Source: Pseudomonadota bacterium (GTDB taxonomy: Bacteria; Verrucomicrobiota; Verrucomicrobiia; Limisphaerales; SXTU01). From it: a stretch of DNA of 64,000 nucleotides. Below the pieces are notes generated by a model. That model saw nothing but the letters and a program-made list of their open reading frames with translations, searched no databases and was not told the DNA's origin. The translations under genes and the position numbers were made by a program. Within the stretch, counting starts at the first letter, position 1, and every line of letters begins with the position of its first letter. The stretch spans positions 1 to 64,000 of the forward strand of contig RFVF01000021.1 in NCBI GenBank assembly GCA_009922615.1, in the 5' to 3' direction. Below are positions 1-64,000 of this stretch, piece by piece.

Positions 1-39
1 GCGAACGCCGCGAACGCCGTTACTAATCCGGCCCGTTGA
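1..39 (+). CDS. C-terminal tail of an upstream CDS (partial), ...[12 protein letters not shown]
   Basis: Open frame 1 ends with TGA at 37-39, just before a terminator hairpin; the window starts inside the gene. Confidence 0.35.
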
Positions 40-48
40 ATCTCACAG

Positions 49-85
49 GTGCGGGAGGCCGCGAGGCTTCCCGCACCTTTTTTTT
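49..85 (+). terminator. Rho-independent terminator upstream of infA
   Basis: GGTGCGGGAGGCC-gcga-GGCTTCCCGCACC stem-loop followed by a long T tract. Confidence 0.85.
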
Positions 86-125
86 CTTTTTCCCCCTTTC
101 GCAGCAACGCAGCGCCAGCCTACTC

Positions 126-338
126 ATGGAAGAACCACTCACGGTCGAAGGCCACATCACGGTTGTTCTCCCCGGCACCATGTTCCGGGTGAAACTGGAC
201 AATCAACACGAGGTGCTCGCCCACATTTGCGGCAAGATGCGCAAGCGTTTCGTCCGCCTTACCGCCGGCGACCGCGTAAAGATGGAGATGTCGCCCTACG
301 ACTTGTCGAAGGCTCGCATCGTCTATCGCCTGCGCTGA
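126..338 (+). CDS. infA: Translation initiation factor IF-1
   Basis: [71 protein letters not shown]1-like IF-1 signature; ATG at 126 inside the longer ORF 36..338. Confidence 0.96.
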
Positions 339-345
339 AGCGGGG

Positions 346-1578
346 TCACTCTTCCGCGAGCCACAGCCGAGCGAGTCCCGTTGGTTGGAACTGCGGTTCG
401 ACACGGGAGAGCTCCAGCGTCACCTTGGTCTCGCGGCCTCTCGTGACGGTAGTTTTCACGGTGCCGTTGAGCGACGGGAGGGTGGGCCGGCGGTTCACCC
501 CAGCGGGCGCGACACGGATGACTTTCCCGGCCTTCAGTTGCTTTGCCACGTCGATGCCTTCGTTGAAAAGCGTGAGTTTGAGCTCCTTTCCGCCCACCTC
601 ATCCACATAACCCGGCGCGCCTTCTTTCACGATGCGCGCGGCGTGGACAGCTTTCTGCTCGGTCTGGAACTTCACCAAGCTCTCGTCATCCAGGAAAACT
701 TCCCAGGCGATGCGGCGCTTGCCGGCTCCGATGCCGTGTGTCTTCGTGCGCAGCTTGTCGCCGGGTTTGATGTCTGCAAACTTCGCTGGCACTCCGGCCT
801 TCCAAAAGCGCGTCTCGCCGTCGGTCTCGATCAGCACGTTCGTCATGCGGATGAAGCTCTTGTTGAAATTCGCCCAGGTGCAGTCCACGGCGCGCTTCGC
901 GGCATCAATCTTGTCCACGTAGAAATACTCCTTGTGGCCATTCATCATGTTCATCTCGTCCTGGATGTAAGTCAGCCACACCCACTCGCCCTTGTCGTTC
1001 TCATGCAGGCGGAAGATCGCGCGCTCGCCGACGCGGAAGTCCTGCAAGTCGCCATTCGCCGCGTGGTGCAACAGCTCGGCGTAAGGCATCACGGTGAAGC
1101 TCATCACCACGTCGTCGCCCTCGTTGCGGAACTTCCCAGTGCGGGTGGCAAGGTCGAGGCTGATGAGTTCGCCCCATGGACGGCGCATCTCGCCGTTGCC
1201 CGTCGGGACGATGACCTGTCCGGGAATAATTTTGAGCTTCGGCTTCGCTGGCTGCCATTGCCACGAGGTCAACTCGTGTTTCCCGTCGAGCTTCAGCCAC
1301 ACGACCACGTCAGCGAGCCGGTTGGTGCCGCCGTCGTCTACCTTGAGCGTGAGGCGGAAGTTTTGCCCGGCAACAACTTGCTGTTGCGCCCGCTCGATGC
1401 CGAGCAGCTTGAGCTTCGGATCGCGAGCCGTGACGGCAAACTTTGCTGCGGCCAGCACTTGCGAGTCGGTGATCGCCGCGAGGGAGTAACCTCCGGGGAT
1501 TTGAGCCGATATGCGGCAGGAGCTAATGCCGAGCGTGATGGCGATGGCGAATAGCGCGGAGAAGAAACGTGCGTTCAT
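346..1578 (-). CDS. Secreted or lipoprotein-like hypothetical protein
   Basis: ORF 346..1629; more likely start MNARFFSALFAIAITLGISSCRISA at 1578 (signal peptide). Confidence 0.7.
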   Translation of the reverse strand: MNARFFSALFAIAITLGISSCRISAQIPGGYSLAAITDSQVLAAAKFAVTARDPKLKLLGIERAQQQVVAGQNFRLTLKVDDGGTNRLADVVVWLKLDGKHELTSWQWQPAKPKLKIIPGQVIVPTGNGEMRRPWGELISLDLATRTGKFRNEGDDVVMSFTVMPYAELLHHAANGDLQDFRVGERAIFRLHENDKGEWVWLTYIQDEMNMMNGHKEYFYVDKIDAAKRAVDCTWANFNKSFIRMTNVLIETDGETRFWKAGVPAKFADIKPGDKLRTKTHGIGAGKRRIAWEVFLDDESLVKFQTEQKAVHAARIVKEGAPGYVDEVGGKELKLTLFNEGIDVAKQLKAGKVIRVAPAGVNRRPTLPSLNGTVKTTVTRGRETKVTLELSRVEPQFQPTGLARLWLAEE

Positions 1579-1746
1579 AATCGTAACCGAGATGGCAAAG
1601 TGGCGAATAATGATGCAGGCCTGCGGCAATTCACAGCACCGCGAGACACAAGTGGTTAATCAGGTTTATACGGTGGATGAAATCGAGTTGGGCACGGCAG
1701 CCTCGTGAGGCTCGCTTCGAATCGCAAACGTGCCAATCCAGCGCGA

Positions 1747-3225
1747 CTACTTCTCTTCTTTCTTGGCCGAACCGCCGAGAGTCACGTCGATGCCGTAGGT
1801 CAGGGAGAGATCTTGATGCGCGCGGCCGGCCCACGAGGTGTTCAGGTGGACTTTGCAAAGGGTCTTGAGTGTCCGGATGGCGGCATCCTTGTCACCCTTG
1901 GCCGCGTAGTGGCCAGCGATGCGATACTGCGCCTCGGGCGCGGCGCTCTTGAAGAAGTTCAACACGCCAACCAGGGTCTGAATCGCGGCGTCATTTTGCT
2001 TCATTGCGCTTTGACACTCGGCGATGCGGAAGAGCGACTGCGGTTCGCGCTGGGATTGATTGTAGGCGGCGATGGCTTCGGTGTATTTGCCGGTGCGCTG
2101 CAACACTTCTCCGAGCCGCCATTGGATGGCGTCACTCTGTTTGGGGTGCTTGTTGAGCATGGCTTGGTAAGCCTCGATGCAGCTCTTCCAGTTGTTTTCC
2201 TCGCCGTAGGTTTCGGCGATTTCGCGGTCGGCAACATACTGATCCTTGAGTTCGCGATAGACGAGCCGTGCTTCACCGCGCTTGCCGCTGGTGCGGAGAT
2301 ATGCCGCGTATTCGCCCCGGATCGTGTCGTCGTCGGGGTTTTTCTTCGTCAAGGCAGCGAAGCGTTCGGTGGCCTTCGCCGTCTCGCCTGCGTAGGCGAA
2401 GATTCGGGCGCACCAGTGCTCCATGCTTGTCTTCTGCGCGGCATCGGAGGTGGGCTGTTTCTCGATGAAGGCGACGGCGTCGGCGGCAATCGCGCCCCGG
2501 GCCTTGGCACCCTTTTCGCCGTAAAAAGTAGGGATGTGATGATTGTGCATCGCGTCGGCAGTCCAGGAGGCGAAGGTCACGAGCGAGTCTTTCTTGCGAG
2601 TTTGCTCGACGAGCGCAAACGCCTCGGCCGTCTTTTTTTCCACGAGCCGGTGCATGAGGAGCCGGTGTTGCGCTGTGTTGTGAAGATTCTGCGGATCGGC
2701 GTAGGTGCCGGTGGCGAGATATTCCATGTGCGGAACCCATTTCTCCGTCTTGCCGAGGCGCCAGTAGATTTTGCAGACCTCGCTGCGTGCGTAGGCCCCG
2801 AAATCGTTGGTGGGCCATTTGGTGATGACTTTCTCGAACGCCTTCACGGCTTCTTCCGCGTCGCCAGTCTGGGTCTGACAGACGCCGATGGAATACTGGG
2901 CGCTACCGGCGTCGATCGCGTCGGGAAAATAGTCGATGACGTTGCGAAATTCGTTGATCGCGGCATTGATCTGGCCGAGCTGGCGGGTGCACTCGGCGAA
3001 CATGAGCTGCGCGTAGGAGGCGATCTCGGACTTGGTGTGGAGCTGGAGGAAGAGCTCGTATTCCGAGCGGGCGGACTTCCAGTTGCTCTGCTCGGCGTAT
3101 CGCTCGGCCCGGGTGAGTTGGTGGCGTTCCTCTTCGGTGAGACGAGTCCAGCGGTCGGGGGCAAGCCGGGCGTGTGCCGACATGCTGAGCAGGCCACAGA
3201 GGAAAATGAGCAGGCGCAGTTTCAT
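1747..3225 (-). CDS. Tetratricopeptide repeat protein with signal peptide
   Basis: 492 aa; repeated TPR pattern (A..Y..AI..Y......P..A); N-term MKLRLLIFLCGLLSMSAHA; downstream of exbBD. Confidence 0.85.
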   Translation of the reverse strand: MKLRLLIFLCGLLSMSAHARLAPDRWTRLTEEERHQLTRAERYAEQSNWKSARSEYELFLQLHTKSEIASYAQLMFAECTRQLGQINAAINEFRNVIDYFPDAIDAGSAQYSIGVCQTQTGDAEEAVKAFEKVITKWPTNDFGAYARSEVCKIYWRLGKTEKWVPHMEYLATGTYADPQNLHNTAQHRLLMHRLVEKKTAEAFALVEQTRKKDSLVTFASWTADAMHNHHIPTFYGEKGAKARGAIAADAVAFIEKQPTSDAAQKTSMEHWCARIFAYAGETAKATERFAALTKKNPDDDTIRGEYAAYLRTSGKRGEARLVYRELKDQYVADREIAETYGEENNWKSCIEAYQAMLNKHPKQSDAIQWRLGEVLQRTGKYTEAIAAYNQSQREPQSLFRIAECQSAMKQNDAAIQTLVGVLNFFKSAAPEAQYRIAGHYAAKGDKDAAIRTLKTLCKVHLNTSWAGRAHQDLSLTYGIDVTLGGSAKKEEK

Positions 3226-3245
3226 GAGTGAGGGAAAAAGTTGTC

Positions 3246-3320
3246 AGCCGCAGATGAACACGGACAAAACACAGATGGGAAATTTGGCTTCATCTGCGCT
3301 TTCCGTGTTCATCTGTGGCT
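3246..3320. repeat. Long-armed inverted repeat (AGCCRCAGATGAACACGGA family), copy A
   Basis: Arms 3246-3264 and 3302-3320 match 18/19 as inverted repeat; intergenic between the exbD-like and TPR genes. Confidence 0.85.
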
Positions 3321-3328
3321 TGAAAAAG

Positions 3329-3736
3329 TCACTTATCCACTTCGGTGGCCAGCACAATGGCGGCGTCGCATTGGTTGACGATGTCCATGAGCTTGACGGC
3401 GCTGCCGTATTCCACGCCGCGATCGATGTTGATGACGACGGCGCGATCCTTGGTGCCGACGAGCTTGGCGGTGATGCCGGCCTTGAGGTTGTCCCAGGTC
3501 GTCTTTTCACCGTTGAGGAAGACATCCTTCTGCATGTTTAGCTGCACAGTAACGCTCTTGCTCTCGGCGTTCTTGGCGGTGGAGGCCTTGGGTAGCTTGA
3601 GATCAATGCCCGTCACGCTAACGAACGTAGTCGCGACCATGAAGATGATGAGCAGCACCAGGCTGATGTCGATCATCGGAATGAAATTGATCGCTGCGAT
3701 CGGCTCATCCGAGTCGTCTTGGACATCCATTGCCAT
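3329..3736 (-). CDS. Biopolymer transport protein ExbD/TolR family
   Basis: 135 aa; INFIPMIDISLVLLIIFMVATTF N-terminal TM typical of ExbD/TolR. Confidence 0.92.
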   Translation of the reverse strand: MAMDVQDDSDEPIAAINFIPMIDISLVLLIIFMVATTFVSVTGIDLKLPKASTAKNAESKSVTVQLNMQKDVFLNGEKTTWDNLKAGITAKLVGTKDRAVVINIDRGVEYGSAVKLMDIVNQCDAAIVLATEVDK

Positions 3737-3756
3737 AGGTTTGATCTTTCGACGGA

Positions 3757-4383
3757 CTACTTCTGCGCCGACGGGAGCTGCTGCCGCAGGTCGCGATACG
3801 CCTGAAAGGCCTGCGACTCTAGTTCCAGTGCCATGTTGGAAATCGCCTTGCTGAAGTAGTTGTAAAACATCAGCGCGGGAATCGCCACGAGCAGGCCGGT
3901 GGCGGTGGAAACGAGCGCCTCGGAAATGCCCGCCGCGATGACGCTCGGCCCGCCCATGCCTTGCGTGGCGATGTCCGAGAAGGCGGCGATGATACCTTTG
4001 CAGGTTCCGAACAGCCCGACGAACGGCGCGATGGAGGCGATGGTGGCGAGGATGGGTAGGTATTGCTTCAAGCGCGCCATCTCGCCGCGCATCGTCAGTG
4101 TCATCACACGCTCGGCGTCAGCGCTCTCGGCATCACGACCCGACGCGGCCTCGGCCAGGATCATCGCGGCCAGTGGCGATTCGCTCTGGCGGCAGCGCTC
4201 CAGCACCTGATCATACTGCTTTTTCTCCAACGCCTCTTTAATGGCAGCCCGCAAGCCCGCCGTGGCGAGCCGCACTTGCTTGAAGAATGCCAGCCGCTCC
4301 AGCACCACGCCGATGCTGATGACCGACAACAGAATCAACGTGGCCATCGTCATGCCACCCGCGACTATCCATTCCCACAACAT
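3757..4383 (-). CDS. MotA/TolQ/ExbB proton channel family protein
   Basis: 208 aa; LPILATIASIAPFVGLFGTCKGIIAAFSDIATQG...ISEALVSTATGLLVAIPALMFYNYF. Confidence 0.94.
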   Translation of the reverse strand: MLWEWIVAGGMTMATLILLSVISIGVVLERLAFFKQVRLATAGLRAAIKEALEKKQYDQVLERCRQSESPLAAMILAEAASGRDAESADAERVMTLTMRGEMARLKQYLPILATIASIAPFVGLFGTCKGIIAAFSDIATQGMGGPSVIAAGISEALVSTATGLLVAIPALMFYNYFSKAISNMALELESQAFQAYRDLRQQLPSAQK

Positions 4384-4453
4384 AGGTTCTCTTTTGGTTA
4401 ACGGTTATCTGACGTGTTTCGAGTCCATTGACTGCAAAGCAAAATGACGGCCT

Positions 4454-5512
4454 TCACTTCTTGCCCTTACCTTCGAGCATCATCTTCCACTCGCTGTAGC
4501 CCGCCATCGCTTGCGCGAGGATGTTGACGCCGAGTTGATATGATTGTTCCGCCGACTCCGCGCTGGTGCCGCCGTGGGTGTCCTTCCACGCGTCCGAGAT
4601 GGAGCCTTGATGGTAGAACGCGACCCAACGGCCGTCTTTTTTCCAACCCAACGCGCGCGTGCCGCTGTGCGCCCAGAGCGGGGGACAGCCATTCAAAGGG
4701 TAGGGGGCTTGGTAGATCGGATCGTCATCGGGAATTTCCACCGCGGCCACCTCTGGCAATGCCGATTGCATGAGCCGGAGGAACGCGCTGTGAAATTGAT
4801 TGCCGCCATTGTCGGCGAAGATCATGCCCCGGTTTTCCAGCAGGTAATTGCGGACCGCCTTCACTTCGCGCGTGTCGAAGCGGAATGGATAGCTCCCGCA
4901 GAAGAACACCACTGGCGGCGCGCGCCCCTTCACGTAGCGGCCAAGTTCGGCCAGCGTCACGTCCTGCGGAATTTTTGAAACCGGCATTTTCGCGCGACGG
5001 CCGAACTCCTTGGTCATGTTTTCGTCCGCGCCATTCCGCATGTTGAAGTCCCAGTTGCCGCCTTCGTAGCGCACGCGCACAAAAACGAAGCGTGCTCCTT
5101 CGCGGCCCGCCGCGTAACCGGCCGGACCCGCGCCCTCGCCCTGACCGATCTTGTATTCGTTGGCGGTGACTTCCTTGAGGTTGAGCGGCGTGAGCTCGAG
5201 CGGCGGCACCTCGAAGACAATCGGGCTGTTCGCGTTTACCAACACCCGCTTGCGCTGCACTTTCTTCACCTCGACCTTCATCTGTTTGATCATCGCCTTG
5301 GGCTTGCCGGAGCCTTTGACGAGGTCGTAGGTCTTCTTGCAGCCGGGGATGTGCATCGAGAGCATGGTCACCAGAACGATGGCCGCGTGGCCGCAAAAAG
5401 ATTTGCCGATGTAACGCCGCAACCGACCGTGCTTGCCCTGCCAATACACCGCGTCGGCCCGGAACGGATTCCAGACACGCGGAGACGACGGTTTGGCGGC
5501 GGGCGAAGGCAT
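4454..5512 (-). CDS. DUF4159 domain-containing protein with N-terminal TM segment
   Basis: 352 aa; FVRVRYEGGNWDFN...PPVVFFCGSYPFRFDTREVKAVRNYLLENRGMIFADNGGNQFHSAF...DDPIYQAPYPL pattern. Confidence 0.8.
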   Translation of the reverse strand: MPSPAAKPSSPRVWNPFRADAVYWQGKHGRLRRYIGKSFCGHAAIVLVTMLSMHIPGCKKTYDLVKGSGKPKAMIKQMKVEVKKVQRKRVLVNANSPIVFEVPPLELTPLNLKEVTANEYKIGQGEGAGPAGYAAGREGARFVFVRVRYEGGNWDFNMRNGADENMTKEFGRRAKMPVSKIPQDVTLAELGRYVKGRAPPVVFFCGSYPFRFDTREVKAVRNYLLENRGMIFADNGGNQFHSAFLRLMQSALPEVAAVEIPDDDPIYQAPYPLNGCPPLWAHSGTRALGWKKDGRWVAFYHQGSISDAWKDTHGGTSAESAEQSYQLGVNILAQAMAGYSEWKMMLEGKGKK

Positions 5513-5541
5513 CTAGGCGGCAGACGGAACGCGGCCCCGGC

Positions 5542-5964
5542 TCACTTCAAGTCCTTGAGCAAGTCATCACCCTTCGTGGAGAAGGGGCTTTTCGGAATGT
5601 CCCCGGGCTTGGCGACCTTGTCGATTCCAAGCACTTTTTCCGCCTGAGCCTGACGATTGCTCGACTCGGTGGCGGCGTCAGGTGGCGGCGCGACAGCCGT
5701 TTTCACCGGCGCGGCATTGGTCGCCGCCGCAGGAGGGGCATTGGTGGCCTTGGCCGCGTCCTCGGCTTCTTTCTTCTTCAACGCCGCTTCGTCAGCGGCG
5801 GCCTTGGCTTTGCTCGCCGCTTCCCTCTGCTGATGGCCCCAATAACTGAAGCCGCACAGCAAGGCAATGATCAGGGCGTGGATGACGGCGCTCACCCCGG
5901 TCCACTTCCAGAGGGTTTTCAGTGGAACTTCAGTGCGAACTTTTTCTGGTTTCGTTTGCATCAT
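5542..5964 (-). CDS. TolA-like membrane-anchored Ala/Lys-rich protein
   Basis: 140 aa; one N-terminal TM then REAASKAKAAADEAALKKKEAEDAAKA and a disordered Ala/Pro region. Confidence 0.7.
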   Translation of the reverse strand: MMQTKPEKVRTEVPLKTLWKWTGVSAVIHALIIALLCGFSYWGHQQREAASKAKAAADEAALKKKEAEDAAKATNAPPAAATNAAPVKTAVAPPPDAATESSNRQAQAEKVLGIDKVAKPGDIPKSPFSTKGDDLLKDLK

Positions 5965-6081
5965 GGTCAGGAATTCGGGTTGAACCTATCAGGAACGCAG
6001 GAAGGCGGGAATCATTTCAACGACGCAAATGTCCGCTTGGCCCTGAGTTCAAGATTCACTTTCAGGCATCGGCGCTCATTG

Positions 6082-8769
6082 TCATTGCTGCGTGGACGCC
6101 GTGTCTCGGTCGGCGATGTTCACCATCTCGGGCAGCACCAGTTTGCCGCGCGCAAATTTCGCCGCATCGCTCTCCGGGTAATCCCAAGTCGCGCGCTTGT
6201 AACGACGGTAAGCTGAGTCGAGCTGGCCAGCGCTGCGGTAGGATTCGCCGGCCCAGAAAACCGCGTCCGGGCGGAACTTGCTGCGCGGATAGTTGTCAAC
6301 GAGGAGGTCGAACTCCTTGCCGGCCTTGCCGAACTGCTCGGCCTTATACCAGCACTGCGCGGCACGGAAGAGCATGCGCTCGGCCCACTCGTGCTGCGGG
6401 AAGCGCTCGACGAACTTCTTCGAGACTTCCGCCGCCGTCGGATACTCCTTCTTGTTGTAGAAGTATTCCGCAATGCGGACGACGACGTTCGCAACGAGCG
6501 GGTTCTCGGGCCAGGTGTAGGCGAGGGTCACGTATTCCGCGCTGGCGGTGTCCATGTCGTTCTTCTCCTCGTAGCACTGGCCGAGCTTGTATTGCGCGTC
6601 CGGCGCGAGCGGGTGATCGGAATGGTTCTGGACGATGCGTTTGTAGTAGCTGACCGCTTCGTCGTATTTCTTCAACTCCTGCGCGAACTGCCCGAGCAGG
6701 TAGTCCGTGCGCGCCTCATATTGCTTGCTCGGGTAGTCGTTGCTCAACTCCTTCAGCAACTGCATTCCCTCGTTCAACGCGTTCGTCGCGGCGGGCAACT
6801 GCTTCAGCGCGCGGTAATTCTTGAACAGCTCGAAGTAGGCCTCCGCCATCCGGAACTGCGACTCGATGGCCACGCGCTCGGTGGCGTATTTTTTCTCGAA
6901 CACCAGCAGGTTGCCGTCCGTGCCTTTCACCACGTTGATGGTTTTTTCGAATTTGGCCGTCGCGTCGGTCTTGCTCGCGTAGGTCAGCGTGATGGCGTCG
7001 CCGAACCATGCCTCCATCTTGTCGTCGCCGGGCGTGGGCTTCTCGCCCGCCACGAGCGGGAAGCTCCCGCTGAACTCACCGCTGTGGCTCAAGGTTTCCT
7101 GCAATTTGGCCGTGAACTTCTCGCCACGCTGGCTCGTGAGCGTGACCTCGATGCTGTCGCGCTCCGCCGAGGCATCGGCGGTGAGATCCTTCACGACGAT
7201 GAAAATCTTGTCGCCGATGTATAGGTTGGAAACCGCCTTGTCGTAACCGCTGTCGCTGAACTGCACACTGGCCGGCACGGACAGGCGGGCCTGATCCTTG
7301 AACTCCTTGCCCTGCGCCTTGTAGGTCACGGTGATCACGTCCTGACCGTTGAGGTTCAGCACGGGAACGACGTTAGCAAGTTGCTGCTCCTGCACGACGC
7401 CGGGATTGCGGCGCGGTGCCAGCGTCCGCGTGTCACCTGGCTCGAGCACGGTGGTGGGCGGCGAATCCTTGTCGCCAAGGTTCATGAAGATTTGTCCGAC
7501 GAAGCGCCCGATCTCCAAGGCATCGTCCGAGACCTTGCGTTTGGCTTGCTTACCGCCGGCGACATCTGACAGCGGGCAGATTACCTCCACCGTGCTGCCA
7601 CCCGAGGTCGTCAACGTGGCCTTCACTTCGCTGAACGAATCCTTCGCCGCCGCTGGATCAATGATCTCGAAGGTCAGCGGCGGGCGGAACGCGACGGACT
7701 TGATGGGCGGCGCGTTGTTCGTGTCGAGCGTCGAGGTGTAGGTGAAGATTTCCTGGCCATCGGCGCGACGGTTTACCGACGACATGACGAAGCCGACTTT
7801 GACTTCGCCCGGCGTCGCCGGTTCCAAGTGCGTGGTGCGCAGTGTCGGCGTGCCGGGGTCGGTGTTTTGCTCGTCGAGGTAAAGCGCCTCCAGCGTCACC
7901 CCGTCCGCGAGCTTAAAGCCGTTCGTCCGCTGGGGGGACCAAATGTCCAGCTCCTTGGTGAAGACGCCGCTGAACGGTTCGGTCTCCGTGGCCTCCAGTT
8001 TTTGCTCCACTCCGTCGCTGGTCTTGAGCGCAAACTTCACCTTGTCACGCTTGTCGGTGGTGTCGGCGTCGTAGTCGGTGATGCGCACTATGACGCGCTG
8101 GCCGGGGTCCACGCGGCGCACCTGCTTCACGTAGGTTTCAGGAATGTTCTGCCCGGCCTGCGCCTTGAAGTCGTAAGCGATGAAGCCAATCGTGCCGTTG
8201 TAGTAGGTCGCCGATATTGCCTGCGAGAGGCTGCGTGGCTTGCCCTGCGAGATCATGCTCGTTTCGTCCTCGTAAACCGCCGTGATCCGGTCGCTGGGCG
8301 TAAGGCGCAGCGCGTCACCCGTCGCCACTTCCGCTTCGCCGCGCGTCGGCAGCAGCAGGGTGCCAGCTGCGTCTGTCACTTCCAGTTCAGCGATGCGCGG
8401 GGCCGTGCCGCTAAACTTTTCAATGAACAACCGCACGTAACGCCCTGACGCGTTCGTGAGCTGGATGCTCGCGCCGGAGAAGTTGCCGGCGTTCGTCGAG
8501 ACGATGCGGGCGCGCTGCTCGGCCGTGGAGCCAGTGAAGTTCGTCGTCGCCGCCACCGTGGTCCATTCGGTCAGGTTCGTGGAAACTTGGATTGCATACT
8601 CGACTGGTTTTTTATCCTTGAAGAATCCGTCCGTGCTCCACTTCAACGCGCCAAGTTTCGTGGGCTGCTTCAAGTCCACGACGAGGAACTTCGGCGCGCG
8701 CCCGTCGTTCAGGCCTTCCCACGCGGTCTTCGGATTGTTGTCAATGGCCCGCACTGCCTCGTTACCCAC
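6082..8769 (-). CDS. Discoidin-like/beta-domain/TPR protein, probably the C-terminal part of a frameshifted giant gene
   Basis: 895 aa; starts inside a F5/8-type-C-like segment (AVRAIDNNPKTAWEGLNDG...), no signal peptide; C-terminal TPRs; frame open upstream to about 8930. Confidence 0.75.
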   Translation of the reverse strand: MGNEAVRAIDNNPKTAWEGLNDGRAPKFLVVDLKQPTKLGALKWSTDGFFKDKKPVEYAIQVSTNLTEWTTVAATTNFTGSTAEQRARIVSTNAGNFSGASIQLTNASGRYVRLFIEKFSGTAPRIAELEVTDAAGTLLLPTRGEAEVATGDALRLTPSDRITAVYEDETSMISQGKPRSLSQAISATYYNGTIGFIAYDFKAQAGQNIPETYVKQVRRVDPGQRVIVRITDYDADTTDKRDKVKFALKTSDGVEQKLEATETEPFSGVFTKELDIWSPQRTNGFKLADGVTLEALYLDEQNTDPGTPTLRTTHLEPATPGEVKVGFVMSSVNRRADGQEIFTYTSTLDTNNAPPIKSVAFRPPLTFEIIDPAAAKDSFSEVKATLTTSGGSTVEVICPLSDVAGGKQAKRKVSDDALEIGRFVGQIFMNLGDKDSPPTTVLEPGDTRTLAPRRNPGVVQEQQLANVVPVLNLNGQDVITVTYKAQGKEFKDQARLSVPASVQFSDSGYDKAVSNLYIGDKIFIVVKDLTADASAERDSIEVTLTSQRGEKFTAKLQETLSHSGEFSGSFPLVAGEKPTPGDDKMEAWFGDAITLTYASKTDATAKFEKTINVVKGTDGNLLVFEKKYATERVAIESQFRMAEAYFELFKNYRALKQLPAATNALNEGMQLLKELSNDYPSKQYEARTDYLLGQFAQELKKYDEAVSYYKRIVQNHSDHPLAPDAQYKLGQCYEEKNDMDTASAEYVTLAYTWPENPLVANVVVRIAEYFYNKKEYPTAAEVSKKFVERFPQHEWAERMLFRAAQCWYKAEQFGKAGKEFDLLVDNYPRSKFRPDAVFWAGESYRSAGQLDSAYRRYKRATWDYPESDAAKFARGKLVLPEMVNIADRDTASTQQ

Positions 8770-11700
8770 CGAGCGGTCGCTGGCAAAAATGTTCGCGGCG
8801 ATCTGTTGCCCGGCTTGAGCGAGTTGCCGTTGCGGAATTCCTGGCGGAACTCCAGCCCGGCCTGCTTGCCCGCCTGCTGGCGTTGCTGGCGCAGGCGCTC
8901 CTCGAAGCTGACTTCTTCCTCATCCTTGATCTCGGTCGCCGAAATCTTGAACTCAGCATCGGAAGCGAGCCGGATGTTCGAGCGGGGCGGAGCAATGGCG
9001 GTGAACTGCTTCTTGAACTCCTCGGGGTAGTCATAGGTGATGGTGTCGGAGCCCTTCACCTGAAGAATGCCGTCGCCGGGCTTCGCGTCGCCGAGTTCCG
9101 TCGGCAGCTCGGCGCGGAAGAAACCCTTGCCGGCGCTGCCGCTTTCGAGCCGCACCACTTCGCGGTCGCCGCTGCTGGTCGTGACCACGACGGGCACATA
9201 GCTTTGGCCACGGCTTACGCCGAGGTCCGCGTCCTGAATGACGATGTTCAACGGCATGCCCGGCGGATGCCACTGTTTCGCGCTGCTGCCGATGAGGCCG
9301 ATGCTGCGAAGCAACAGCAGTTCGTCGCGGAACCGGTTCTCCTGGCCGTAAAGTTCCGAGAGGCGATAGAGAATGCCGTCCGCCACATCGCTCGACGGCG
9401 CGAGGTCCATCACGTTGCGGAAGCGCGCCTTCGCGTCGTCCACATCGCCGCGCTGCTGAGCGAGCACACCAAGCAGGAATTCGCCGCGGCTCGCGCTGAG
9501 CTTGTCCTTCGACTTCGCCATTTTCTCGAAGACCTTCGCCGCATCCACATACATCTTCTGATTGAGGTAGCATTCGCCGATGCGGAACTGCGCGTCCACG
9601 GCCTCGGACGTGTTCGGGAAGCGGTTGATGAGCGACGTGCACTCCGAGCGGGAGAGATCGTAACGCAGCGTCTTGAAGTAGAAGTCGGCAAGTGCGAGCT
9701 GCGTCTTGGCTTTTTCCTCGATGGGCACGGCGGTGGAGTTTTCATTCGCAATGACCCAGCGGCGCAAAATTTTCTCCGCCAGATCACGCGAGGCTTCGTC
9801 GTCGCGCTGGAGCAGGCGGTCGGAAACCCAGCGTAAATAATCGGCGGGCAGCTTGTCCTCGTGCTTCGCAAAAAGCGGCTCGTTCGCCTGAAACGCTTTC
9901 CAAGCCGCGATGGGATCGCCCAGCCGGAAACTGGCGGCGGACTTGAGCAGTGGTGCCCATTCGAGCTTCTCGTCAATTTCGGCCGCAGGGAAACCGTGCT
10001 TGTTGCTCAGGCTGAACAGCGCCTGCGAAGCCTGCGCCCGCAGCTTCGGGTCCACGCCCGTGAATCGGTTGACGGCGGCGCGCAAGATGAGGCCGGACAG
10101 CTCAGGCTTGCCGAGCGACGCGACCTGCTGCGACCACGGGATGTAGTAATTGGCGAGCCAGTTCGCATCATTGGGATTCATGCCCACGGTGATGCGGTTG
10201 ACGGTGTGGGCGAAGTCCAGCGCCTGGTTGAGCTGAGCCTGGCGCACGAGCATCGCGGGCATCCAATGCGCCTGCACCGCGCCGAGCGACGTGATGATGT
10301 CGGACAGCAAGGCCACATCGGCGGGCTTGGCCTCCTCGACCTTTGCGCTGGCGACGGTCTGCAAGAGCGTTTCGCCCCACTGCCACGGGACGCTGGCTGC
10401 GGCCCAGGCGAAATCGCCGGAACGCGCAGCCGCGAGCTGCACGGACTTGATCGCACCATTGGTGTCCTTCTTCTCCGTCAGCAGCAGGTTGCCGCGCAGA
10501 AGTTGAACGCCGCCCTGTTGAGGGCCGCGCGTGGGCCGCGCCAGATACGCGTCGAGCAGCGGCAGTGCCCAGTCCGCCGCGTTCGTGAAAGCTGTCGCAA
10601 TGACGTGCAACGTGCCCGGCTCGGCGGCGATGGGCTGCGCGGACTTCAAGGCCGCGAGCAAGGTCTGCTTCGCCGCTTCGTTCTGGCCGAGCGTGGCCTG
10701 CATCGCGCCGATGCGACGCTGATACTCGTGCGCACCACTGCTGCCGGGATAAAGCGTCGCGAGATGCTTGAACTCTGCGAGCATCACTTCCGACTGCCGG
10801 TTTTGCTCCGCGACGGTGAAGGTGTAATTGCGAATGTTGCCCCAGCCGTCGTAGGGCCAGTAGCTGCCGCCGGCCTGCGCGACCGTGGCGTCCACCAGCG
10901 CGACGGCGTCGCGATTCTTGGGCGCACCGAGCTGGTTCGCACAGAGCGAGAGATAATACAGCGTCCCAGCGGCGGCGGGGTATTTGGCAAGGATGAGTTT
11001 CGCGGCGTTGATGCCTTTTTCGTATTGGCCCCCGTTATACATCGCGGCGAGCACGTCACCGCCACCTTCGAGTGCGAGCGCCGGTCCGGCTTCGAGGAAT
11101 TTCGGCAGCAAGATTTCTCCCGCCGTGCCCGCCTTGGCCCATTGACCGGCGACGCGGGCGGTTTGAAAGCCAGCCATCGAAGCTTTCACCAGTTCATTCT
11201 GCCGCACGCGGTTCATCGTCTCGTTGAGCCGCTTTGCCTCACCTGCCATGGGCTTGAGCGCGAGGTGCGGCTTGAAGGTGGCATCCACCGAGGCGATGGC
11301 CCCGCTCCACGCGATGGTGCGGGTGAGATACTTCTCCAGCGAGGGCAGCAGGGCGTCGAACTTGGCGATGGACTTGGTGCGCGTTTCATCGAGCGTCTTC
11401 TGCGCGGTGTCGGCCTTGGCCTGCGCCTTGTCGAGTGCGTCCTTTGCCGTGGCGAGAGCTTTTTCGGCAGCTTCCTTCGCGGCGGGCGGAGTTTGGGTTT
11501 TCTTGGCGTCAGCGTTGGCTTTTTGATGAGTTGCCCTGGCGTTCTTCAGCGCTTCAGCGGCGTCATCGTTGGCCTTGATCGCTTCGGCAAATCCAACGAA
11601 GCAAGTGTCGGCGGCGAACTTGATGACCTGCGCGCCGTAACTGGAGAGGCCGTCGGCCTCAAGGAATTTGCGGGCGAACTTGGCGGTCGCATCAAGGTCG

Positions 11701-12899
11701 TTGCGGCTCCAAGCCAGCGATGTGAGGCGGTAAACGATCTGCCCTTGCGCGGCGAGGCGGAGGCTGAGGTTTTTCTGTGACGGCAGCGCGGCGAGCGTTT
11801 GCTCCAGCAACTTCGCGTGCGCCTCGGGGCGCTTGAGCAGGCTGGTGACTTCCGAGTGGCGATCCCATGCCGTGCTATTCGCCGGCTCGATGGCGAGGAG
11901 GGCCGCGAGTTGCTTCTCGGCTTCCTCGAGCTGGTTCGCCCGGCGCAATGCGTAGGCGTGCGCGAGGCGGACGCGCGGGCTCCACGCGGTGTTCGCCAGC
12001 TTCGGCAGGAGCTGGCCACCGAGCGCGACGGCCTGGTTGGTGAGACCGAGGTCGGGGAGATATTCCAGCGCGGTTACTTGATGCCCCGCGTCGCCGGTGA
12101 GCTTGGCGAAATCCTCGGCCAGCGGGACGATGAGCGCGTAGCCGTTCGTGTGGCGACGCAAGGCCTCAATGGCGTTGCTGACGAAAGCGGAAGTCAGCAC
12201 AAAGTTCGGCAGCTTGCGCTCCGCCTCGAAGGCCACGACGGCGGCGGCATAATCGCCCGCAGCCGAATGGTGGTAAAACTCTGTGAAGGCGTTGCAGGCC
12301 GGGTCGCTCGGGAATGCTGCCTTGAAGCGGTGCGCCGTCTCCGCCGCGCCGCGATGATCGCTCTGACCTGCGCGCTGGCGGTAAAGCCGCAGCAGAAACT
12401 CGCGCGTGCGCGGGTCTTGCGGGAATGACTCCGTAAATTCAGCGAGGCAACGCTCGACCATGCTGGCGTTGCTCAAAAGCGATGCAGCACGGATGCAGTC
12501 AGCCAACGCTTCCGCACGCTCGGGCACGGCGGGCGTCTGCTCGGCGATGGTGCGGTAGAGCGAGATGGCGTCAGCGATATTGCCGCCCGCTTCGCGCAAC
12601 CGGGCGTTGAGATAGGCCATCGCGTTTTTCTCCGGCGCGTTCGGCGACTCGCGCAAAAAGCGATCCACCGTCTGTTGTGCTGAGATGAGCCGGCCAGCGG
12701 CGACCTGCGTGCGGGCCAGTTCCACGGCGACGGCTGACTTGTCCGCTCCGCCGGTGCGGAGGGCGGCTTCAAGTTTGGTGATGGCGTCGTCGAGTTTGCC
12801 GGCCTGAACGAGCGCCTTGGCGTCATCCAGCGCAGCACCGCGACTGACAAGGCACGCCGCGAGCAGCAGGGCAGGGGAGAGGAGGAAACGGTTTTTCAT
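8709..12899 (-). CDS. Giant TPR protein with C-terminal beta domain (probable N-terminal part of the split gene)
   Basis: 1396 aa; signal peptide MKNRFLLSPALLLAACLVSRGAA; many TPRs; Ala/Lys coiled-coil segment; overlaps the next ORF by 61 nt in a different frame. Confidence 0.85.
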   Translation of the reverse strand: MKNRFLLSPALLLAACLVSRGAALDDAKALVQAGKLDDAITKLEAALRTGGADKSAVAVELARTQVAAGRLISAQQTVDRFLRESPNAPEKNAMAYLNARLREAGGNIADAISLYRTIAEQTPAVPERAEALADCIRAASLLSNASMVERCLAEFTESFPQDPRTREFLLRLYRQRAGQSDHRGAAETAHRFKAAFPSDPACNAFTEFYHHSAAGDYAAAVVAFEAERKLPNFVLTSAFVSNAIEALRRHTNGYALIVPLAEDFAKLTGDAGHQVTALEYLPDLGLTNQAVALGGQLLPKLANTAWSPRVRLAHAYALRRANQLEEAEKQLAALLAIEPANSTAWDRHSEVTSLLKRPEAHAKLLEQTLAALPSQKNLSLRLAAQGQIVYRLTSLAWSRNDLDATAKFARKFLEADGLSSYGAQVIKFAADTCFVGFAEAIKANDDAAEALKNARATHQKANADAKKTQTPPAAKEAAEKALATAKDALDKAQAKADTAQKTLDETRTKSIAKFDALLPSLEKYLTRTIAWSGAIASVDATFKPHLALKPMAGEAKRLNETMNRVRQNELVKASMAGFQTARVAGQWAKAGTAGEILLPKFLEAGPALALEGGGDVLAAMYNGGQYEKGINAAKLILAKYPAAAGTLYYLSLCANQLGAPKNRDAVALVDATVAQAGGSYWPYDGWGNIRNYTFTVAEQNRQSEVMLAEFKHLATLYPGSSGAHEYQRRIGAMQATLGQNEAAKQTLLAALKSAQPIAAEPGTLHVIATAFTNAADWALPLLDAYLARPTRGPQQGGVQLLRGNLLLTEKKDTNGAIKSVQLAAARSGDFAWAAASVPWQWGETLLQTVASAKVEEAKPADVALLSDIITSLGAVQAHWMPAMLVRQAQLNQALDFAHTVNRITVGMNPNDANWLANYYIPWSQQVASLGKPELSGLILRAAVNRFTGVDPKLRAQASQALFSLSNKHGFPAAEIDEKLEWAPLLKSAASFRLGDPIAAWKAFQANEPLFAKHEDKLPADYLRWVSDRLLQRDDEASRDLAEKILRRWVIANENSTAVPIEEKAKTQLALADFYFKTLRYDLSRSECTSLINRFPNTSEAVDAQFRIGECYLNQKMYVDAAKVFEKMAKSKDKLSASRGEFLLGVLAQQRGDVDDAKARFRNVMDLAPSSDVADGILYRLSELYGQENRFRDELLLLRSIGLIGSSAKQWHPPGMPLNIVIQDADLGVSRGQSYVPVVVTTSSGDREVVRLESGSAGKGFFRAELPTELGDAKPGDGILQVKGSDTITYDYPEEFKKQFTAIAPPRSNIRLASDAEFKISATEIKDEEEVSFEERLRQQRQQAGKQAGLEFRQEFRNGNSLKPGNRSPRTFLPATARWVTRQCGPLTTIRRPRGKA

Positions 12900-12929
12900 G
12901 GGGCGATAAGAAAAGAATGACAGAAAAGC

Positions 12930-15143
12930 TCAGTTCGCGGTGCCGGCGGCGGCTTTGCGCTTCTCGATGGCTTCGACGATTTTCTGCGCATTCGCTACCA
13001 TCTTGCTGTTCGGGTAGGTCGAGATGAGCTGGTTGAACTTCTCCACGGCGTTGTCGAGCTTCTTCATTTTCACGAGGCAGCGGCCGTAGTTGTAGAGCAC
13101 CACATCGATGAACTTGCTGTCCTGATATTGCTGGAGCGCCTCCTCGTAGAGATCGAGTGCGCGGGTGAAGTCCTCTTTGCTGTAATAATACTCCGCCATC
13201 TTCGAGAGTGCGTCGCCGGCCTGGTTGGAGTTGGGGAATTTTTCGAAGCAGCCTTTGAACGCGAGGAACGCTTCGTCGTAGTAGATCTTGTTCTTCTGCG
13301 TTGTGCCCAGCTCCTCGAAGCACTCGCCGATGGCATACGCGGCGGCCGGAGCCAGCGGGGAATTCTTCAGGGCGACCAGCCGACGGAAGACGCCGATGGC
13401 TTCCTGAAACTTGCCCTGCTTCTGGCTGACCTGCCCCATGAGCAGCAGCGCGTCGTCCACAAACGGGCTGTCCGGAAAACGCCGCTGAAGTTCCAGGCAC
13501 ATCTGCGCCGCGCGACCGAGGTCATCCATTGCGTAATAGATCTTCCACATCTGCACGTAGGTCTGTTCGAGCAACCGCTGGTTGAGCGCGCCGTAGCTGC
13601 GGGCGACCTGCTCGGTTTCGACCAGCGCCTGCTTGTATTTGTCCGTCGCCTGCTTGGTGAGGCCGAGGTCCTTGTAAATGTTGCCGATGTTCTTGAGCGC
13701 CTCGCTGGTCTTGAGCGCGGTTTTGAATTTCAACTCCTCGTCATTGATCTTCGCGTTTGCAACCTGGAGCGGATTCAAGTTGCCTTCGATGACCTTCGCG
13801 ATGGTTTTCCGAGTGACGGGCTTGGATTCCAAGTTCACCTCGTCGAGGTATTCGATCTCCAAGATATCGTTGACCTGCGCGACGATGGCGGCTGGATTCG
13901 GCGTCTCCCCCTGCCGCGCCAGCGAGATGGTGCCGATGAACATGCCGGTGTGGACCGCCGCGCCCGGAGCCGCGCCATCGGCAGGCTTCTCGACGAGCTT
14001 CACGCGTTTCTCGTCAATCACCTTGAAGACCGGCTCGGCCTTTTCCGCGGCCTCCAATGCGGCGGCGACGGTGTTCGCGGGCTTCTCGGTTTTCTCGCTG
14101 TCCGGATTCTCCTCGATCACGCGCTTGGTGCGGACGATCACCTCAATCTCGTCCGACTTGCCGGAGATGTCGCGGTCGGAATCCTGCACGAGCAGAAACG
14201 CCGGCTTGTCCAGCACCACAGCTCCGACGGCCTCGGCGAACGCGCCGTCCACGACCTTCACGCGGGCGTTGCCGACGACGCGGATTTCCTTCGTGCGCGG
14301 CACGTTGAGTTGCGCGTCTGCGGTTTGCTTGTCCGTGTAAGTGACCTTGATTTTGTCGGTGCCGATAAGTTGCAGAATGCCGTCGCCGGCTTTGGCCTCG
14401 CCAAGCTGTGTGCGGATGCTGCCCATGAGGATCGGCGCACCCGGCGTGACGGCAAAACACGTGAGGGACTCTTTGTCCCCCGAAGTCGTCTCGACGGTCA
14501 CCACCACGCCGGCCTCGCTGGCCTGGGCGGAGAGATCCTTGTCGTCAATCTTAACGAAAAGCCGCTTGCCCGCGTCGAGCTTCTCGGCTTCCTGCGCGCT
14601 GGGATCAATCGAAGTGCCGACGTTTTTGAACGCCTCGATGGCGTTGCCAAAGCGGCCCAGTTTGAAGTGCGCCTGGCCGATGTAATAATAGGCGTCATTC
14701 GAGTAAGGCGTGCCCGGATATTGCTTGATGACCTTGCGCAGCTCACCGAACGCCTCCTCGAACTTACCCATCTCGAAGAAGCAAATCCCCACCTGCAAAC
14801 TCGCGTCGCCGCGTTGGTCCGTGTCCTTGTTGTCCTCGACTGCGACGCGGCGGAACTGATCCAGCGCGAGATCGAACTTCTTCTCCTTGAGGAACTGCTT
14901 GCCCATCTTCAGCCGCGCCAAGAAGCGCCAGCGCGAAACGGGATAGCGGTCTAGCACGGCCTTGTAGAGATCCATCGCGGCGGGCAGTTCGCCGGCCTCG
15001 AAACGCGCGTCGCCTGCATCAAGCAGTGCCTTGGCCTTCTTGTCATCTACGAGGGAAGCGGCCCCGCCGGGCACCTGAGCCAAAGTCCCTAATTCCAGCC
15101 AACCCATCGCCAGACAGGCGAACACACAAAACATTTTCTTCAT
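12930..15143 (-). CDS. Secreted TPR/beta-domain protein
   Basis: ORF 12930..15155; start probably MKKMFCVFACLAMGWLELGTLAQ at 15143; TPRs at both ends with a domain resembling the 1396-aa C-terminus. Confidence 0.85.
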   Translation of the reverse strand: MKKMFCVFACLAMGWLELGTLAQVPGGAASLVDDKKAKALLDAGDARFEAGELPAAMDLYKAVLDRYPVSRWRFLARLKMGKQFLKEKKFDLALDQFRRVAVEDNKDTDQRGDASLQVGICFFEMGKFEEAFGELRKVIKQYPGTPYSNDAYYYIGQAHFKLGRFGNAIEAFKNVGTSIDPSAQEAEKLDAGKRLFVKIDDKDLSAQASEAGVVVTVETTSGDKESLTCFAVTPGAPILMGSIRTQLGEAKAGDGILQLIGTDKIKVTYTDKQTADAQLNVPRTKEIRVVGNARVKVVDGAFAEAVGAVVLDKPAFLLVQDSDRDISGKSDEIEVIVRTKRVIEENPDSEKTEKPANTVAAALEAAEKAEPVFKVIDEKRVKLVEKPADGAAPGAAVHTGMFIGTISLARQGETPNPAAIVAQVNDILEIEYLDEVNLESKPVTRKTIAKVIEGNLNPLQVANAKINDEELKFKTALKTSEALKNIGNIYKDLGLTKQATDKYKQALVETEQVARSYGALNQRLLEQTYVQMWKIYYAMDDLGRAAQMCLELQRRFPDSPFVDDALLLMGQVSQKQGKFQEAIGVFRRLVALKNSPLAPAAAYAIGECFEELGTTQKNKIYYDEAFLAFKGCFEKFPNSNQAGDALSKMAEYYYSKEDFTRALDLYEEALQQYQDSKFIDVVLYNYGRCLVKMKKLDNAVEKFNQLISTYPNSKMVANAQKIVEAIEKRKAAAGTAN

Positions 15144-15321
15144 AGCACTAATCACCCAAGCCCAATGAGCCGTCGGAAAATCTCAAAGGAGACTGGCGGT
15201 TGTCATGGGTTATTCAGCGGACACCCTGCGTGTCTCGCGATTTCAACAAGGCTGGGTGGTAGTGATCCTGTGAGAAGTCGAACTTGGCGAATTTCACGCG
15301 TTGAAGCCGCGTCGGGAAAGC

Positions 15322-18300
15322 GTGCCTGACCATCGCTCCGTCTCGGTTATTTTTCTTCGTGCCGTTCTGGGCTTGGTCGCCGGGTTGGCTTGGGCCGCTG
15401 CGGTGGCGGCGCCGTTTTCGTCGGCCGTCGTGGAGGACGCGGTGGATTTCGCGGCTTGCCAGGTGTGGACGGACAACGTCGCAGAAGGAGTCGAGCCCGC
15501 CGTTATTCGCGATCTTCTCGGTTGGGGGCAGGGCAGGGTGCCCGGCACCGCTTCCCGGCCTGGCCGGTCGGGGAAGCACGCCGAGTCGCTGCAATACCTT
15601 CTGGCTTTCAAGCAACCCGTGGCGCTGGGCACGGTGCTCGGCGGAATCGGCGAACTGCGGGTGCTCCAATCCGCCGCCACTTGGCCGCCGGAGCCAGGCC
15701 GTGCGGCAGACTGGCTGACGGTCGAAGTGCAGCCGAACCAATCCGCCCCGCGTTTCGCCCCGCTGCCGCCGGGGACGAAGACCCGCGCGCTGCTGGTCAC
15801 GGTGCCGTCGCCGCGCGATTCGCGGCAATCGCCGTTCCTCCGCTTGCTCGCCCCGCGTCTGGCGAACCACACGCCCGCCGCCATCGCCAATGCCGAGTCC
15901 GACTACACAACCAAACCCACCGCCAGTCCGCCCTACACCTACGATCCCGGCCACCTCACGCGCGGCCACGGTGAGTGGATCAACTCGGGCAAGGACGAGA
16001 AGGGCATCAATTCCCGCGCGCCCATCACCGAGTTGCAACCGGCGTGGTTCATTCTCTCCTGGCCCGACGCACGCCGGGTGGACGGCGTGTTGTTGCAGGA
16101 CAATTTCAATTCGTTTGAACTCCAGGCTTTCACCGGTCCTCCCGGCATCAACGCCGTGGCCGCCACCGAGCAGGAATGGAAAACCATCCGCAAGTTCAAG
16201 CCCACCCCGGACGGGCCACGGCGCTGGCTCACCTTTGAGCCGGTGCAGACCCGCGCGCTCCGCCTGCAAATCACCAAGACCGACGAAGGCCCGGTCGCGC
16301 GCCTTGCGGACTTTGCCGTGTTCACCGATCTCGGCGATAAACCGGCCCCGGCCATCGTGAAACCCCTTTCGGCCGAGCCGCCGTTGGAGATTGGTTACGA
16401 GTTGGCGCAAGCCGGCAAGGTCACGCTCGTCGTGGACCGCGCCGACGGCACGCGCGTGCGCAATCTGCTCGCTAACACCCCGCAGTCCGCCGGCAAGAAT
16501 TCGGTGGCCTGGGATCTCAAGGACGAGCAGGGCAACTACGTTCCGCCGGGTGATTATCGCTGGAAGGCCATCACTCATCCGCCGCTGGAACTGCGCTACG
16601 AGATGACGGCGTATCCGAACCACGGCAGCTACTTCCCTGAGCGGCCAGCGTGGCTCACGGGAGCAAGCGGCTCGGGCGGCTGGCTCGCGGACCATTCGCC
16701 GCCGCGCTCGGCGTGCGTGGCGGGTGATCGGGTCTTCCTCGGTGCGCCGGTTTCCGAGAGCGGCGTGTCCCTGATCGAGTGCGATCTCGAAGGCCGCAAG
16801 CACTGGGGCCACTCGTCCTTCGAGGCCTTCACCGGTTCATGGCTGCTGGCCAGCGATGGCAAGACGGTGTTCAACCTTGCGCCGGCCCACAACTTCGCCC
16901 GGGCCGGCATGGATAAAAGCACCGAGGCCATCTGGGCCGTCGACATCGCGACCAAGAAGGTGCGCACGCTGGCGATGCTTCAACCAACGGCGGAGCGCAA
17001 GCGCGGCGCGCAAGGACTCGCGGCTCACGATGGTAAAGTCTTCGTCGCCATCCACGGCGCGGAGAATTGGTTCCAAAATGCCGCTGGCGCGTCCGACGTG
17101 GACTTGCAGAACTCGCTGCCGACCTATCCCGTCGCGCGCAAGCCCCGCGCGGCTTACGAGATGGTGCCGGACCATCGCACGGATTTTCTCCGCCTCTTCC
17201 GCCTCAAGGACCAGCCGCCCGGTTTCGGACCCAACCACGGCCTAGTCTATCTGGAAACGACGAAGAACCCCACGCGGCAACAGCACGTGGTCCTTGCTTT
17301 CACCAAGCCCGTGTCCATTGGCAGCCTCGTGTTTCCGCCGCCGCCGCGGGAGGACAAGATGCAGTTCACCATCGCCGTGCTGAAGCCTTCGGCACCATAT
17401 CCGCCGCGCCCCGACGAGCGCGTTGACTGGGTGAACGTTCCGCTTACGGACACGAATTCGTGGGCAGTCGTGGCGCTGCCGGCCGGCACCAGCACACGGG
17501 CGTTGCGGCTGACTTTCACGCGTGGTGGCGGTGGTGCGAACGACGATTTGCTTGCGGACATCGAGGACAAGAAAGGCGCGCCATTGCTCGATCTGGCGGA
17601 CAAGCCAGCGGCAAAGAAGTCGGGCTTCGCGGCGGCCGACGATGGTCTTTGGCAGCGACGCCTTGAAGGCATGAAGTTGTTGGGACGGCGTTTCGAGAAT
17701 GTTTTTTCCACCGCCACTGTTCGCGTGAACTCTGGCAAAATCCTCCGCGATGGCACTTGGGATGCGGAGCGGACCGAACCCCTCAGCGCGGCGGACCCCG
17801 GCATCTACGCGCTCGAATGGAAATCTCCCCAGCCACTCCGGGGCCTGGCGTTGCGCGAGGTGGATGGAGCGGTGACCGAGGTGGATGTCTTCACCGGCCC
17901 GGCCGACGCCCCCGTGGACCTCAAGTCGGAGGCGGGCTGGGAGAAGATCGCCACCTATCACCAAGCGTTGCGCGATTACTACAGCGGCCGCGAGAGCAAC
18001 AACGGCTACGCGCGCTATCTGGATGGCTACGTGGACTTCGGCCGCGAGGTCAGCACGCGCGCTGTGCGCCTGCGCGTGATCAAGCAATGGGACACCAAGG
18101 CCCATTATCCCAGCGGCATCCGCGAAGACCTCGGTGGACAGACGCTCGATACGAAACGCTGTCGTATCTTCGGCGTGGCGGCGTTGCGCTACCTCGGCGG
18201 TGAACCGGCGGTGAACCCGCTGGTGACCGAACGCGTTGAGATGCTCGACGGCGAGACCGGCAAGGTCTTGAAGGAAGTGCACGTGCCGCGCATCGCTGAG

Positions 18301-20622
18301 GCCGGCGGTGACTGGACGCGCGGCAATTTGCTCGCGGTGAATCCACGCGGCGAGGTCTTCACTGTTTCGGATGAGAAGCTCGTGCAAGTGGACTTCAACT
18401 CCGGCGCGCACCGCGTGCTGGTGAGCGACTTGAAGAAACCTTCCGCGCTTGCCTGTGACCGCGCGGGGAACTTCTACCTCTTCGACTCCGCCAAGGAGCG
18501 AAAGCACATCCGTGTGTATGACTCGGCCGGAAAATTCCTCCGCAGCATCGGTGAGCCCGGCGGCTACCAGCGCGGCCCGTGGAATCCGAATCGCATGGAC
18601 CACATCACCGCGCTCGCGGTGGATGCCCGCGATCAAGTCTGGGCCGTGGATTGGAATTACTGGCCCAAGCGCATCAGCCTCTGGAGCGCGGACGGGAAGT
18701 TTCAAAAGGAGTTCCTCGGCCCGACCGAATACGGCGGGGCAGGGCAGCTCGACCCGGGCGACAAACGTCGTCTCTTCTACGGTCCGCTGAAGTTCGAGTT
18801 GGACTGGGCCAGCGGCAAGTCGCGCCTGAAAAACCTGCTGTCGCTCGATGGCCACGGTGCGGGCGACTCCCCGATCTACGTCGGCAAGCAGCTCTATCTC
18901 GTCAACACCCGGCCCGGCGGCCACGGCCCTTCATTGCAGTGCGGTGTGGTGTATCGCCATGACGGCGACCGCGCCAAGCTCGTCGCGGCAGTCGGTCTCG
19001 CCGGACAGTTTAAGCCGCTGCTCGATCCGCGCCTGGTGAAGGCCTTTGGCGGCAAGGTGCTCATGGACTACATCTGCACCTGGAGCGACTTGAATGGCGA
19101 CGAACAGGTCCAGCCCGAGGAAGTCCAGCTCTGGCCCAAGCCGAAGAACGTCCGCGTGGTTTTCGATTCCCAGCTTGGCGTGCAGATGGGGTCCATCGGT
19201 TTCCGCGTGAAAGAATTCCGCCCCGACGGCGTGCCAGTTTATGAGCGCGTTGATTTGCCGGGCTTGTGGGATGGCGTTGCGTTCCGGCTCAACGACGGGA
19301 ACTTCTACCACTTCGAGGATGAATCCACCTTGCGCAACGCCTGCGCTGTGCAGCGGCCGGACGGCAAGGTCCTCTGGACCTATCAGACGGAAGGTGCGGG
19401 CGTTCAGGCGCTCAGCCGGGCGAAGCCCTGGCACCCGGCGCAGATCGTCTGCCAGTTTGGCTTTGCCGGCCACGCCACTGCGCACGCGGGTGACCTCGGT
19501 GAGTTCCTTGTCTTCAATTCCAACGTCGGCATCTTCGACATCATGACCGCCGACGGCCTTTTCGCCGGCCAGATCTTCCGCGACATCCGCGATCCGAAGG
19601 CGCTGCCGTGGAGCGGCACGAACAATGCGCGCGGCATGAGGCTGGACGACATCACGCCCGGACAGGAGCACTTTCAGGGCTACTTCACGCGCACGGCGGA
19701 CAACAAGTATTATGCCGTCGCTGGCCACAACCACGCCAGTGTCGTCGAGGTCATCGGCATGGACCGCTTCAAGCGCTTCGGTGGCAACGTCATGATTGGG
19801 CCAAAGGAACTCGCCGCCGCTCAAAGCTGGGAGCGGTCCCGTGAAGCCCGCGTCCTCTACGCCCGCGCGCCCGTGCTTGACGCCTACCTGATGTCCGCAC
19901 CGAAACTCGACGGCAAGCTAAACGACTGGGGCCCGGTCAATGCCGAGCAAGACCGCGATGCGAAGTTCCGCATCGGTTACGACGACCAAAATCTCTATCT
20001 CGCCTACGAAGTGAGTCGCCGTGGTCCGCTCAAGAACCAAGGCCAGCAATGGGACCGCCTCTTCAAAACCGGCGCGAGCGTTGACTTTCAGATCGCCGCC
20101 GACCCCGGTGCGAACCCCGACCGCAAAGCCCCCGCGCCCGGTGACCAACGCCTGCTCCTCACGCTCATGGGCGAAAAACCCACCGCCGTTCTCTACCAAG
20201 CCGTCGTCCCCGGCACGCCACCGGAGAAGGCCTGGCAAGTCGTCAGCCCCGTTCACTCCGTCACGTTCGACCGCGTTATCAAGCTCGACTCAGTGCGCTT
20301 CGCCGTGGATGAAACGGACAACGGTTATACGCTCGAAGCCGCCGTTCCGCTCGCTGCCCTTGGCCTGAAGATCACGCCCGGCCTCCGCTTGAAAATGGAC
20401 TGGGGCATCCTGGTCAGCGGCCCCAATGGCACGGAAGTCCTGCGCCGCGAGTATTGGGCCAACAAGGCCACGCAGATCACCGCCGACGCCCCGAGCGAAG
20501 CCGAGCTGCATCCCGAACTCTGGGGCCACGTCCGCTTCCACTCCGAACGCCTCGCCGCCCTCGACCCCACCGCGAAGAAAAAGGACAAGTCGGTGGAGGA
20601 CTTGTTGAATGATTTGAAGTGA
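15322..20622 (+). CDS. Very large secreted protein: FlgD-like Ig domain, NHL-like repeats, C-terminal CBM9/DOMON-like domain
   Basis: ORF 15301..20622; likely GTG start near 15322; GTRVRNLLANTPQSAGKNSVAWDLKDEQGNYVPPGDYRWKA (FlgD-like); LDGKLNDWGPV...FRIGYDDQNLYLAYEV (CBM9-like). Confidence 0.75.
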   Translation: MPDHRSVSVIFLRAVLGLVAGLAWAAAVAAPFSSAVVEDAVDFAACQVWTDNVAEGVEPAVIRDLLGWGQGRVPGTASRPGRSGKHAESLQYLLAFKQPVALGTVLGGIGELRVLQSAATWPPEPGRAADWLTVEVQPNQSAPRFAPLPPGTKTRALLVTVPSPRDSRQSPFLRLLAPRLANHTPAAIANAESDYTTKPTASPPYTYDPGHLTRGHGEWINSGKDEKGINSRAPITELQPAWFILSWPDARRVDGVLLQDNFNSFELQAFTGPPGINAVAATEQEWKTIRKFKPTPDGPRRWLTFEPVQTRALRLQITKTDEGPVARLADFAVFTDLGDKPAPAIVKPLSAEPPLEIGYELAQAGKVTLVVDRADGTRVRNLLANTPQSAGKNSVAWDLKDEQGNYVPPGDYRWKAITHPPLELRYEMTAYPNHGSYFPERPAWLTGASGSGGWLADHSPPRSACVAGDRVFLGAPVSESGVSLIECDLEGRKHWGHSSFEAFTGSWLLASDGKTVFNLAPAHNFARAGMDKSTEAIWAVDIATKKVRTLAMLQPTAERKRGAQGLAAHDGKVFVAIHGAENWFQNAAGASDVDLQNSLPTYPVARKPRAAYEMVPDHRTDFLRLFRLKDQPPGFGPNHGLVYLETTKNPTRQQHVVLAFTKPVSIGSLVFPPPPREDKMQFTIAVLKPSAPYPPRPDERVDWVNVPLTDTNSWAVVALPAGTSTRALRLTFTRGGGGANDDLLADIEDKKGAPLLDLADKPAAKKSGFAAADDGLWQRRLEGMKLLGRRFENVFSTATVRVNSGKILRDGTWDAERTEPLSAADPGIYALEWKSPQPLRGLALREVDGAVTEVDVFTGPADAPVDLKSEAGWEKIATYHQALRDYYSGRESNNGYARYLDGYVDFGREVSTRAVRLRVIKQWDTKAHYPSGIREDLGGQTLDTKRCRIFGVAALRYLGGEPAVNPLVTERVEMLDGETGKVLKEVHVPRIAEAGGDWTRGNLLAVNPRGEVFTVSDEKLVQVDFNSGAHRVLVSDLKKPSALACDRAGNFYLFDSAKERKHIRVYDSAGKFLRSIGEPGGYQRGPWNPNRMDHITALAVDARDQVWAVDWNYWPKRISLWSADGKFQKEFLGPTEYGGAGQLDPGDKRRLFYGPLKFELDWASGKSRLKNLLSLDGHGAGDSPIYVGKQLYLVNTRPGGHGPSLQCGVVYRHDGDRAKLVAAVGLAGQFKPLLDPRLVKAFGGKVLMDYICTWSDLNGDEQVQPEEVQLWPKPKNVRVVFDSQLGVQMGSIGFRVKEFRPDGVPVYERVDLPGLWDGVAFRLNDGNFYHFEDESTLRNACAVQRPDGKVLWTYQTEGAGVQALSRAKPWHPAQIVCQFGFAGHATAHAGDLGEFLVFNSNVGIFDIMTADGLFAGQIFRDIRDPKALPWSGTNNARGMRLDDITPGQEHFQGYFTRTADNKYYAVAGHNHASVVEVIGMDRFKRFGGNVMIGPKELAAAQSWERSREARVLYARAPVLDAYLMSAPKLDGKLNDWGPVNAEQDRDAKFRIGYDDQNLYLAYEVSRRGPLKNQGQQWDRLFKTGASVDFQIAADPGANPDRKAPAPGDQRLLLTLMGEKPTAVLYQAVVPGTPPEKAWQVVSPVHSVTFDRVIKLDSVRFAVDETDNGYTLEAAVPLAALGLKITPGLRLKMDWGILVSGPNGTEVLRREYWANKATQITADAPSEAELHPELWGHVRFHSERLAALDPTAKKKDKSVEDLLNDLK

Positions 20623-20659
20623 GTCTGAAAGCTGGGCCTAGCATCTTGTAGCTGTTCTT

Positions 20660-21175
20660 GTGATTCTGCTTCAGCCAACTCGCCTTCATTGGATCAAGGA
20701 TGAGGGAGACGACCCCTACGACCTGTGTGCACACTCGCCGGTGGATTTTCGCGTTGATGACGAAGTCCTCATCCGTCCGGAAGATGGTGACTGGACCGTG
20801 AGCGCAGCGGCGCTCCGCTTGCTCCGAACTCTGGAACGCGACCACGCTCCCGGTGCGTCAGGCCGTCAACTATTCCCCTGCTGCGGACAAGTGACGTGTC
20901 AGGAACCGGGGGAACTAGAAGTCCTCATCCTTGGCTGTGGGATTGGTGCCGACTTTGCAGTCCTGCATATAGGTGACGAAATCAAAATCAAAGACGCAAC
21001 TGGTCGTTGCCTGGCCGTGACCTCCGGGGAGTGGCAACGTGCGGTCTTTGGATTCGCCGATGCGGTTGAAGAGTTTTACGAAGTCAGTGTGCCAAAGCAG
21101 CCTTGCAGCCCCGAGGATGAACAAGCTTATCCGTTGTTCTGGCAGGAATGGAAACGCCGCCGGAACCCAGACTAG
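20660..21175 (+). CDS. Hypothetical protein (171 aa)
   Basis: Intact ORF, no recognised family; overlaps the upstream part of the next ORF frame but not its likely start. Confidence 0.55.
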   Translation: MILLQPTRLHWIKDEGDDPYDLCAHSPVDFRVDDEVLIRPEDGDWTVSAAALRLLRTLERDHAPGASGRQLFPCCGQVTCQEPGELEVLILGCGIGADFAVLHIGDEIKIKDATGRCLAVTSGEWQRAVFGFADAVEEFYEVSVPKQPCSPEDEQAYPLFWQEWKRRRNPD

Positions 21176-21213
21176 TGGTCAACTTCCGCACCCCAATCCC
21201 CACGAACAAACCC

Positions 21214-24200
21214 ATGCTCGCGCGTCTCCTACTCGGCACTCTCGTCTTCAACGCTCTCACGCTCTCCGCCGCTGAGAAACCCCAGCTCCTCGAAGCCGAA
21301 GACCACAAGCCCAAGACCGCCGCCGTTTATGCCGACGCGCGCGCCTCCGGGAAGAAGTCCGTCATCGCAATGCTGCCGGCGGTCGGGCGGGTGTTTGAGT
21401 TTGGGAAGGATTTGCCGGCGGGCGATTACCTTGCGACGGCGTGGATCGAAGCAGTGCCAGCGAGCTTGCTGCACACACTGGCGGTCACGTTCAAGGCGGA
21501 TGGCGCGGCGCGGGTGATTGACCAGGCGCAGCTTGATGCGCGGCCTGGCTTTCGTCCGTTTCAACTCCGCTTCTTCCACCCCGGCGGCAAGGTGTCTATT
21601 ACGCTGGATGCGGCGGGCAAGAGCGGCTTCGACCAGATGCGTGCCAGCCCGGGCGACGCGGAGAAGGGCGTCGCTGCCGCGCTGGACATTGACGAGTCGA
21701 CCAGCGGCAAGCAGAAGAAGGCCGACGCCAACCGCGACGAACTCTCCGAGCTGCTCGAAGGCGCGAAGAGCGCCGAGTCGCTCAAGCCCACCGACCTCCG
21801 CGTCGCCTGCGACCGAGTCGAGCTGACGCTCCTGCGCGCCGCGCCCGTGGCCGTGGCGAGCGTCGCGGTGGATAAGATTCACTACGCCCCCGGCGACACC
21901 GTGAGCGCGCAGGCTGAGTTGCTCGGCGGTGCGGCGGGCGGCGCGTTCACCTTCCGCGCGGAGGTCCTCACGGAGCTGGACGCGGCGCGCGAGGTGTTCA
22001 CGGCGAACGTCCAGCTCGCGCCCGGCGAGCGGAAGGAGTTGCCGTTTCAATTCAAGTTGGGCAATGCCGAGTTCGGCCACGAGCTGCGCGGTGTGCTGGT
22101 CGCGGGCGGAACGGAAGTTCACTCCAGCAGCGAGTTCTTCGGGGTCAGCAAAAACGTCTATCGCGTCGGCATCACCGGACGGCACGTCGGCCAGAGCACG
22201 CGCAACCTCACGCCCGAGCGCGCCGCCGAGACGATGGCTGCCAACGTCCGCGCCTACGCCAACTACTTCGAGTGCTTCGCCTGGGCACCGTGCGATTACT
22301 CGGACCTCACGCCGAAGACGGAGGAATTCGTCTCCGGACAGACGCAGTATCCCGGCAGCGTCGCGGGCATGAAGCTGCAACTCGCCGAGGCGCACCGGCG
22401 CGGCATCAAGGCGATCACTTACGGCAAGGCCTGCGCGGCGGGCATCAGTGGCTTCCTCACGTATCAACAGCACCCGGAGTTTTTCGGGCACAGCTTCGCG
22501 ACCGGCCCAGCCACGGAGCAGATGAGCACCTTCCTGTTGGAGCGGATGCTGGAGAATGATTACAACTTCAACCGCCCCTCCGACGGCGGCTGGCGGCATT
22601 GGGCGAGCCTCTGGACGCGCTTTGACTTCAACCCCGCCGTGGACTTCGGCGCGGACGAGTTGGTGCGCAGCGCGGAAATATTCGGCTGGGATGGCGTGCG
22701 CTGGGACGGGCACTTCGTCGAGAACCAACGCCGCTGCATTGACCGCATCAACGCCAAGCGCCCCGGCTATGTCCACGGCTACAACTCCGCCTTTGCCAAC
22801 TGCGGCTCGAAGCTTTTCCTCCCGCCGGACCAGAGCGACTTCCACGACATCGCCAAGGCCCACGGCCTCATCATGGACGAGTCGGTGCGCGGTCACAGCC
22901 GCTGGACCGACGGCTCGATGCGGACCTTCTACGAGGGCATCTGCCGCGAGGCGGATTACGTTAAACGCATCGGCGGGCTGCCGCTCTTCATCACGTTCGA
23001 CATGGGCAGCCGGCAGGACGTGACGTGGAACGTATTGAGCGGCCTCGCCGCCGGCCAGCGCTACACCTACCTCACGTCGCCGGGCGACTACGCGTTCGGC
23101 ACGTTGCCGAAGTTCCTCACGCGCTACTCGGCGTTCGTGTGGGACGACACGGCGATGGTCGCGAACGAGGCGCAGCACTTGGCCGTCACGCTCGCGCCGG
23201 GTTCGCCGACGAACGCAGCGGTGTGGTTCGATCAGAGCACTTGGTTGCGCAAGCTCACCGACGGCCGCCAGCAAGTTCTGTTGCACCTGCTCAACTTCCC
23301 CGGCTACCGCCACTACGCGCAGCGCGTGCAGACGCCGCCGACATGGCTCTCGAATGTGACGGTCAGCGTCAAGCTGCCAGCCGGTGCGCAGCTCGCGCGT
23401 GCGTTCCACGTCTCGCCCGACTTGGTGGAAGGGCATCACGCACTCACGCCGAAGACCGACGGCACAACTGCGACGCTCGTCCTGCCCGAGGTGAAGCTGT
23501 GGAGCATCGTGGTCCTAGAGTTTTCGGGCGGAGCCAATTACCCGCTCACGACGCCCGTCGAGGACGCCACCAAGCACTTCGCCGAGGAGAAGCAGAAGAA
23601 AGAACACGAAGCCAAGCTCGCCGCCGAGAAGTCCAAGGCCAGCATCGGCACTCCCGTTGCCGCGTCGCCCGCCGCCACGGACCTCGATGCGAACGCCGAC
23701 CCCGCCGTGCTCGCGCAGCACTTCAAGAACTTCACCCGGCCCGCGTCACCTGCGCTGCGGCGCAACGGCGTCGTGGACGTTCACCACGCGCGTGGCGCGT
23801 TCGCGTGGCTGAACCCGGTGGACATCGCGCTCCAGCTCGCGGGCGGCGGCAACTACACGCCGTCGTGGGTGGACCGCGTGGGCTTCCGCCTCGGCCCCGG
23901 CGGCTCGATGGAGGATTTCCCCGACAGCTACGACGCGCTCTTCGAGAACGACGTGCTCGTGCTCGACAACGTGCAGGCCGCCGACCTCGGCGCGTTGCGA
24001 CGCACGATGATCGCGGACTTCGTGCGCGCCGGGGGTGGGCTGCTCGTGATGGGCGGCTGGTTCAACCTCTCGCAGGGTGCGGACCGGAATACGTCGCTGG
24101 CTGAATTGCTGCCGGTGACTATTACCAAGCAAGGCAACCTTGCGACGAATGCGGCGGGCTTTGCGCTGACCATCGCGCGAACAGACTTCTTTCCGAAAGT

Positions 24201-25365
24201 GGACTGGGTCCGCGCAGGCGTGGCGTTCCAAGTGGACCAGTCGCCGGTGAAGGCCGGTGCGGAGGTGCTGGCGAAGGCGGGGCCGCATCCGGCCATTGTC
24301 GCCGGGACGTGTGGCGCAGGCCGCGTGGTCGTGGTGCTGGCGAATCCGCATGGCGAGCCGGCGAAAGGCACCTTGCCCTACTGGCAATCCCCCGAGTGGC
24401 CGCGCGTGCTCGCCGCGTGCCTTGCGTATCTGGCGAAGGGCTCCGAAGCCGTCAGCACCAAGACCCTTGCCAAGCGCGCCCTCGATAAGAAGAAAGTGCT
24501 GCCTGACGACTTGATGCTAGACGCCTCCAGCCTAGCCGCACCGGAGCTGGCCAAGCGCCTCCGCAGTGCGCGGGACAACATCGTAGACACCGAGACCGCG
24601 CAGACCGTCCTGCGTGTGGCGCTCGACAACAAAGTCACGGACACGGAGCTGCTCACCACCGTGGTCGAGGCCGCCGGGCCTTTCATGGACGCGAGCTTCG
24701 CGCCGCTAGGTGTGCAGATGGCGCAGAGCGACCTCGACGTGCTCCGGCGCGTGGGTTACCGCGTGCTCGGCCTCGCGAAGAACAAGGCCCACCGCCCGCT
24801 CGTGGAGAAAGGCCTGAAGGAGTCGAACGTCGAGTGCATTCGCGCCGCGCTCGTGGCCCTCGGAGAAATTGGCGACCCTGTCGCCGCGCCTGCCGTCACC
24901 GAGTATCTCGCGGGAGGCACGGAGAAATTGCTCGCCATCTCCGTCCTGCGCCGACTCGGAACGCCAGCGGACTTTGCGGCGTCGCTGGAGCTCTACGCCC
25001 ACGCCCTGCGTCGACTCACCGAACTGCACAGCGGTCGCAAGTCCGTATTGAACACGCTCTACGGCGGCATGGCCTTCAGCCTCACGCCCGCGCAACGCCG
25101 CCTCGCGCAAGGCGAGCTCCGCACCGTGCAGGACATGGAAGCCCGCGCACGACACGACAGCGCCTACTTCGCCGCCAGTCTCGGCAAGCTCAACGACACC
25201 GAGTGGCGCGCCTTCACCAGTTTTCTTGCGCAAACGAAGAATGCCGCCGTGGCTCCGTTGGCGCACGCGACGTTCGGCAAGCTGCCTCGCGAACAGACGA
25301 AACCATGGCGCACCGAGCTGGCCAAGGCGCAGTTGCCGCAAATCCGGCTGCTGGCGGAGGAGTAA
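21214..25365 (+). CDS. Large secreted protein: glycoside-hydrolase-like plus GATase-like region and C-terminal HEAT repeats
   Basis: ORF 21148..25365; start MLARLLLGTLVFNALTLSAAEK at 21214 (signal peptide); HEAT-like region near EKGLKESNVECIRAALVALGEIGDPVAAPAV. Confidence 0.75.
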   Translation: MLARLLLGTLVFNALTLSAAEKPQLLEAEDHKPKTAAVYADARASGKKSVIAMLPAVGRVFEFGKDLPAGDYLATAWIEAVPASLLHTLAVTFKADGAARVIDQAQLDARPGFRPFQLRFFHPGGKVSITLDAAGKSGFDQMRASPGDAEKGVAAALDIDESTSGKQKKADANRDELSELLEGAKSAESLKPTDLRVACDRVELTLLRAAPVAVASVAVDKIHYAPGDTVSAQAELLGGAAGGAFTFRAEVLTELDAAREVFTANVQLAPGERKELPFQFKLGNAEFGHELRGVLVAGGTEVHSSSEFFGVSKNVYRVGITGRHVGQSTRNLTPERAAETMAANVRAYANYFECFAWAPCDYSDLTPKTEEFVSGQTQYPGSVAGMKLQLAEAHRRGIKAITYGKACAAGISGFLTYQQHPEFFGHSFATGPATEQMSTFLLERMLENDYNFNRPSDGGWRHWASLWTRFDFNPAVDFGADELVRSAEIFGWDGVRWDGHFVENQRRCIDRINAKRPGYVHGYNSAFANCGSKLFLPPDQSDFHDIAKAHGLIMDESVRGHSRWTDGSMRTFYEGICREADYVKRIGGLPLFITFDMGSRQDVTWNVLSGLAAGQRYTYLTSPGDYAFGTLPKFLTRYSAFVWDDTAMVANEAQHLAVTLAPGSPTNAAVWFDQSTWLRKLTDGRQQVLLHLLNFPGYRHYAQRVQTPPTWLSNVTVSVKLPAGAQLARAFHVSPDLVEGHHALTPKTDGTTATLVLPEVKLWSIVVLEFSGGANYPLTTPVEDATKHFAEEKQKKEHEAKLAAEKSKASIGTPVAASPAATDLDANADPAVLAQHFKNFTRPASPALRRNGVVDVHHARGAFAWLNPVDIALQLAGGGNYTPSWVDRVGFRLGPGGSMEDFPDSYDALFENDVLVLDNVQAADLGALRRTMIADFVRAGGGLLVMGGWFNLSQGADRNTSLAELLPVTITKQGNLATNAAGFALTIARTDFFPKVDWVRAGVAFQVDQSPVKAGAEVLAKAGPHPAIVAGTCGAGRVVVVLANPHGEPAKGTLPYWQSPEWPRVLAACLAYLAKGSEAVSTKTLAKRALDKKKVLPDDLMLDASSLAAPELAKRLRSARDNIVDTETAQTVLRVALDNKVTDTELLTTVVEAAGPFMDASFAPLGVQMAQSDLDVLRRVGYRVLGLAKNKAHRPLVEKGLKESNVECIRAALVALGEIGDPVAAPAVTEYLAGGTEKLLAISVLRRLGTPADFAASLELYAHALRRLTELHSGRKSVLNTLYGGMAFSLTPAQRRLAQGELRTVQDMEARARHDSAYFAASLGKLNDTEWRAFTSFLAQTKNAAVAPLAHATFGKLPREQTKPWRTELAKAQLPQIRLLAEE

Positions 25366-25371
25366 ACAGAG

Positions 25372-25399
25372 TTGTTAATTCCTTCCCGCGCTCTATAAC
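25372..25399 (+). promoter_or_regulatory. Sigma70-like promoter TTGTTA-N16-TATAAC, 6 nt before GTG 25406
   Basis: Hexamers at 25372-25377 and 25394-25399. Confidence 0.55.
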
Positions 25400-25405
25400 G
25401 CCGCC

Positions 25406-27813
25406 GTGTTCCGCCTGATCGTCTTCGTCCTTGCGCTGGCTTCGGCCACGTTTGCGTTGGCCCAGGGCGACGCACCCCGGATACGCGGCGCGCAAACCGG
25501 CTTCAGCGGGCAGTTTCGCAACCGTCACTGGACTCAGTTGGTCGTGGACATTGAGAACCCGGGCCCGGCGCGCACGGGCTTGCTGGTTGCGGAGACGGAA
25601 GGGGCGTTGAGCAAGCAACGGGTGCAGTTCACGCGCCCGGTTTTTCTGCCGGCGCAATCTATCCGGCAATTTGACTTCCCCATCTTGCCAGATTTGCGTC
25701 CGCCACAAGCCGCCAACCGGTTCGATCGCGTGGTGAACGTGCGATTGACGGATGGCACGGCGCAGACGTGGAGCCAGCAAGAGAGCATCGGTAGCCAGAT
25801 TTCCGAGGATGCGTTCTTTCTGCTGATCGCGGACGCAGGCTTCTCCGGCTATCGCGGGCTGCGGGACATGACCATCGGACCGGAGAAGCGAGTCTTCGCC
25901 CGTGCCCAGACGTTACCGAAGAACCTGCCGCGGAGGCCGCTGGAACTGCGCGGGTTCGATGCGCTCGTGCTGGGTGGGTTGGCCGAGACGGAGCTCTCGC
26001 CGCTGCAACAGCACGCGCTGCAAGACTTCGTCACGATGGGCGGCCATTTGATCGTGCTGCCCAGCGCGGCGGCGGGGATCGGTTCGAATTTGGCGGCGTT
26101 GATGCCGGGGACGTTCGTCTCGACGCAGCGGGTGGAGACCCTGCCGTTCGTTGCGGGGGATTTCATCTTCACCAACGGAGTCAACATGGCGCGGTTGGTT
26201 GCCGAACGCGGGGAGGCGCTGGCCGGCACGCGCGAGCGGCCTTGGGCACTCACGCACACCGCAGGGGCCGGGCGGGTAACGATGCTGGCCTTCGACGCCG
26301 GCAGCGAGGAGTTCCACGTGTGGCCGGGGGCGAAGGAGTGGTGGCGTGAGTTGCTCGGGGGCGCACCGCAGTTTCTGCATCACGCGGACCGCCTGCTCAC
26401 GCGCGCGCCGCAAACGGAGCGCGTGCTCGCCAGCCTCTCGGGCATCAAGGTGCTCTCGCGACGAAACGTGCTGCTGTATCTCGGCGGCGTCAGCGGTGCG
26501 CTGCTCTTGGTGCTCGGCGGGTTTCGCTTCACCGCACGGCCGGAGCGGGGCTGGTTAGTGGCGGCGGGGCTGGCACTTTTTTTGGGCGGCGGCGCAGTCT
26601 GGCAAGCCGCCCGATGGAAGGCCGCACCCGAGCCGTTCCTCAACGAAGTTTACGTCGCCACCGCGCGCAGCGGCGAAGATACGGCACGGGTGCAGGCCGC
26701 ACTCGGGTTGTTTTCGCCAACGGAACGAACGTTCGATTTGCAGACGGCCTCGGACCAGGTCTCGCTCTCGCCGGGCCGCAGCGCTCTGACGCCGCCGGAA
26801 CTGCTGCGATTGGATTACGAGGCCCGGCTGTCATTGAGCAATCTCGCCGTGCGTGCCGATGATCTGCGCACGTTCATCGGCCGTGCGCCGCAGGCGGCGC
26901 TGCGGGCGCCCGCGTTACAATTACGCGTCGGCGCGGATGGTTTGTCGCTGGTGCTCTCGAACCGTGCGGAGGCCGCGCTGTCCGGGGCGTTCGTGAAGTT
27001 CAACCGTTTCATCGTGCCGCTCGGCGATGTGCGCCCCGGCGTGCAGCTCGAAAAGTCCGGCGTGCGGGTGAACGCGTTGACCGACGCTACGGAGCTGCTG
27101 CGTTCCGCACGGCAACGCGAGCGCGAGCGATTGCGGGAGGCGTTTTTTCCCACGCCAATTTATACCGGTGAGCTGGCGGTGAGCTACGACGAGCGGCGGT
27201 TCCAAAAATTGCTGCGTGGGCGGGAGCCGCAGCCGGTGTTGTTCAGTTGGAGCGATGCCCCGGCATTTCCACTGGCGGCGATAGAACCGTCGGTGGCGCG
27301 ACGTGCGGTTGGGTTGGTAGCCATCGAGGGCAGTGTCGAATACGCCGGCCCGACGCTGCTGCTGCCGACAGGCGTGATGCCACTGCAGCTTCGGAATCTC
27401 GACGCGTATTCGTTTGAGCGTGCCGAAGGCTGCTTCGCCGGTGGCCGGCCGGGACAGATCTTGGTCGAGTTTAGCCTGCCGGCGGGCTGCCCGGCGGTGA
27501 ACGCGCAGGAATTGGCCGTTCACTTTGAGTTTCGCGGCGCGGCGTTCCAGCCGGAATTTTACCTCGCCCCGGGCGACTTCGTCGTGCAGGGCGAAGTGGC
27601 GAAGCTGCTGCCACGCATGCAAAAGCTCGCTGCGACACCGCCGTTGCGCGTGACTGATCCCGGACGCTTCCTGCGGGCGGGCGGGCGCACCATCATCGTG
27701 GCGGTGGATGTTGCGCACTCCGCCGAAGGCAAACGCCTTGATCACACGATGAATCAAAACCTTCACACCTGGCAGCTTCGCAACCTCGACCTCGAATTGA
27801 AGGCCACCACGCC

Positions 27814-27817
<4 letters not shown>
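25406..27817 (+). CDS. Membrane protein of an ABC-2 operon, large extracytoplasmic regions
   Basis: 803 aa; signal peptide; two central TM segments (NVLLYLGGVSGALLLVLGGFRF, GWLVAAGLALFLGGGAVWQAA); stop overlaps next ATG (ATGA). Confidence 0.75.
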
Positions 27818-28759
<942 letters not shown>

Positions 28760-28776
<17 letters not shown>

Positions 28777-30406
28777 TCCTGTTCTGCTCCGCGAGGTGAA
28801 GAGCGCATTGCGTTCGCCGCTGGCGCTGGCCCTGGCCGCGCTCTACCTCGGCGTGCTGGCCACGCTCGTGTGGTGGATGTGGCCGCAGGAGGGGGTTTAC
28901 TCGGCTACGGCGCGGGCCTCTCGCTCGCTGCTGCTGGTCTGCGGCGTCGCGCAACTGCTGCTGGTAATTCTCTACGCGCCGGCGTTTGCGGCGACGGCCA
29001 TCACCTCGGAGCGGGAGCACAACACCTACGACCTGTTGTTTGCCACGTTGCTGCGGCCCTGGGAAATTGTCGCGGGCAAGCTCTGCTCGTCCATCAGCGT
29101 GCTGCTGCTTTTCGTGCTGCTGTCGGTGCCGATCTTCGCGGCGTGCTTCTTCCTTGGCGCGGTTTCGATCCGTGAGGCGGCGGCGATCTATCTCATCACG
29201 GCGGCAAGCAGCGTGATTTTCGGGCTGCTTGGGCTGTCAGTCAGCGCGGTGGCGCGGAATTCGCACCTCGCGCTAGTGGTCACCTATGTGCTGTTGCTGC
29301 TGTTCACCGCCGGCCCGTGGGTGCCGGGGTTGTTGCTCGAACAAAAAATCTGGGCGGCGCAGTTCATCCAGCACGCGCGTGCCTTCAGTCCGCTCGGCGC
29401 AATGGCCTCGGTGATTCTGCCGGCGTTCGAGCCGGCCGGAGCCTGGCGAGCCTATCTGATTTATTGTGCGGTCGCTTCCATGATCATGGTGGGATTTCTG
29501 GTTCTGCGGGTGCGTGGTGGTAGCCGACGGGACGCCGCGCGCACTTCGGGGACACTACAAGGCACGGAGGAACTGTCCCGGCGGCGGCTGAGTTTTCCCT
29601 TTTATCTCGTGGACCCGATGCGCCGGCGGCAGTGCATTCCCGACTGGTTGAACCCGATGTTTGCGAAGGAGCTGCGCAGCCGTGCGTTCGGCGGCGGTCA
29701 GTGGATTTTCCGCATCGCCGCTGCGTGCTTCGGGCTGTCCATGCTCATGATGATTGGCGCGGTGGGCAACCTCGTGGGCCCGACGCCGAATCTCATCCGC
29801 TCCGTGGCGCTGGTGTTTCAACTGGGGTTGATCGTGTTGATTGTGCCCTCACTCACGGCCGGGGCGATCACGCAGGAACGCGAGCGAGGGAACCTTGAAC
29901 TGCTGCGGATGTCGCGGCTCGGAGCGTTTTCCTTTCTTGTCGGGAAGGTCGGCGTCGCGCTGCTCTTCGTGGCTTTCCTGCTCCTCGGGACAGCGCCGGG
30001 TTGGTTTGCCATCCACTACCTCGAGATCAACACGCTGCGCGAAATCCTCCACGCGTGGGCGGTCATCGGCACGACGACGCTCTTCGCGCTGTCCGCTGGC
30101 CTGTGCGCGTCTGCGCTGGCCCCGCGCACGCCGGTGGCGACGGCGCTGGCTTACGCCGTCACGTTTCTCGTGGCGATCGCCACGCTGCTGCCGCTGTTGA
30201 CGGCGGACCAGCTTTCGTTACGGCTGCGCGAGATGATCTTGGTGATGAACCCGTTTGCCTCCACTTTGCAGGTGCTTACGCGCGGCGTGTTCGATGACCT
30301 CGGTGTGCTTTGGCAACGCCACGCCGCGATGTCACTGGGAGCGTCCGGCTTATTTCTAATCGTTGCGTTCACCCGCCTACGCTGGCTGCTGGCACCGCAA
30401 AGATGA
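28760..30406 (+). CDS. ABC-2 type transporter permease
   Basis: 548 aa polytopic; TSEREHNTYDLLFATLLRPWEIVAGKL and TQERERGNLELLRMSRL motifs. Confidence 0.92.
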
Positions 30407-31875
30407 AATCGTCCAACTTCATGTGCCGCGCGGCGAGCTGGCTGGCGATCGCCTCGCTGGGGATGTCGCTCAATGCGGCGACTCAACCGGGTGCCGCAAC
30501 GAATCAAGCCTGGGAGCCGCTCATCGTGCATCCGGTCAAGGATGCGGCCACGGTCGAAATGCTTCGCGCGGCGCTCAAGGAACCAGACCCGGTTGTTCGC
30601 GAGCGAGCGCTCGAAGCACTCGCCATCATCCGCGACGGCGCGCAGCCACGTCGCGCGCCGACGCTGACGCCAACCAATTTGCCGGAAGCGCTGCGCGGCA
30701 CCAACACGCTCGCGGTGATTCACGCGCTTCGTGGTCTGGATGCGGATACCGCGCGTCGGGAAGCCAGCACGCTGATCGCGCTGCTCCGCCGACCCGAAGC
30801 CGTGGTGCAAGAGGAGGCAGCACGCGCGATTCAACGAGGCCAGATTGTTGCCGCAGGCAGCGATCTGTTCGTCCGTTTGAACGACCCGGACGAAGGACTG
30901 CGTCTGGCGGCGTGCGAAGCGCTGGCTTCAATGGTCGATCGGGTTCCGCGTCCCGAGCTGCTGGCCGGTATGGTGCGGCGGTTGGAGACGGATCCGAGTT
31001 CACAGGTGCGCCAAGTGGCGGGGCTTGCACTGGCGGCACTGCACGACGCACCGTCGCGTGATGCGTTGGTGCGCCTGCTGAAGCATGACCGTGGGGTGAC
31101 ACGCGCGTCGGCCGCCGCTGCCCTCGGTGCGTGGGGCGATTCGGAACTGGCCGGGACATTGCATCCGTTGCTGGGCGATCCGGCGGACTTGGTGGCGAGA
31201 AATGCGGCGCACGCGCTTGGGCAGTTGCGGAATCCTGCCTCCAAAGCACCGTTGATTGCCGCCTTCAAGACGCGCAGCTCCGTGGTGCTGGAACGCGCGG
31301 CGTGGGCGCTCGGTGAATTTAAGAGCACCGAGGCCGTGCCGGCGATGATCGCGCAACTCGGAACGACGGACGAGGTGTTCAAGGTTTCCCTCGTCCTCGC
31401 GCTCGGCAAAACGGGCGACAAGCAGGCGCTGCCGCCGATGCGACAGGTGCTTCAGCAGATTGTGCTCACGAACAACCTGCCGAGGGCCCGCGAGGCAGCT
31501 TTCGTCGTGCTGACCGAGGCGCGGGACAAGGTGGCCATCCCGCGGGCGATCCAGATGGTCACGACTCCTGTGGTGCCGCCGGTGCCCGGAGCGGGGCCGA
31601 CTTTCGACGAAGACTTTGTTCGGATCGCGGGATTGCGCTATCTCAGCACGGTGGGCGACCGGGCAACCGGAATGGCCTTGCTCGCCAACGACCGATGGTA
31701 TGTGCCGCGAGGGCTACGTGCCGAGCTGGCCGAGACCTTGAGCAAGTTGCTGGGGCAAGCGTATCAGCCCGTCGCCGATGAGGATTACCGCCGGTATTTT
31801 GTCGAAACGACGACGCCGCGTGCCCCGTCCGCGCTGCCGCCGCTGGGAATCGTGCGCGAAACGAGAGGCAAATGA
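30403..31875 (+). CDS. HEAT-repeat protein with signal peptide
   Basis: ORF 30310..31875; start MKSSNFMCRAASWLAIASLGMSLNAA at 30403, overlapping the permease stop (ATGA). Confidence 0.82.
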   Translation: MKSSNFMCRAASWLAIASLGMSLNAATQPGAATNQAWEPLIVHPVKDAATVEMLRAALKEPDPVVRERALEALAIIRDGAQPRRAPTLTPTNLPEALRGTNTLAVIHALRGLDADTARREASTLIALLRRPEAVVQEEAARAIQRGQIVAAGSDLFVRLNDPDEGLRLAACEALASMVDRVPRPELLAGMVRRLETDPSSQVRQVAGLALAALHDAPSRDALVRLLKHDRGVTRASAAAALGAWGDSELAGTLHPLLGDPADLVARNAAHALGQLRNPASKAPLIAAFKTRSSVVLERAAWALGEFKSTEAVPAMIAQLGTTDEVFKVSLVLALGKTGDKQALPPMRQVLQQIVLTNNLPRAREAAFVVLTEARDKVAIPRAIQMVTTPVVPPVPGAGPTFDEDFVRIAGLRYLSTVGDRATGMALLANDRWYVPRGLRAELAETLSKLLGQAYQPVADEDYRRYFVETTTPRAPSALPPLGIVRETRGK

Positions 31876-31916
31876 ACCGCCGACGGTTGTCGCGAGCGCA
31901 AGCTCGGGCACTGGGA

Positions 31917-32474
31917 TCAGGCGCGTTCCATGTATTTACCGGTGCGCGTGTCCACCTTGATCTTTTCGCCGGTCTTGATGAAGAGGGGCACTTGGATCGC
32001 GACGCCGGTCTCGAGGGTGGCGGGCTTCTGCATGTTGTTCGCGCTGTCGCCGCGGATGCCTTCGGGCGCGTCGGCCACGGTGAGAATCACACTGGAGGGA
32101 AGCTCGACGGAAACGGCCTTGTCCTCGACGAAGATCATGGTCACGCCACCGTTCTCGACGAGGTAGTTTTTGCAGTCACCGACGAGTTCGGCGGGAAGGG
32201 TGACGGTCTCGTAGTTTTCCGGATTGGTGAAGACGTAGTCCTCGCCGTCCTTGTAGCTGAACTCCATCTTGGTGGTCATCATGGGGACGACCTCGACTTT
32301 TTCGCCGGAGGCGAAGCGCAGCTCGGAGGTCTTGCCGGTCTTGATGCTGCGCATGCCGATCTGGACGAAAGCGCGGAGGTTGCCCGGCGTGCGGTGGGTG
32401 ACATCGGTTACGACGACAACTTCGCTACCTTGACGGATCGCCATGCCTTTGCGGATTTCGGTTACGTTGGCCAT
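31917..32474 (-). CDS. efp: Elongation factor P
   Basis: 185 aa; KGMAIRQGSEVVVVTDVTHRTPGNLRAFVQIGMRSIKTGK; YKDGEDYVFTNPENYE; C-terminal TGKYMERA. Confidence 0.95.
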   Translation of the reverse strand: MANVTEIRKGMAIRQGSEVVVVTDVTHRTPGNLRAFVQIGMRSIKTGKTSELRFASGEKVEVVPMMTTKMEFSYKDGEDYVFTNPENYETVTLPAELVGDCKNYLVENGGVTMIFVEDKAVSVELPSSVILTVADAPEGIRGDSANNMQKPATLETGVAIQVPLFIKTGEKIKVDTRTGKYMERA

Positions 32475-32560
32475 AAAGAGTCTGGATTCGGACGTTGTTC
32501 CGTCGGCACTTCGGCCTAAGCGGAAGCGGGAAGCTAGCCAAGCGAAGTTTCATTGCAAGC

Positions 32561-33364
32561 ATGGATTTGTCGTTTGTCGTCGATTCAAACCCGGATTTTT
32601 TCTCGCCCGGCCTCCGCTCGTCCGCCAATGTCCCGGCCCGGCGAATGATTATCCACCAGCTGATATACGGCTTCCTGAAGGCGAAGGGCGGCAGTCCGGA
32701 ATTTTACCAACTCCAAGCGCGCGACGCCATCGGCTGGATGCAGCGGAACGGGGTGAAGTTTTCGCCGACGACTACCGTGCTCGATCTCGGCTGCGGCTTT
32801 GGCGACGTGGGCGGCGAAGTCGCGAAGACCGGCGCGCAAGTCACCTTGTCCGACGACGACAGCTACGTGTTGCCGGAAAACGCGCATCTGCCATTCAAGA
32901 AGTTCAACATCGACCGTGACGACTTCGCCACGCTCGGCCAATACGACTTGGTCATCTGCTCCAACGTCCTCGAGCACCTTCCGCGTCCCGACCGCCTGCT
33001 CGCCGCGCTGCCGCTGCTCATCAGGCCCGGCGGGCGTTGCTACTTGAGTTGGACCAACTGGCTCTCGCCGTGGGGCGGGCACGAGTTCTCGCCGTTCCAC
33101 TACCTCGGCGTGGAGCGCGGCGTGCGCGTGTGGGAGCGCGTGACCGGCAAGACGCGGATGCACACACCGGGGCAAAACCTCTTCTACACCTCCATCGGCC
33201 AGACCTTGCGCACGCTGCGCGCGAACCCCGCGCTCCGCATTGAACGCCTCGCGCCGCGCTACTACCCGGAGTTCGCCTTTCTGGTGCATCTGCCGGTTGT
33301 GCGGGAGTTTCTCACTTGGAATTGCGCCATGCTCCTCGCGCCCGCAGGCAAAGGCGGCTCCTGA
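32561..33364 (+). CDS. SAM-dependent methyltransferase
   Basis: TTVLDLGCGFGDVGGEVAKTGAQVTLSD; YDLVICSNVLEHLPRPDRLLAALPLLIRPGGRCYLSWTN; start MDLSFVV at 32561. Confidence 0.88.
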   Translation: MDLSFVVDSNPDFFSPGLRSSANVPARRMIIHQLIYGFLKAKGGSPEFYQLQARDAIGWMQRNGVKFSPTTTVLDLGCGFGDVGGEVAKTGAQVTLSDDDSYVLPENAHLPFKKFNIDRDDFATLGQYDLVICSNVLEHLPRPDRLLAALPLLIRPGGRCYLSWTNWLSPWGGHEFSPFHYLGVERGVRVWERVTGKTRMHTPGQNLFYTSIGQTLRTLRANPALRIERLAPRYYPEFAFLVHLPVVREFLTWNCAMLLAPAGKGGS

Positions 33365-33412
33365 ATCGCGGCCCTTGAATCGCAGTCCTAACTCGCCTTA
33401 ACTGACCGCACC

Positions 33413-33718
33413 GTGACCAGCGGAAACGAATCGCCCAGCCAGCCGCCCGGGGAATGCCCCAAGCCCGAGCTTTGCGCACTCGACTCCGTCCTGCCCGGCA
33501 TGTCCGTCCGCATCAAGCAGCTCAACGGCTCCTCCGAGGTTACCGCCCGCCTGCGCGAGATGGGCTTCTGCGAAGAGCAACGCATCCGCCTGCTGATGAA
33601 GCACACCAACATCATCTGCCAGGTCTGCAACGCCCGCCTCGGCATCAGCTCCCAGCTCGCCAAGACCATCATGGTCGAGCAAATCCCCGCGCCCGGCACC
33701 AAGCCCAAGTCGACCTGA
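33413..33718 (+). CDS. feoA: FeoA domain protein
   Basis: LDSVLPGMSVRIKQLNGSSEVTARLREMGFCEEQRIRLL; located in the feo cluster. Confidence 0.85.
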   Translation: MTSGNESPSQPPGECPKPELCALDSVLPGMSVRIKQLNGSSEVTARLREMGFCEEQRIRLLMKHTNIICQVCNARLGISSQLAKTIMVEQIPAPGTKPKST

Positions 33719-33800
33719 CCGGCGCAAACCACCGGAAACAAATCGCAAGCCGCCGCAAGCCCGCGCCGTCACCGTCCCATAATCTCAACCCCGCTCCGCC

Positions 33801-34043
33801 ATGCCGGAAAACTCGCCACAACCCCTCACATCCCTCGCCCTCGGTGCCACCGCCAAGGTCGCGGCCATCAACGTCCCGCCCGCCGACAAGTCCCGGCTGA
33901 TGGAGATGGGCCTGCTCGTCGGCACGCAGGTCGAGTTGGTGCGCTTCGCCCCACTTGGCGACCCCGTGGAAATCAAGGTGCGCGGCTACAACCTCACGCT
34001 GCGCAAGCATGAGGCGGAGCTGATTTTGGTGCGAAAGCCATGA
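33801..34043 (+). CDS. feoA: FeoA domain protein (second copy)
   Basis: LTSLALGATAKVAAINVPPADKSRLMEMGLLVGTQVELVRFAPLGDPVEIKVRGYNLTLRKHEAELILV. Confidence 0.92.
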   Translation: MPENSPQPLTSLALGATAKVAAINVPPADKSRLMEMGLLVGTQVELVRFAPLGDPVEIKVRGYNLTLRKHEAELILVRKP

Positions 34044-34912
34044 AGGCAAAGAAGATCGCCATCGCCGGTCTCGCCTTCGCGGCATTGATTGCCTTGGTGG
34101 TGTTTGAACCTTGGGAACCAAGGCACAAAGGCAAAACCTTGCGGGAATGGTTGTCCTTTTACCCGGGGTCGCCTTCAGAGGATGAATTGCGATCGGAAGC
34201 CTTGAAGGCTATGCACGAACGTGCCGTGCCAATATTGAAGCGCCGATTGGAATGGGAGCCGTCTGAGTTTCTTGCTGGGTTAAGCCTCAAGTATCAGAAC
34301 AGAATTCCGCTGATCGTCAGTTACCAACAAGGAATCACCGACCCTCGCAGCCGTGCAGCCCACGATTTGGGGCGGATGGGTGACCTGGCGACCAACGCCA
34401 TCCCGCAGTTGATCGCCTTGACCAACAAGCACGATTTGAATTCGTCGTGGCATTGTAGAGGCGCGGCGGCAGCGGCTCTGGCACTCATACGTCACGATCC
34501 GCTCCCGCCATTGTTCGAGCCGCTCAACCGCACCAACGACATCGACGTGTTTTACCAGCAGGCGATGCTGGTCGGTGCGCTGGGAACAAATGGGCGGCCG
34601 GCGATCCCCCTGTTGCTGAATGCGCTGACGAACACGCATCCAGTGATTCACGCGCACGCGCTCATCGCGCTCGGCATGGTTGGCTCCGAACCTGAGCGGT
34701 GTGTGCTAGCCATACTCCCCTTCATCGCTCCAACCAACGGGCTAGGAGCGCGGCAGAAGGCTGCCTTTGCAATGGCCGCATTCGCGGAGAAATCCGAGTT
34801 AGCCGAGAAGGCATTGTTGACCGCGAAAGGCGACCCTGATCCATACGTCCGGCGTGTCGCGGAAGGAGCCTTAAAACGAGCGCAAAAAAAACAACCTTCC
34901 CCCTCTTCTTGA
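34040..34912 (+). CDS. Membrane-anchored HEAT-repeat protein embedded in the feo operon
   Basis: 290 aa; N-terminal TM; HEAT-like helical repeats; start and stop overlap both neighbouring genes. Confidence 0.8.
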   Translation: MKAKKIAIAGLAFAALIALVVFEPWEPRHKGKTLREWLSFYPGSPSEDELRSEALKAMHERAVPILKRRLEWEPSEFLAGLSLKYQNRIPLIVSYQQGITDPRSRAAHDLGRMGDLATNAIPQLIALTNKHDLNSSWHCRGAAAAALALIRHDPLPPLFEPLNRTNDIDVFYQQAMLVGALGTNGRPAIPLLLNALTNTHPVIHAHALIALGMVGSEPERCVLAILPFIAPTNGLGARQKAAFAMAAFAEKSELAEKALLTAKGDPDPYVRRVAEGALKRAQKKQPSPSS

Positions 34913-37221
34913 TGTCGGCTTCGCCTCAACTCTTCGTCGCCCTGACCGGCAACCCGAACTGCGGCAAGACCACGCTGTTCAACGCGCTGACCGGCTTGCG
35001 CGCCAAGGTCGGCAACTACGCGGGCGTCACCGTCGAGCGCAAGGAAGGTGCGCTCAAGGGCGCGGACGGCATCACCATCCTCGACTTGCCCGGCACTTAC
35101 AGCCTCAGCCCCAAGTCGCTCGATGAGGAGGTCTCGCGCGACATCCTCTACCACCGGCTCGCCGACGTGCCTGCGCCGTCGCTGGTCGTGGTGGTCGTGG
35201 ACGCCTCGAATCTGGAGCGCAACCTCTACTACGCCACGCAGGTCATCGAGCTGGGCTACCCGACGATTCTCGCGCTGAACATGACCGACGTGGCCGAGCA
35301 GAACGGCCACACCGTCAACGCCGCCGCGCTGGCGAAGGAACTCGGCGTGCCTGTCCTCCCACTGGTCGCGAGCGAGGGCGAAGGCGTCGCCGCGCTGACG
35401 AAAGAAATCACCGCGACGCTGGGCCGCCCGCGCGCTACGACTGGGGCAGCCGGGACGGTTGCCCCACTATTCGCTGCTTCGTCTGCCGCGTTTGCCAGTG
35501 AGCTATCCACCCTCGCCGCCGCTTTGGTCAAAGCCTTCCCGCAGCGCTGGACTTCGCCGCAGGCCGAGGCGCTCTTGTTGTTGTCGGATGAGAAGGCACT
35601 CGCTAGTGGCGCGGCGCATTACCCCGCCGAGCTTTCCGCCGCCGTCACCGCCGCCCGTGCCCGGCTCGAAGCCCTCGGCGTGGACTGGCGCACCGCCGCC
35701 ATCGAGGCCCGCTACGCCCGGATCGCGGACATCATCGCCGCGAGCGTCACTGAGGTGGCCTTGACGCACGAGACCTCGAGCGACCGGCTCGATCGGATCT
35801 TCACGCACAAGTTCTGGGGCATCGCCATCTTCGTCGGGCTGATGGCGCTGATGTTTCAGAGCATCTTCACCTTCGCGAAGATTCCCATGGACTTCCTGTC
35901 GGGCACGCTTGACAGCTTCGGTGGCTGGGTCGGCGGCCTCATGGCTCCCGGCGACCTCAACGACCTGCTCGTCAACGGCGTTATAAAGGGTGTCGGCGCA
36001 GTTGTAGTCTTCCTGCCGCAGATTCTGCTGCTCTTCCTGTTCATCAGCCTTCTGGAAGACACCGGCTACATGGCGCGCGCGGCCTTCCTCATGGACCGCC
36101 TGATGAGCAAGGTCGGCCTGCACGGCAAGAGCTTCATCCCGATGCTGAGTTCCTACGCCTGCGCCATTCCCGGCATCATGGCCACGCGCACCATCGAGAC
36201 GCCGAAGGACCGGCTCGTGACCATCCTCGTCGCGCCGCTGATGAGCTGCTCCGCGCGGCTGCCGGTGTATGCTGTGCTCATCGCGGCGTGCGTGCCGGAG
36301 CGGAAGCTCGGCGGCGTGGTGGGACTCCAAGGTTTGACCCTGCTCGCGATGTATCTGCTCGGCACGGTGATGGCGCTGGTAATGGCGTGGGTGTTCAAGA
36401 AGACGCTGCTCAAGGGCGAGACGCCGATGCTCATCATGGAGCTGCCACCCTACAAGCGTCCAGTGGCCACGACCATCCTGCGTCACATGTGGGACCGCTC
36501 GAAGCTCTTCCTCCGCCGCGCCGGCACGGTGATTCTGGGCATCAACATCGTGCTGTGGTTTTTGGCGACGTATCCGAAGGACAGAGACATGCTCATCAAG
36601 TTCGCCGACAGGCAGGATGAAGTTGCGCAGTCCATTCTCAAGCGGGCAAAGGACACAAACGAGGTGACGGAGGTCAGGGCGGAGATAGCGAAGCATTCTC
36701 TAGGGCAACCGACCGCCACAACCAACACCCTAGCCAAGGAACTGCGTGAGAAGCTCGAAGACTTAAGTAAGGAAGAACAAGGCGCAAAACTCCGCCACTC
36801 CTTCGCCGGCCGGCTTGGTCACTTGATTGAACCCGCCATCGCGCCGCTGGGCTTCGACTGGAAGATGGGTATCGGCATCGTAGCCAGCTTCGCGGCGCGC
36901 GAGGTCTTCGTGAGCACCATGTCCGTGGTCTATAACGTCGGCGAGACCGACACCAAGGACACCGCCGCGACCACGAGCCTCGCCAAGGTCATGCAGGACG
37001 AGAAGCGCGACGACGGCACGCCCGCTTACTCGCCGCTGGTGGGCGTGACGCTGATGGTCTTCTACGTCTTCGCGCTGCAATGTGTCAGCACCATCGCCGT
37101 CGTTCGCCGCGAGACAAATTCTTGGAAGTGGCCGCTCTTCCAGTTCCTCTACATGGGTGCGCTCGCGTGGGGGATGGCTTTTCTGACGTATCAAGGCGGC
37201 AAGCTGGTGGGGTTGGGATGA
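34909..37221 (+). CDS. feoB: Ferrous iron transport protein B
   Basis: VALTGNPNCGKTTLFNALTGLRAKVGNYAGVTVERKEG; DLPGTYSLSP; polytopic C-terminal half. Confidence 0.97.
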   Translation: MMSASPQLFVALTGNPNCGKTTLFNALTGLRAKVGNYAGVTVERKEGALKGADGITILDLPGTYSLSPKSLDEEVSRDILYHRLADVPAPSLVVVVVDASNLERNLYYATQVIELGYPTILALNMTDVAEQNGHTVNAAALAKELGVPVLPLVASEGEGVAALTKEITATLGRPRATTGAAGTVAPLFAASSAAFASELSTLAAALVKAFPQRWTSPQAEALLLLSDEKALASGAAHYPAELSAAVTAARARLEALGVDWRTAAIEARYARIADIIAASVTEVALTHETSSDRLDRIFTHKFWGIAIFVGLMALMFQSIFTFAKIPMDFLSGTLDSFGGWVGGLMAPGDLNDLLVNGVIKGVGAVVVFLPQILLLFLFISLLEDTGYMARAAFLMDRLMSKVGLHGKSFIPMLSSYACAIPGIMATRTIETPKDRLVTILVAPLMSCSARLPVYAVLIAACVPERKLGGVVGLQGLTLLAMYLLGTVMALVMAWVFKKTLLKGETPMLIMELPPYKRPVATTILRHMWDRSKLFLRRAGTVILGINIVLWFLATYPKDRDMLIKFADRQDEVAQSILKRAKDTNEVTEVRAEIAKHSLGQPTATTNTLAKELREKLEDLSKEEQGAKLRHSFAGRLGHLIEPAIAPLGFDWKMGIGIVASFAAREVFVSTMSVVYNVGETDTKDTAATTSLAKVMQDEKRDDGTPAYSPLVGVTLMVFYVFALQCVSTIAVVRRETNSWKWPLFQFLYMGALAWGMAFLTYQGGKLVGLG

Positions 37222-37335
37222 GGTCGCACTTTAGCAGTGGTCTGTGACCTCCGTCCGGCGCTCACACAGAACCGCCGGAGGACGTCGGTTCTGATTGCCT
37301 CGCATTGCCTTTGTCATTCATTCTTCGCGACGTTC

Positions 37336-38307
37336 ATGAGCCACCTCGCCCACGCCCGTCGCGTCTTTGACATCGAGCTCGCTGCGCTCCGCGCCGTTCG
37401 CGCGCAGCTCGACGATGCCTTTGATCGCGCGGTCGAACTCACCGTCGAGACACTCAAGCGGCGGGGCAAGCTCGTCATCGTCGGCATCGGCAAGTCCGGC
37501 AATATCGGCGCGAAGCTCGCCGCCACGCTCACTAGCACCGGTTCCACCAGCGTCGTCCTGAGCAGCGTGGACGCGCTCCACGGCGACCTCGGCATTGTCA
37601 ACGACGGCGATCTTGTGCTGGCCTTGAGCTACTCCGGCGAGTCGGAGGAACTGGTCAACTTGCTTCCCGCGCTCAAGCGCTTCGCCGTGAAGCTCGTCGC
37701 GTTCACCGGCAATCCCAAGTCCACCATCGCGCGCCACAGCGACGTGGTGCTCAACGTCCGCGTGCCGAAGGAGGCCTGCCCGTTCAATCTCGCACCCACC
37801 GCCAGCACTACCGCGATGCTCGTCATGGGCGACGCGCTCGCGATGGCCGTGCTGGAGGCGCGCGGCTTCACGCAAAAGGACTTTGCCCGCTATCATCCGT
37901 CTGGCGCGATCGGCCGCGCGCTGCTCGTGCAGGTGCGCGACATCATGCGCACCGGCGAGCGCAATGCCGTCGCCCCGCAGACGTTGGCGGTTCGCGAAGC
38001 GCTCATGGTGATGACCAAGGCGAAGTCCGGCAGCCTCGCCGTCGTGGACCGGCGCGGGAAGCTCGTGGGCGTCTTCACCGACGGCGACTTCCGGCGCCGC
38101 ATGAGCACGGACAACGACCTGCTCACGAGTCCGCTGGCCGAGGTGATGACGCGCAATCCGATTTGCATCCGCGATGAAGCGCTGGCCGCCGAGGCGTTGA
38201 AGATTTTCAACGAGCGGAACATTGACGATCTCATCGTGGTGAATGCGAAACGTGAGCCGGTGGGCCTCGTGGACTCGCAAGACCTGCCGAAGCTGAAGCT
38301 GATGTAG
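37336..38307 (+). CDS. KpsF/GutQ family arabinose-5-phosphate isomerase (SIS plus CBS)
   Basis: GIGKSGNIGAKLAATLTSTGSTSVVLSSVDALHGDLGIV; CBS pair; ATG 37336. Confidence 0.93.
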   Translation: MSHLAHARRVFDIELAALRAVRAQLDDAFDRAVELTVETLKRRGKLVIVGIGKSGNIGAKLAATLTSTGSTSVVLSSVDALHGDLGIVNDGDLVLALSYSGESEELVNLLPALKRFAVKLVAFTGNPKSTIARHSDVVLNVRVPKEACPFNLAPTASTTAMLVMGDALAMAVLEARGFTQKDFARYHPSGAIGRALLVQVRDIMRTGERNAVAPQTLAVREALMVMTKAKSGSLAVVDRRGKLVGVFTDGDFRRRMSTDNDLLTSPLAEVMTRNPICIRDEALAAEALKIFNERNIDDLIVVNAKREPVGLVDSQDLPKLKLM

Positions 38308-38435
38308 AGAGGCAGGCATGCCACTCATACAAGGGCGAAGGGCCGCTTATACTTTTGCCGGTGCGTTGACGGTTGCTTCGCCGCGGCGCTTAATCTGCGC
38401 CCGTTGGTAAAGCGGCTGTGTCAGCCGTCCCTGCA

Positions 38436-39227
38436 ATGAACATCGTTGACCGCATCTGGAATTCCTCCCTCGGGAAGAAATACCTCATGGCCCTGACCGG
38501 TGGGGCTCTGTTCGTGTTTCTCATCGGGCATCTCGTGGGCAATCTGCAAGTGTTCGGCCCGCCGGACCTCATCAACGGCTACGCGCACTTCCTGAAGAGC
38601 AAGCCCGGCCTGCTCTGGGGCGCGCGGCTCGGCCTCCTCGCGTGCGTGGCGTTGCACATCGCCTCCGCCGTGACGCTGGCGCAGCTCAACGCGGCGGCCC
38701 GCCCGCAGCCTTACGCGACCAAGGGCGCTTATGGCGCGAGCAAGGCGTCGCAATACATGCTGCCCACGGGCGTCGTCATCGCGGCCTTCGTTGTCTATCA
38801 CCTCGCACACTTCACGGTGCTGCTGCCGGGTGTGAACGGCGTCGGCGATTTCACAAAATTGAAAACGGTTTTGCACGGCGAGGAGATTCCCGATGTCTAC
38901 GCGATGATGGTGCTGGGACTGCAAGTGCCTTGGGTTTGCGTGTTCTACCTCATCGCCCAAGCGCTGCTCTTCACGCACCTCGGACACGGACTGGCGGCGA
39001 TGTTCCAGTCGCTCGGCTTCCGCGATCATGTGTGGTGGCCGCGCATCCAGTGCTTCGCCAAGGCGGCTAGCATCGCGCTGCTCATCGGCTACAGCATCAT
39101 TCCCGTGGCGATTTGCCTGCGAGTGGTCGGCAGCGACTACGTGGAGCGGAAGAAATACGACTTGAAGGCCGCCAATTCGCAGCCTGCGCCCGCGCTTGTC
39201 GCGGTGCAGGGAAAGGAGGCCAAGTAA
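38436..39227 (+). CDS. sdhC: Succinate dehydrogenase cytochrome b subunit
   Basis: [40 protein letters not shown]; followed by sdhA and sdhB. Confidence 0.92.
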
Positions 39228-39228
39228 C

Positions 39229-41190
39229 ATGGCTACGCTGAATTCCAACATTCCGTCCGGCCCGCTCGCGGAGAAGTGGGAGCACCACAAGTTCTACACC
39301 AAGCTGATTAACCCGGCGAACAAGCGGAAATACAAAATCATCGTCGTCGGCGCGGGGCTGGCCGGCGCGTCCGCGTCCGCCACGCTCGCGGAGTTGGGCT
39401 ACGAGGTGCACAACTTTGTGTTCCACGACTCGCCCCGCCGGGCGCACTCGGTTGCGGCGCAGGGCGGCATTAACGCGGCGAAGAATTACCAGAACGACGG
39501 CGACTCCGTGCATCGCCTCTTCTACGACACGATCAAGGGCGGCGACTTCCGCGCCCGCGAGGCGAACGTGCATCGCTTGGCCGAAGTGTCAGTGAACATT
39601 ATCGACCAATGCGCTGCGCAGGGCGTGCCGTTCGCCCGCGAATACGGTGGCTTGCTCGACAACCGCTCCTTCGGCGGCGCGCAGGTCTCGCGCACGTTCT
39701 ACGCGCGCGGGCAGACGGGGCAGCAATTGCTTCTCGGCGCTTACTCGGCGCTGAACCGCAACATCGCCAATGGCGGCGTGAAGTCTTACACGCACGCCGA
39801 GATGCTCGACCTCGTGGTCGTGGACGGCCACGCCAAGGGCATCATCGTCCGCAATCTCCAGACCGGCGAAATCACTCGCCACAACGGCGACGCCGTGGTG
39901 CTGGCGACGGGCGGCTACGGGAACGTTTACAACCTCTCGACCTACGCGCGCGGCGCGAACGTCACGGCCAGCTGGCGCGCTTACAAGCGCGGCGCATGCT
40001 TCGGCAACCCCTGCTACACGCAGATTCACCCAACGTGCATCCCGGTGAGCGGTGACTATCAGTCGAAGCTCACGCTGATGTCCGAGTCGCTCCGCAACGA
40101 CGGCCGCGTCTGGGTGCCGAAGCGGAAGGAAGACTGCAAGAAGGCTCCGCAGGACATTGCTGAGGGCGACCGCGATTACTACTTGGAGCGGATGTATTCC
40201 GCGTTTGGCAACCTCGCCCCTCGCGACATTGCCAGCCGCGCCGCGAAGACCGTTTGCGACGAGGGTCGCGGCGTTGGCGAAACCGGGCTGGGCGTTTACC
40301 TGGACTTCTCCGCTGCCATTCAGCGGCTCGGCGAAGGCAAGGTGCGCGAGCGTTACGGCAACCTGTTCGCGATGTATCAGGAAATCACGAACGAGAACGC
40401 CTACCAAACGCCGATGCGGATTTACCCCGCCGTGCACTACACGATGGGTGGGCTGTGGGTGGACTACAACTTGATGAGCAACGTCCCCGGCCTGTTCGTG
40501 CTGGGCGAGGCGAACTTCTCCGACCACGGCGCGAACCGCCTCGGCGCGAGCGCGTTGATGCAGGGCTTGAGCGACGGCTACTTCGTGCTGCCCGCGACGA
40601 TTTCCGGCTACCTCGCCGGACAGAACCCCGGCAAGCGCCCGACGACGGACAACGGTTCGTTCAAGGAAGCCGAGGAGAACGTGCAGACGATGACGAAGCG
40701 GTTGCTCGGCAACAAAGGCAAGCGCACGCCCGACAGCTTCCACAAGGAACTCGGCAAGCTGATGTGGGAGCACTGCGGCATGGCGCGCAACGAGGCGAGC
40801 CTGCAAAAGGGCATCAAGGCCATCGGCGCGTTGCGCGAGGCCTATTGGAAGGAAGTCAACGTGCTGGGCGAATCGAACGACTGGAACCAATCGCTCGAAC
40901 GCGCCGGACGCATCGCGGACTTCATCGAGCTGGGCGAGCTGATGTGCCGCGACGCGCTTATGCGCGAGGAGAGCTGCGGCGGCCATTTCCGCGAGGAGTA
41001 TCAATACACGCCTGACGACCCTGAGACGAAGCAGGGCCTCGTGAACCCCGGCGACGTGAAGCGTCGCGACGACCAGTTCGCCTTCGTGGCCGGCTGGGAA
41101 TACGCCGGCGCACCGGACAAAGCGCCCATCCTAAACAAGGAGCCGCTGGTGTATGAAGAAGTGAAGATGAGCACCCGCTCCTACAAGTAA
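39229..41190 (+). CDS. sdhA: Succinate dehydrogenase/fumarate reductase flavoprotein subunit
   Basis: [55 protein letters not shown]. Confidence 0.97.
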
Positions 41191-41220
41191 GCCGCAAACC
41201 CTTCAACGATTTAAGACGCG

Positions 41221-41997
41221 ATGAAAGTTACGCTCAAAGTTTGGCGGCAGAAAAACCGGAACACTCCCGGCTCGTTTAAAACCTACGAGTCACCCGAGCT
41301 GAACGAGAACATGTCGTTCCTCGAGATGCTCGACGTGGTCAACGAAGCGCTCGCCAATCGCGGCGAGGAGCCCATTGCCTTCGACCACGATTGTCGCGAA
41401 GGCATCTGTGGCACCTGCTCGCTGGTCATTGATGGCAAGCCGCACGGCCCGCACAAGGGAATCGCAACTTGCCAGACCTACATGCGGAGCTTCAAGGACG
41501 GCGACGAGATTGTTGTCGAGCCGTTCCGCGCGAAGGCCTTTCCGCTCATCAAGGATCTCGTTTGCGACCGCAAGGCGTTCGACCGCATCCAGCACGCCGG
41601 TGGCTTCATCACCGTCCGCACCGGAGCCGCGCCGGACGCGAACTCGATTCCCGTGCCGAAGGAAAATGCCGACCTCGCGATGGACGCGGCGCAATGCATC
41701 GGCTGCGGTGCGTGCGTGGCAGCCTGCAAGAACGCGAGCGCGATGCTCTTTGTGTCCGCGAAAATCTCTCACCTCGGCCTCATGCCGCAGGGCCAGCCCG
41801 AGCGCTACAAGCGCGCCAAGGCGATGGTGGACCAGATGGACGCCGAAGGTTTCGGCGCCTGCACCGTGACCGGCTCTTGCGAGGCGGTCTGCCCGAAGGA
41901 AATCTCCCTCGACTTCATCGCCCGAATGAACCGCGACTACGGCGTGGCACTACTCAAGGGCGACCCGAAGGCCATCAAGGGTGGCGGCGCGGGCTAA
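41221..41997 (+). CDS. sdhB: Succinate dehydrogenase/fumarate reductase iron-sulfur subunit
   Basis: [18 protein letters not shown] and [19 protein letters not shown] Fe-S motifs. Confidence 0.97.
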
Positions 41998-42012
41998 ACG
42001 CTGATTCCCGGC

Positions 42013-42891
42013 TTACGACACCAGCAACTTCGCGCGTTGGCGCACTTCCTCGATCAATGCCAGCGCCACAGGGGGCAGGTTCGGATGACGCAGCACGGCG
42101 ATGGTGATGGGCTTGACTCCCTCCAGCGGCAAGGCCCGCATGTGTTTGTCGAGCGGCATGCCGGGGATCGCCACCGTGAGGCCGAGGCCAAAGCCGCACG
42201 CGGCATAGGTCTTCACCAGTTCCAGGGAATTCACCTCCATACCGGGCGGCCAGACCACGCCGCGTTTGGCAAGGAAGTCCTGGAAGTTTTTGGTGATGGT
42301 CTCACTGGCTGGCGGGCTGATGAGTGTCTGGTCGATGCGGTCCCGCTTGAGCAATTCCTCCACGCACTTGATTTTCATCGCCTTGGGCACGATGAGCACC
42401 ACGGGCAGTTCCAGCAACGCCTCGGTCTGCACTCCGGCGGGCGGCGTCCCGTCGAACACCGTCACTGCCAAGTCCACTTCATGGCCAGCGAGCCAGGCCT
42501 CGATTTGGGGTTGCACGCCCTCGCGCAACAGCACCTTAAGCTTTGGAAACTTGGGCCGCAGCCGTTGCAGCATTTCCGGCAGGTGATCGCGTAGGATGAT
42601 CGTGGACGCGGCCAAGCGCACCACCTGCGTCGCGCCGCCCCGCACTTTTTCCTCGATGCCGTCCAGCCCCTCGAAGAAGGGCTTGATGAAGTGGTAAAGC
42701 TCCTCGCCCGCGTGCGTGAGGGCAAAGGGACGCCGCTGGAAGAGCGGGCCTCCGAGCCGGTCCTCCAGTTCGAGAATTTGCCCGCTGATGGCCGGTTGCT
42801 GGATGCCGTAGGGCATGTTGCGGGCTGCTGCGCTGACGCCTTCGTATTTGGCGACATAGTAGAAAAGTTCGAGATGGTGGATGTTCAGCAT
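42013..42891 (-). CDS. LysR family transcriptional regulator
   Basis: MLNIHHLELFYYVAKYEGVSAAARNMPYGIQQPAISGQILELEDRLGGPLFQRRP; start at 42891. Confidence 0.9.
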   Translation of the reverse strand: MLNIHHLELFYYVAKYEGVSAAARNMPYGIQQPAISGQILELEDRLGGPLFQRRPFALTHAGEELYHFIKPFFEGLDGIEEKVRGGATQVVRLAASTIILRDHLPEMLQRLRPKFPKLKVLLREGVQPQIEAWLAGHEVDLAVTVFDGTPPAGVQTEALLELPVVLIVPKAMKIKCVEELLKRDRIDQTLISPPASETITKNFQDFLAKRGVVWPPGMEVNSLELVKTYAACGFGLGLTVAIPGMPLDKHMRALPLEGVKPITIAVLRHPNLPPVALALIEEVRQRAKLLVS

Positions 42892-43081
42892 GGCGTGGCG
42901 AAGTTGGAGAAATTGGAGCGCAAAGATGCCAGCGGTGCAAGCGTGCAGCGCCATTCCGGCGGGGCCGAAAAGCACAACCAGTGGGGAGACTTTGCGGCTC
43001 GGAAACCCTTGTATCGAGGCGGGAAACAGTTTGCAAACGGGCTTGGAATGCTTACTTTGAATCCGACCCTACGCCCTGCGT

Positions 43082-43891
43082 ATGAAACCGACTGATGCTT
43101 CGTCCCGCTCGCCCCAAGAGGGCTTTACCTTGATTGAATTGCTGGTTGTGATCGCGATCATCGCGATTCTGGCGGGAATGCTGTTGCCCGCGTTGAGCAA
43201 GGCTAAACAAAAGGCTATGGCTACCCAATGTCTCAATGGCATGAAGCAGTTGCAGCTCGCTTGGAAGGTGTATGCCGGTGATCAAGATGATCGTTTGGTA
43301 TCAAGCCGCGGTGGGATTGCATTGGCTGCTGCTAATCAGGCCTGGTGCACTGGTTGGATGCAGCCGGGGGCGGGCTATACTGCCACGGCTGAAACGAACA
43401 CGGCGTTTTTCATGAATGCGCTGCTGGGAACTTACGCTGGCAATGCCAAAATCTTCCGATGTCCCGCAGATAAATTTATTTATCGACCATCCACCTACAC
43501 AGAGCCCTATTGTCGGAGCGTGTCCATGAACATGTGGATGGCTTGGGATGGAGCAGCGGGCTCGCTTGTAGGAGCTGGAAAGAACTACAAGCGGGAGATT
43601 GAGATCAGCACGCCAAGTTCTCGGTTCGTTTTCATCAACGAAAACCCAAACTCGATTGAAGATGGGACATTCCGGTTGAACTTTGACCCCACTTTCGGAA
43701 ATCCCCCGCCGATAGTTTTTGAGAACGCTCCCTCGGCTATGCACAACAACGGCACTAGTCTGAGCTTTGCTGACGGTCACGCGGAATTGCATCGATGGAC
43801 CAGCGTTACAATAGTGAATAGCATCTCCATCGCAGCCAACAACTCGATTGACGTGATGTGGTTAAAGGATCAGGCGACCGACTATAAATGA
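43082..43891 (+). CDS. Type II secretion-like pseudopilin (prepilin N-terminal domain, H-X9-DG)
   Basis: [50 protein letters not shown]. Confidence 0.92.
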
Positions 43892-43895
43892 GCGT

Positions 43896-44693
43896 ATGGC
43901 AGTTGTAAAAAAGATCACCTCAGCCGCATTCACTCTGATCGAGCTGCTCGTGGTGATCGCGATCATTGCGATCCTGGCGGGGATGCTGCTGCCGGCGCTA
44001 GCCAAGGCGAAGGACAAAGCTTCTGTGGCGAGGTGTTTGTCGAATAACAAGCAGCTCCAGCTCGCTTGGGCCGTGTATGGCGATGATTTTGACGGCCGCA
44101 TACCCAACGGTGGAAATGGAGGCACCGTCAACCCCGTCAACACTTGGTGCGCTGGATGGATGCGTCCCGGTGGAGGTGTCTACACTGCGGGTGATGAAAC
44201 CAACACCACTTTTTTCATGAACGGCCAGATGGGCAAATATGCCGGGAACGCCGGTATTTTCAAATGCCCCGGGGACAAGTTCAAGTATCCAGGCACGGTG
44301 GACACTTATTGCCGCAGCGTTTCCATGAACAATTTCATGAACGGCGGCGGTTTCCCAGCCGGCACCACCTACAAGAACTACAAGCGGGCCTCGGAGATAT
44401 CGAATCCGGCGGACAAGTATGTGTTCATCCATGAGGATCCCAACACCATCGACGATGGGTATTTCAAGATGGACATGACTACGCCGACGGCTTGGGCGGC
44501 AGACAACTGGCCCGCCGCGATCCACAATGGCTCGACGGCATTCGGCTGGTGTGACGGCCACGTGGAGACGCACAAATGGCGGAACGTGCGATTGTCCACT
44601 GGTTCGGCAATTCCCAATGTGTTACGGTTGGATACCTCAGTCAGCGGCCCCGGCACCGATATTGACTGGCTGAAGAGCCACACCACCGAGTAG
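43896..44693 (+). CDS. Type II secretion-like pseudopilin, tandem paralogue
   Basis: [52 protein letters not shown]. Confidence 0.92.
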
Positions 44694-44712
44694 CACATTC
44701 GCCTTTCCCCAC

Positions 44713-44744
44713 CGGCGCGCAGTGCCTAAGCTGCGCGCCGTTTT
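44713..44744 (+). terminator. Terminator-like hairpin between pseudopilin and miaB
   Basis: CGGCGCGCAG-tgcctaag-CTGCGCGCCG perfect 10-bp stem then TTTT. Confidence 0.75.
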
Positions 44745-44750
44745 GCTTTC

Positions 44751-46109
44751 ATGCCCAGTGTCTTTCTCAAGACCTACGGTTGCCAGATGAACGAGCGCGA
44801 CAGCGAGGCTGTCGCCGCCCAGCTCGTCGCCAAGGGCTATGCCCTCGCCGCCTCGGAGGCCGTCGCGGATGTCGTGTTGCTCAACACGTGCAGCGTGCGC
44901 GACAACGCGGAGCAGAAGGCCCTCAGCAAGATGGAGAACCTCGCCGGGCAGTTCCGCAAGCAACGCCCCGGCGTGTTGCTGGGCTTCCTCGGCTGCATGG
45001 CGCAGAGCCGGGGCCGGGAATTGATCGATCAACTTCCCGATGTGGACCTCGTCGTCGGCACGCAGAAGTTCCATCGCGTGGCCGACTACGTGGATGACCT
45101 GCTCGCGGGCCGGCGCGACAAGATCGTGGACACCGAGGAAGAACGCGGCAGCGAGGCGACGATCAAGGAGCACCTGCTCAACGGTGCGGCCAAGGCGAAG
45201 GCCGTCACGGCGTTCGTCAGCATCATGCAGGGCTGCAATCAATACTGCACGTTCTGCATCGTGCCCTACACGCGCGGCTTGGAGCGCAGCCGGATGATTG
45301 AAGACATCGTTGCCGAGTGCCGTGAACTGGTGGCACGCGGGGTGAAGGAGATCACCTTGCTTGGCCAGATCGTCACGAGTTTCGGCAAGCGCGATATTCC
45401 TGAGCGAGAAGGCAAATCCGCTTTCGTCCAGCTCCTGGACGCCGTTCACGCCATCGAGGGCTTGGAGCGTATCCGCTTCACCTCGCCGCATCCCAAGGGC
45501 TACGGGCCGGATTTGGTCGAGGCCTACGCGCGCCTGCCCAAGCTCGTCGAGAGCGCGCACCTGCCCGTGCAATCCGGCAGCGATCGCGTGCTCAAGCTGA
45601 TGCATCGCGGTTACACGCGTGCGCGCTTCCTCGAAATCATCCGCCAGCTCCGCGCGGTGCATCCCGAGATGGGCCTCACCACGGACATCATCGTCGGCTT
45701 TCCGGGCGAGACGGACGCAGACTTCGCGGAGACCCTGTCGCTCGCGCGCGAGGTCGAGTTTGACAACGCCTTCGTTTTCAAATACTCGCCGCGTCGGGAC
45801 ACGCCGGCCGCCGCGATGCCCAACCAACTGCCCGAGGAACTCATCGAAGCCCGGCACGCGCAGCTCCTCGCCGTCATCAACGAAATCGCCGAGCGCAAAA
45901 ACAAGGCGTGCGAAGGCCGCGTGCTCCAAATTCTCGTGGAAGGGCCGAGCCGCAAGAATGCCGCGCGCCTCGAAGGTCGCACGCGTGCCAACAAGATCGT
46001 CGTCTTCGAGGGGAGCGAGCGACACATCGGGCAGCTTATGGACGTGAAGATCACCCATGCCGCGCCCTTCACGCTTTACGGCGACCCGGCGATCTTGAAC
46101 CTCAATTGA
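44751..46109 (+). CDS. miaB: tRNA-2-methylthio-N6-dimethylallyladenosine synthase
   Basis: MPSVFLKTYGCQMNERDSE; QGCNQYCTFCIVPYTRGLERSR radical SAM motif; TRAM domain. Confidence 0.95.
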   Translation: MPSVFLKTYGCQMNERDSEAVAAQLVAKGYALAASEAVADVVLLNTCSVRDNAEQKALSKMENLAGQFRKQRPGVLLGFLGCMAQSRGRELIDQLPDVDLVVGTQKFHRVADYVDDLLAGRRDKIVDTEEERGSEATIKEHLLNGAAKAKAVTAFVSIMQGCNQYCTFCIVPYTRGLERSRMIEDIVAECRELVARGVKEITLLGQIVTSFGKRDIPEREGKSAFVQLLDAVHAIEGLERIRFTSPHPKGYGPDLVEAYARLPKLVESAHLPVQSGSDRVLKLMHRGYTRARFLEIIRQLRAVHPEMGLTTDIIVGFPGETDADFAETLSLAREVEFDNAFVFKYSPRRDTPAAAMPNQLPEELIEARHAQLLAVINEIAERKNKACEGRVLQILVEGPSRKNAARLEGRTRANKIVVFEGSERHIGQLMDVKITHAAPFTLYGDPAILNLN

Positions 46110-46115
46110 TGCTTC

Positions 46116-46260
46116 AGCCACAGATGGACACAGATACAACACAGATCAGGCAGGAATTTTGCCATTCGATTCGTGCCCGCCAAGACGCGTCGCCCAGACT
46201 CGCCTTCGTATTGGTCATCCGCCATTCTTCATCTGTGTTGTATCTGTGTTCATCTGTGGC
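46116..46260. repeat. Long-armed inverted repeat, copy B
   Basis: Arms 46117-46146 and 46231-46260 match 29/30 as inverted repeat; shares consensus with copy A at 3246-3320. Confidence 0.88.
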
Positions 46261-46269
46261 AAAAACGAC

Positions 46270-46812
46270 ATGACCCTTTCCACTCTTTGCCTCGCGCTCG
46301 GTGTTGGTGTGGCCGTGCCCAATGTTTACGGGCTGATGAACCCCGCCGCCTTCCGCGCCCACGTGCGTGGGTTCGCGCGCAACACCGGTTACGGCTACGT
46401 GCTCATGGCCATCGCGACTGCGTGGTTTTTGCTGCATGTGCGCGACGAGAACATCGCGGACTTCGCGTCGTTCAAGCCCCTGATGTATGCCGGCTTCGGT
46501 CTGCTGGGAGTGGGCACCTGCCTTTACTTGAAGGATTTTCTCGCGGTGCGCGGCCTCGCGCTGGTGTTGATGCTCGTCGCGAAGTTCGTGCTGGATACGC
46601 AGCGCTGGCACGACTCGCACTGGCGCTGGGTGCTGGGCGTGTGGGCCTACGTGTGGATCGTGGCGGGCATCTGGTTCACCGTGGCGCCGTGGCGCTGCCG
46701 GGATTTCTTCGCGTGGAAAACGGAGACGGACGCGCGGCTGAAGGTCGGTTGCGCACTGCACCTCGCGCTGGGCCTGCTGGTGGCGGTGCTGGGGTTGACG
46801 GTCTTCAAATAG
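46270..46812 (+). CDS. Small polytopic membrane protein
   Basis: Start MTLSTLCLALGVGVAVPNVYG at 46270; the longer ORF start lies in the repeat; several hydrophobic helices. Confidence 0.7.
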   Translation: MTLSTLCLALGVGVAVPNVYGLMNPAAFRAHVRGFARNTGYGYVLMAIATAWFLLHVRDENIADFASFKPLMYAGFGLLGVGTCLYLKDFLAVRGLALVLMLVAKFVLDTQRWHDSHWRWVLGVWAYVWIVAGIWFTVAPWRCRDFFAWKTETDARLKVGCALHLALGLLVAVLGLTVFK

Positions 46813-46823
46813 CGGACTGCCGC

Positions 46824-47750
46824 GTGCGCTCTCAAGGCAAAATTCTGGTCATTCGCGGTGGCGCGATTGGCGATTTTGTCCTGACCCTCCCCGTGCTTCA
46901 GGCGCTCCGCCGGCAGTTTCCTGGCACGCACCTCGAAGTCCTCGGCTACCCGCACATCGCCTCGCTCGCGTTGCACGGCGGCCTCGCCGATGCGGTTCGG
47001 CCCATCGAGGCGCGCGCGCTGGCCGGCTTCTTCGCCGACATGGGTGATCTCGATGATGCGACGGGGCAATACTTCGCGGGCTTTCATTTGATCGTTTCCT
47101 ATCTTTACGACCCGGATGGCTTCTTCGCGGAGAATGTGAAGGCTTGCTCGAAGGCGCAATTCATCGCCGGCCCGCATCGGCCGGATGAAGCGAAAGGCGT
47201 TCATGCCACCGAGGTTTTTCTCCGTCCGCTGGAACGGCTCGCGATCTTCGAGGCCGATCCGGTGCCAAGTTTGCGCATCGTCGGTGAAGCTCCGTCGCCC
47301 GCGCCGACGCTCGCCGTTCACCCCGGCAGTGGCAGTGAGAAGAAGAATTGGTCGCCACCGCACTGGAGCAAATTTCTCGCACACGTCATGTCCGCTACGG
47401 ATTGGAATGTCTTGCTGGTGGGCGGTGAAGCAGAAGGCAGTCGCGTGCAGGCGCTGGCGGAAGCATTGCCCTCCAGCCGGGTGACGGTGATGCAGAGTCA
47501 GCCGCTGGCCGAGGTCGCCAAACGGCTGCGGCATTGCCTTGGTTTCGTCGGGCATGATTCGGGGATCACGCATCTTGCGGCCGCCGTCGGTCTCACGGGG
47601 TTGGCGTTGTGGGCGGATACGAGCGAAGCCGTTTGGCATCCACGCAGTCCCGCTTTTCGCGTTTTGCGCAGTGCCGACGGGTTGGCTCATCTCTCGCCGG
47701 AGACGGCTTTCAACGTGCTGAAGAACGTGCTCTCGGTCCGCCCTTCCTAG
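46824..47750 (+). CDS. Glycosyltransferase family 9 (heptosyltransferase-like)
   Basis: GTG 46824; KILVIRGGAIGDFVLTLPVLQALRRQFPGTHLEVLGYP; LAVHPGSGSEKKNW; FVGHDSGITHLAAAVG. Confidence 0.88.
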   Translation: MRSQGKILVIRGGAIGDFVLTLPVLQALRRQFPGTHLEVLGYPHIASLALHGGLADAVRPIEARALAGFFADMGDLDDATGQYFAGFHLIVSYLYDPDGFFAENVKACSKAQFIAGPHRPDEAKGVHATEVFLRPLERLAIFEADPVPSLRIVGEAPSPAPTLAVHPGSGSEKKNWSPPHWSKFLAHVMSATDWNVLLVGGEAEGSRVQALAEALPSSRVTVMQSQPLAEVAKRLRHCLGFVGHDSGITHLAAAVGLTGLALWADTSEAVWHPRSPAFRVLRSADGLAHLSPETAFNVLKNVLSVRPS

Positions 47751-47779
47751 TGGCACGCTTCAGCATGCGCTACAACTTC

Positions 47780-47809
47780 TGTAGACGCAACCTGAAGGTC
47801 GCGACTACA
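47780..47809. repeat. Imperfect palindrome TGTAGACGCAACCTGAAGGTCGCGACTACA overlapping the uvrB stop codon
   Basis: 30-bp near-palindrome, preceded by a second hairpin-like segment GTGGCACGCTTCAGCATGCGCTAC. Confidence 0.6.
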
Positions 47810-49979
47810 CGCGCGGCGTCCAGGTGGGCTTGCCGGTCTTGCGGGACTTTGCGGACTTCTTGCCGTAGCTCAACTGCCGAGTCGGGGCTTCGCCGCCAGC
47901 CATGCGTTTCAGCTCGTTGATTTGGTCGCGGTAGAGTGCGGCTTTCTCGAACTCGAGGTTGTTCGAGGCTTCAATCATTTGGCCCTCCAGCTCGCGGATG
48001 GTCTCGGTCACGTCGAAGTCACCGGCGGCTTCGTTGAGCACGCCGGTGGCGACGTCGCGGAGTTCCTGCTGCGAGGAGAGACTTTCCTCCATCACGCGCG
48101 TGACGCTGCGCGGGGTGATGCCGTGCGTGGTATTGTAGGCGACCTGCTTCTTGCGCCGGTATTCGCAGACGGCAAGGAAGCGCTGGATGCTCTGCGTCTT
48201 CACGTCAGCGTAGAGGATGACTTCGCCATTGAGATGACGCGCGGCTCGGCCTGCAGTCTGGATGAGGCTCGTCTCACTGCGGAGGAAACCTTCCTTGTCC
48301 GCGTCGAGGATCGCGACGAGGGAAACTTCCGGCAGGTCGAGGCCCTCGCGCAGAAGGTTGATGCCGACGAGCACGTCGAACTGGCCCTTGCGCAGGCCGC
48401 GGATGATTTCAACGCGTTCGAGCGCGTCCACCTCGCTGTGGAGGTAACGGACGTTGATGCCGATGTCGCGGAGGTAGTCGGTGAGTTCCTCGGCGGTGCG
48501 CTTGGTGAGCGTGGTGACGAGGACGCGCTCCTTCTTCTCGACGCGTTTGCGGCATTCTTCGATGAGGTCGTCAATCTGGCCCTTGAGCGGCTTGAGTGTG
48601 ATGGTGGGATCGATCAGGCCGGTCGGACGCACGACGAGTTCAACGACGCCGTCATCCCGTGCCGGTGGTTTGCAACCGCCGTTCGTGGCGCTCGTCGGTC
48701 GGACGGCTGGCGTGCTTTCGGCCGCTACAGACGGCGATTGCAAATCGCCGGCACGGCGCGCTGCGCGCGCACTGGCCTTCGCCCACTCCAGTTCGCGCGG
48801 CGCAGGCGTGGCGCTGACGTAGATGGTTTGTTTCTGGAGCGACTGGAACTCCAGCCAGTCGAGCGGGCGGTTGTCCAGCGCGCTGGGCAGGCGGAAGCCG
48901 TGCTCGACGAGCACTTCCTTGCGCGAGCGGTCGCCGGCATACATCCCGCCGATCTGTGGCACGCTCACGTGCGACTCGTCCATCACGAGCAGGAAGTCGT
49001 CGGGCATGAAGTCAATCAGCGTCGTGGGCCGCGAGCCCGGCGGGCGCTGCGCAATGTGGCGCGAGTAGTTCTCGATGCCGGCGCAAACCCCCATCTCTTC
49101 GAGCATCTCGAGGTCGTATTCGGTGCGCATCTTGATGCGCTGGGCTTCGAGGAGCTTGCCGTGCTTCTCGAACCACGCGATGCGGTCACCGAGTTCCTCG
49201 CGGATGGTAAGAATGGCGGCCTTGAGCTTTTCGTTCGTGGTGACGAACTGCTTGCCGGGATAAATGACCACGGCTTGAAGCTGCTCGATGACTTCGCCGG
49301 TGAGCGGCTCGAAGCGCGTGATGCGGTCAATCTCGTCCCCAAAGAACTCGATGCGCAAGCCGTCCTCGGTGTAGCCGGGGCGCAGTTCCAGCGTGTCGCC
49401 GCGCACGCGGAACTGCGCGCGCTCGAAGGCGACGTCGTTGCGCGTGTATTGGATGTCCACGAGGCGGGAGAGCAGTTGCTCGCGCGTGAAGGCCATGCCC
49501 ACGCGCAGCGGAATGACCATCGCCTCGTAGTCCTCCTTGCTGCCGATGCCGTAGATGCACGAGACGCTGGCGACCACAATGACGTCGCGTCGCGCGAAGA
49601 GTGAACTCATCGTCGAGAGGCGGAGGCGCTCGATCTCGTCGTTCCGACTGGAGTCCTTCTCGATGAACGTGTCGCTGCGCGGGATGTAGGCCTCGGGCTG
49701 GTAGTAATCGAAGTAGCTGACGAAGTATTCGACGGCGTTCTTGGGAAAGAACGACTTAAACTCGGCGTAGAGCTGTGCGGCGAGGGTCTTGTTGTGCGAG
49801 ATGACGAGCGTGGGCCGCTGAATCTGCTGGATAACGTTCGCTATGGTGTAGGTCTTGCCCGATCCAGTGACGCCGAGGAGGACTTGGTGTTTTGCGCCGG
49901 CACGCACGCCTGCGACCAGTCTTTCGATGGCTTGCGGCTGATCACCAGCAGGGGAATAGGGCGCGACAAGCTCGAACAT
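47805..49979 (-). CDS. uvrB: Excinuclease ABC subunit B
   Basis: [109 protein letters not shown]. Confidence 0.98.
48657..48756. repeat. ~100-bp palindromic element inserted in frame within uvrB
   Basis: Terminal 24-nt inverted repeats 48657-48680 and 48733-48756 (21/24), each containing its own short hairpin; encodes the atypical stretch AGDLQSPSV...GGCKPPAR. Confidence 0.8.
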
Positions 49980-50012
49980 CGACCCCGACGTTAGGAACGT
50001 GAGGCGGCAGTG

Positions 50013-50426
50013 TCAAACGGTGGCACGCGACGGGGTCAGGAGCTGATCCACTGTTCCGATGAGCGTTGCCGCAAGGAAAGGTTTGGCCAGGAAGGCATCA
50101 GGCTTGATCGGGTGAGCCGCGAGAGCTTCTGGAGCAGCCGTTCCGCTGACGAGCAGGGTCTTGATGCCGGGAAGATGTGCGCGCGCCTCACGAATCAAGT
50201 CGAGCCCGTTGATGTCGCCGATGTCGAAATCAGTCACCAGCACACGCGGAGTTACCGGCGCGGTGAGCATGGCGTCACGGGCCGGCCGGCCCTGATGAAA
50301 CAGCCGGGTGCGATAGCCCGCCGAGCTGATGAGCTGGGCGGTGATTTCACCGAGGAGTTCATTGTCGTCCACAACAAACACGAGCGCACCTGTAAGCTCG
50401 GAGGTTGCAGTCGTGTTGGCAGACAT
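50013..50426 (-). CDS. Single-domain response regulator receiver protein
   Basis: VFVVDDNELLGEITAQLISSAGY; VLVTDFDIGDINGLDLIREAR; PDAFLAKPF. Confidence 0.9.
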   Translation of the reverse strand: MSANTTATSELTGALVFVVDDNELLGEITAQLISSAGYRTRLFHQGRPARDAMLTAPVTPRVLVTDFDIGDINGLDLIREARAHLPGIKTLLVSGTAAPEALAAHPIKPDAFLAKPFLAATLIGTVDQLLTPSRATV

Positions 50427-50551
50427 AGGCGCGGACAGTAACAGCGGGTGTCCTGCGTCCCTCTAGGGTTTTTCCGGAGTGCATGGGGCGGCACGAATTC
50501 ACGATTCACGCTCGCCGCCGTCTGACGATTGGTTCATGATCGTGCCGTTCG

Positions 50552-53317
50552 TTGATGAACCCAGTGCTTGATCTTGTCGGTGCCGCTCGCTCTGCCCTCA
50601 CGGCGTTCGTGATGGGCTGGGTCTGGCTCACGGCGTGGACTGCCCCGGCTGCCGGAGCCACGAATGATCTCCGGCAGCGCGTGTTGGCCGGCGAGGCAAT
50701 TGTTTTCAAGACGGGCCAGTCCGAGGCCGAGCGGGTGATCCCCGCTCCGTGGCTGGCCGAGGCAGCCCGCAAGGGCATCGCGGTGAACGTGAGCCATGCG
50801 GTCATCGCGGAGCCGTTGGACTTGCGGCAGGCGGCCATCACCAATGGGTTTCGGCTCCATCATTGCGTGGTCAAGTCACCGGCTGATTGTTCGTTCGCGA
50901 TCTTTGAGCGGGGCTTTGATTTCACGGACAGCCAGTTTGCGGCCGATGCGGACTTCACCGGGACCGTGACGCGACGCGCGGCGTTGGCGCGGGGCACGAC
51001 CTTCAGCGGTGCGGCAGTGTTTACGGATGCCACGGCGGAAGATGTATTTCAGGCTCAGGGAGCTGCCTTCCTCGGCAAGGAGGTGAAATTCAACCGGGCG
51101 ACCTTTCTCAAGTCGGCTGGGTTCGGTCCCATGCCCGGGCAGCCGGCGGCATCCTTCGGCGGGAACGTCACGTTCGAGGCCGCGCGCTTTGGCGGCGCGC
51201 TGGACTTGAATCGCGTGCGTTTTGGCAGCGGGACGAACAGCCAAGTCGTGTTCAAGGAGCTTCGTTGTGAAGCGGCGGCAAACTTTAGGGGCGCGGAGTT
51301 TCGCGGGGTGGCCCAATTCGGTGCGGCGGTGTTTCTCAGCCGGGCATCGTTTGGCGCGGAAGACGAAGGCCCCGGAGCCAATCCGCCTGCGCGCTTTCAC
51401 GGGCCGGTGGATTTCACCGGCGCACAATTTGGTGGCGAGGCTGATTTCATCCGCGTGCCGTTCTTGCGGGCTGGGCCAGTAAGTTTTGAGGGCTGCACGT
51501 TCAAGGACCGCGCCCGATTCGCCCAGGCGCAATTCGCGGGCGGCGGGATCTTCGCGCAAGCCCGGCTCGGTGCCTTGGCGGATTTCGAGAGCGTGCGTTT
51601 CAACGGCACTGATGACGGCCCGGCGGTGAGCTTTCAAGACAGTGAGATCGGCGGCCGGGCGAATTTTGCGAACGCGCAGTTCAACGGCACCGCCGACTAT
51701 CGCAACCTGCACTTTGTCGGGGAGGCGGCCTTCAACGGCGCGGTGTTTGCCGCCGAGGCACTGTTCACCTACGCCAAGTTTGACCATTCCGTTTCGTTCG
51801 CTGAACTGCGGGGAGCAAAGGTGCCGGCCGCGAGTTTCGCAGATGCCACCATTTTCGGCGGCGCGCACTTCGGGTCCGATGCGTTTTTCGAAGGCGTGCA
51901 GTTTACCGCCACAAACCGGCCGGTGACTTTTTCGGCGGCGCAATTCGGCGGCGAGACGGCTTTCGATGGCGCGAAGTTCTCCGGCGATGCGAACTTCGTC
52001 CGCGCGCATTTTCATTCGGCTGCAACTTTCACTTCCGCTCAATTTCTCAACCGAGAACTGACTGCGCAGTTCAGTTCCATCAAGGCTGGCAAGTCACTGG
52101 ATTTCACCGGCGCGCGGTTTGCGGGGAACAATGATTTCACCTCGGCCGAAGTGGTTGGCCCGGTGCAATTCGCCGGGGTGGTATTCGAGCGTGACGCCAT
52201 CTTCAACGCGATGCATGTGCAGCGGCACGCGATCTTTGGTCCGATCGGCACCAACTCCCCGACGCAGTTCCGCCAGAAGGCCGACTTCATCGCCAGCCAC
52301 ATTGGTGGTTTGCTGGATCTGGCTCAGGCCCGCTTCGATGGGGATGCCCTGTTTCGTGGAGCGACGTTGCAGCGCGGGCTTGTTTTGAGCTGGCGACCGG
52401 CAGTGACGGGGGCGGTGTTCGCCGCCGAGTTCCGGGCGCGGGCGGATTTTCGCAACGTGCAGGCCGGCGAGCGCGTGGAGCTGGCGGGCGTTACTTTCCA
52501 CGACACCGCCAATTTTGACGCGACCAAATGGGACGTGCCGTTGGTGTTTGATGAGGTGCGTTTCCGCAAAGGGGCGAGCCTCGCGGGGGCCGCGTGTCCG
52601 CAGGGAGCGGACTTCAGCAATGCCCGCTTCGAGGGGCCACTTAATCTGAGTGAATCCACTTTTCGCACGCTCCGCCTGACCGCGCAGGACAAATGGACGG
52701 ACGGTCCCATCGAGCTGCGGGGCGCGACCTACGAGCATTTTGAGGGCAGCGTGGATGCGGTGCTGGAAGGCTTCACGGGCGCGAACCGTCAGGTGCTTAC
52801 GCGGCTGGAGAAGGTCCTCCGGCAGATGGGTCGCGACGACGAGGCTGACCAGGTCTATCTCGAACGGCAAAGGCGTGAGCGCGTGGAGAACTGGAACGAA
52901 CGCAGTTTCGGCGAATGGATTTTCGGCGTGCTCTACGGAACTTTGGGCAACTACGGCGTGCGCCCCTACCGCCTCCTGGTTTTTTCGGCCGTGCTGATCT
53001 GGCTAGGTTCTCTGGTGTTCCAGCTCCCCGGTGCCGTCGTACGCAAGGACAAGCCGCAGGAGGAGTTGTCGACCGCCCGGCTCTCGCGTTGGGACGCCCT
53101 TGCGTTGAGTGTCTGTTACTTCCTGCCGGTGGAATTTCCGTTGGAGGAATTGTGGGTGGCTGGCACCGCGCCGCTCACGGTGCGCTTGCCCGGAGGGAAG
53201 AAGGCCGTGCAACTCCGTCCCGCCGCAATCGCGAACTTCGTCCTGCGCATGTCCGGCTGGATCGTCGTCCCGCTCGCGCTGGCGGCCGTCACTGGGATGC
53301 TCAAGGTGAGCAACTAA
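50552..53317 (+). CDS. Pentapeptide-repeat protein with C-terminal two-TM channel-like region
   Basis: 921 aa; long A(D/N)FxxAxF-type repeats; C-terminal hydrophobic helices around LLVFSAVLIWLGSLVFQL and MSGWIVVPLALAAVTGML. Confidence 0.88.
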   Translation: MMNPVLDLVGAARSALTAFVMGWVWLTAWTAPAAGATNDLRQRVLAGEAIVFKTGQSEAERVIPAPWLAEAARKGIAVNVSHAVIAEPLDLRQAAITNGFRLHHCVVKSPADCSFAIFERGFDFTDSQFAADADFTGTVTRRAALARGTTFSGAAVFTDATAEDVFQAQGAAFLGKEVKFNRATFLKSAGFGPMPGQPAASFGGNVTFEAARFGGALDLNRVRFGSGTNSQVVFKELRCEAAANFRGAEFRGVAQFGAAVFLSRASFGAEDEGPGANPPARFHGPVDFTGAQFGGEADFIRVPFLRAGPVSFEGCTFKDRARFAQAQFAGGGIFAQARLGALADFESVRFNGTDDGPAVSFQDSEIGGRANFANAQFNGTADYRNLHFVGEAAFNGAVFAAEALFTYAKFDHSVSFAELRGAKVPAASFADATIFGGAHFGSDAFFEGVQFTATNRPVTFSAAQFGGETAFDGAKFSGDANFVRAHFHSAATFTSAQFLNRELTAQFSSIKAGKSLDFTGARFAGNNDFTSAEVVGPVQFAGVVFERDAIFNAMHVQRHAIFGPIGTNSPTQFRQKADFIASHIGGLLDLAQARFDGDALFRGATLQRGLVLSWRPAVTGAVFAAEFRARADFRNVQAGERVELAGVTFHDTANFDATKWDVPLVFDEVRFRKGASLAGAACPQGADFSNARFEGPLNLSESTFRTLRLTAQDKWTDGPIELRGATYEHFEGSVDAVLEGFTGANRQVLTRLEKVLRQMGRDDEADQVYLERQRRERVENWNERSFGEWIFGVLYGTLGNYGVRPYRLLVFSAVLIWLGSLVFQLPGAVVRKDKPQEELSTARLSRWDALALSVCYFLPVEFPLEELWVAGTAPLTVRLPGGKKAVQLRPAAIANFVLRMSGWIVVPLALAAVTGMLKVSN

Positions 53318-53341
53318 CCCCCCGGCCGGTGTCCGCGCTGG

Positions 53342-54049
53342 CTACGTCAAATCCTTGCCGGTGGCCAGGCCGCCGACGGTCCAGTCGAAGTTATACGGCC
53401 CGAAGGGAGAGGTTTGGTTGATGTTATTGTAGAGCGTGTAAGCCGAGTGCCCGTCGGCAAAGTTCAACGGCACGCCTTCCTTGCCGTGCGCGATGATCTT
53501 CGCACCCAGCGGTGACGCATCCGGACTCGCGTAACAGGTCATCATCACCTTCTGCGAGGGAAAGCCCACTTCCGGGGTTCGTCGCTTGCGCAGGGTGTTG
53601 GGCGAATTGTCGTCCCAATAGTATTGCGTCGGATAGTAATAGCTGTTGGGGCACGGCATCTGGTTCGTCGTCATGCCGCCGCCGTTGACGAGAATCCAGT
53701 CGTAATTCCACGGCAGCCCCTTGTCAGCCGCACACAGGTGGAAGCCGCTGTTCGTTCCGATGTAACGGTCCAGCAACTGCCACGTGGTAATGAAGGACAT
53801 TTGCGGCCACGTGGTCGTGCCAAACGGATAACTATCGTCTTAGTCTGACGTGTAAAGCATCTCCGCCAGCCCGAGTTGTCGCAGATTGGATACGCACTTG
53901 GTGGTGTTGGCCTTGATCTTAGCCCGGCTCAACGCCGGCAAAAGCATGCCCGCCAGGATCGCGATAATGGCAACGACCACGAGCAGTTCGATCAGGGTGA
54001 AGGCCGTGCGCGGAATACGCGCCGACGGTGTGACAGCGAGTTCTTTCAT
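53342..54049 (-). pseudogene. Type II secretion-like pseudopilin gene interrupted by one in-frame TAA
   Basis: [29 protein letters not shown]...[11 protein letters not shown]-stop-DDSYPFGTTTWPQMSF...; stop at 53840-53842; both halves in the same frame; H-X9-DG motif (HGKEGVPLNFADGH) retained downstream. Confidence 0.85.
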
Positions 54050-54147
54050 ATTGCCGTGGTGCGAGGCTTTCGCCTCTGCGGGGTGTCGGGCGCAAACTAT
54101 CGGAGTTGGCGGCCTTGTCAACCCTTGCGGGCCATCCGAATCCCGGC

Positions 54148-54176
54148 TTGACCGGCTTTTCCCCGCTGGCTAGTTT
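54148..54176 (+). promoter_or_regulatory. Sigma70-like promoter for the ilvB leader, TTGACC-N17-TAGTTT
   Basis: Hexamers at 54148-54153 and 54171-54176; leader ATG at 54185. Confidence 0.6.
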
Positions 54177-54184
54177 CCCGCCTA

Positions 54185-54262
54185 ATGTTTGGCCTGCTTG
54201 CACAAGTAACACTCGCGGTAGTCGTCGTAGTTGACGACGCCGGCGGGCCTTGTCGGGCATAG
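54185..54262 (+). CDS. ilv attenuator leader peptide [25 protein letters not shown]
   Basis: 25 codons plus TAG; Val codons GTA GTC GTC GTA GTT at 54218-54232, three Leu codons; upstream of a terminator and ilvB. Confidence 0.85.
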
Positions 54263-54310
54263 GCAAGTTTTCGACAAGAACCCACGGCTGGCAGCAGTCG
54301 TGGGTTTTTT
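54239..54310 (+). promoter_or_regulatory. Transcription attenuator: mutually exclusive antiterminator and terminator
   Basis: Antiterminator GCCGgcGGGcCTTGTCG (54239-54255) with CGACAAGaaCCCaCGGC (54272-54288); terminator stem 54281-54290 with 54295-54304, then T6. Confidence 0.85.
54281..54310 (+). terminator. Intrinsic terminator of the ilvB leader
   Basis: CCCACGGCTG-gcag-CAGTCGTGGG (10 bp with one G-T pair) then TTTTTT. Confidence 0.92.
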
Positions 54311-54348
54311 GTTCGCCACGGCCTGTCCGCCAAACCCAAACGCAAGTC

Positions 54349-56220
54349 ATGAGCAAAGCAACCGCAGATCACGCCGAAACGAAGGCCCACTCCACCGACA
54401 AGGCCGAGGTCGGCCCGCGCATGAAGGGCAGCGACATCCTCATCAAATGCCTCGAACGTGAAGGCGTTGATACGATCTTCGCCTATCCCGGTGGCGCGAG
54501 CATGGAGTTTCACCAGGCCCTCACCCGCTCCAAGATTCGCACGATCCTTCCTCGCCACGAGCAGGGCGGTGTCTTCATGGCCGAGGGCTATGCCCGTGCC
54601 ACCGGTCGCGCCGGTGTCTGCATGGCCACTTCCGGTCCCGGTGCCACCAATTTGATCTCGGGCATCGCGGACGCCTACATGGATTCCATTCCCCTCGTCG
54701 CCATCACCGGCCAGGTGCCGCAGGCGATGATCGGCAAGGGCGCGTTTCAGGAGACCGACTTCTTCGGCATGACGCTCCCGATCGTCAAACATTCCTACCT
54801 CGTCACCGACATCGCGGACATTCCCCGCATCATCAAGGAAGCTTTCTACGTCGCGCAGTCCGGCCGGCCTGGTCCCGTCATCGTGGACGTGCCCAAGAAC
54901 ATCCAGCAGGCTGAGACCCAGCCCGTCTTCCCGAAAGAAATCAGCCTGCGCGGTTACAATCCCGACAAGCGCGCCAGCGACCTTGCCCTCAACGAAATCA
55001 TCGGCCTCCTCGAAAAATCCGAGCGCCCCGTCATTTACGCCGGCGGCGGTGTCATCACCGGCAACGCCTCCGAGGAACTCCGCGCCTTCGCCGAACTCAC
55101 CCAAATTCCTGTCACCACCACCATCATGGGCTGCGGCGCGTTCCCCGAGACGCACGACCTCTCGCTGCGTTGGCTCGGCATGCATGGTTCCGCCGCCGCG
55201 AACTGGGCCGTCAGCGGCGAGTTCAAAAAGCGCGCCTCCGTCAACGATCCCATGGTCCCCGTGGCGCCCGGCGCGGACTTGCTGCTGGCCTTCGGCGTGC
55301 GCTTCGACGACCGCGTGACTGGCAAGACCGATGAATTCTGCAAACGCGGCACCATCGTCCACATCGACATCGATCCCTCCGAGATCAACAAGAACAAGCC
55401 CGCCAATCTGCCCATCGTCAGCGACATCAAGTTCGCCCTGAGCAAACTCAACGAGATGCTCCGCAAACGCGCGCTGACCAAAAAGTATTCTGCGTGGGTC
55501 GCCCAGTGTGCCGAGTGGAAAGCCCGCGCTCCCTTCCGCTACACCGCCAATGACGAGGTCGCCCAGTCACAGCACATGCGGGACCACCTCGTCGGCCAGG
55601 AAAAGGAAGTCATCCTCCCGCAATACGCCATCGAACTCCTCTACGAACTCACCGGCGGCGATGCCATCATCACCACCGGCGTGGGCCAGCACCAGATGTG
55701 GGCGGGCCAGTGGTTCAAATACACCTGGCCCCGCCAGTTCCTCACCAGCGCCGGCCTGGGTGCCATGGGCTACGGCTATCCTGCCGCCCTCGGTGCCAAA
55801 GTCGCCTGCCCCAACAAACAGGTCATCGACATCGATGGCGACGGCTCCTTCCTGATGAACATCCAGGAACTCGCCACCGCGCACATCGAAAAGATCGCCG
55901 CCAAGGCCATCATCCTGAACAACCAGCACCTTGGCATGGTCGTGCAATGGGAAGACCGCTTCTATGCCGGCAACCGTGGCAACACCTACCTCGGCGACCC
56001 CGACAACGTGAAAGCCATCTACCCTGACTACGTGGCCATGGCCAAGGGCTTCAGCGTCCCGTGCGAACGTGTGATGTTTAAGAAAGACCTCCGCGCTGCC
56101 ATGCAGCGGATGCTCGACTCCAAGGAGCCCTACCTCCTGGACATCATCACCCCCTACACCGAGCACGTGCTCCCATTCATCCCCGCTGGTCGCACCGTGG
56201 CGGATATGGTCATCCCCTAA
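54349..56220 (+). CDS. ilvB: Acetolactate synthase large subunit
   Basis: [75 protein letters not shown]; ThDP-binding [18 protein letters not shown]. Confidence 0.97.
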
Positions 56221-56465
56221 ACCCTTGCAGCAGTTGGTCCTCGTTTCGTTCAATCCCCGGCGACTTCTTCACTGAAATGTCCGGGTGCGGCGGGCGGATA
56301 CGAAGGGCATGGTTCCAGTTTCAATGCTTTTGCTCCTCACGGCGGAATCGTTTTTCTCCGACTGGCGAGCAACGCAAAGGCTGCACGACGCCACTTCATG
56401 CGGGTCGTTGCTCCAGCGGGCTGAATCTGTCGGGACTTTCGCCCGTCGGTCTTGCACGCCCGGCA

Positions 56466-56494
56466 TTGACCTGCGGGCGTGACTCGTTTAACTA
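56466..56494 (+). promoter_or_regulatory. Sigma70-like promoter TTGACC-N17-TAACTA upstream of the DUF1080 gene
   Basis: Hexamers at 56466-56471 and 56489-56494; ATG 56507. Confidence 0.55.
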
Positions 56495-56506
56495 CTCCTC
56501 ACACTT

Positions 56507-57262
56507 ATGCAATTCACTCCGTCTCGTTCACTCCGTTTGCTGATGGCCACCGCGCTCGCCTCGCTGGTGTTGGGCACTGCGGCATCGGCCGCGCAGCCGC
56601 CCGCTGGTTTCACCGCGCTCTTCAATGGCAAGGATCTGAAGGGCTGGCGTGGCGGCACCACCTTCGATCATCGCAAGCTGCTGGCCATGACGCCCGAGCA
56701 ACGCGCGGAGCAAATCAAGAAATGGACCGCGCCCGATCAGAAGGGCTCGATGATGGAAATGGGCAAGACCGGCAAGCCGCACTGGTATGTCGAGGGCGAT
56801 GAGTTGGTGAACGACGGCTTCGGCGCTTATGCGACGACAGAGAAGGATTACGGCGACTTCGAGCTCTTGCTGGAATACAAGACGGTGCCGTTGGCAGACT
56901 CGGGCATTTACCTGCGCGGCGTGCCGCAGGTGCAGATTTGGGACTACACCGAGAAGGCGAAGTTCAAGCTCGGCGCCGACAAAGGCTCTGGCGGCCTGTG
57001 GAACAATTCCCCCGGCGCGCCCGGCAAGGATCCGCTCGTGCTCGCGGACAAACCGTTCGGTGAGTGGAACAAGTTCCGCGTCATCATGAAAGGCGAGAAC
57101 GTCACCGTCTGGCTGAATGACAAGCTCGTCGTGGACAACGCCAAGCTCGAAAACTACTACGACCGCAAGCTGCCCGTCCCCGAGAAGGGCCCCATCCAAC
57201 TCCAGACTCACGGCGGCGAAATCCGCTGGCGCAACATCTTCATCAAGGAACTCAGCAAGTAA
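56507..57262 (+). CDS. DUF1080 (3-keto-disaccharide hydrolase-like) secreted protein
   Basis: Signal peptide; GFTALFNGKDLKGWRGG; DSGIYLRGVPQVQIWD. Confidence 0.9.
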   Translation: MQFTPSRSLRLLMATALASLVLGTAASAAQPPAGFTALFNGKDLKGWRGGTTFDHRKLLAMTPEQRAEQIKKWTAPDQKGSMMEMGKTGKPHWYVEGDELVNDGFGAYATTEKDYGDFELLLEYKTVPLADSGIYLRGVPQVQIWDYTEKAKFKLGADKGSGGLWNNSPGAPGKDPLVLADKPFGEWNKFRVIMKGENVTVWLNDKLVVDNAKLENYYDRKLPVPEKGPIQLQTHGGEIRWRNIFIKELSK

Positions 57263-57295
57263 CGTCGTTCAACTGTCTTTGACCCACTCCCGAAC

Positions 57296-57955
57296 ATGAA
57301 AGCTATTCTCCAATCTACGGCGGCCCTCGTTGCGCTCGCCTTCACGCTCACCCTCACTGCCGCCGACAAGGACAAGGACGGCTTCGTCTCCGTCTTCAAC
57401 GGCAAAGATTTCGAAGGCTGGGCCGGGCCCGTGGACAACTACGAAGTCGTGGACGGTGCGATCCGTTGTAAGAAGGGGAAGGGCGGAACGATTTACACGA
57501 AGGAGGAGTTCGGCGACTTCATCGTGCGGCTGGAGTTCACGGTGCCGCCCGGTGGCAATAATGGCCTGGCCATCCGGTATCCCGGCCAGGGCGACACCGC
57601 TTACGTCGGCATGTGCGAGATTCAGGTGCTCGACGACAACTATGACAAAGTGCGCGGCAAGATTGACCCGCGTCAGGCGCACGGCTCGGCCTACGGCATG
57701 GTCGCCGCCAAGCGCGGGTTCCAAAAACCCAATGGCGAGTGGAACTACCAGGAAGTCACGGTCAAAGGCTCGACCATCAAGGTCGTCCTCAACGGCACGG
57801 TGATTCTCGACACCGACCTCAGCAAAGTGGACCCCGAGACCTATATGGCGAAGTCCAAACACCCTGGCGTGACGCGCACCAAGGGCCACTTCGGCTTCGC
57901 TGGCCACAGCGACCCCGTGGCCTTCCGCAACATCAGCATCAAGCGGCTCGACTAA
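57296..57955 (+). CDS. DUF1080 secreted protein, tandem paralogue
   Basis: GFVSVFNGKDFEGWAGPVDNYEVVDGAIRCKKGKGGTIYTKEEFGDFIVRLEF. Confidence 0.9.
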   Translation: MKAILQSTAALVALAFTLTLTAADKDKDGFVSVFNGKDFEGWAGPVDNYEVVDGAIRCKKGKGGTIYTKEEFGDFIVRLEFTVPPGGNNGLAIRYPGQGDTAYVGMCEIQVLDDNYDKVRGKIDPRQAHGSAYGMVAAKRGFQKPNGEWNYQEVTVKGSTIKVVLNGTVILDTDLSKVDPETYMAKSKHPGVTRTKGHFGFAGHSDPVAFRNISIKRLD

Positions 57956-58000
57956 CCCATTCCGTCGGCTTCCCTCAATCCAGGCTCACCCAGACTCATT

Positions 58001-58711
58001 ATGGAAAGCTCCAGTGTGTTTGAGAAGCTGCGCGAAGATGCCAGCCGCATGACCATCAATGGCACCATCACGCGGGCCTTGATTCTGCTCGTGCTGGTCG
58101 TCAGCTCCGCCCTCTTCACGTGGGGCAAGGTGATGGCTGGCGATGTTGCTGGGGCGGTGCCTTGGATGATCGGTGGAGCCATTGGTGGGCTGGTGTTCTG
58201 TTTGATCACCTGTTTCGTCCAGCGGGCTGCTCCGGTCACTGCGCCGATCTACGCCGTATGCGAAGGGCTGCTGCTCGGGGCGCTCTCCGCGTTCATGCAG
58301 GCGCGTTACAAGGGCATCGTGCTGGAAGCGGTGCTGCTCACCGTTGGCACGCTGTTCGGCCTGCTGCTTGCCTATCGCACCGGTCTGGTCCGGGCCACGG
58401 AGAAGTTCAAGCTGGGCGTCTTTGCCGCCACGATCGGCATCGGGGTGGTCTATTTGATCGGCATGGTGATGAACCTGTTCGGCAAGGGTATCCCCTACAT
58501 CCACGAGTCGGGCACGATTGGCATCTGCTTCAGCCTGTTCGTGGTGGTGGTGGCGGCGTTGAACTTGGTGTTGGATTTTGACTTCATCGAGCAGGGCGAG
58601 GCGGTGGGCGCGCCAAAATACATGGAGTGGTATGCCGCCTTCGGCCTGATGGTGACGCTCATCTGGCTCTACATCGAGTTCCTGCGCCTGCTCTCCAAAC
58701 TGCGGCGTTAG
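58001..58711 (+). CDS. Bax inhibitor-1/YccA family membrane protein
   Basis: 236 aa; seven hydrophobic helices; APIYAVCEGLLLGALSAF; FDFIEQGEAVGAPKYMEWYAAFGLMVTLIWLYIEFLRLL. Confidence 0.92.
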   Translation: MESSSVFEKLREDASRMTINGTITRALILLVLVVSSALFTWGKVMAGDVAGAVPWMIGGAIGGLVFCLITCFVQRAAPVTAPIYAVCEGLLLGALSAFMQARYKGIVLEAVLLTVGTLFGLLLAYRTGLVRATEKFKLGVFAATIGIGVVYLIGMVMNLFGKGIPYIHESGTIGICFSLFVVVVAALNLVLDFDFIEQGEAVGAPKYMEWYAAFGLMVTLIWLYIEFLRLLSKLRR

Positions 58712-58719
58712 GCCGGGTT

Positions 58720-59604
58720 GTGAACCGCATCGCCACGACCGGGGGACAGTTCGGGCGCTGGCTGGCAACCCAGAGACCACTCCAGCGCACCGCGCTCAAG
58801 GTGGCGCTGTTTGCAGGCGTCGTGTTGTTTGCGTTGTATCCCAACCCGGTGCTCCTCGTCCGGCAGATTGCGCACCTGCTCGACACTGAGTCACTGATTC
58901 AGCCGGACTTGCCGGCAATGCCGGCCATCAACCGGGAGATTGACCAGCTCATCGCGACGAACGTGCCGCCCCTCACGGAGTTCAAGGCCGTCGAGCGCTT
59001 CGTCTATCGGCGCATCCAGTATCAATACGACTGGCACGGCTGGTGGAACCTCGACTACTGGCCCACCGCCGCCGAGGTCTGGGAACGCAAGCGCGAGGAC
59101 TGCGATGGTCGCGCCGTGCTGGCCGTGAGCATACTCCGCGCGCGTGGCTACCCCGAGGCGCGGCTCGTTGCGAACCTGCAGCACGTGTGGGTCGCCGTGG
59201 GCACCAACGAGCTGATGGGCCCGATGGCGGACAAAAACTTCCGGCGCGAGGGCGGCAAAATGGTGGACGGCAAACTCGTCGGCGCGAAGACCGTCATCAC
59301 GCTGCCTGCGCTCAAGACGTTGCTCGATTCGCTGGCGATGACCTGCAAGTTCCCCGCTTGGCGCGTGGTGTTGATGCTCGTGACGTTGCTCGCCTTGGTC
59401 TTTCACCCGGCAGCAGACACCGGCCGCTTCGCGATGCTGTGCGCCGTGATGCTCGCGGGCTACGCGGTCTTTCTCGACTGGTGCGTGCGCCGCACGGACC
59501 GGGACACGGTGGACTTCGACTGGAACTTCCCCGTGGCGGCGGTGCTCATCCTCGGCGCGCTCGTGGCGGCCTGGCGCACAGCGAAGCGGAGTGCTGTAGC
59601 GTAG
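58720..59604 (+). CDS. Transglutaminase-like membrane protein
   Basis: VERFVYRRIQYQYDWHGWWNLDYWPTAAEVWERKREDCDGRAVLAVSILRARGYPEARLVANLQHVWVAV (Cys/His context); TM segments; GTG 58720. Confidence 0.75.
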   Translation: MNRIATTGGQFGRWLATQRPLQRTALKVALFAGVVLFALYPNPVLLVRQIAHLLDTESLIQPDLPAMPAINREIDQLIATNVPPLTEFKAVERFVYRRIQYQYDWHGWWNLDYWPTAAEVWERKREDCDGRAVLAVSILRARGYPEARLVANLQHVWVAVGTNELMGPMADKNFRREGGKMVDGKLVGAKTVITLPALKTLLDSLAMTCKFPAWRVVLMLVTLLALVFHPAADTGRFAMLCAVMLAGYAVFLDWCVRRTDRDTVDFDWNFPVAAVLILGALVAAWRTAKRSAVA

Positions 59605-59615
59605 GGGGGCCACCA

Positions 59616-60578
59616 TCACCGCGCCTTCACCTGCGTCCACGCCTCGTCGTAGAGCTTCGTCTTCGCGCCGAGGTCTTCGAGGAACTCGAGCTTGGCCATC
59701 ACGTCGGCGGGCGGGTAGATGGCCGGGTTTTTCAAGTCCTCCGGTTTGATGAACGGCCTCGCGGCCGCGTTGGGCGTGGCGAATTGCAGGAAGTTCGAGA
59801 GCCGCGCGCCGACCTTTGCGTCGAGCACGTAGTTGATGAACTTCTCCGCGAGCTCGCGGTGCGGGGCCTTGGCGGGGATGCACAGGTTGTCCACCCACAT
59901 CTGGCTGCCCTCGCGCGGGATGACGTAGTGCAGCGACGCGTCGTCGGTCATCGCGCGGGCGGCCTCACCACTGTAAACAATAGCGGCGCCGGCGCTCTTG
60001 CCGACAACCTTGTTCTTCGCGCCGACGCTGCCGTCGAAGCCGGTGGCGCGGCGCTTCGCCTCGATGACGAGATCGCGTGCTTCCTTGAGGTGCGGAATCT
60101 CAGTCGAGTTGAGGCTGTGCCCTTTAAACTTCAGCGCCGCGCCGAGGCAGTCGCGCACGGAGTCGATCAGCACGAATTTTCCCGGCTGCTGCTTCGCGTC
60201 GAAGACCAAGCCCCAGGTTTCCGCGACGGGTTTGCCTGGGGCCGGTCGCACGAGGATGCCGACGGTGCCCCACTGGTAGGGCACGCTGAATTGGTTGCCC
60301 CGGTCATACGGCGGGTTGGTGAACTTGGCGTCGAGGTTCTGGAAGTTCGGCAGATTCGTCCGTCGCAAGGGCGTAAGCAGTTGGAGCTTCACCATGGTGG
60401 GCACGAGATGATCGGGCGGCACCATCAAATCGTAGAGCGCCGTGCCGCCGCCTTGAAGTTTGGCGAGCATGGACTCCGCGTCCTCATACACGTCCACTGT
60501 GACCTTGCAGGCGAACTCCTCTGCCGCAGGGGCGGGGCCGGCACCCAGCAGGGCGAGGAGCATCAGGAAAATGCGCAT
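59616..60578 (-). CDS. Extracellular solute-binding protein (PotD/PotF-like)
   Basis: Signal peptide; VPYQWGTVGILVRP; GAAIVYSGEAARAMTDDASLHYVIPREGSQMWVDNLCIPAKAPHRELAEKFINYVLD. Confidence 0.87.
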   Translation of the reverse strand: MRIFLMLLALLGAGPAPAAEEFACKVTVDVYEDAESMLAKLQGGGTALYDLMVPPDHLVPTMVKLQLLTPLRRTNLPNFQNLDAKFTNPPYDRGNQFSVPYQWGTVGILVRPAPGKPVAETWGLVFDAKQQPGKFVLIDSVRDCLGAALKFKGHSLNSTEIPHLKEARDLVIEAKRRATGFDGSVGAKNKVVGKSAGAAIVYSGEAARAMTDDASLHYVIPREGSQMWVDNLCIPAKAPHRELAEKFINYVLDAKVGARLSNFLQFATPNAAARPFIKPEDLKNPAIYPPADVMAKLEFLEDLGAKTKLYDEAWTQVKAR

Positions 60579-60637
60579 GCGTTCAGTAGGAAGCGCAGGG
60601 CAGGGGAGTCAACGGGAAAACAGCGGGCACTCCTGAC

Positions 60638-60665
60638 TTGCCTTGCGCTTGATCTTCCTTATCCT
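60638..60665 (+). promoter_or_regulatory. Sigma70-like promoter TTGCCT-N16-TATCCT upstream of bioB
   Basis: Hexamers at 60638-60643 and 60660-60665; ATG 60673. Confidence 0.4.
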
Positions 60666-60672
60666 GTCAACC

Positions 60673-61767
60673 ATGCGATTGAACTCGTTTGACGCCACCA
60701 GACATGACCGCCTTTCCGAGCTGGGCCAGCGCGTGCTCAACGGCGGGCGGATCGAGCGCGACGAGGCGCTCTGGCTGTTCAATTTGGAGGATACCGCCGA
60801 CATTTTCGAGCTGATGGCTTGGGCCAATCGCATTCGCGAGCAATTCAAGGGCAACAAGATTCACCTGTGTTCCATCGTGAATGCCAAAGCGGGTGCGTGC
60901 TCGGAGAACTGCAGTTTCTGCGCTCAGTCGGCGTTTCACCAAACCGCCTCGCCCAAGTATGGCTTCGTGGACCCGGAGCCGGTCATCGAAGCGGCGGAGG
61001 AGGCTAACCGAAACGGTGTCACCGCTGTCGGCCTGGTCGCCGCGTGGAAGGGCTTAAAGGAAGGACCGATGCTGGATGAGGTGTGCGATCGGATCGCCGA
61101 GTTGAAGGCCACCGGCAAGACGCGTCCGGATGCTTCGCTCGGCATCATCAAGAGCCAGGCGGTGGCGGATCGCCTCAAGGCTGCGGGGCTTGAATGCTAC
61201 GGGCACAACCTCGAAAGCTCCCGCCGCTTTTTTCCACAGACCTGCTCCACGCACACTTACGAAGACCGGATCGAGACCATCGGCTACTTGAAGAAGGCCG
61301 GGCTGAAGATTTGTTCCGGCGGCATCATCGGCATGGGTGAAACACGCGAAGATCGCTGTGATCTGGCGCTGTCACTGCGTGAGATCGGCGCGAACGTCTG
61401 CCCCATCAACATTCTCAATCCGATCAAGGGCACGCCGTTCGAGAAGAATCCGCCGCTTCCGCCGATGGAAATTCTTAAGACGATTGCCTGCTTTCGCTTC
61501 GTCCTGCCGCGTCAGGAAATCATGATCGCCGGCGGGCGCACGGTGAACCTGCGTGACTTGCAAAGTATGGTCTTCGCAGCGGGAGCCAGCGCGCTGATGG
61601 TGGGCAACTACCTCACCACGCTGAACCAATCAGTGGAGAAGGACCTGCAATTGCTCAAGGATTTGGGCCTCGACCCGAATTGGGAAGGCCACGATTTCGC
61701 GGATCAGAATGAAAGTGGCTGTGGTTGCGGCAGCCAGAACTGCGAAACCTCGGCGGTCACGGCCTGA
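60673..61767 (+). CDS. bioB: Biotin synthase
   Basis: CSIVNAKAGACSENCSFCAQS; GHNLESSRRFFPQTCSTHTYEDR; ILNPIKGTPFE; Cys-rich tail SGCGCGSQNC; start 60673 preferred over TTG 60643. Confidence 0.96.
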   Translation: MRLNSFDATRHDRLSELGQRVLNGGRIERDEALWLFNLEDTADIFELMAWANRIREQFKGNKIHLCSIVNAKAGACSENCSFCAQSAFHQTASPKYGFVDPEPVIEAAEEANRNGVTAVGLVAAWKGLKEGPMLDEVCDRIAELKATGKTRPDASLGIIKSQAVADRLKAAGLECYGHNLESSRRFFPQTCSTHTYEDRIETIGYLKKAGLKICSGGIIGMGETREDRCDLALSLREIGANVCPINILNPIKGTPFEKNPPLPPMEILKTIACFRFVLPRQEIMIAGGRTVNLRDLQSMVFAAGASALMVGNYLTTLNQSVEKDLQLLKDLGLDPNWEGHDFADQNESGCGCGSQNCETSAVTA

Positions 61768-61791
61768 GTTGGTGCATTCCCCGCTCCGCCG

Positions 61792-62310
61792 TCAGGCCGG
61801 GTTTGCTTGCAGGTAATCCACCATTGCGCGCGCAAAAGCGGCAAGGTCGCGCGGTGTGCGACTGGAAATCAGGTTGTCGTCCACGACAACGGACTGATCG
61901 ACCCAGATGGCCCCAGCATTTTCCAGGTCGTCCTTGATGCCCAGCGATCCGGTCACGCGCCGACCTTGGAGAATCTTGGCTGAGATGGGAATCCATCCGC
62001 CGTGGCAGATGAAGGCCACCAGCTTGCCTTGCGCGAAGAATTCGTGCGTGAGCGACAAAACCTTGGGATCACGCCGGAGCTTGTCAGGCATGAACCCGCC
62101 CGGCACCAGCAGGCCGCAGAAATCCTCACTGTGTGCTTCACTCAACAAGAGATCGCTCGTCGCGGGGTAGCCATGCTTGCCGACGTAGGTTCGCAGCTCC
62201 GGTGCGGCCAAGCGCATCCCATAGCCAGCTTCCTGCAAGCGGAGCAGGGGATACCACAGTTCCAAGTCCTCGTAGATGTCCTCCACGAAGGTTAGCAGAG
62301 TTTTCGACAT
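61792..62310 (-). CDS. DJ-1/PfpI family protein
   Basis: VEDIYEDLELWYPLLRLQEAGYGMRLAAPE; DFCGLLVPGGFMPDKLRRDPKVLSLTHEFFAQGKLVAFICHGGWIP. Confidence 0.93.
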   Translation of the reverse strand: MSKTLLTFVEDIYEDLELWYPLLRLQEAGYGMRLAAPELRTYVGKHGYPATSDLLLSEAHSEDFCGLLVPGGFMPDKLRRDPKVLSLTHEFFAQGKLVAFICHGGWIPISAKILQGRRVTGSLGIKDDLENAGAIWVDQSVVVDDNLISSRTPRDLAAFARAMVDYLQANPA

Positions 62311-62355
62311 GGTGGAACGATGGAAGATCGCGTGGCGACCAGGCAGAAAGTTCGC

Positions 62356-62907
62356 CTACTCGGAAGCGAGCGTGACTTTCAGGCCCGCGGCCTGCACAGC
62401 CGCCGCAAACTCGTCGAAATTCCAGCCCTGCGGACCTTTCTTCGCCGAGCTCACCTTCAACGGCTCGAAGAAGAGCACGAATTCACCTTTGGCCTTGTTC
62501 TTAAGCTCCGCGCGCACCTCGCTCTTATGCTTGGCGAGAATCGCGTCCACCTTGGCCGCGTTGTCACCCTTCGCGTAGCCGTCGATACTGAACTTTAGCG
62601 TCGCGATGTAGGGATTGCTATGCACGGGGTCGGTGGCGAAGACGGCCTGCGCGACTTGGTGGTAGCTGACGGTCTTCGGGTCGAAAGTCACGTTGGCGAG
62701 GCCCGAGCTCTCGCTGAGATTGTCCACCTTGCTGACACTTGGCAGTTTGCGCAGCGACTCTTCCAAAGCACTGGCGCACGTGCTGCACTTCACTTCATTG
62801 ATGTAGAAGGTGGCGGTGACCTTGCCCGCTGCCGATTTGGGGGCATCAGCGGCAGGAATGTTCAGGGGCAGACCGGCAAAGAGGGCGATGAGCAACAGGT
62901 TTTTCAT
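62356..62907 (-). CDS. Secreted heavy-metal-associated domain protein
   Basis: Signal peptide MKNLLLIALFAGLPLNIPAA; FYINEVKCSTCASALEESLRKLPSV. Confidence 0.8.
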   Translation of the reverse strand: MKNLLLIALFAGLPLNIPAADAPKSAAGKVTATFYINEVKCSTCASALEESLRKLPSVSKVDNLSESSGLANVTFDPKTVSYHQVAQAVFATDPVHSNPYIATLKFSIDGYAKGDNAAKVDAILAKHKSEVRAELKNKAKGEFVLFFEPLKVSSAKKGPQGWNFDEFAAAVQAAGLKVTLASE

Positions 62908-62984
62908 GAGCCGCACCTTGGGTTTAAGCGCCGGGCGAGTCAAGCGTCGGCTGGGGGCTCTGGGTAACGAAATGCGGGAACGAC

Positions 62985-63767
62985 CTACTTCGCGCGCTGG
63001 CCAGCAGCGGCGTAAGTCCGCCCCGTGGGGGTTAACTCGCCCTTGTCATTGAACAGGGCGGAAGTTCCTACTGCCGAATCATGCCACGCATAGCGTTGCA
63101 CCCACGGCGTTGCGTCCATCCAACGCACGACCTCGGTGATGAACCGGTCCACTTCAGCTTGCGAAAACTTTTGGGGATCTTTCTCGGAACTGCCTGCGGT
63201 CTGGGGGGCGAACTCGGTGACCCAGACCGGCTTGCCGTAGGCCGTGTGGACGTGTTCGAGATCCTTGATGAAATGTTTCGCATCCACACCTTTATACCAG
63301 TGCACAGTGACGAAATCGACCTTGGGCCGCGCCTTCATGAACGCGGGAAACCATTCGCCGGTCACGGGATTGCCGGCCATCGCGGGACTGCCCACCTGCT
63401 TGCCCTTCGCCGCCACGATCGACCAGTTGGACAGCGCATCCTTGACGGAGAGATCGGATTGCTTGGCGTTGTCCGGCTCGTTGAAGCCCAGCACGAAGTC
63501 GCCCGAGAGTTTGTGTTTCAGCCCTTTTAACGAAAAAATCATCGGCACGAACGGCGTCGATGACTTCAGCTCGGACTCGGCTCCCCAGTTGTAATACCAA
63601 CCTACGTTCAGCGCTTCCAGGTGCGCGGCGCCCAGCTTGCCCTTGCGCTCCGGCAAGCCGAAACCCTTCTTGCTTGCGAGCCGAGGAGTGGCGGCAAAAG
63701 TGGACCAGACCGCCAGCCCCAGCACCACCAGCGCAGCTCCCGCCCGTCGCCAATTAACTTGTGCCAT
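62985..63767 (-). CDS. Glycosyl hydrolase-like protein (Asl1/Glyco_hydro_cc type)
   Basis: KKGFGL..GALNVGWYYNWGAESELKSSTPFVPMIF; VLGFNEPDNAKQSDLSV; VDFVTVHWYKG; KPVWVTEFAPQ. Confidence 0.85.
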   Translation of the reverse strand: MAQVNWRRAGAALVVLGLAVWSTFAATPRLASKKGFGLPERKGKLGAAHLEALNVGWYYNWGAESELKSSTPFVPMIFSLKGLKHKLSGDFVLGFNEPDNAKQSDLSVKDALSNWSIVAAKGKQVGSPAMAGNPVTGEWFPAFMKARPKVDFVTVHWYKGVDAKHFIKDLEHVHTAYGKPVWVTEFAPQTAGSSEKDPQKFSQAEVDRFITEVVRWMDATPWVQRYAWHDSAVGTSALFNDKGELTPTGRTYAAAGQRAK

Positions 63768-63932
63768 ATGTCGGATTTGAGCTGTCGACTTCCGAAGTGA
63801 CAAGGAGTTTTCGGCGTAGGCCGACCCAATACGAATGGAAACCAATTAACTACGACCTGCGGGTTTTGGGTTGGCACGGTGGAACAGGTGCTTCGTTGTT
63901 TGTAACAACTCCCGGTTTGCTACATTGCACGC

Positions 63933-64000
63933 ATGAAATCATCGTGCCTGCGGGTCGCTCTGTTGTTTGCTCTCGTCGTGAGTCTTGATCTTCGCGCGGC
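63933..64000 (+). CDS. Partial CDS, signal-peptide start MKSSCLRVALLFALVVSLDLRA...
   Basis: ATG 63933, hydrophobic N-terminus, runs off the window. Confidence 0.55.
   Translation, partial: MKSSCLRVALLFALVVSLDLRA

Follow-up and report, generated by a model that had tools for sequence, protein, structure and literature searches.

Upstream of ilvB, which encodes the large subunit of biosynthetic acetolactate synthase, lies a compact series of elements – a promoter, a short open reading frame rich in valine codons, a set of alternative RNA helices and an intrinsic terminator – whose positions in the 64,000-nucleotide stretch of DNA analysed here (the window) are collected in Table 1. The product of ilvB carries three TPP-enzyme Pfam domains and is the sole match in the genome at an E value of 0.001. 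Extension of the ilvB reading frame upstream to a TTG at 54250 was considered and rejected: the frame would cross the terminator, and in some relatives the available space is too short for such an extension (in L013 the open frame amounts to 621 residues). A second candidate arrangement, an operon in which ilvB is accompanied by ilvN, was ruled out because ilvN and ilvC sit together on another contig (G000:C330:1640-3147) as a separate operon. On the far side of the promoter is a divergent pseudopilin-like gene with a prepilin N-terminus (53342-54121, minus strand), apparently split by a stop codon near 53840.

Table 1. Elements of the ilvB leader region, in window coordinates
Feature	Positions	Strand	Details and basis
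-35 element TTGACC	54148..54153	+	sequence; in 52 genomes TTGAC lies 118-144 nt ahead of the terminator hairpin
-10 element TAGTTT, 17-nt spacer	54171..54176	+	T in 38/51, A in 33/51 and last T in 38/51 at the expected positions
Predicted transcription start	54183..54185	+	at or adjoining the leader start codon; from the position of the -10 element
Leader peptide ORF	54185..54262	+	ATG 54185, 25 codons, stop TAG 54260-54262; sequence and relatives
Segment 1, segment-3 mimic able to pair with segment 2	54200..54206	+	GCACAAG; consensus CGACAAG; degenerate in this genome
Regulatory Val run	54218..54232	+	GTA GTC GTC GTA GTT, codons 12-16; sequence and alignment
Intra-leader hairpin	54221..54238	+	GTCGTC (54221-54226) with GACGAC (54233-54238)
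Segment 2, 5' strand of antiterminator	54239..54255	+	core CTTGTCG 54249-54255; covariation
Segment 3, shared strand	54272..54290	+	3' strand of antiterminator (CGACAAGaaCCCaCGGC) and 5' arm of terminator (CCCACGGCTG); covariation
Intrinsic terminator	54279..54310	+	10-bp stem (12 with two A-U pairs), GCAG loop, T6
ilvB, biosynthetic acetolactate synthase large subunit (regulated gene)	54349..56220	+	NCBIfam TIGR00118, 676 bits (cut-off 538)

The anatomy of this region is that of the attenuator class: a short leader ORF in which codons for one end product of the regulated pathway stand in tandem, a stop codon placed such that a terminating ribosome would mask segment 2, an intrinsic terminator between the leader ORF and the structural gene, and an antiterminator that shares a strand with the terminator, is mutually exclusive with it and is kept by compensatory change. 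An earlier note, made from the letters of the DNA, had described the 25-codon leader with its five consecutive Val codons, and the sequence bears this out to the nucleotide; the leader stop codon lies 86 nt from the start of ilvB. The terminator stem pairs CCCACGGCTG (54281-54290) with CAGTCGTGGG (54295-54304) around the GCAG loop, the T6 tract occupying 54305-54310: the 10 bp, the loop and the tract are as the note had them, but the stem is not perfect, one of its pairs being G-U. Two A-U pairs (54279-54280 with 54305-54306) can lengthen it, at the cost of two of the six T residues. A generic promoter and terminator scanner detected neither this terminator nor the promoter, presumably because the T run is partly taken up by the A-U extension and because the score of the -10 hexamer lies under the threshold. 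The competing stem that the note had proposed, GCCG..GGGcCTTGTCG (54239-54255) against CGACAAGaaCCCaCGGC (54272-54288), is real, with a 7-bp core in which CTTGTCG meets CGACAAG (54249-54255/54272-54278). Among 3000 dinucleotide-preserving shuffles of the upstream region none combined an ORF containing a run of at least four identical V, L or I residues with a strong terminator, and on both strands of the window that combination occurs once, at this locus. The 171-nt region folds with z = -4.0, none of 200 shuffles being equally stable.

Comparison with relatives drew upon 58 genomes, the window's own included, in 55 of which ilvB was found and in 54 of which the DNA upstream was readable. Nine of the relatives share the genus of the window genome, while the rest come from different families of the same order (Limisphaerales, in subdivision 3 of the Verrucomicrobiota). 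A leader and terminator precede ilvB in 53 of the 54 readable genomes of the order. The element is canonical in 52 of them and divergent in one, G040; G041 is the only genome to lack it. Throughout the order the leader peptide, the two stems and the spacing of the promoter are retained. The persistence of the Val run and of the alternative stems among relatives had been set as the test of the attenuator reading; both are conserved, an outcome that favours it.

A simpler account would treat the hairpin as a constitutive terminator or a transcriptional insulator, the Val-rich ORF being incidental. The terminator is certainly the strongest element of the leader – it is paired in 97% of alignment cells, against 28-49% when slid (51 sequences) – and equilibrium folding favours it whatever the state of the ribosome, with few exceptions. 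However, 53 of 54 genomes retain the leader peptide, the position of its stop and the antiterminator, and the antiterminator core covaries despite sitting outside the terminator. In the same 51 sequences the antiterminator is paired in 86% of cells (32-56% when slid); across 94 distinct sequences its 7-bp core is paired in 89% and shows 25 double-sided changes compared to 7.5 in shuffles, a count reached by none of 500 shuffles, with the kinship of the sequences ignored in all such counts. The clearest pair between segments 2 and 3 is C-G in about 65-66 sequences, U-A in 16 and mixed in 10; C or U in segment 2 tracks G or A in segment 3 (p 8e-10 in a simple association test that ignores relatedness). 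In several of the U-A leaders the change has converted CGA to a TGA stop, so that the peptide ends in ..GAC, and segment 3 has changed alongside; rows L066, L069, L092, L095 and L116 of the alignment, for example, pair the new stop with a matching G-to-A substitution in segment 3. Moreover, since the upstream neighbour is divergent, there is no obvious incoming transcript for an insulator to end. The covariation between segments 2 and 3 largely refutes this account, to which we accord next to no probability.

The leader codons speak to the nature of the signal. With leaders aligned at their stops, Val is encoded at codons -14 to -11 in 33, 41, 37 and 39 of 45, and at these codons the third position varies more (entropies of 1.67, 0.67, 1.48 and 1.39 bits) than the first (0.72, 0.00, 0.43 and 0.57 bits), while the codons closest to the stop are constrained where segment 2 is formed. 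This pattern indicates that the Val run is preserved because of what its codons specify, and the tail because of its pairing. The two kinds of constraint overlap within the intra-leader hairpin, which takes in part of the Val run and also covaries (84% of cells paired; 12 double-sided changes versus 3.1 in shuffles). The stop codon itself lies exactly 4 nt past segment 2 in 45 of 52 leaders. The alignment of ilvB upstream regions that the earlier note had recommended thus reveals compensatory change in both stems and synonymous variation in the Val codons, and its suggestion that the attenuator operates in this lineage draws support, at the level of comparative sequence, from order-wide conservation together with these two patterns.

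The same data bear upon the idea that the region is a ligand-binding riboswitch, or a sensor of the ppGpp or T-box type, in which an ORF has arisen by chance. A structured 5' leader does precede ilvB, and a ppGpp riboswitch sometimes controls ilvB in Firmicutes (PMC11109978). Yet the Val run is conserved at the level of codons, which change synonymously; the consensus fold comprises a single terminator hairpin and alternative simple helices, with no aptamer-like core; and no Rfam family attains threshold in the window or comes near it in the leader. A sensor of this sort is exceedingly improbable. Rfam searches of the window at gathering thresholds and of the leader at relaxed ones returned nothing relevant, the ppGpp, T-box and other riboswitch and leader families included. 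The closest weak match, to His_leader (RF00514; 27.1 bits, E 0.016), falls well below the gathering score of 49, and the ilvB leader, which contains no His codons, is not a member of that family.

Three components of the attenuator – the promoter, a probably leaderless start and a segment-1 mimic – are additions to the earlier description. TTGAC served as the search key and its presence in all genomes is therefore by construction; the spacing, the sixth C (44 of 51) and the composition of the -10 box, at positions 23-28 counted from TTGAC, are independent of it. Counted from the first T of TTGAC, the start codon falls at 34-42 nt in all 43 leaders assigned one (within a search range of 29-55), which implies a 5' UTR of about 0-5 nt; the TTGACC/TAGTTT promoter places it 7-11 nt beyond the -10 box. 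From this promoter geometry we infer both the transcription start and initiation on a leader mRNA that is probably leaderless or nearly so. A leaderless start yields a specific prediction, easy to check, as to the way in which the ribosome engages the nascent leader. A TTGACC/TAGGTT promoter pair also precedes ilvN in this genome, and inspection found no attenuator before ilvN-ilvC; attenuation at ilvB would consequently act on the catalytic subunit alone. Inspection of ilvD and of two trpE-like genes found no leader with a terminator.

Segment 1 is a mimic of segment 3. It is paired with segment 2 in 77% of cells among relatives (36-47% when slid), and the copy in this genome has two of the seven pairs broken. 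Folded without a ribosome, the 1:2 pairing is dominant (probability above 0.5) in just 7 of 43 relatives and is weak in this genome. Its presence suggests a four-segment switch.

The leader before ilvB is a real, conserved and almost certainly functional attenuator of a known kind and, very probably, one in which ribosomes set the entry of RNA polymerase into ilvB according to how much charged tRNA-Val and, less strongly, charged tRNA-Leu is available: such is the reading to which these sequences lead. The in vivo switch and its signal, as we infer them, would operate as follows. The promoter would start the leader mRNA at or adjoining ATG 54185, with the ribosome loading on the 5' end. With ample valine the ribosome would reach the stop codon at 54260 and cover segment 2, leaving segment 3 to pair with segment 4; the terminator would then form and transcription would end near 54310. 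A shortage of charged tRNA-Val would stall the ribosome in the Val run, so that segment 1 is blocked and segment 2 bare; the latter could capture segment 3 once made, preventing the terminator and permitting transcription of ilvB. Were there no translation, segment 1 could hold segment 2 in some relatives, favouring termination.

Folding of the complete leader at equilibrium is blind to the state of the ribosome, the terminator winning in nearly every case. The switch must therefore be set during transcription, by order of synthesis, as is the case for attenuators in general, and it is for this reason that we used truncated transcripts, ending in the terminator loop, upon which the ribosome was simulated as a 28-nt mask. 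With the mask in the Val run all 43 genomes form the antiterminator, at a mean probability of 0.87; with no ribosome the mean is 0.67. A mask at the stop codon abolishes it in every one of the 43, an outcome largely dictated by the mask itself.

It might be argued that the leader works mainly on the translation of ilvB, through coupled reinitiation, or by way of a peptide acting in trans, rather than on termination. The C-terminal motif of the peptide, (D/G)A(A/V)GxCR, is well conserved among leaders, and a trans-acting attenuator peptide, peTrpL, is known (PMC7298713). But the conserved C-terminal codons are those that form segment 2, and base pairing thus explains the motif; the 86 nt between leader stop and ilvB start appears a long distance for reinitiation; and the terminator and its U tract hardly vary. 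We judge primary action on translation, or in trans, to be very unlikely.

Forty ilvB upstream regions sampled elsewhere in the class, outside the order, include none with a leader and terminator. In an even sample of the class, model R1 gives a strong full-length match (E <1e-14) in 39 of 42 genomes of the order; outside it the best matches are at most 53 bits, and many of the weak ones, of 20-30 bits, cover the terminator half only. A blind scan of 85,462 species genomes, using a DNA pattern made up of segment 3 and the terminator – and comprising neither leader nor gene – returned 66 matches. In 65 of these ilvB starts within 400 nt downstream on the same strand; in the 66th, where the sequence ends 76 nt downstream, the leader is present. 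A branched-chain-rich peptide was recovered by the leader filter in 63 of the 66, and the remaining three (L074, L090 and L106) correspond to genomes with visible leaders.

Several side observations emerged from these searches. Eight loci (L056, L061, L064, L073, L080, L103, L107 and L108) belong to public MAGs labelled Akkermansia muciniphila, Omnitrophota, Acidobacteria or Proteobacteria; given that they carry the order-specific element and an ilvB that is 69-95% identical, the record titles look misassigned. Outside the order, one genome (L167, G195:C14) has a Val leader of related type, MNQVLVQLVTISVVVVSDSAAVELCA, in front of ilvB; it is the sole instance encountered there and may reflect transfer or ancestral retention. 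Also outside the order, Val-rich leaders with terminators stand before SAM-dependent methyltransferase genes in G141 (L168:481-619) and G195 (L170:469-589); their peptides are MFGIAKAVVSVAVVAVIGAAVADARA and MIKVSVAVVAVSDPAVVDYCA.

The genome contains a second attenuator (G000:C236:42854-42982, equivalent to L159:455-583; R1 match 26.9 bits), located before leuA, the gene for 2-isopropylmalate synthase (NF002991, 818 bits; TIGR00970, 730 bits). Its leader encodes a Leu-rich peptide, VNDILNLRLSLCALLDGAAVGF, the last codons of which can pair with the terminator arm. As in the ilvB leader, segment 2 is formed from the last leader codons, the terminator is GC-rich and, where the promoter is clear, the promoter-to-start spacing of leuA leaders is the same, such that the leuA leader of this genome is probably leaderless too. 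Unlike the ilvB leader, it has Leu rather than Val codons, a different terminator arm (CCCCACTGCC) and a 2-isopropylmalate synthase gene behind it. Nine more genomes have the arrangement, before either type of leuA; eight belong to the order and the ninth, G123, to a different order of the class. A plausible, if tentative, conjecture is that the two leaders belong to one RNA family of Verrucomicrobiota, order-wide and so far undescribed, in which a leaderless four-segment leader-peptide attenuator of single origin has been copied or retuned between Val (ilvB) and Leu (leuA).

Among enterobacteria, ilv/leu attenuators control ilvB, ilvGMEDA and leuABCD. The ilvB leader described here resembles them in its branched-chain-codon leader peptide, its alternative antiterminator and terminator, and its putative four-segment logic; it differs in that Rfam models detect no similarity, the mRNA is probably leaderless and ilvB has no ilvN behind it. 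The attenuators of actinobacterial ilvBNC operons likewise combine a short uORF rich in branched-chain codons with a terminator and antiterminator, precede a gene for the same enzyme and follow a ribosome-stalling logic (PMC10272879, PMC11857589, PMC13236596), and the Corynebacterium ilvB-II motif also has an anti-antiterminator (PMC10272879, PMC11857589). They differ in sequence and lineage, in mixed codons such as LVVI as opposed to the pure Val run seen here, and in that ilvB is here apart from ilvN-ilvC. For M. tuberculosis ilvB1 a classical attenuation mechanism has recently been supported (PMC13236596). In Streptomyces coelicolor, by contrast, swapping of the candidate regulatory codons before ilvB is cited in PMC1262725 as being without effect, a reminder that leader anatomy alone can mislead.

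With regard to precedent, a broad survey of 2010 knew leader-peptide attenuators only from Proteobacteria and Actinobacteria and added Firmicutes (PMC2965389); a comparative survey by Lopatovskaya and colleagues from the same year is cited in PMC4833913. Two large RNA-motif papers report ilvB motifs in Corynebacterium and Leptospira, Verrucomicrobia being absent from their main text. Literature linking Verrucomicrobia to leader-peptide attenuation of ilvB was not found, subscription literature lying outside the scope of the search, and publications naming both Verrucomicrobia and a leader peptide concern, by title and abstract, other subjects. The earlier note knew of no description from Verrucomicrobiota-like bacteria and, short of a full literature search, no earlier report has come to light: the mechanism is classical and, as far as we could search, the lineage is new.

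A supported family of this kind in a largely uncultured phylum broadens the known range of ribosome-mediated attenuation and carries the implication that these bacteria couple transcription to translation. It also provides a handle – leader peptide, terminator and covariance model – for annotating a gene found in many environmental genomes. Should the single-origin family prove true, ribosomes would load on a transcript that has no 5' UTR, and the two leaders, at ilvB and at leuA, would together allow the common branched-chain step and the leucine branch to be controlled separately.
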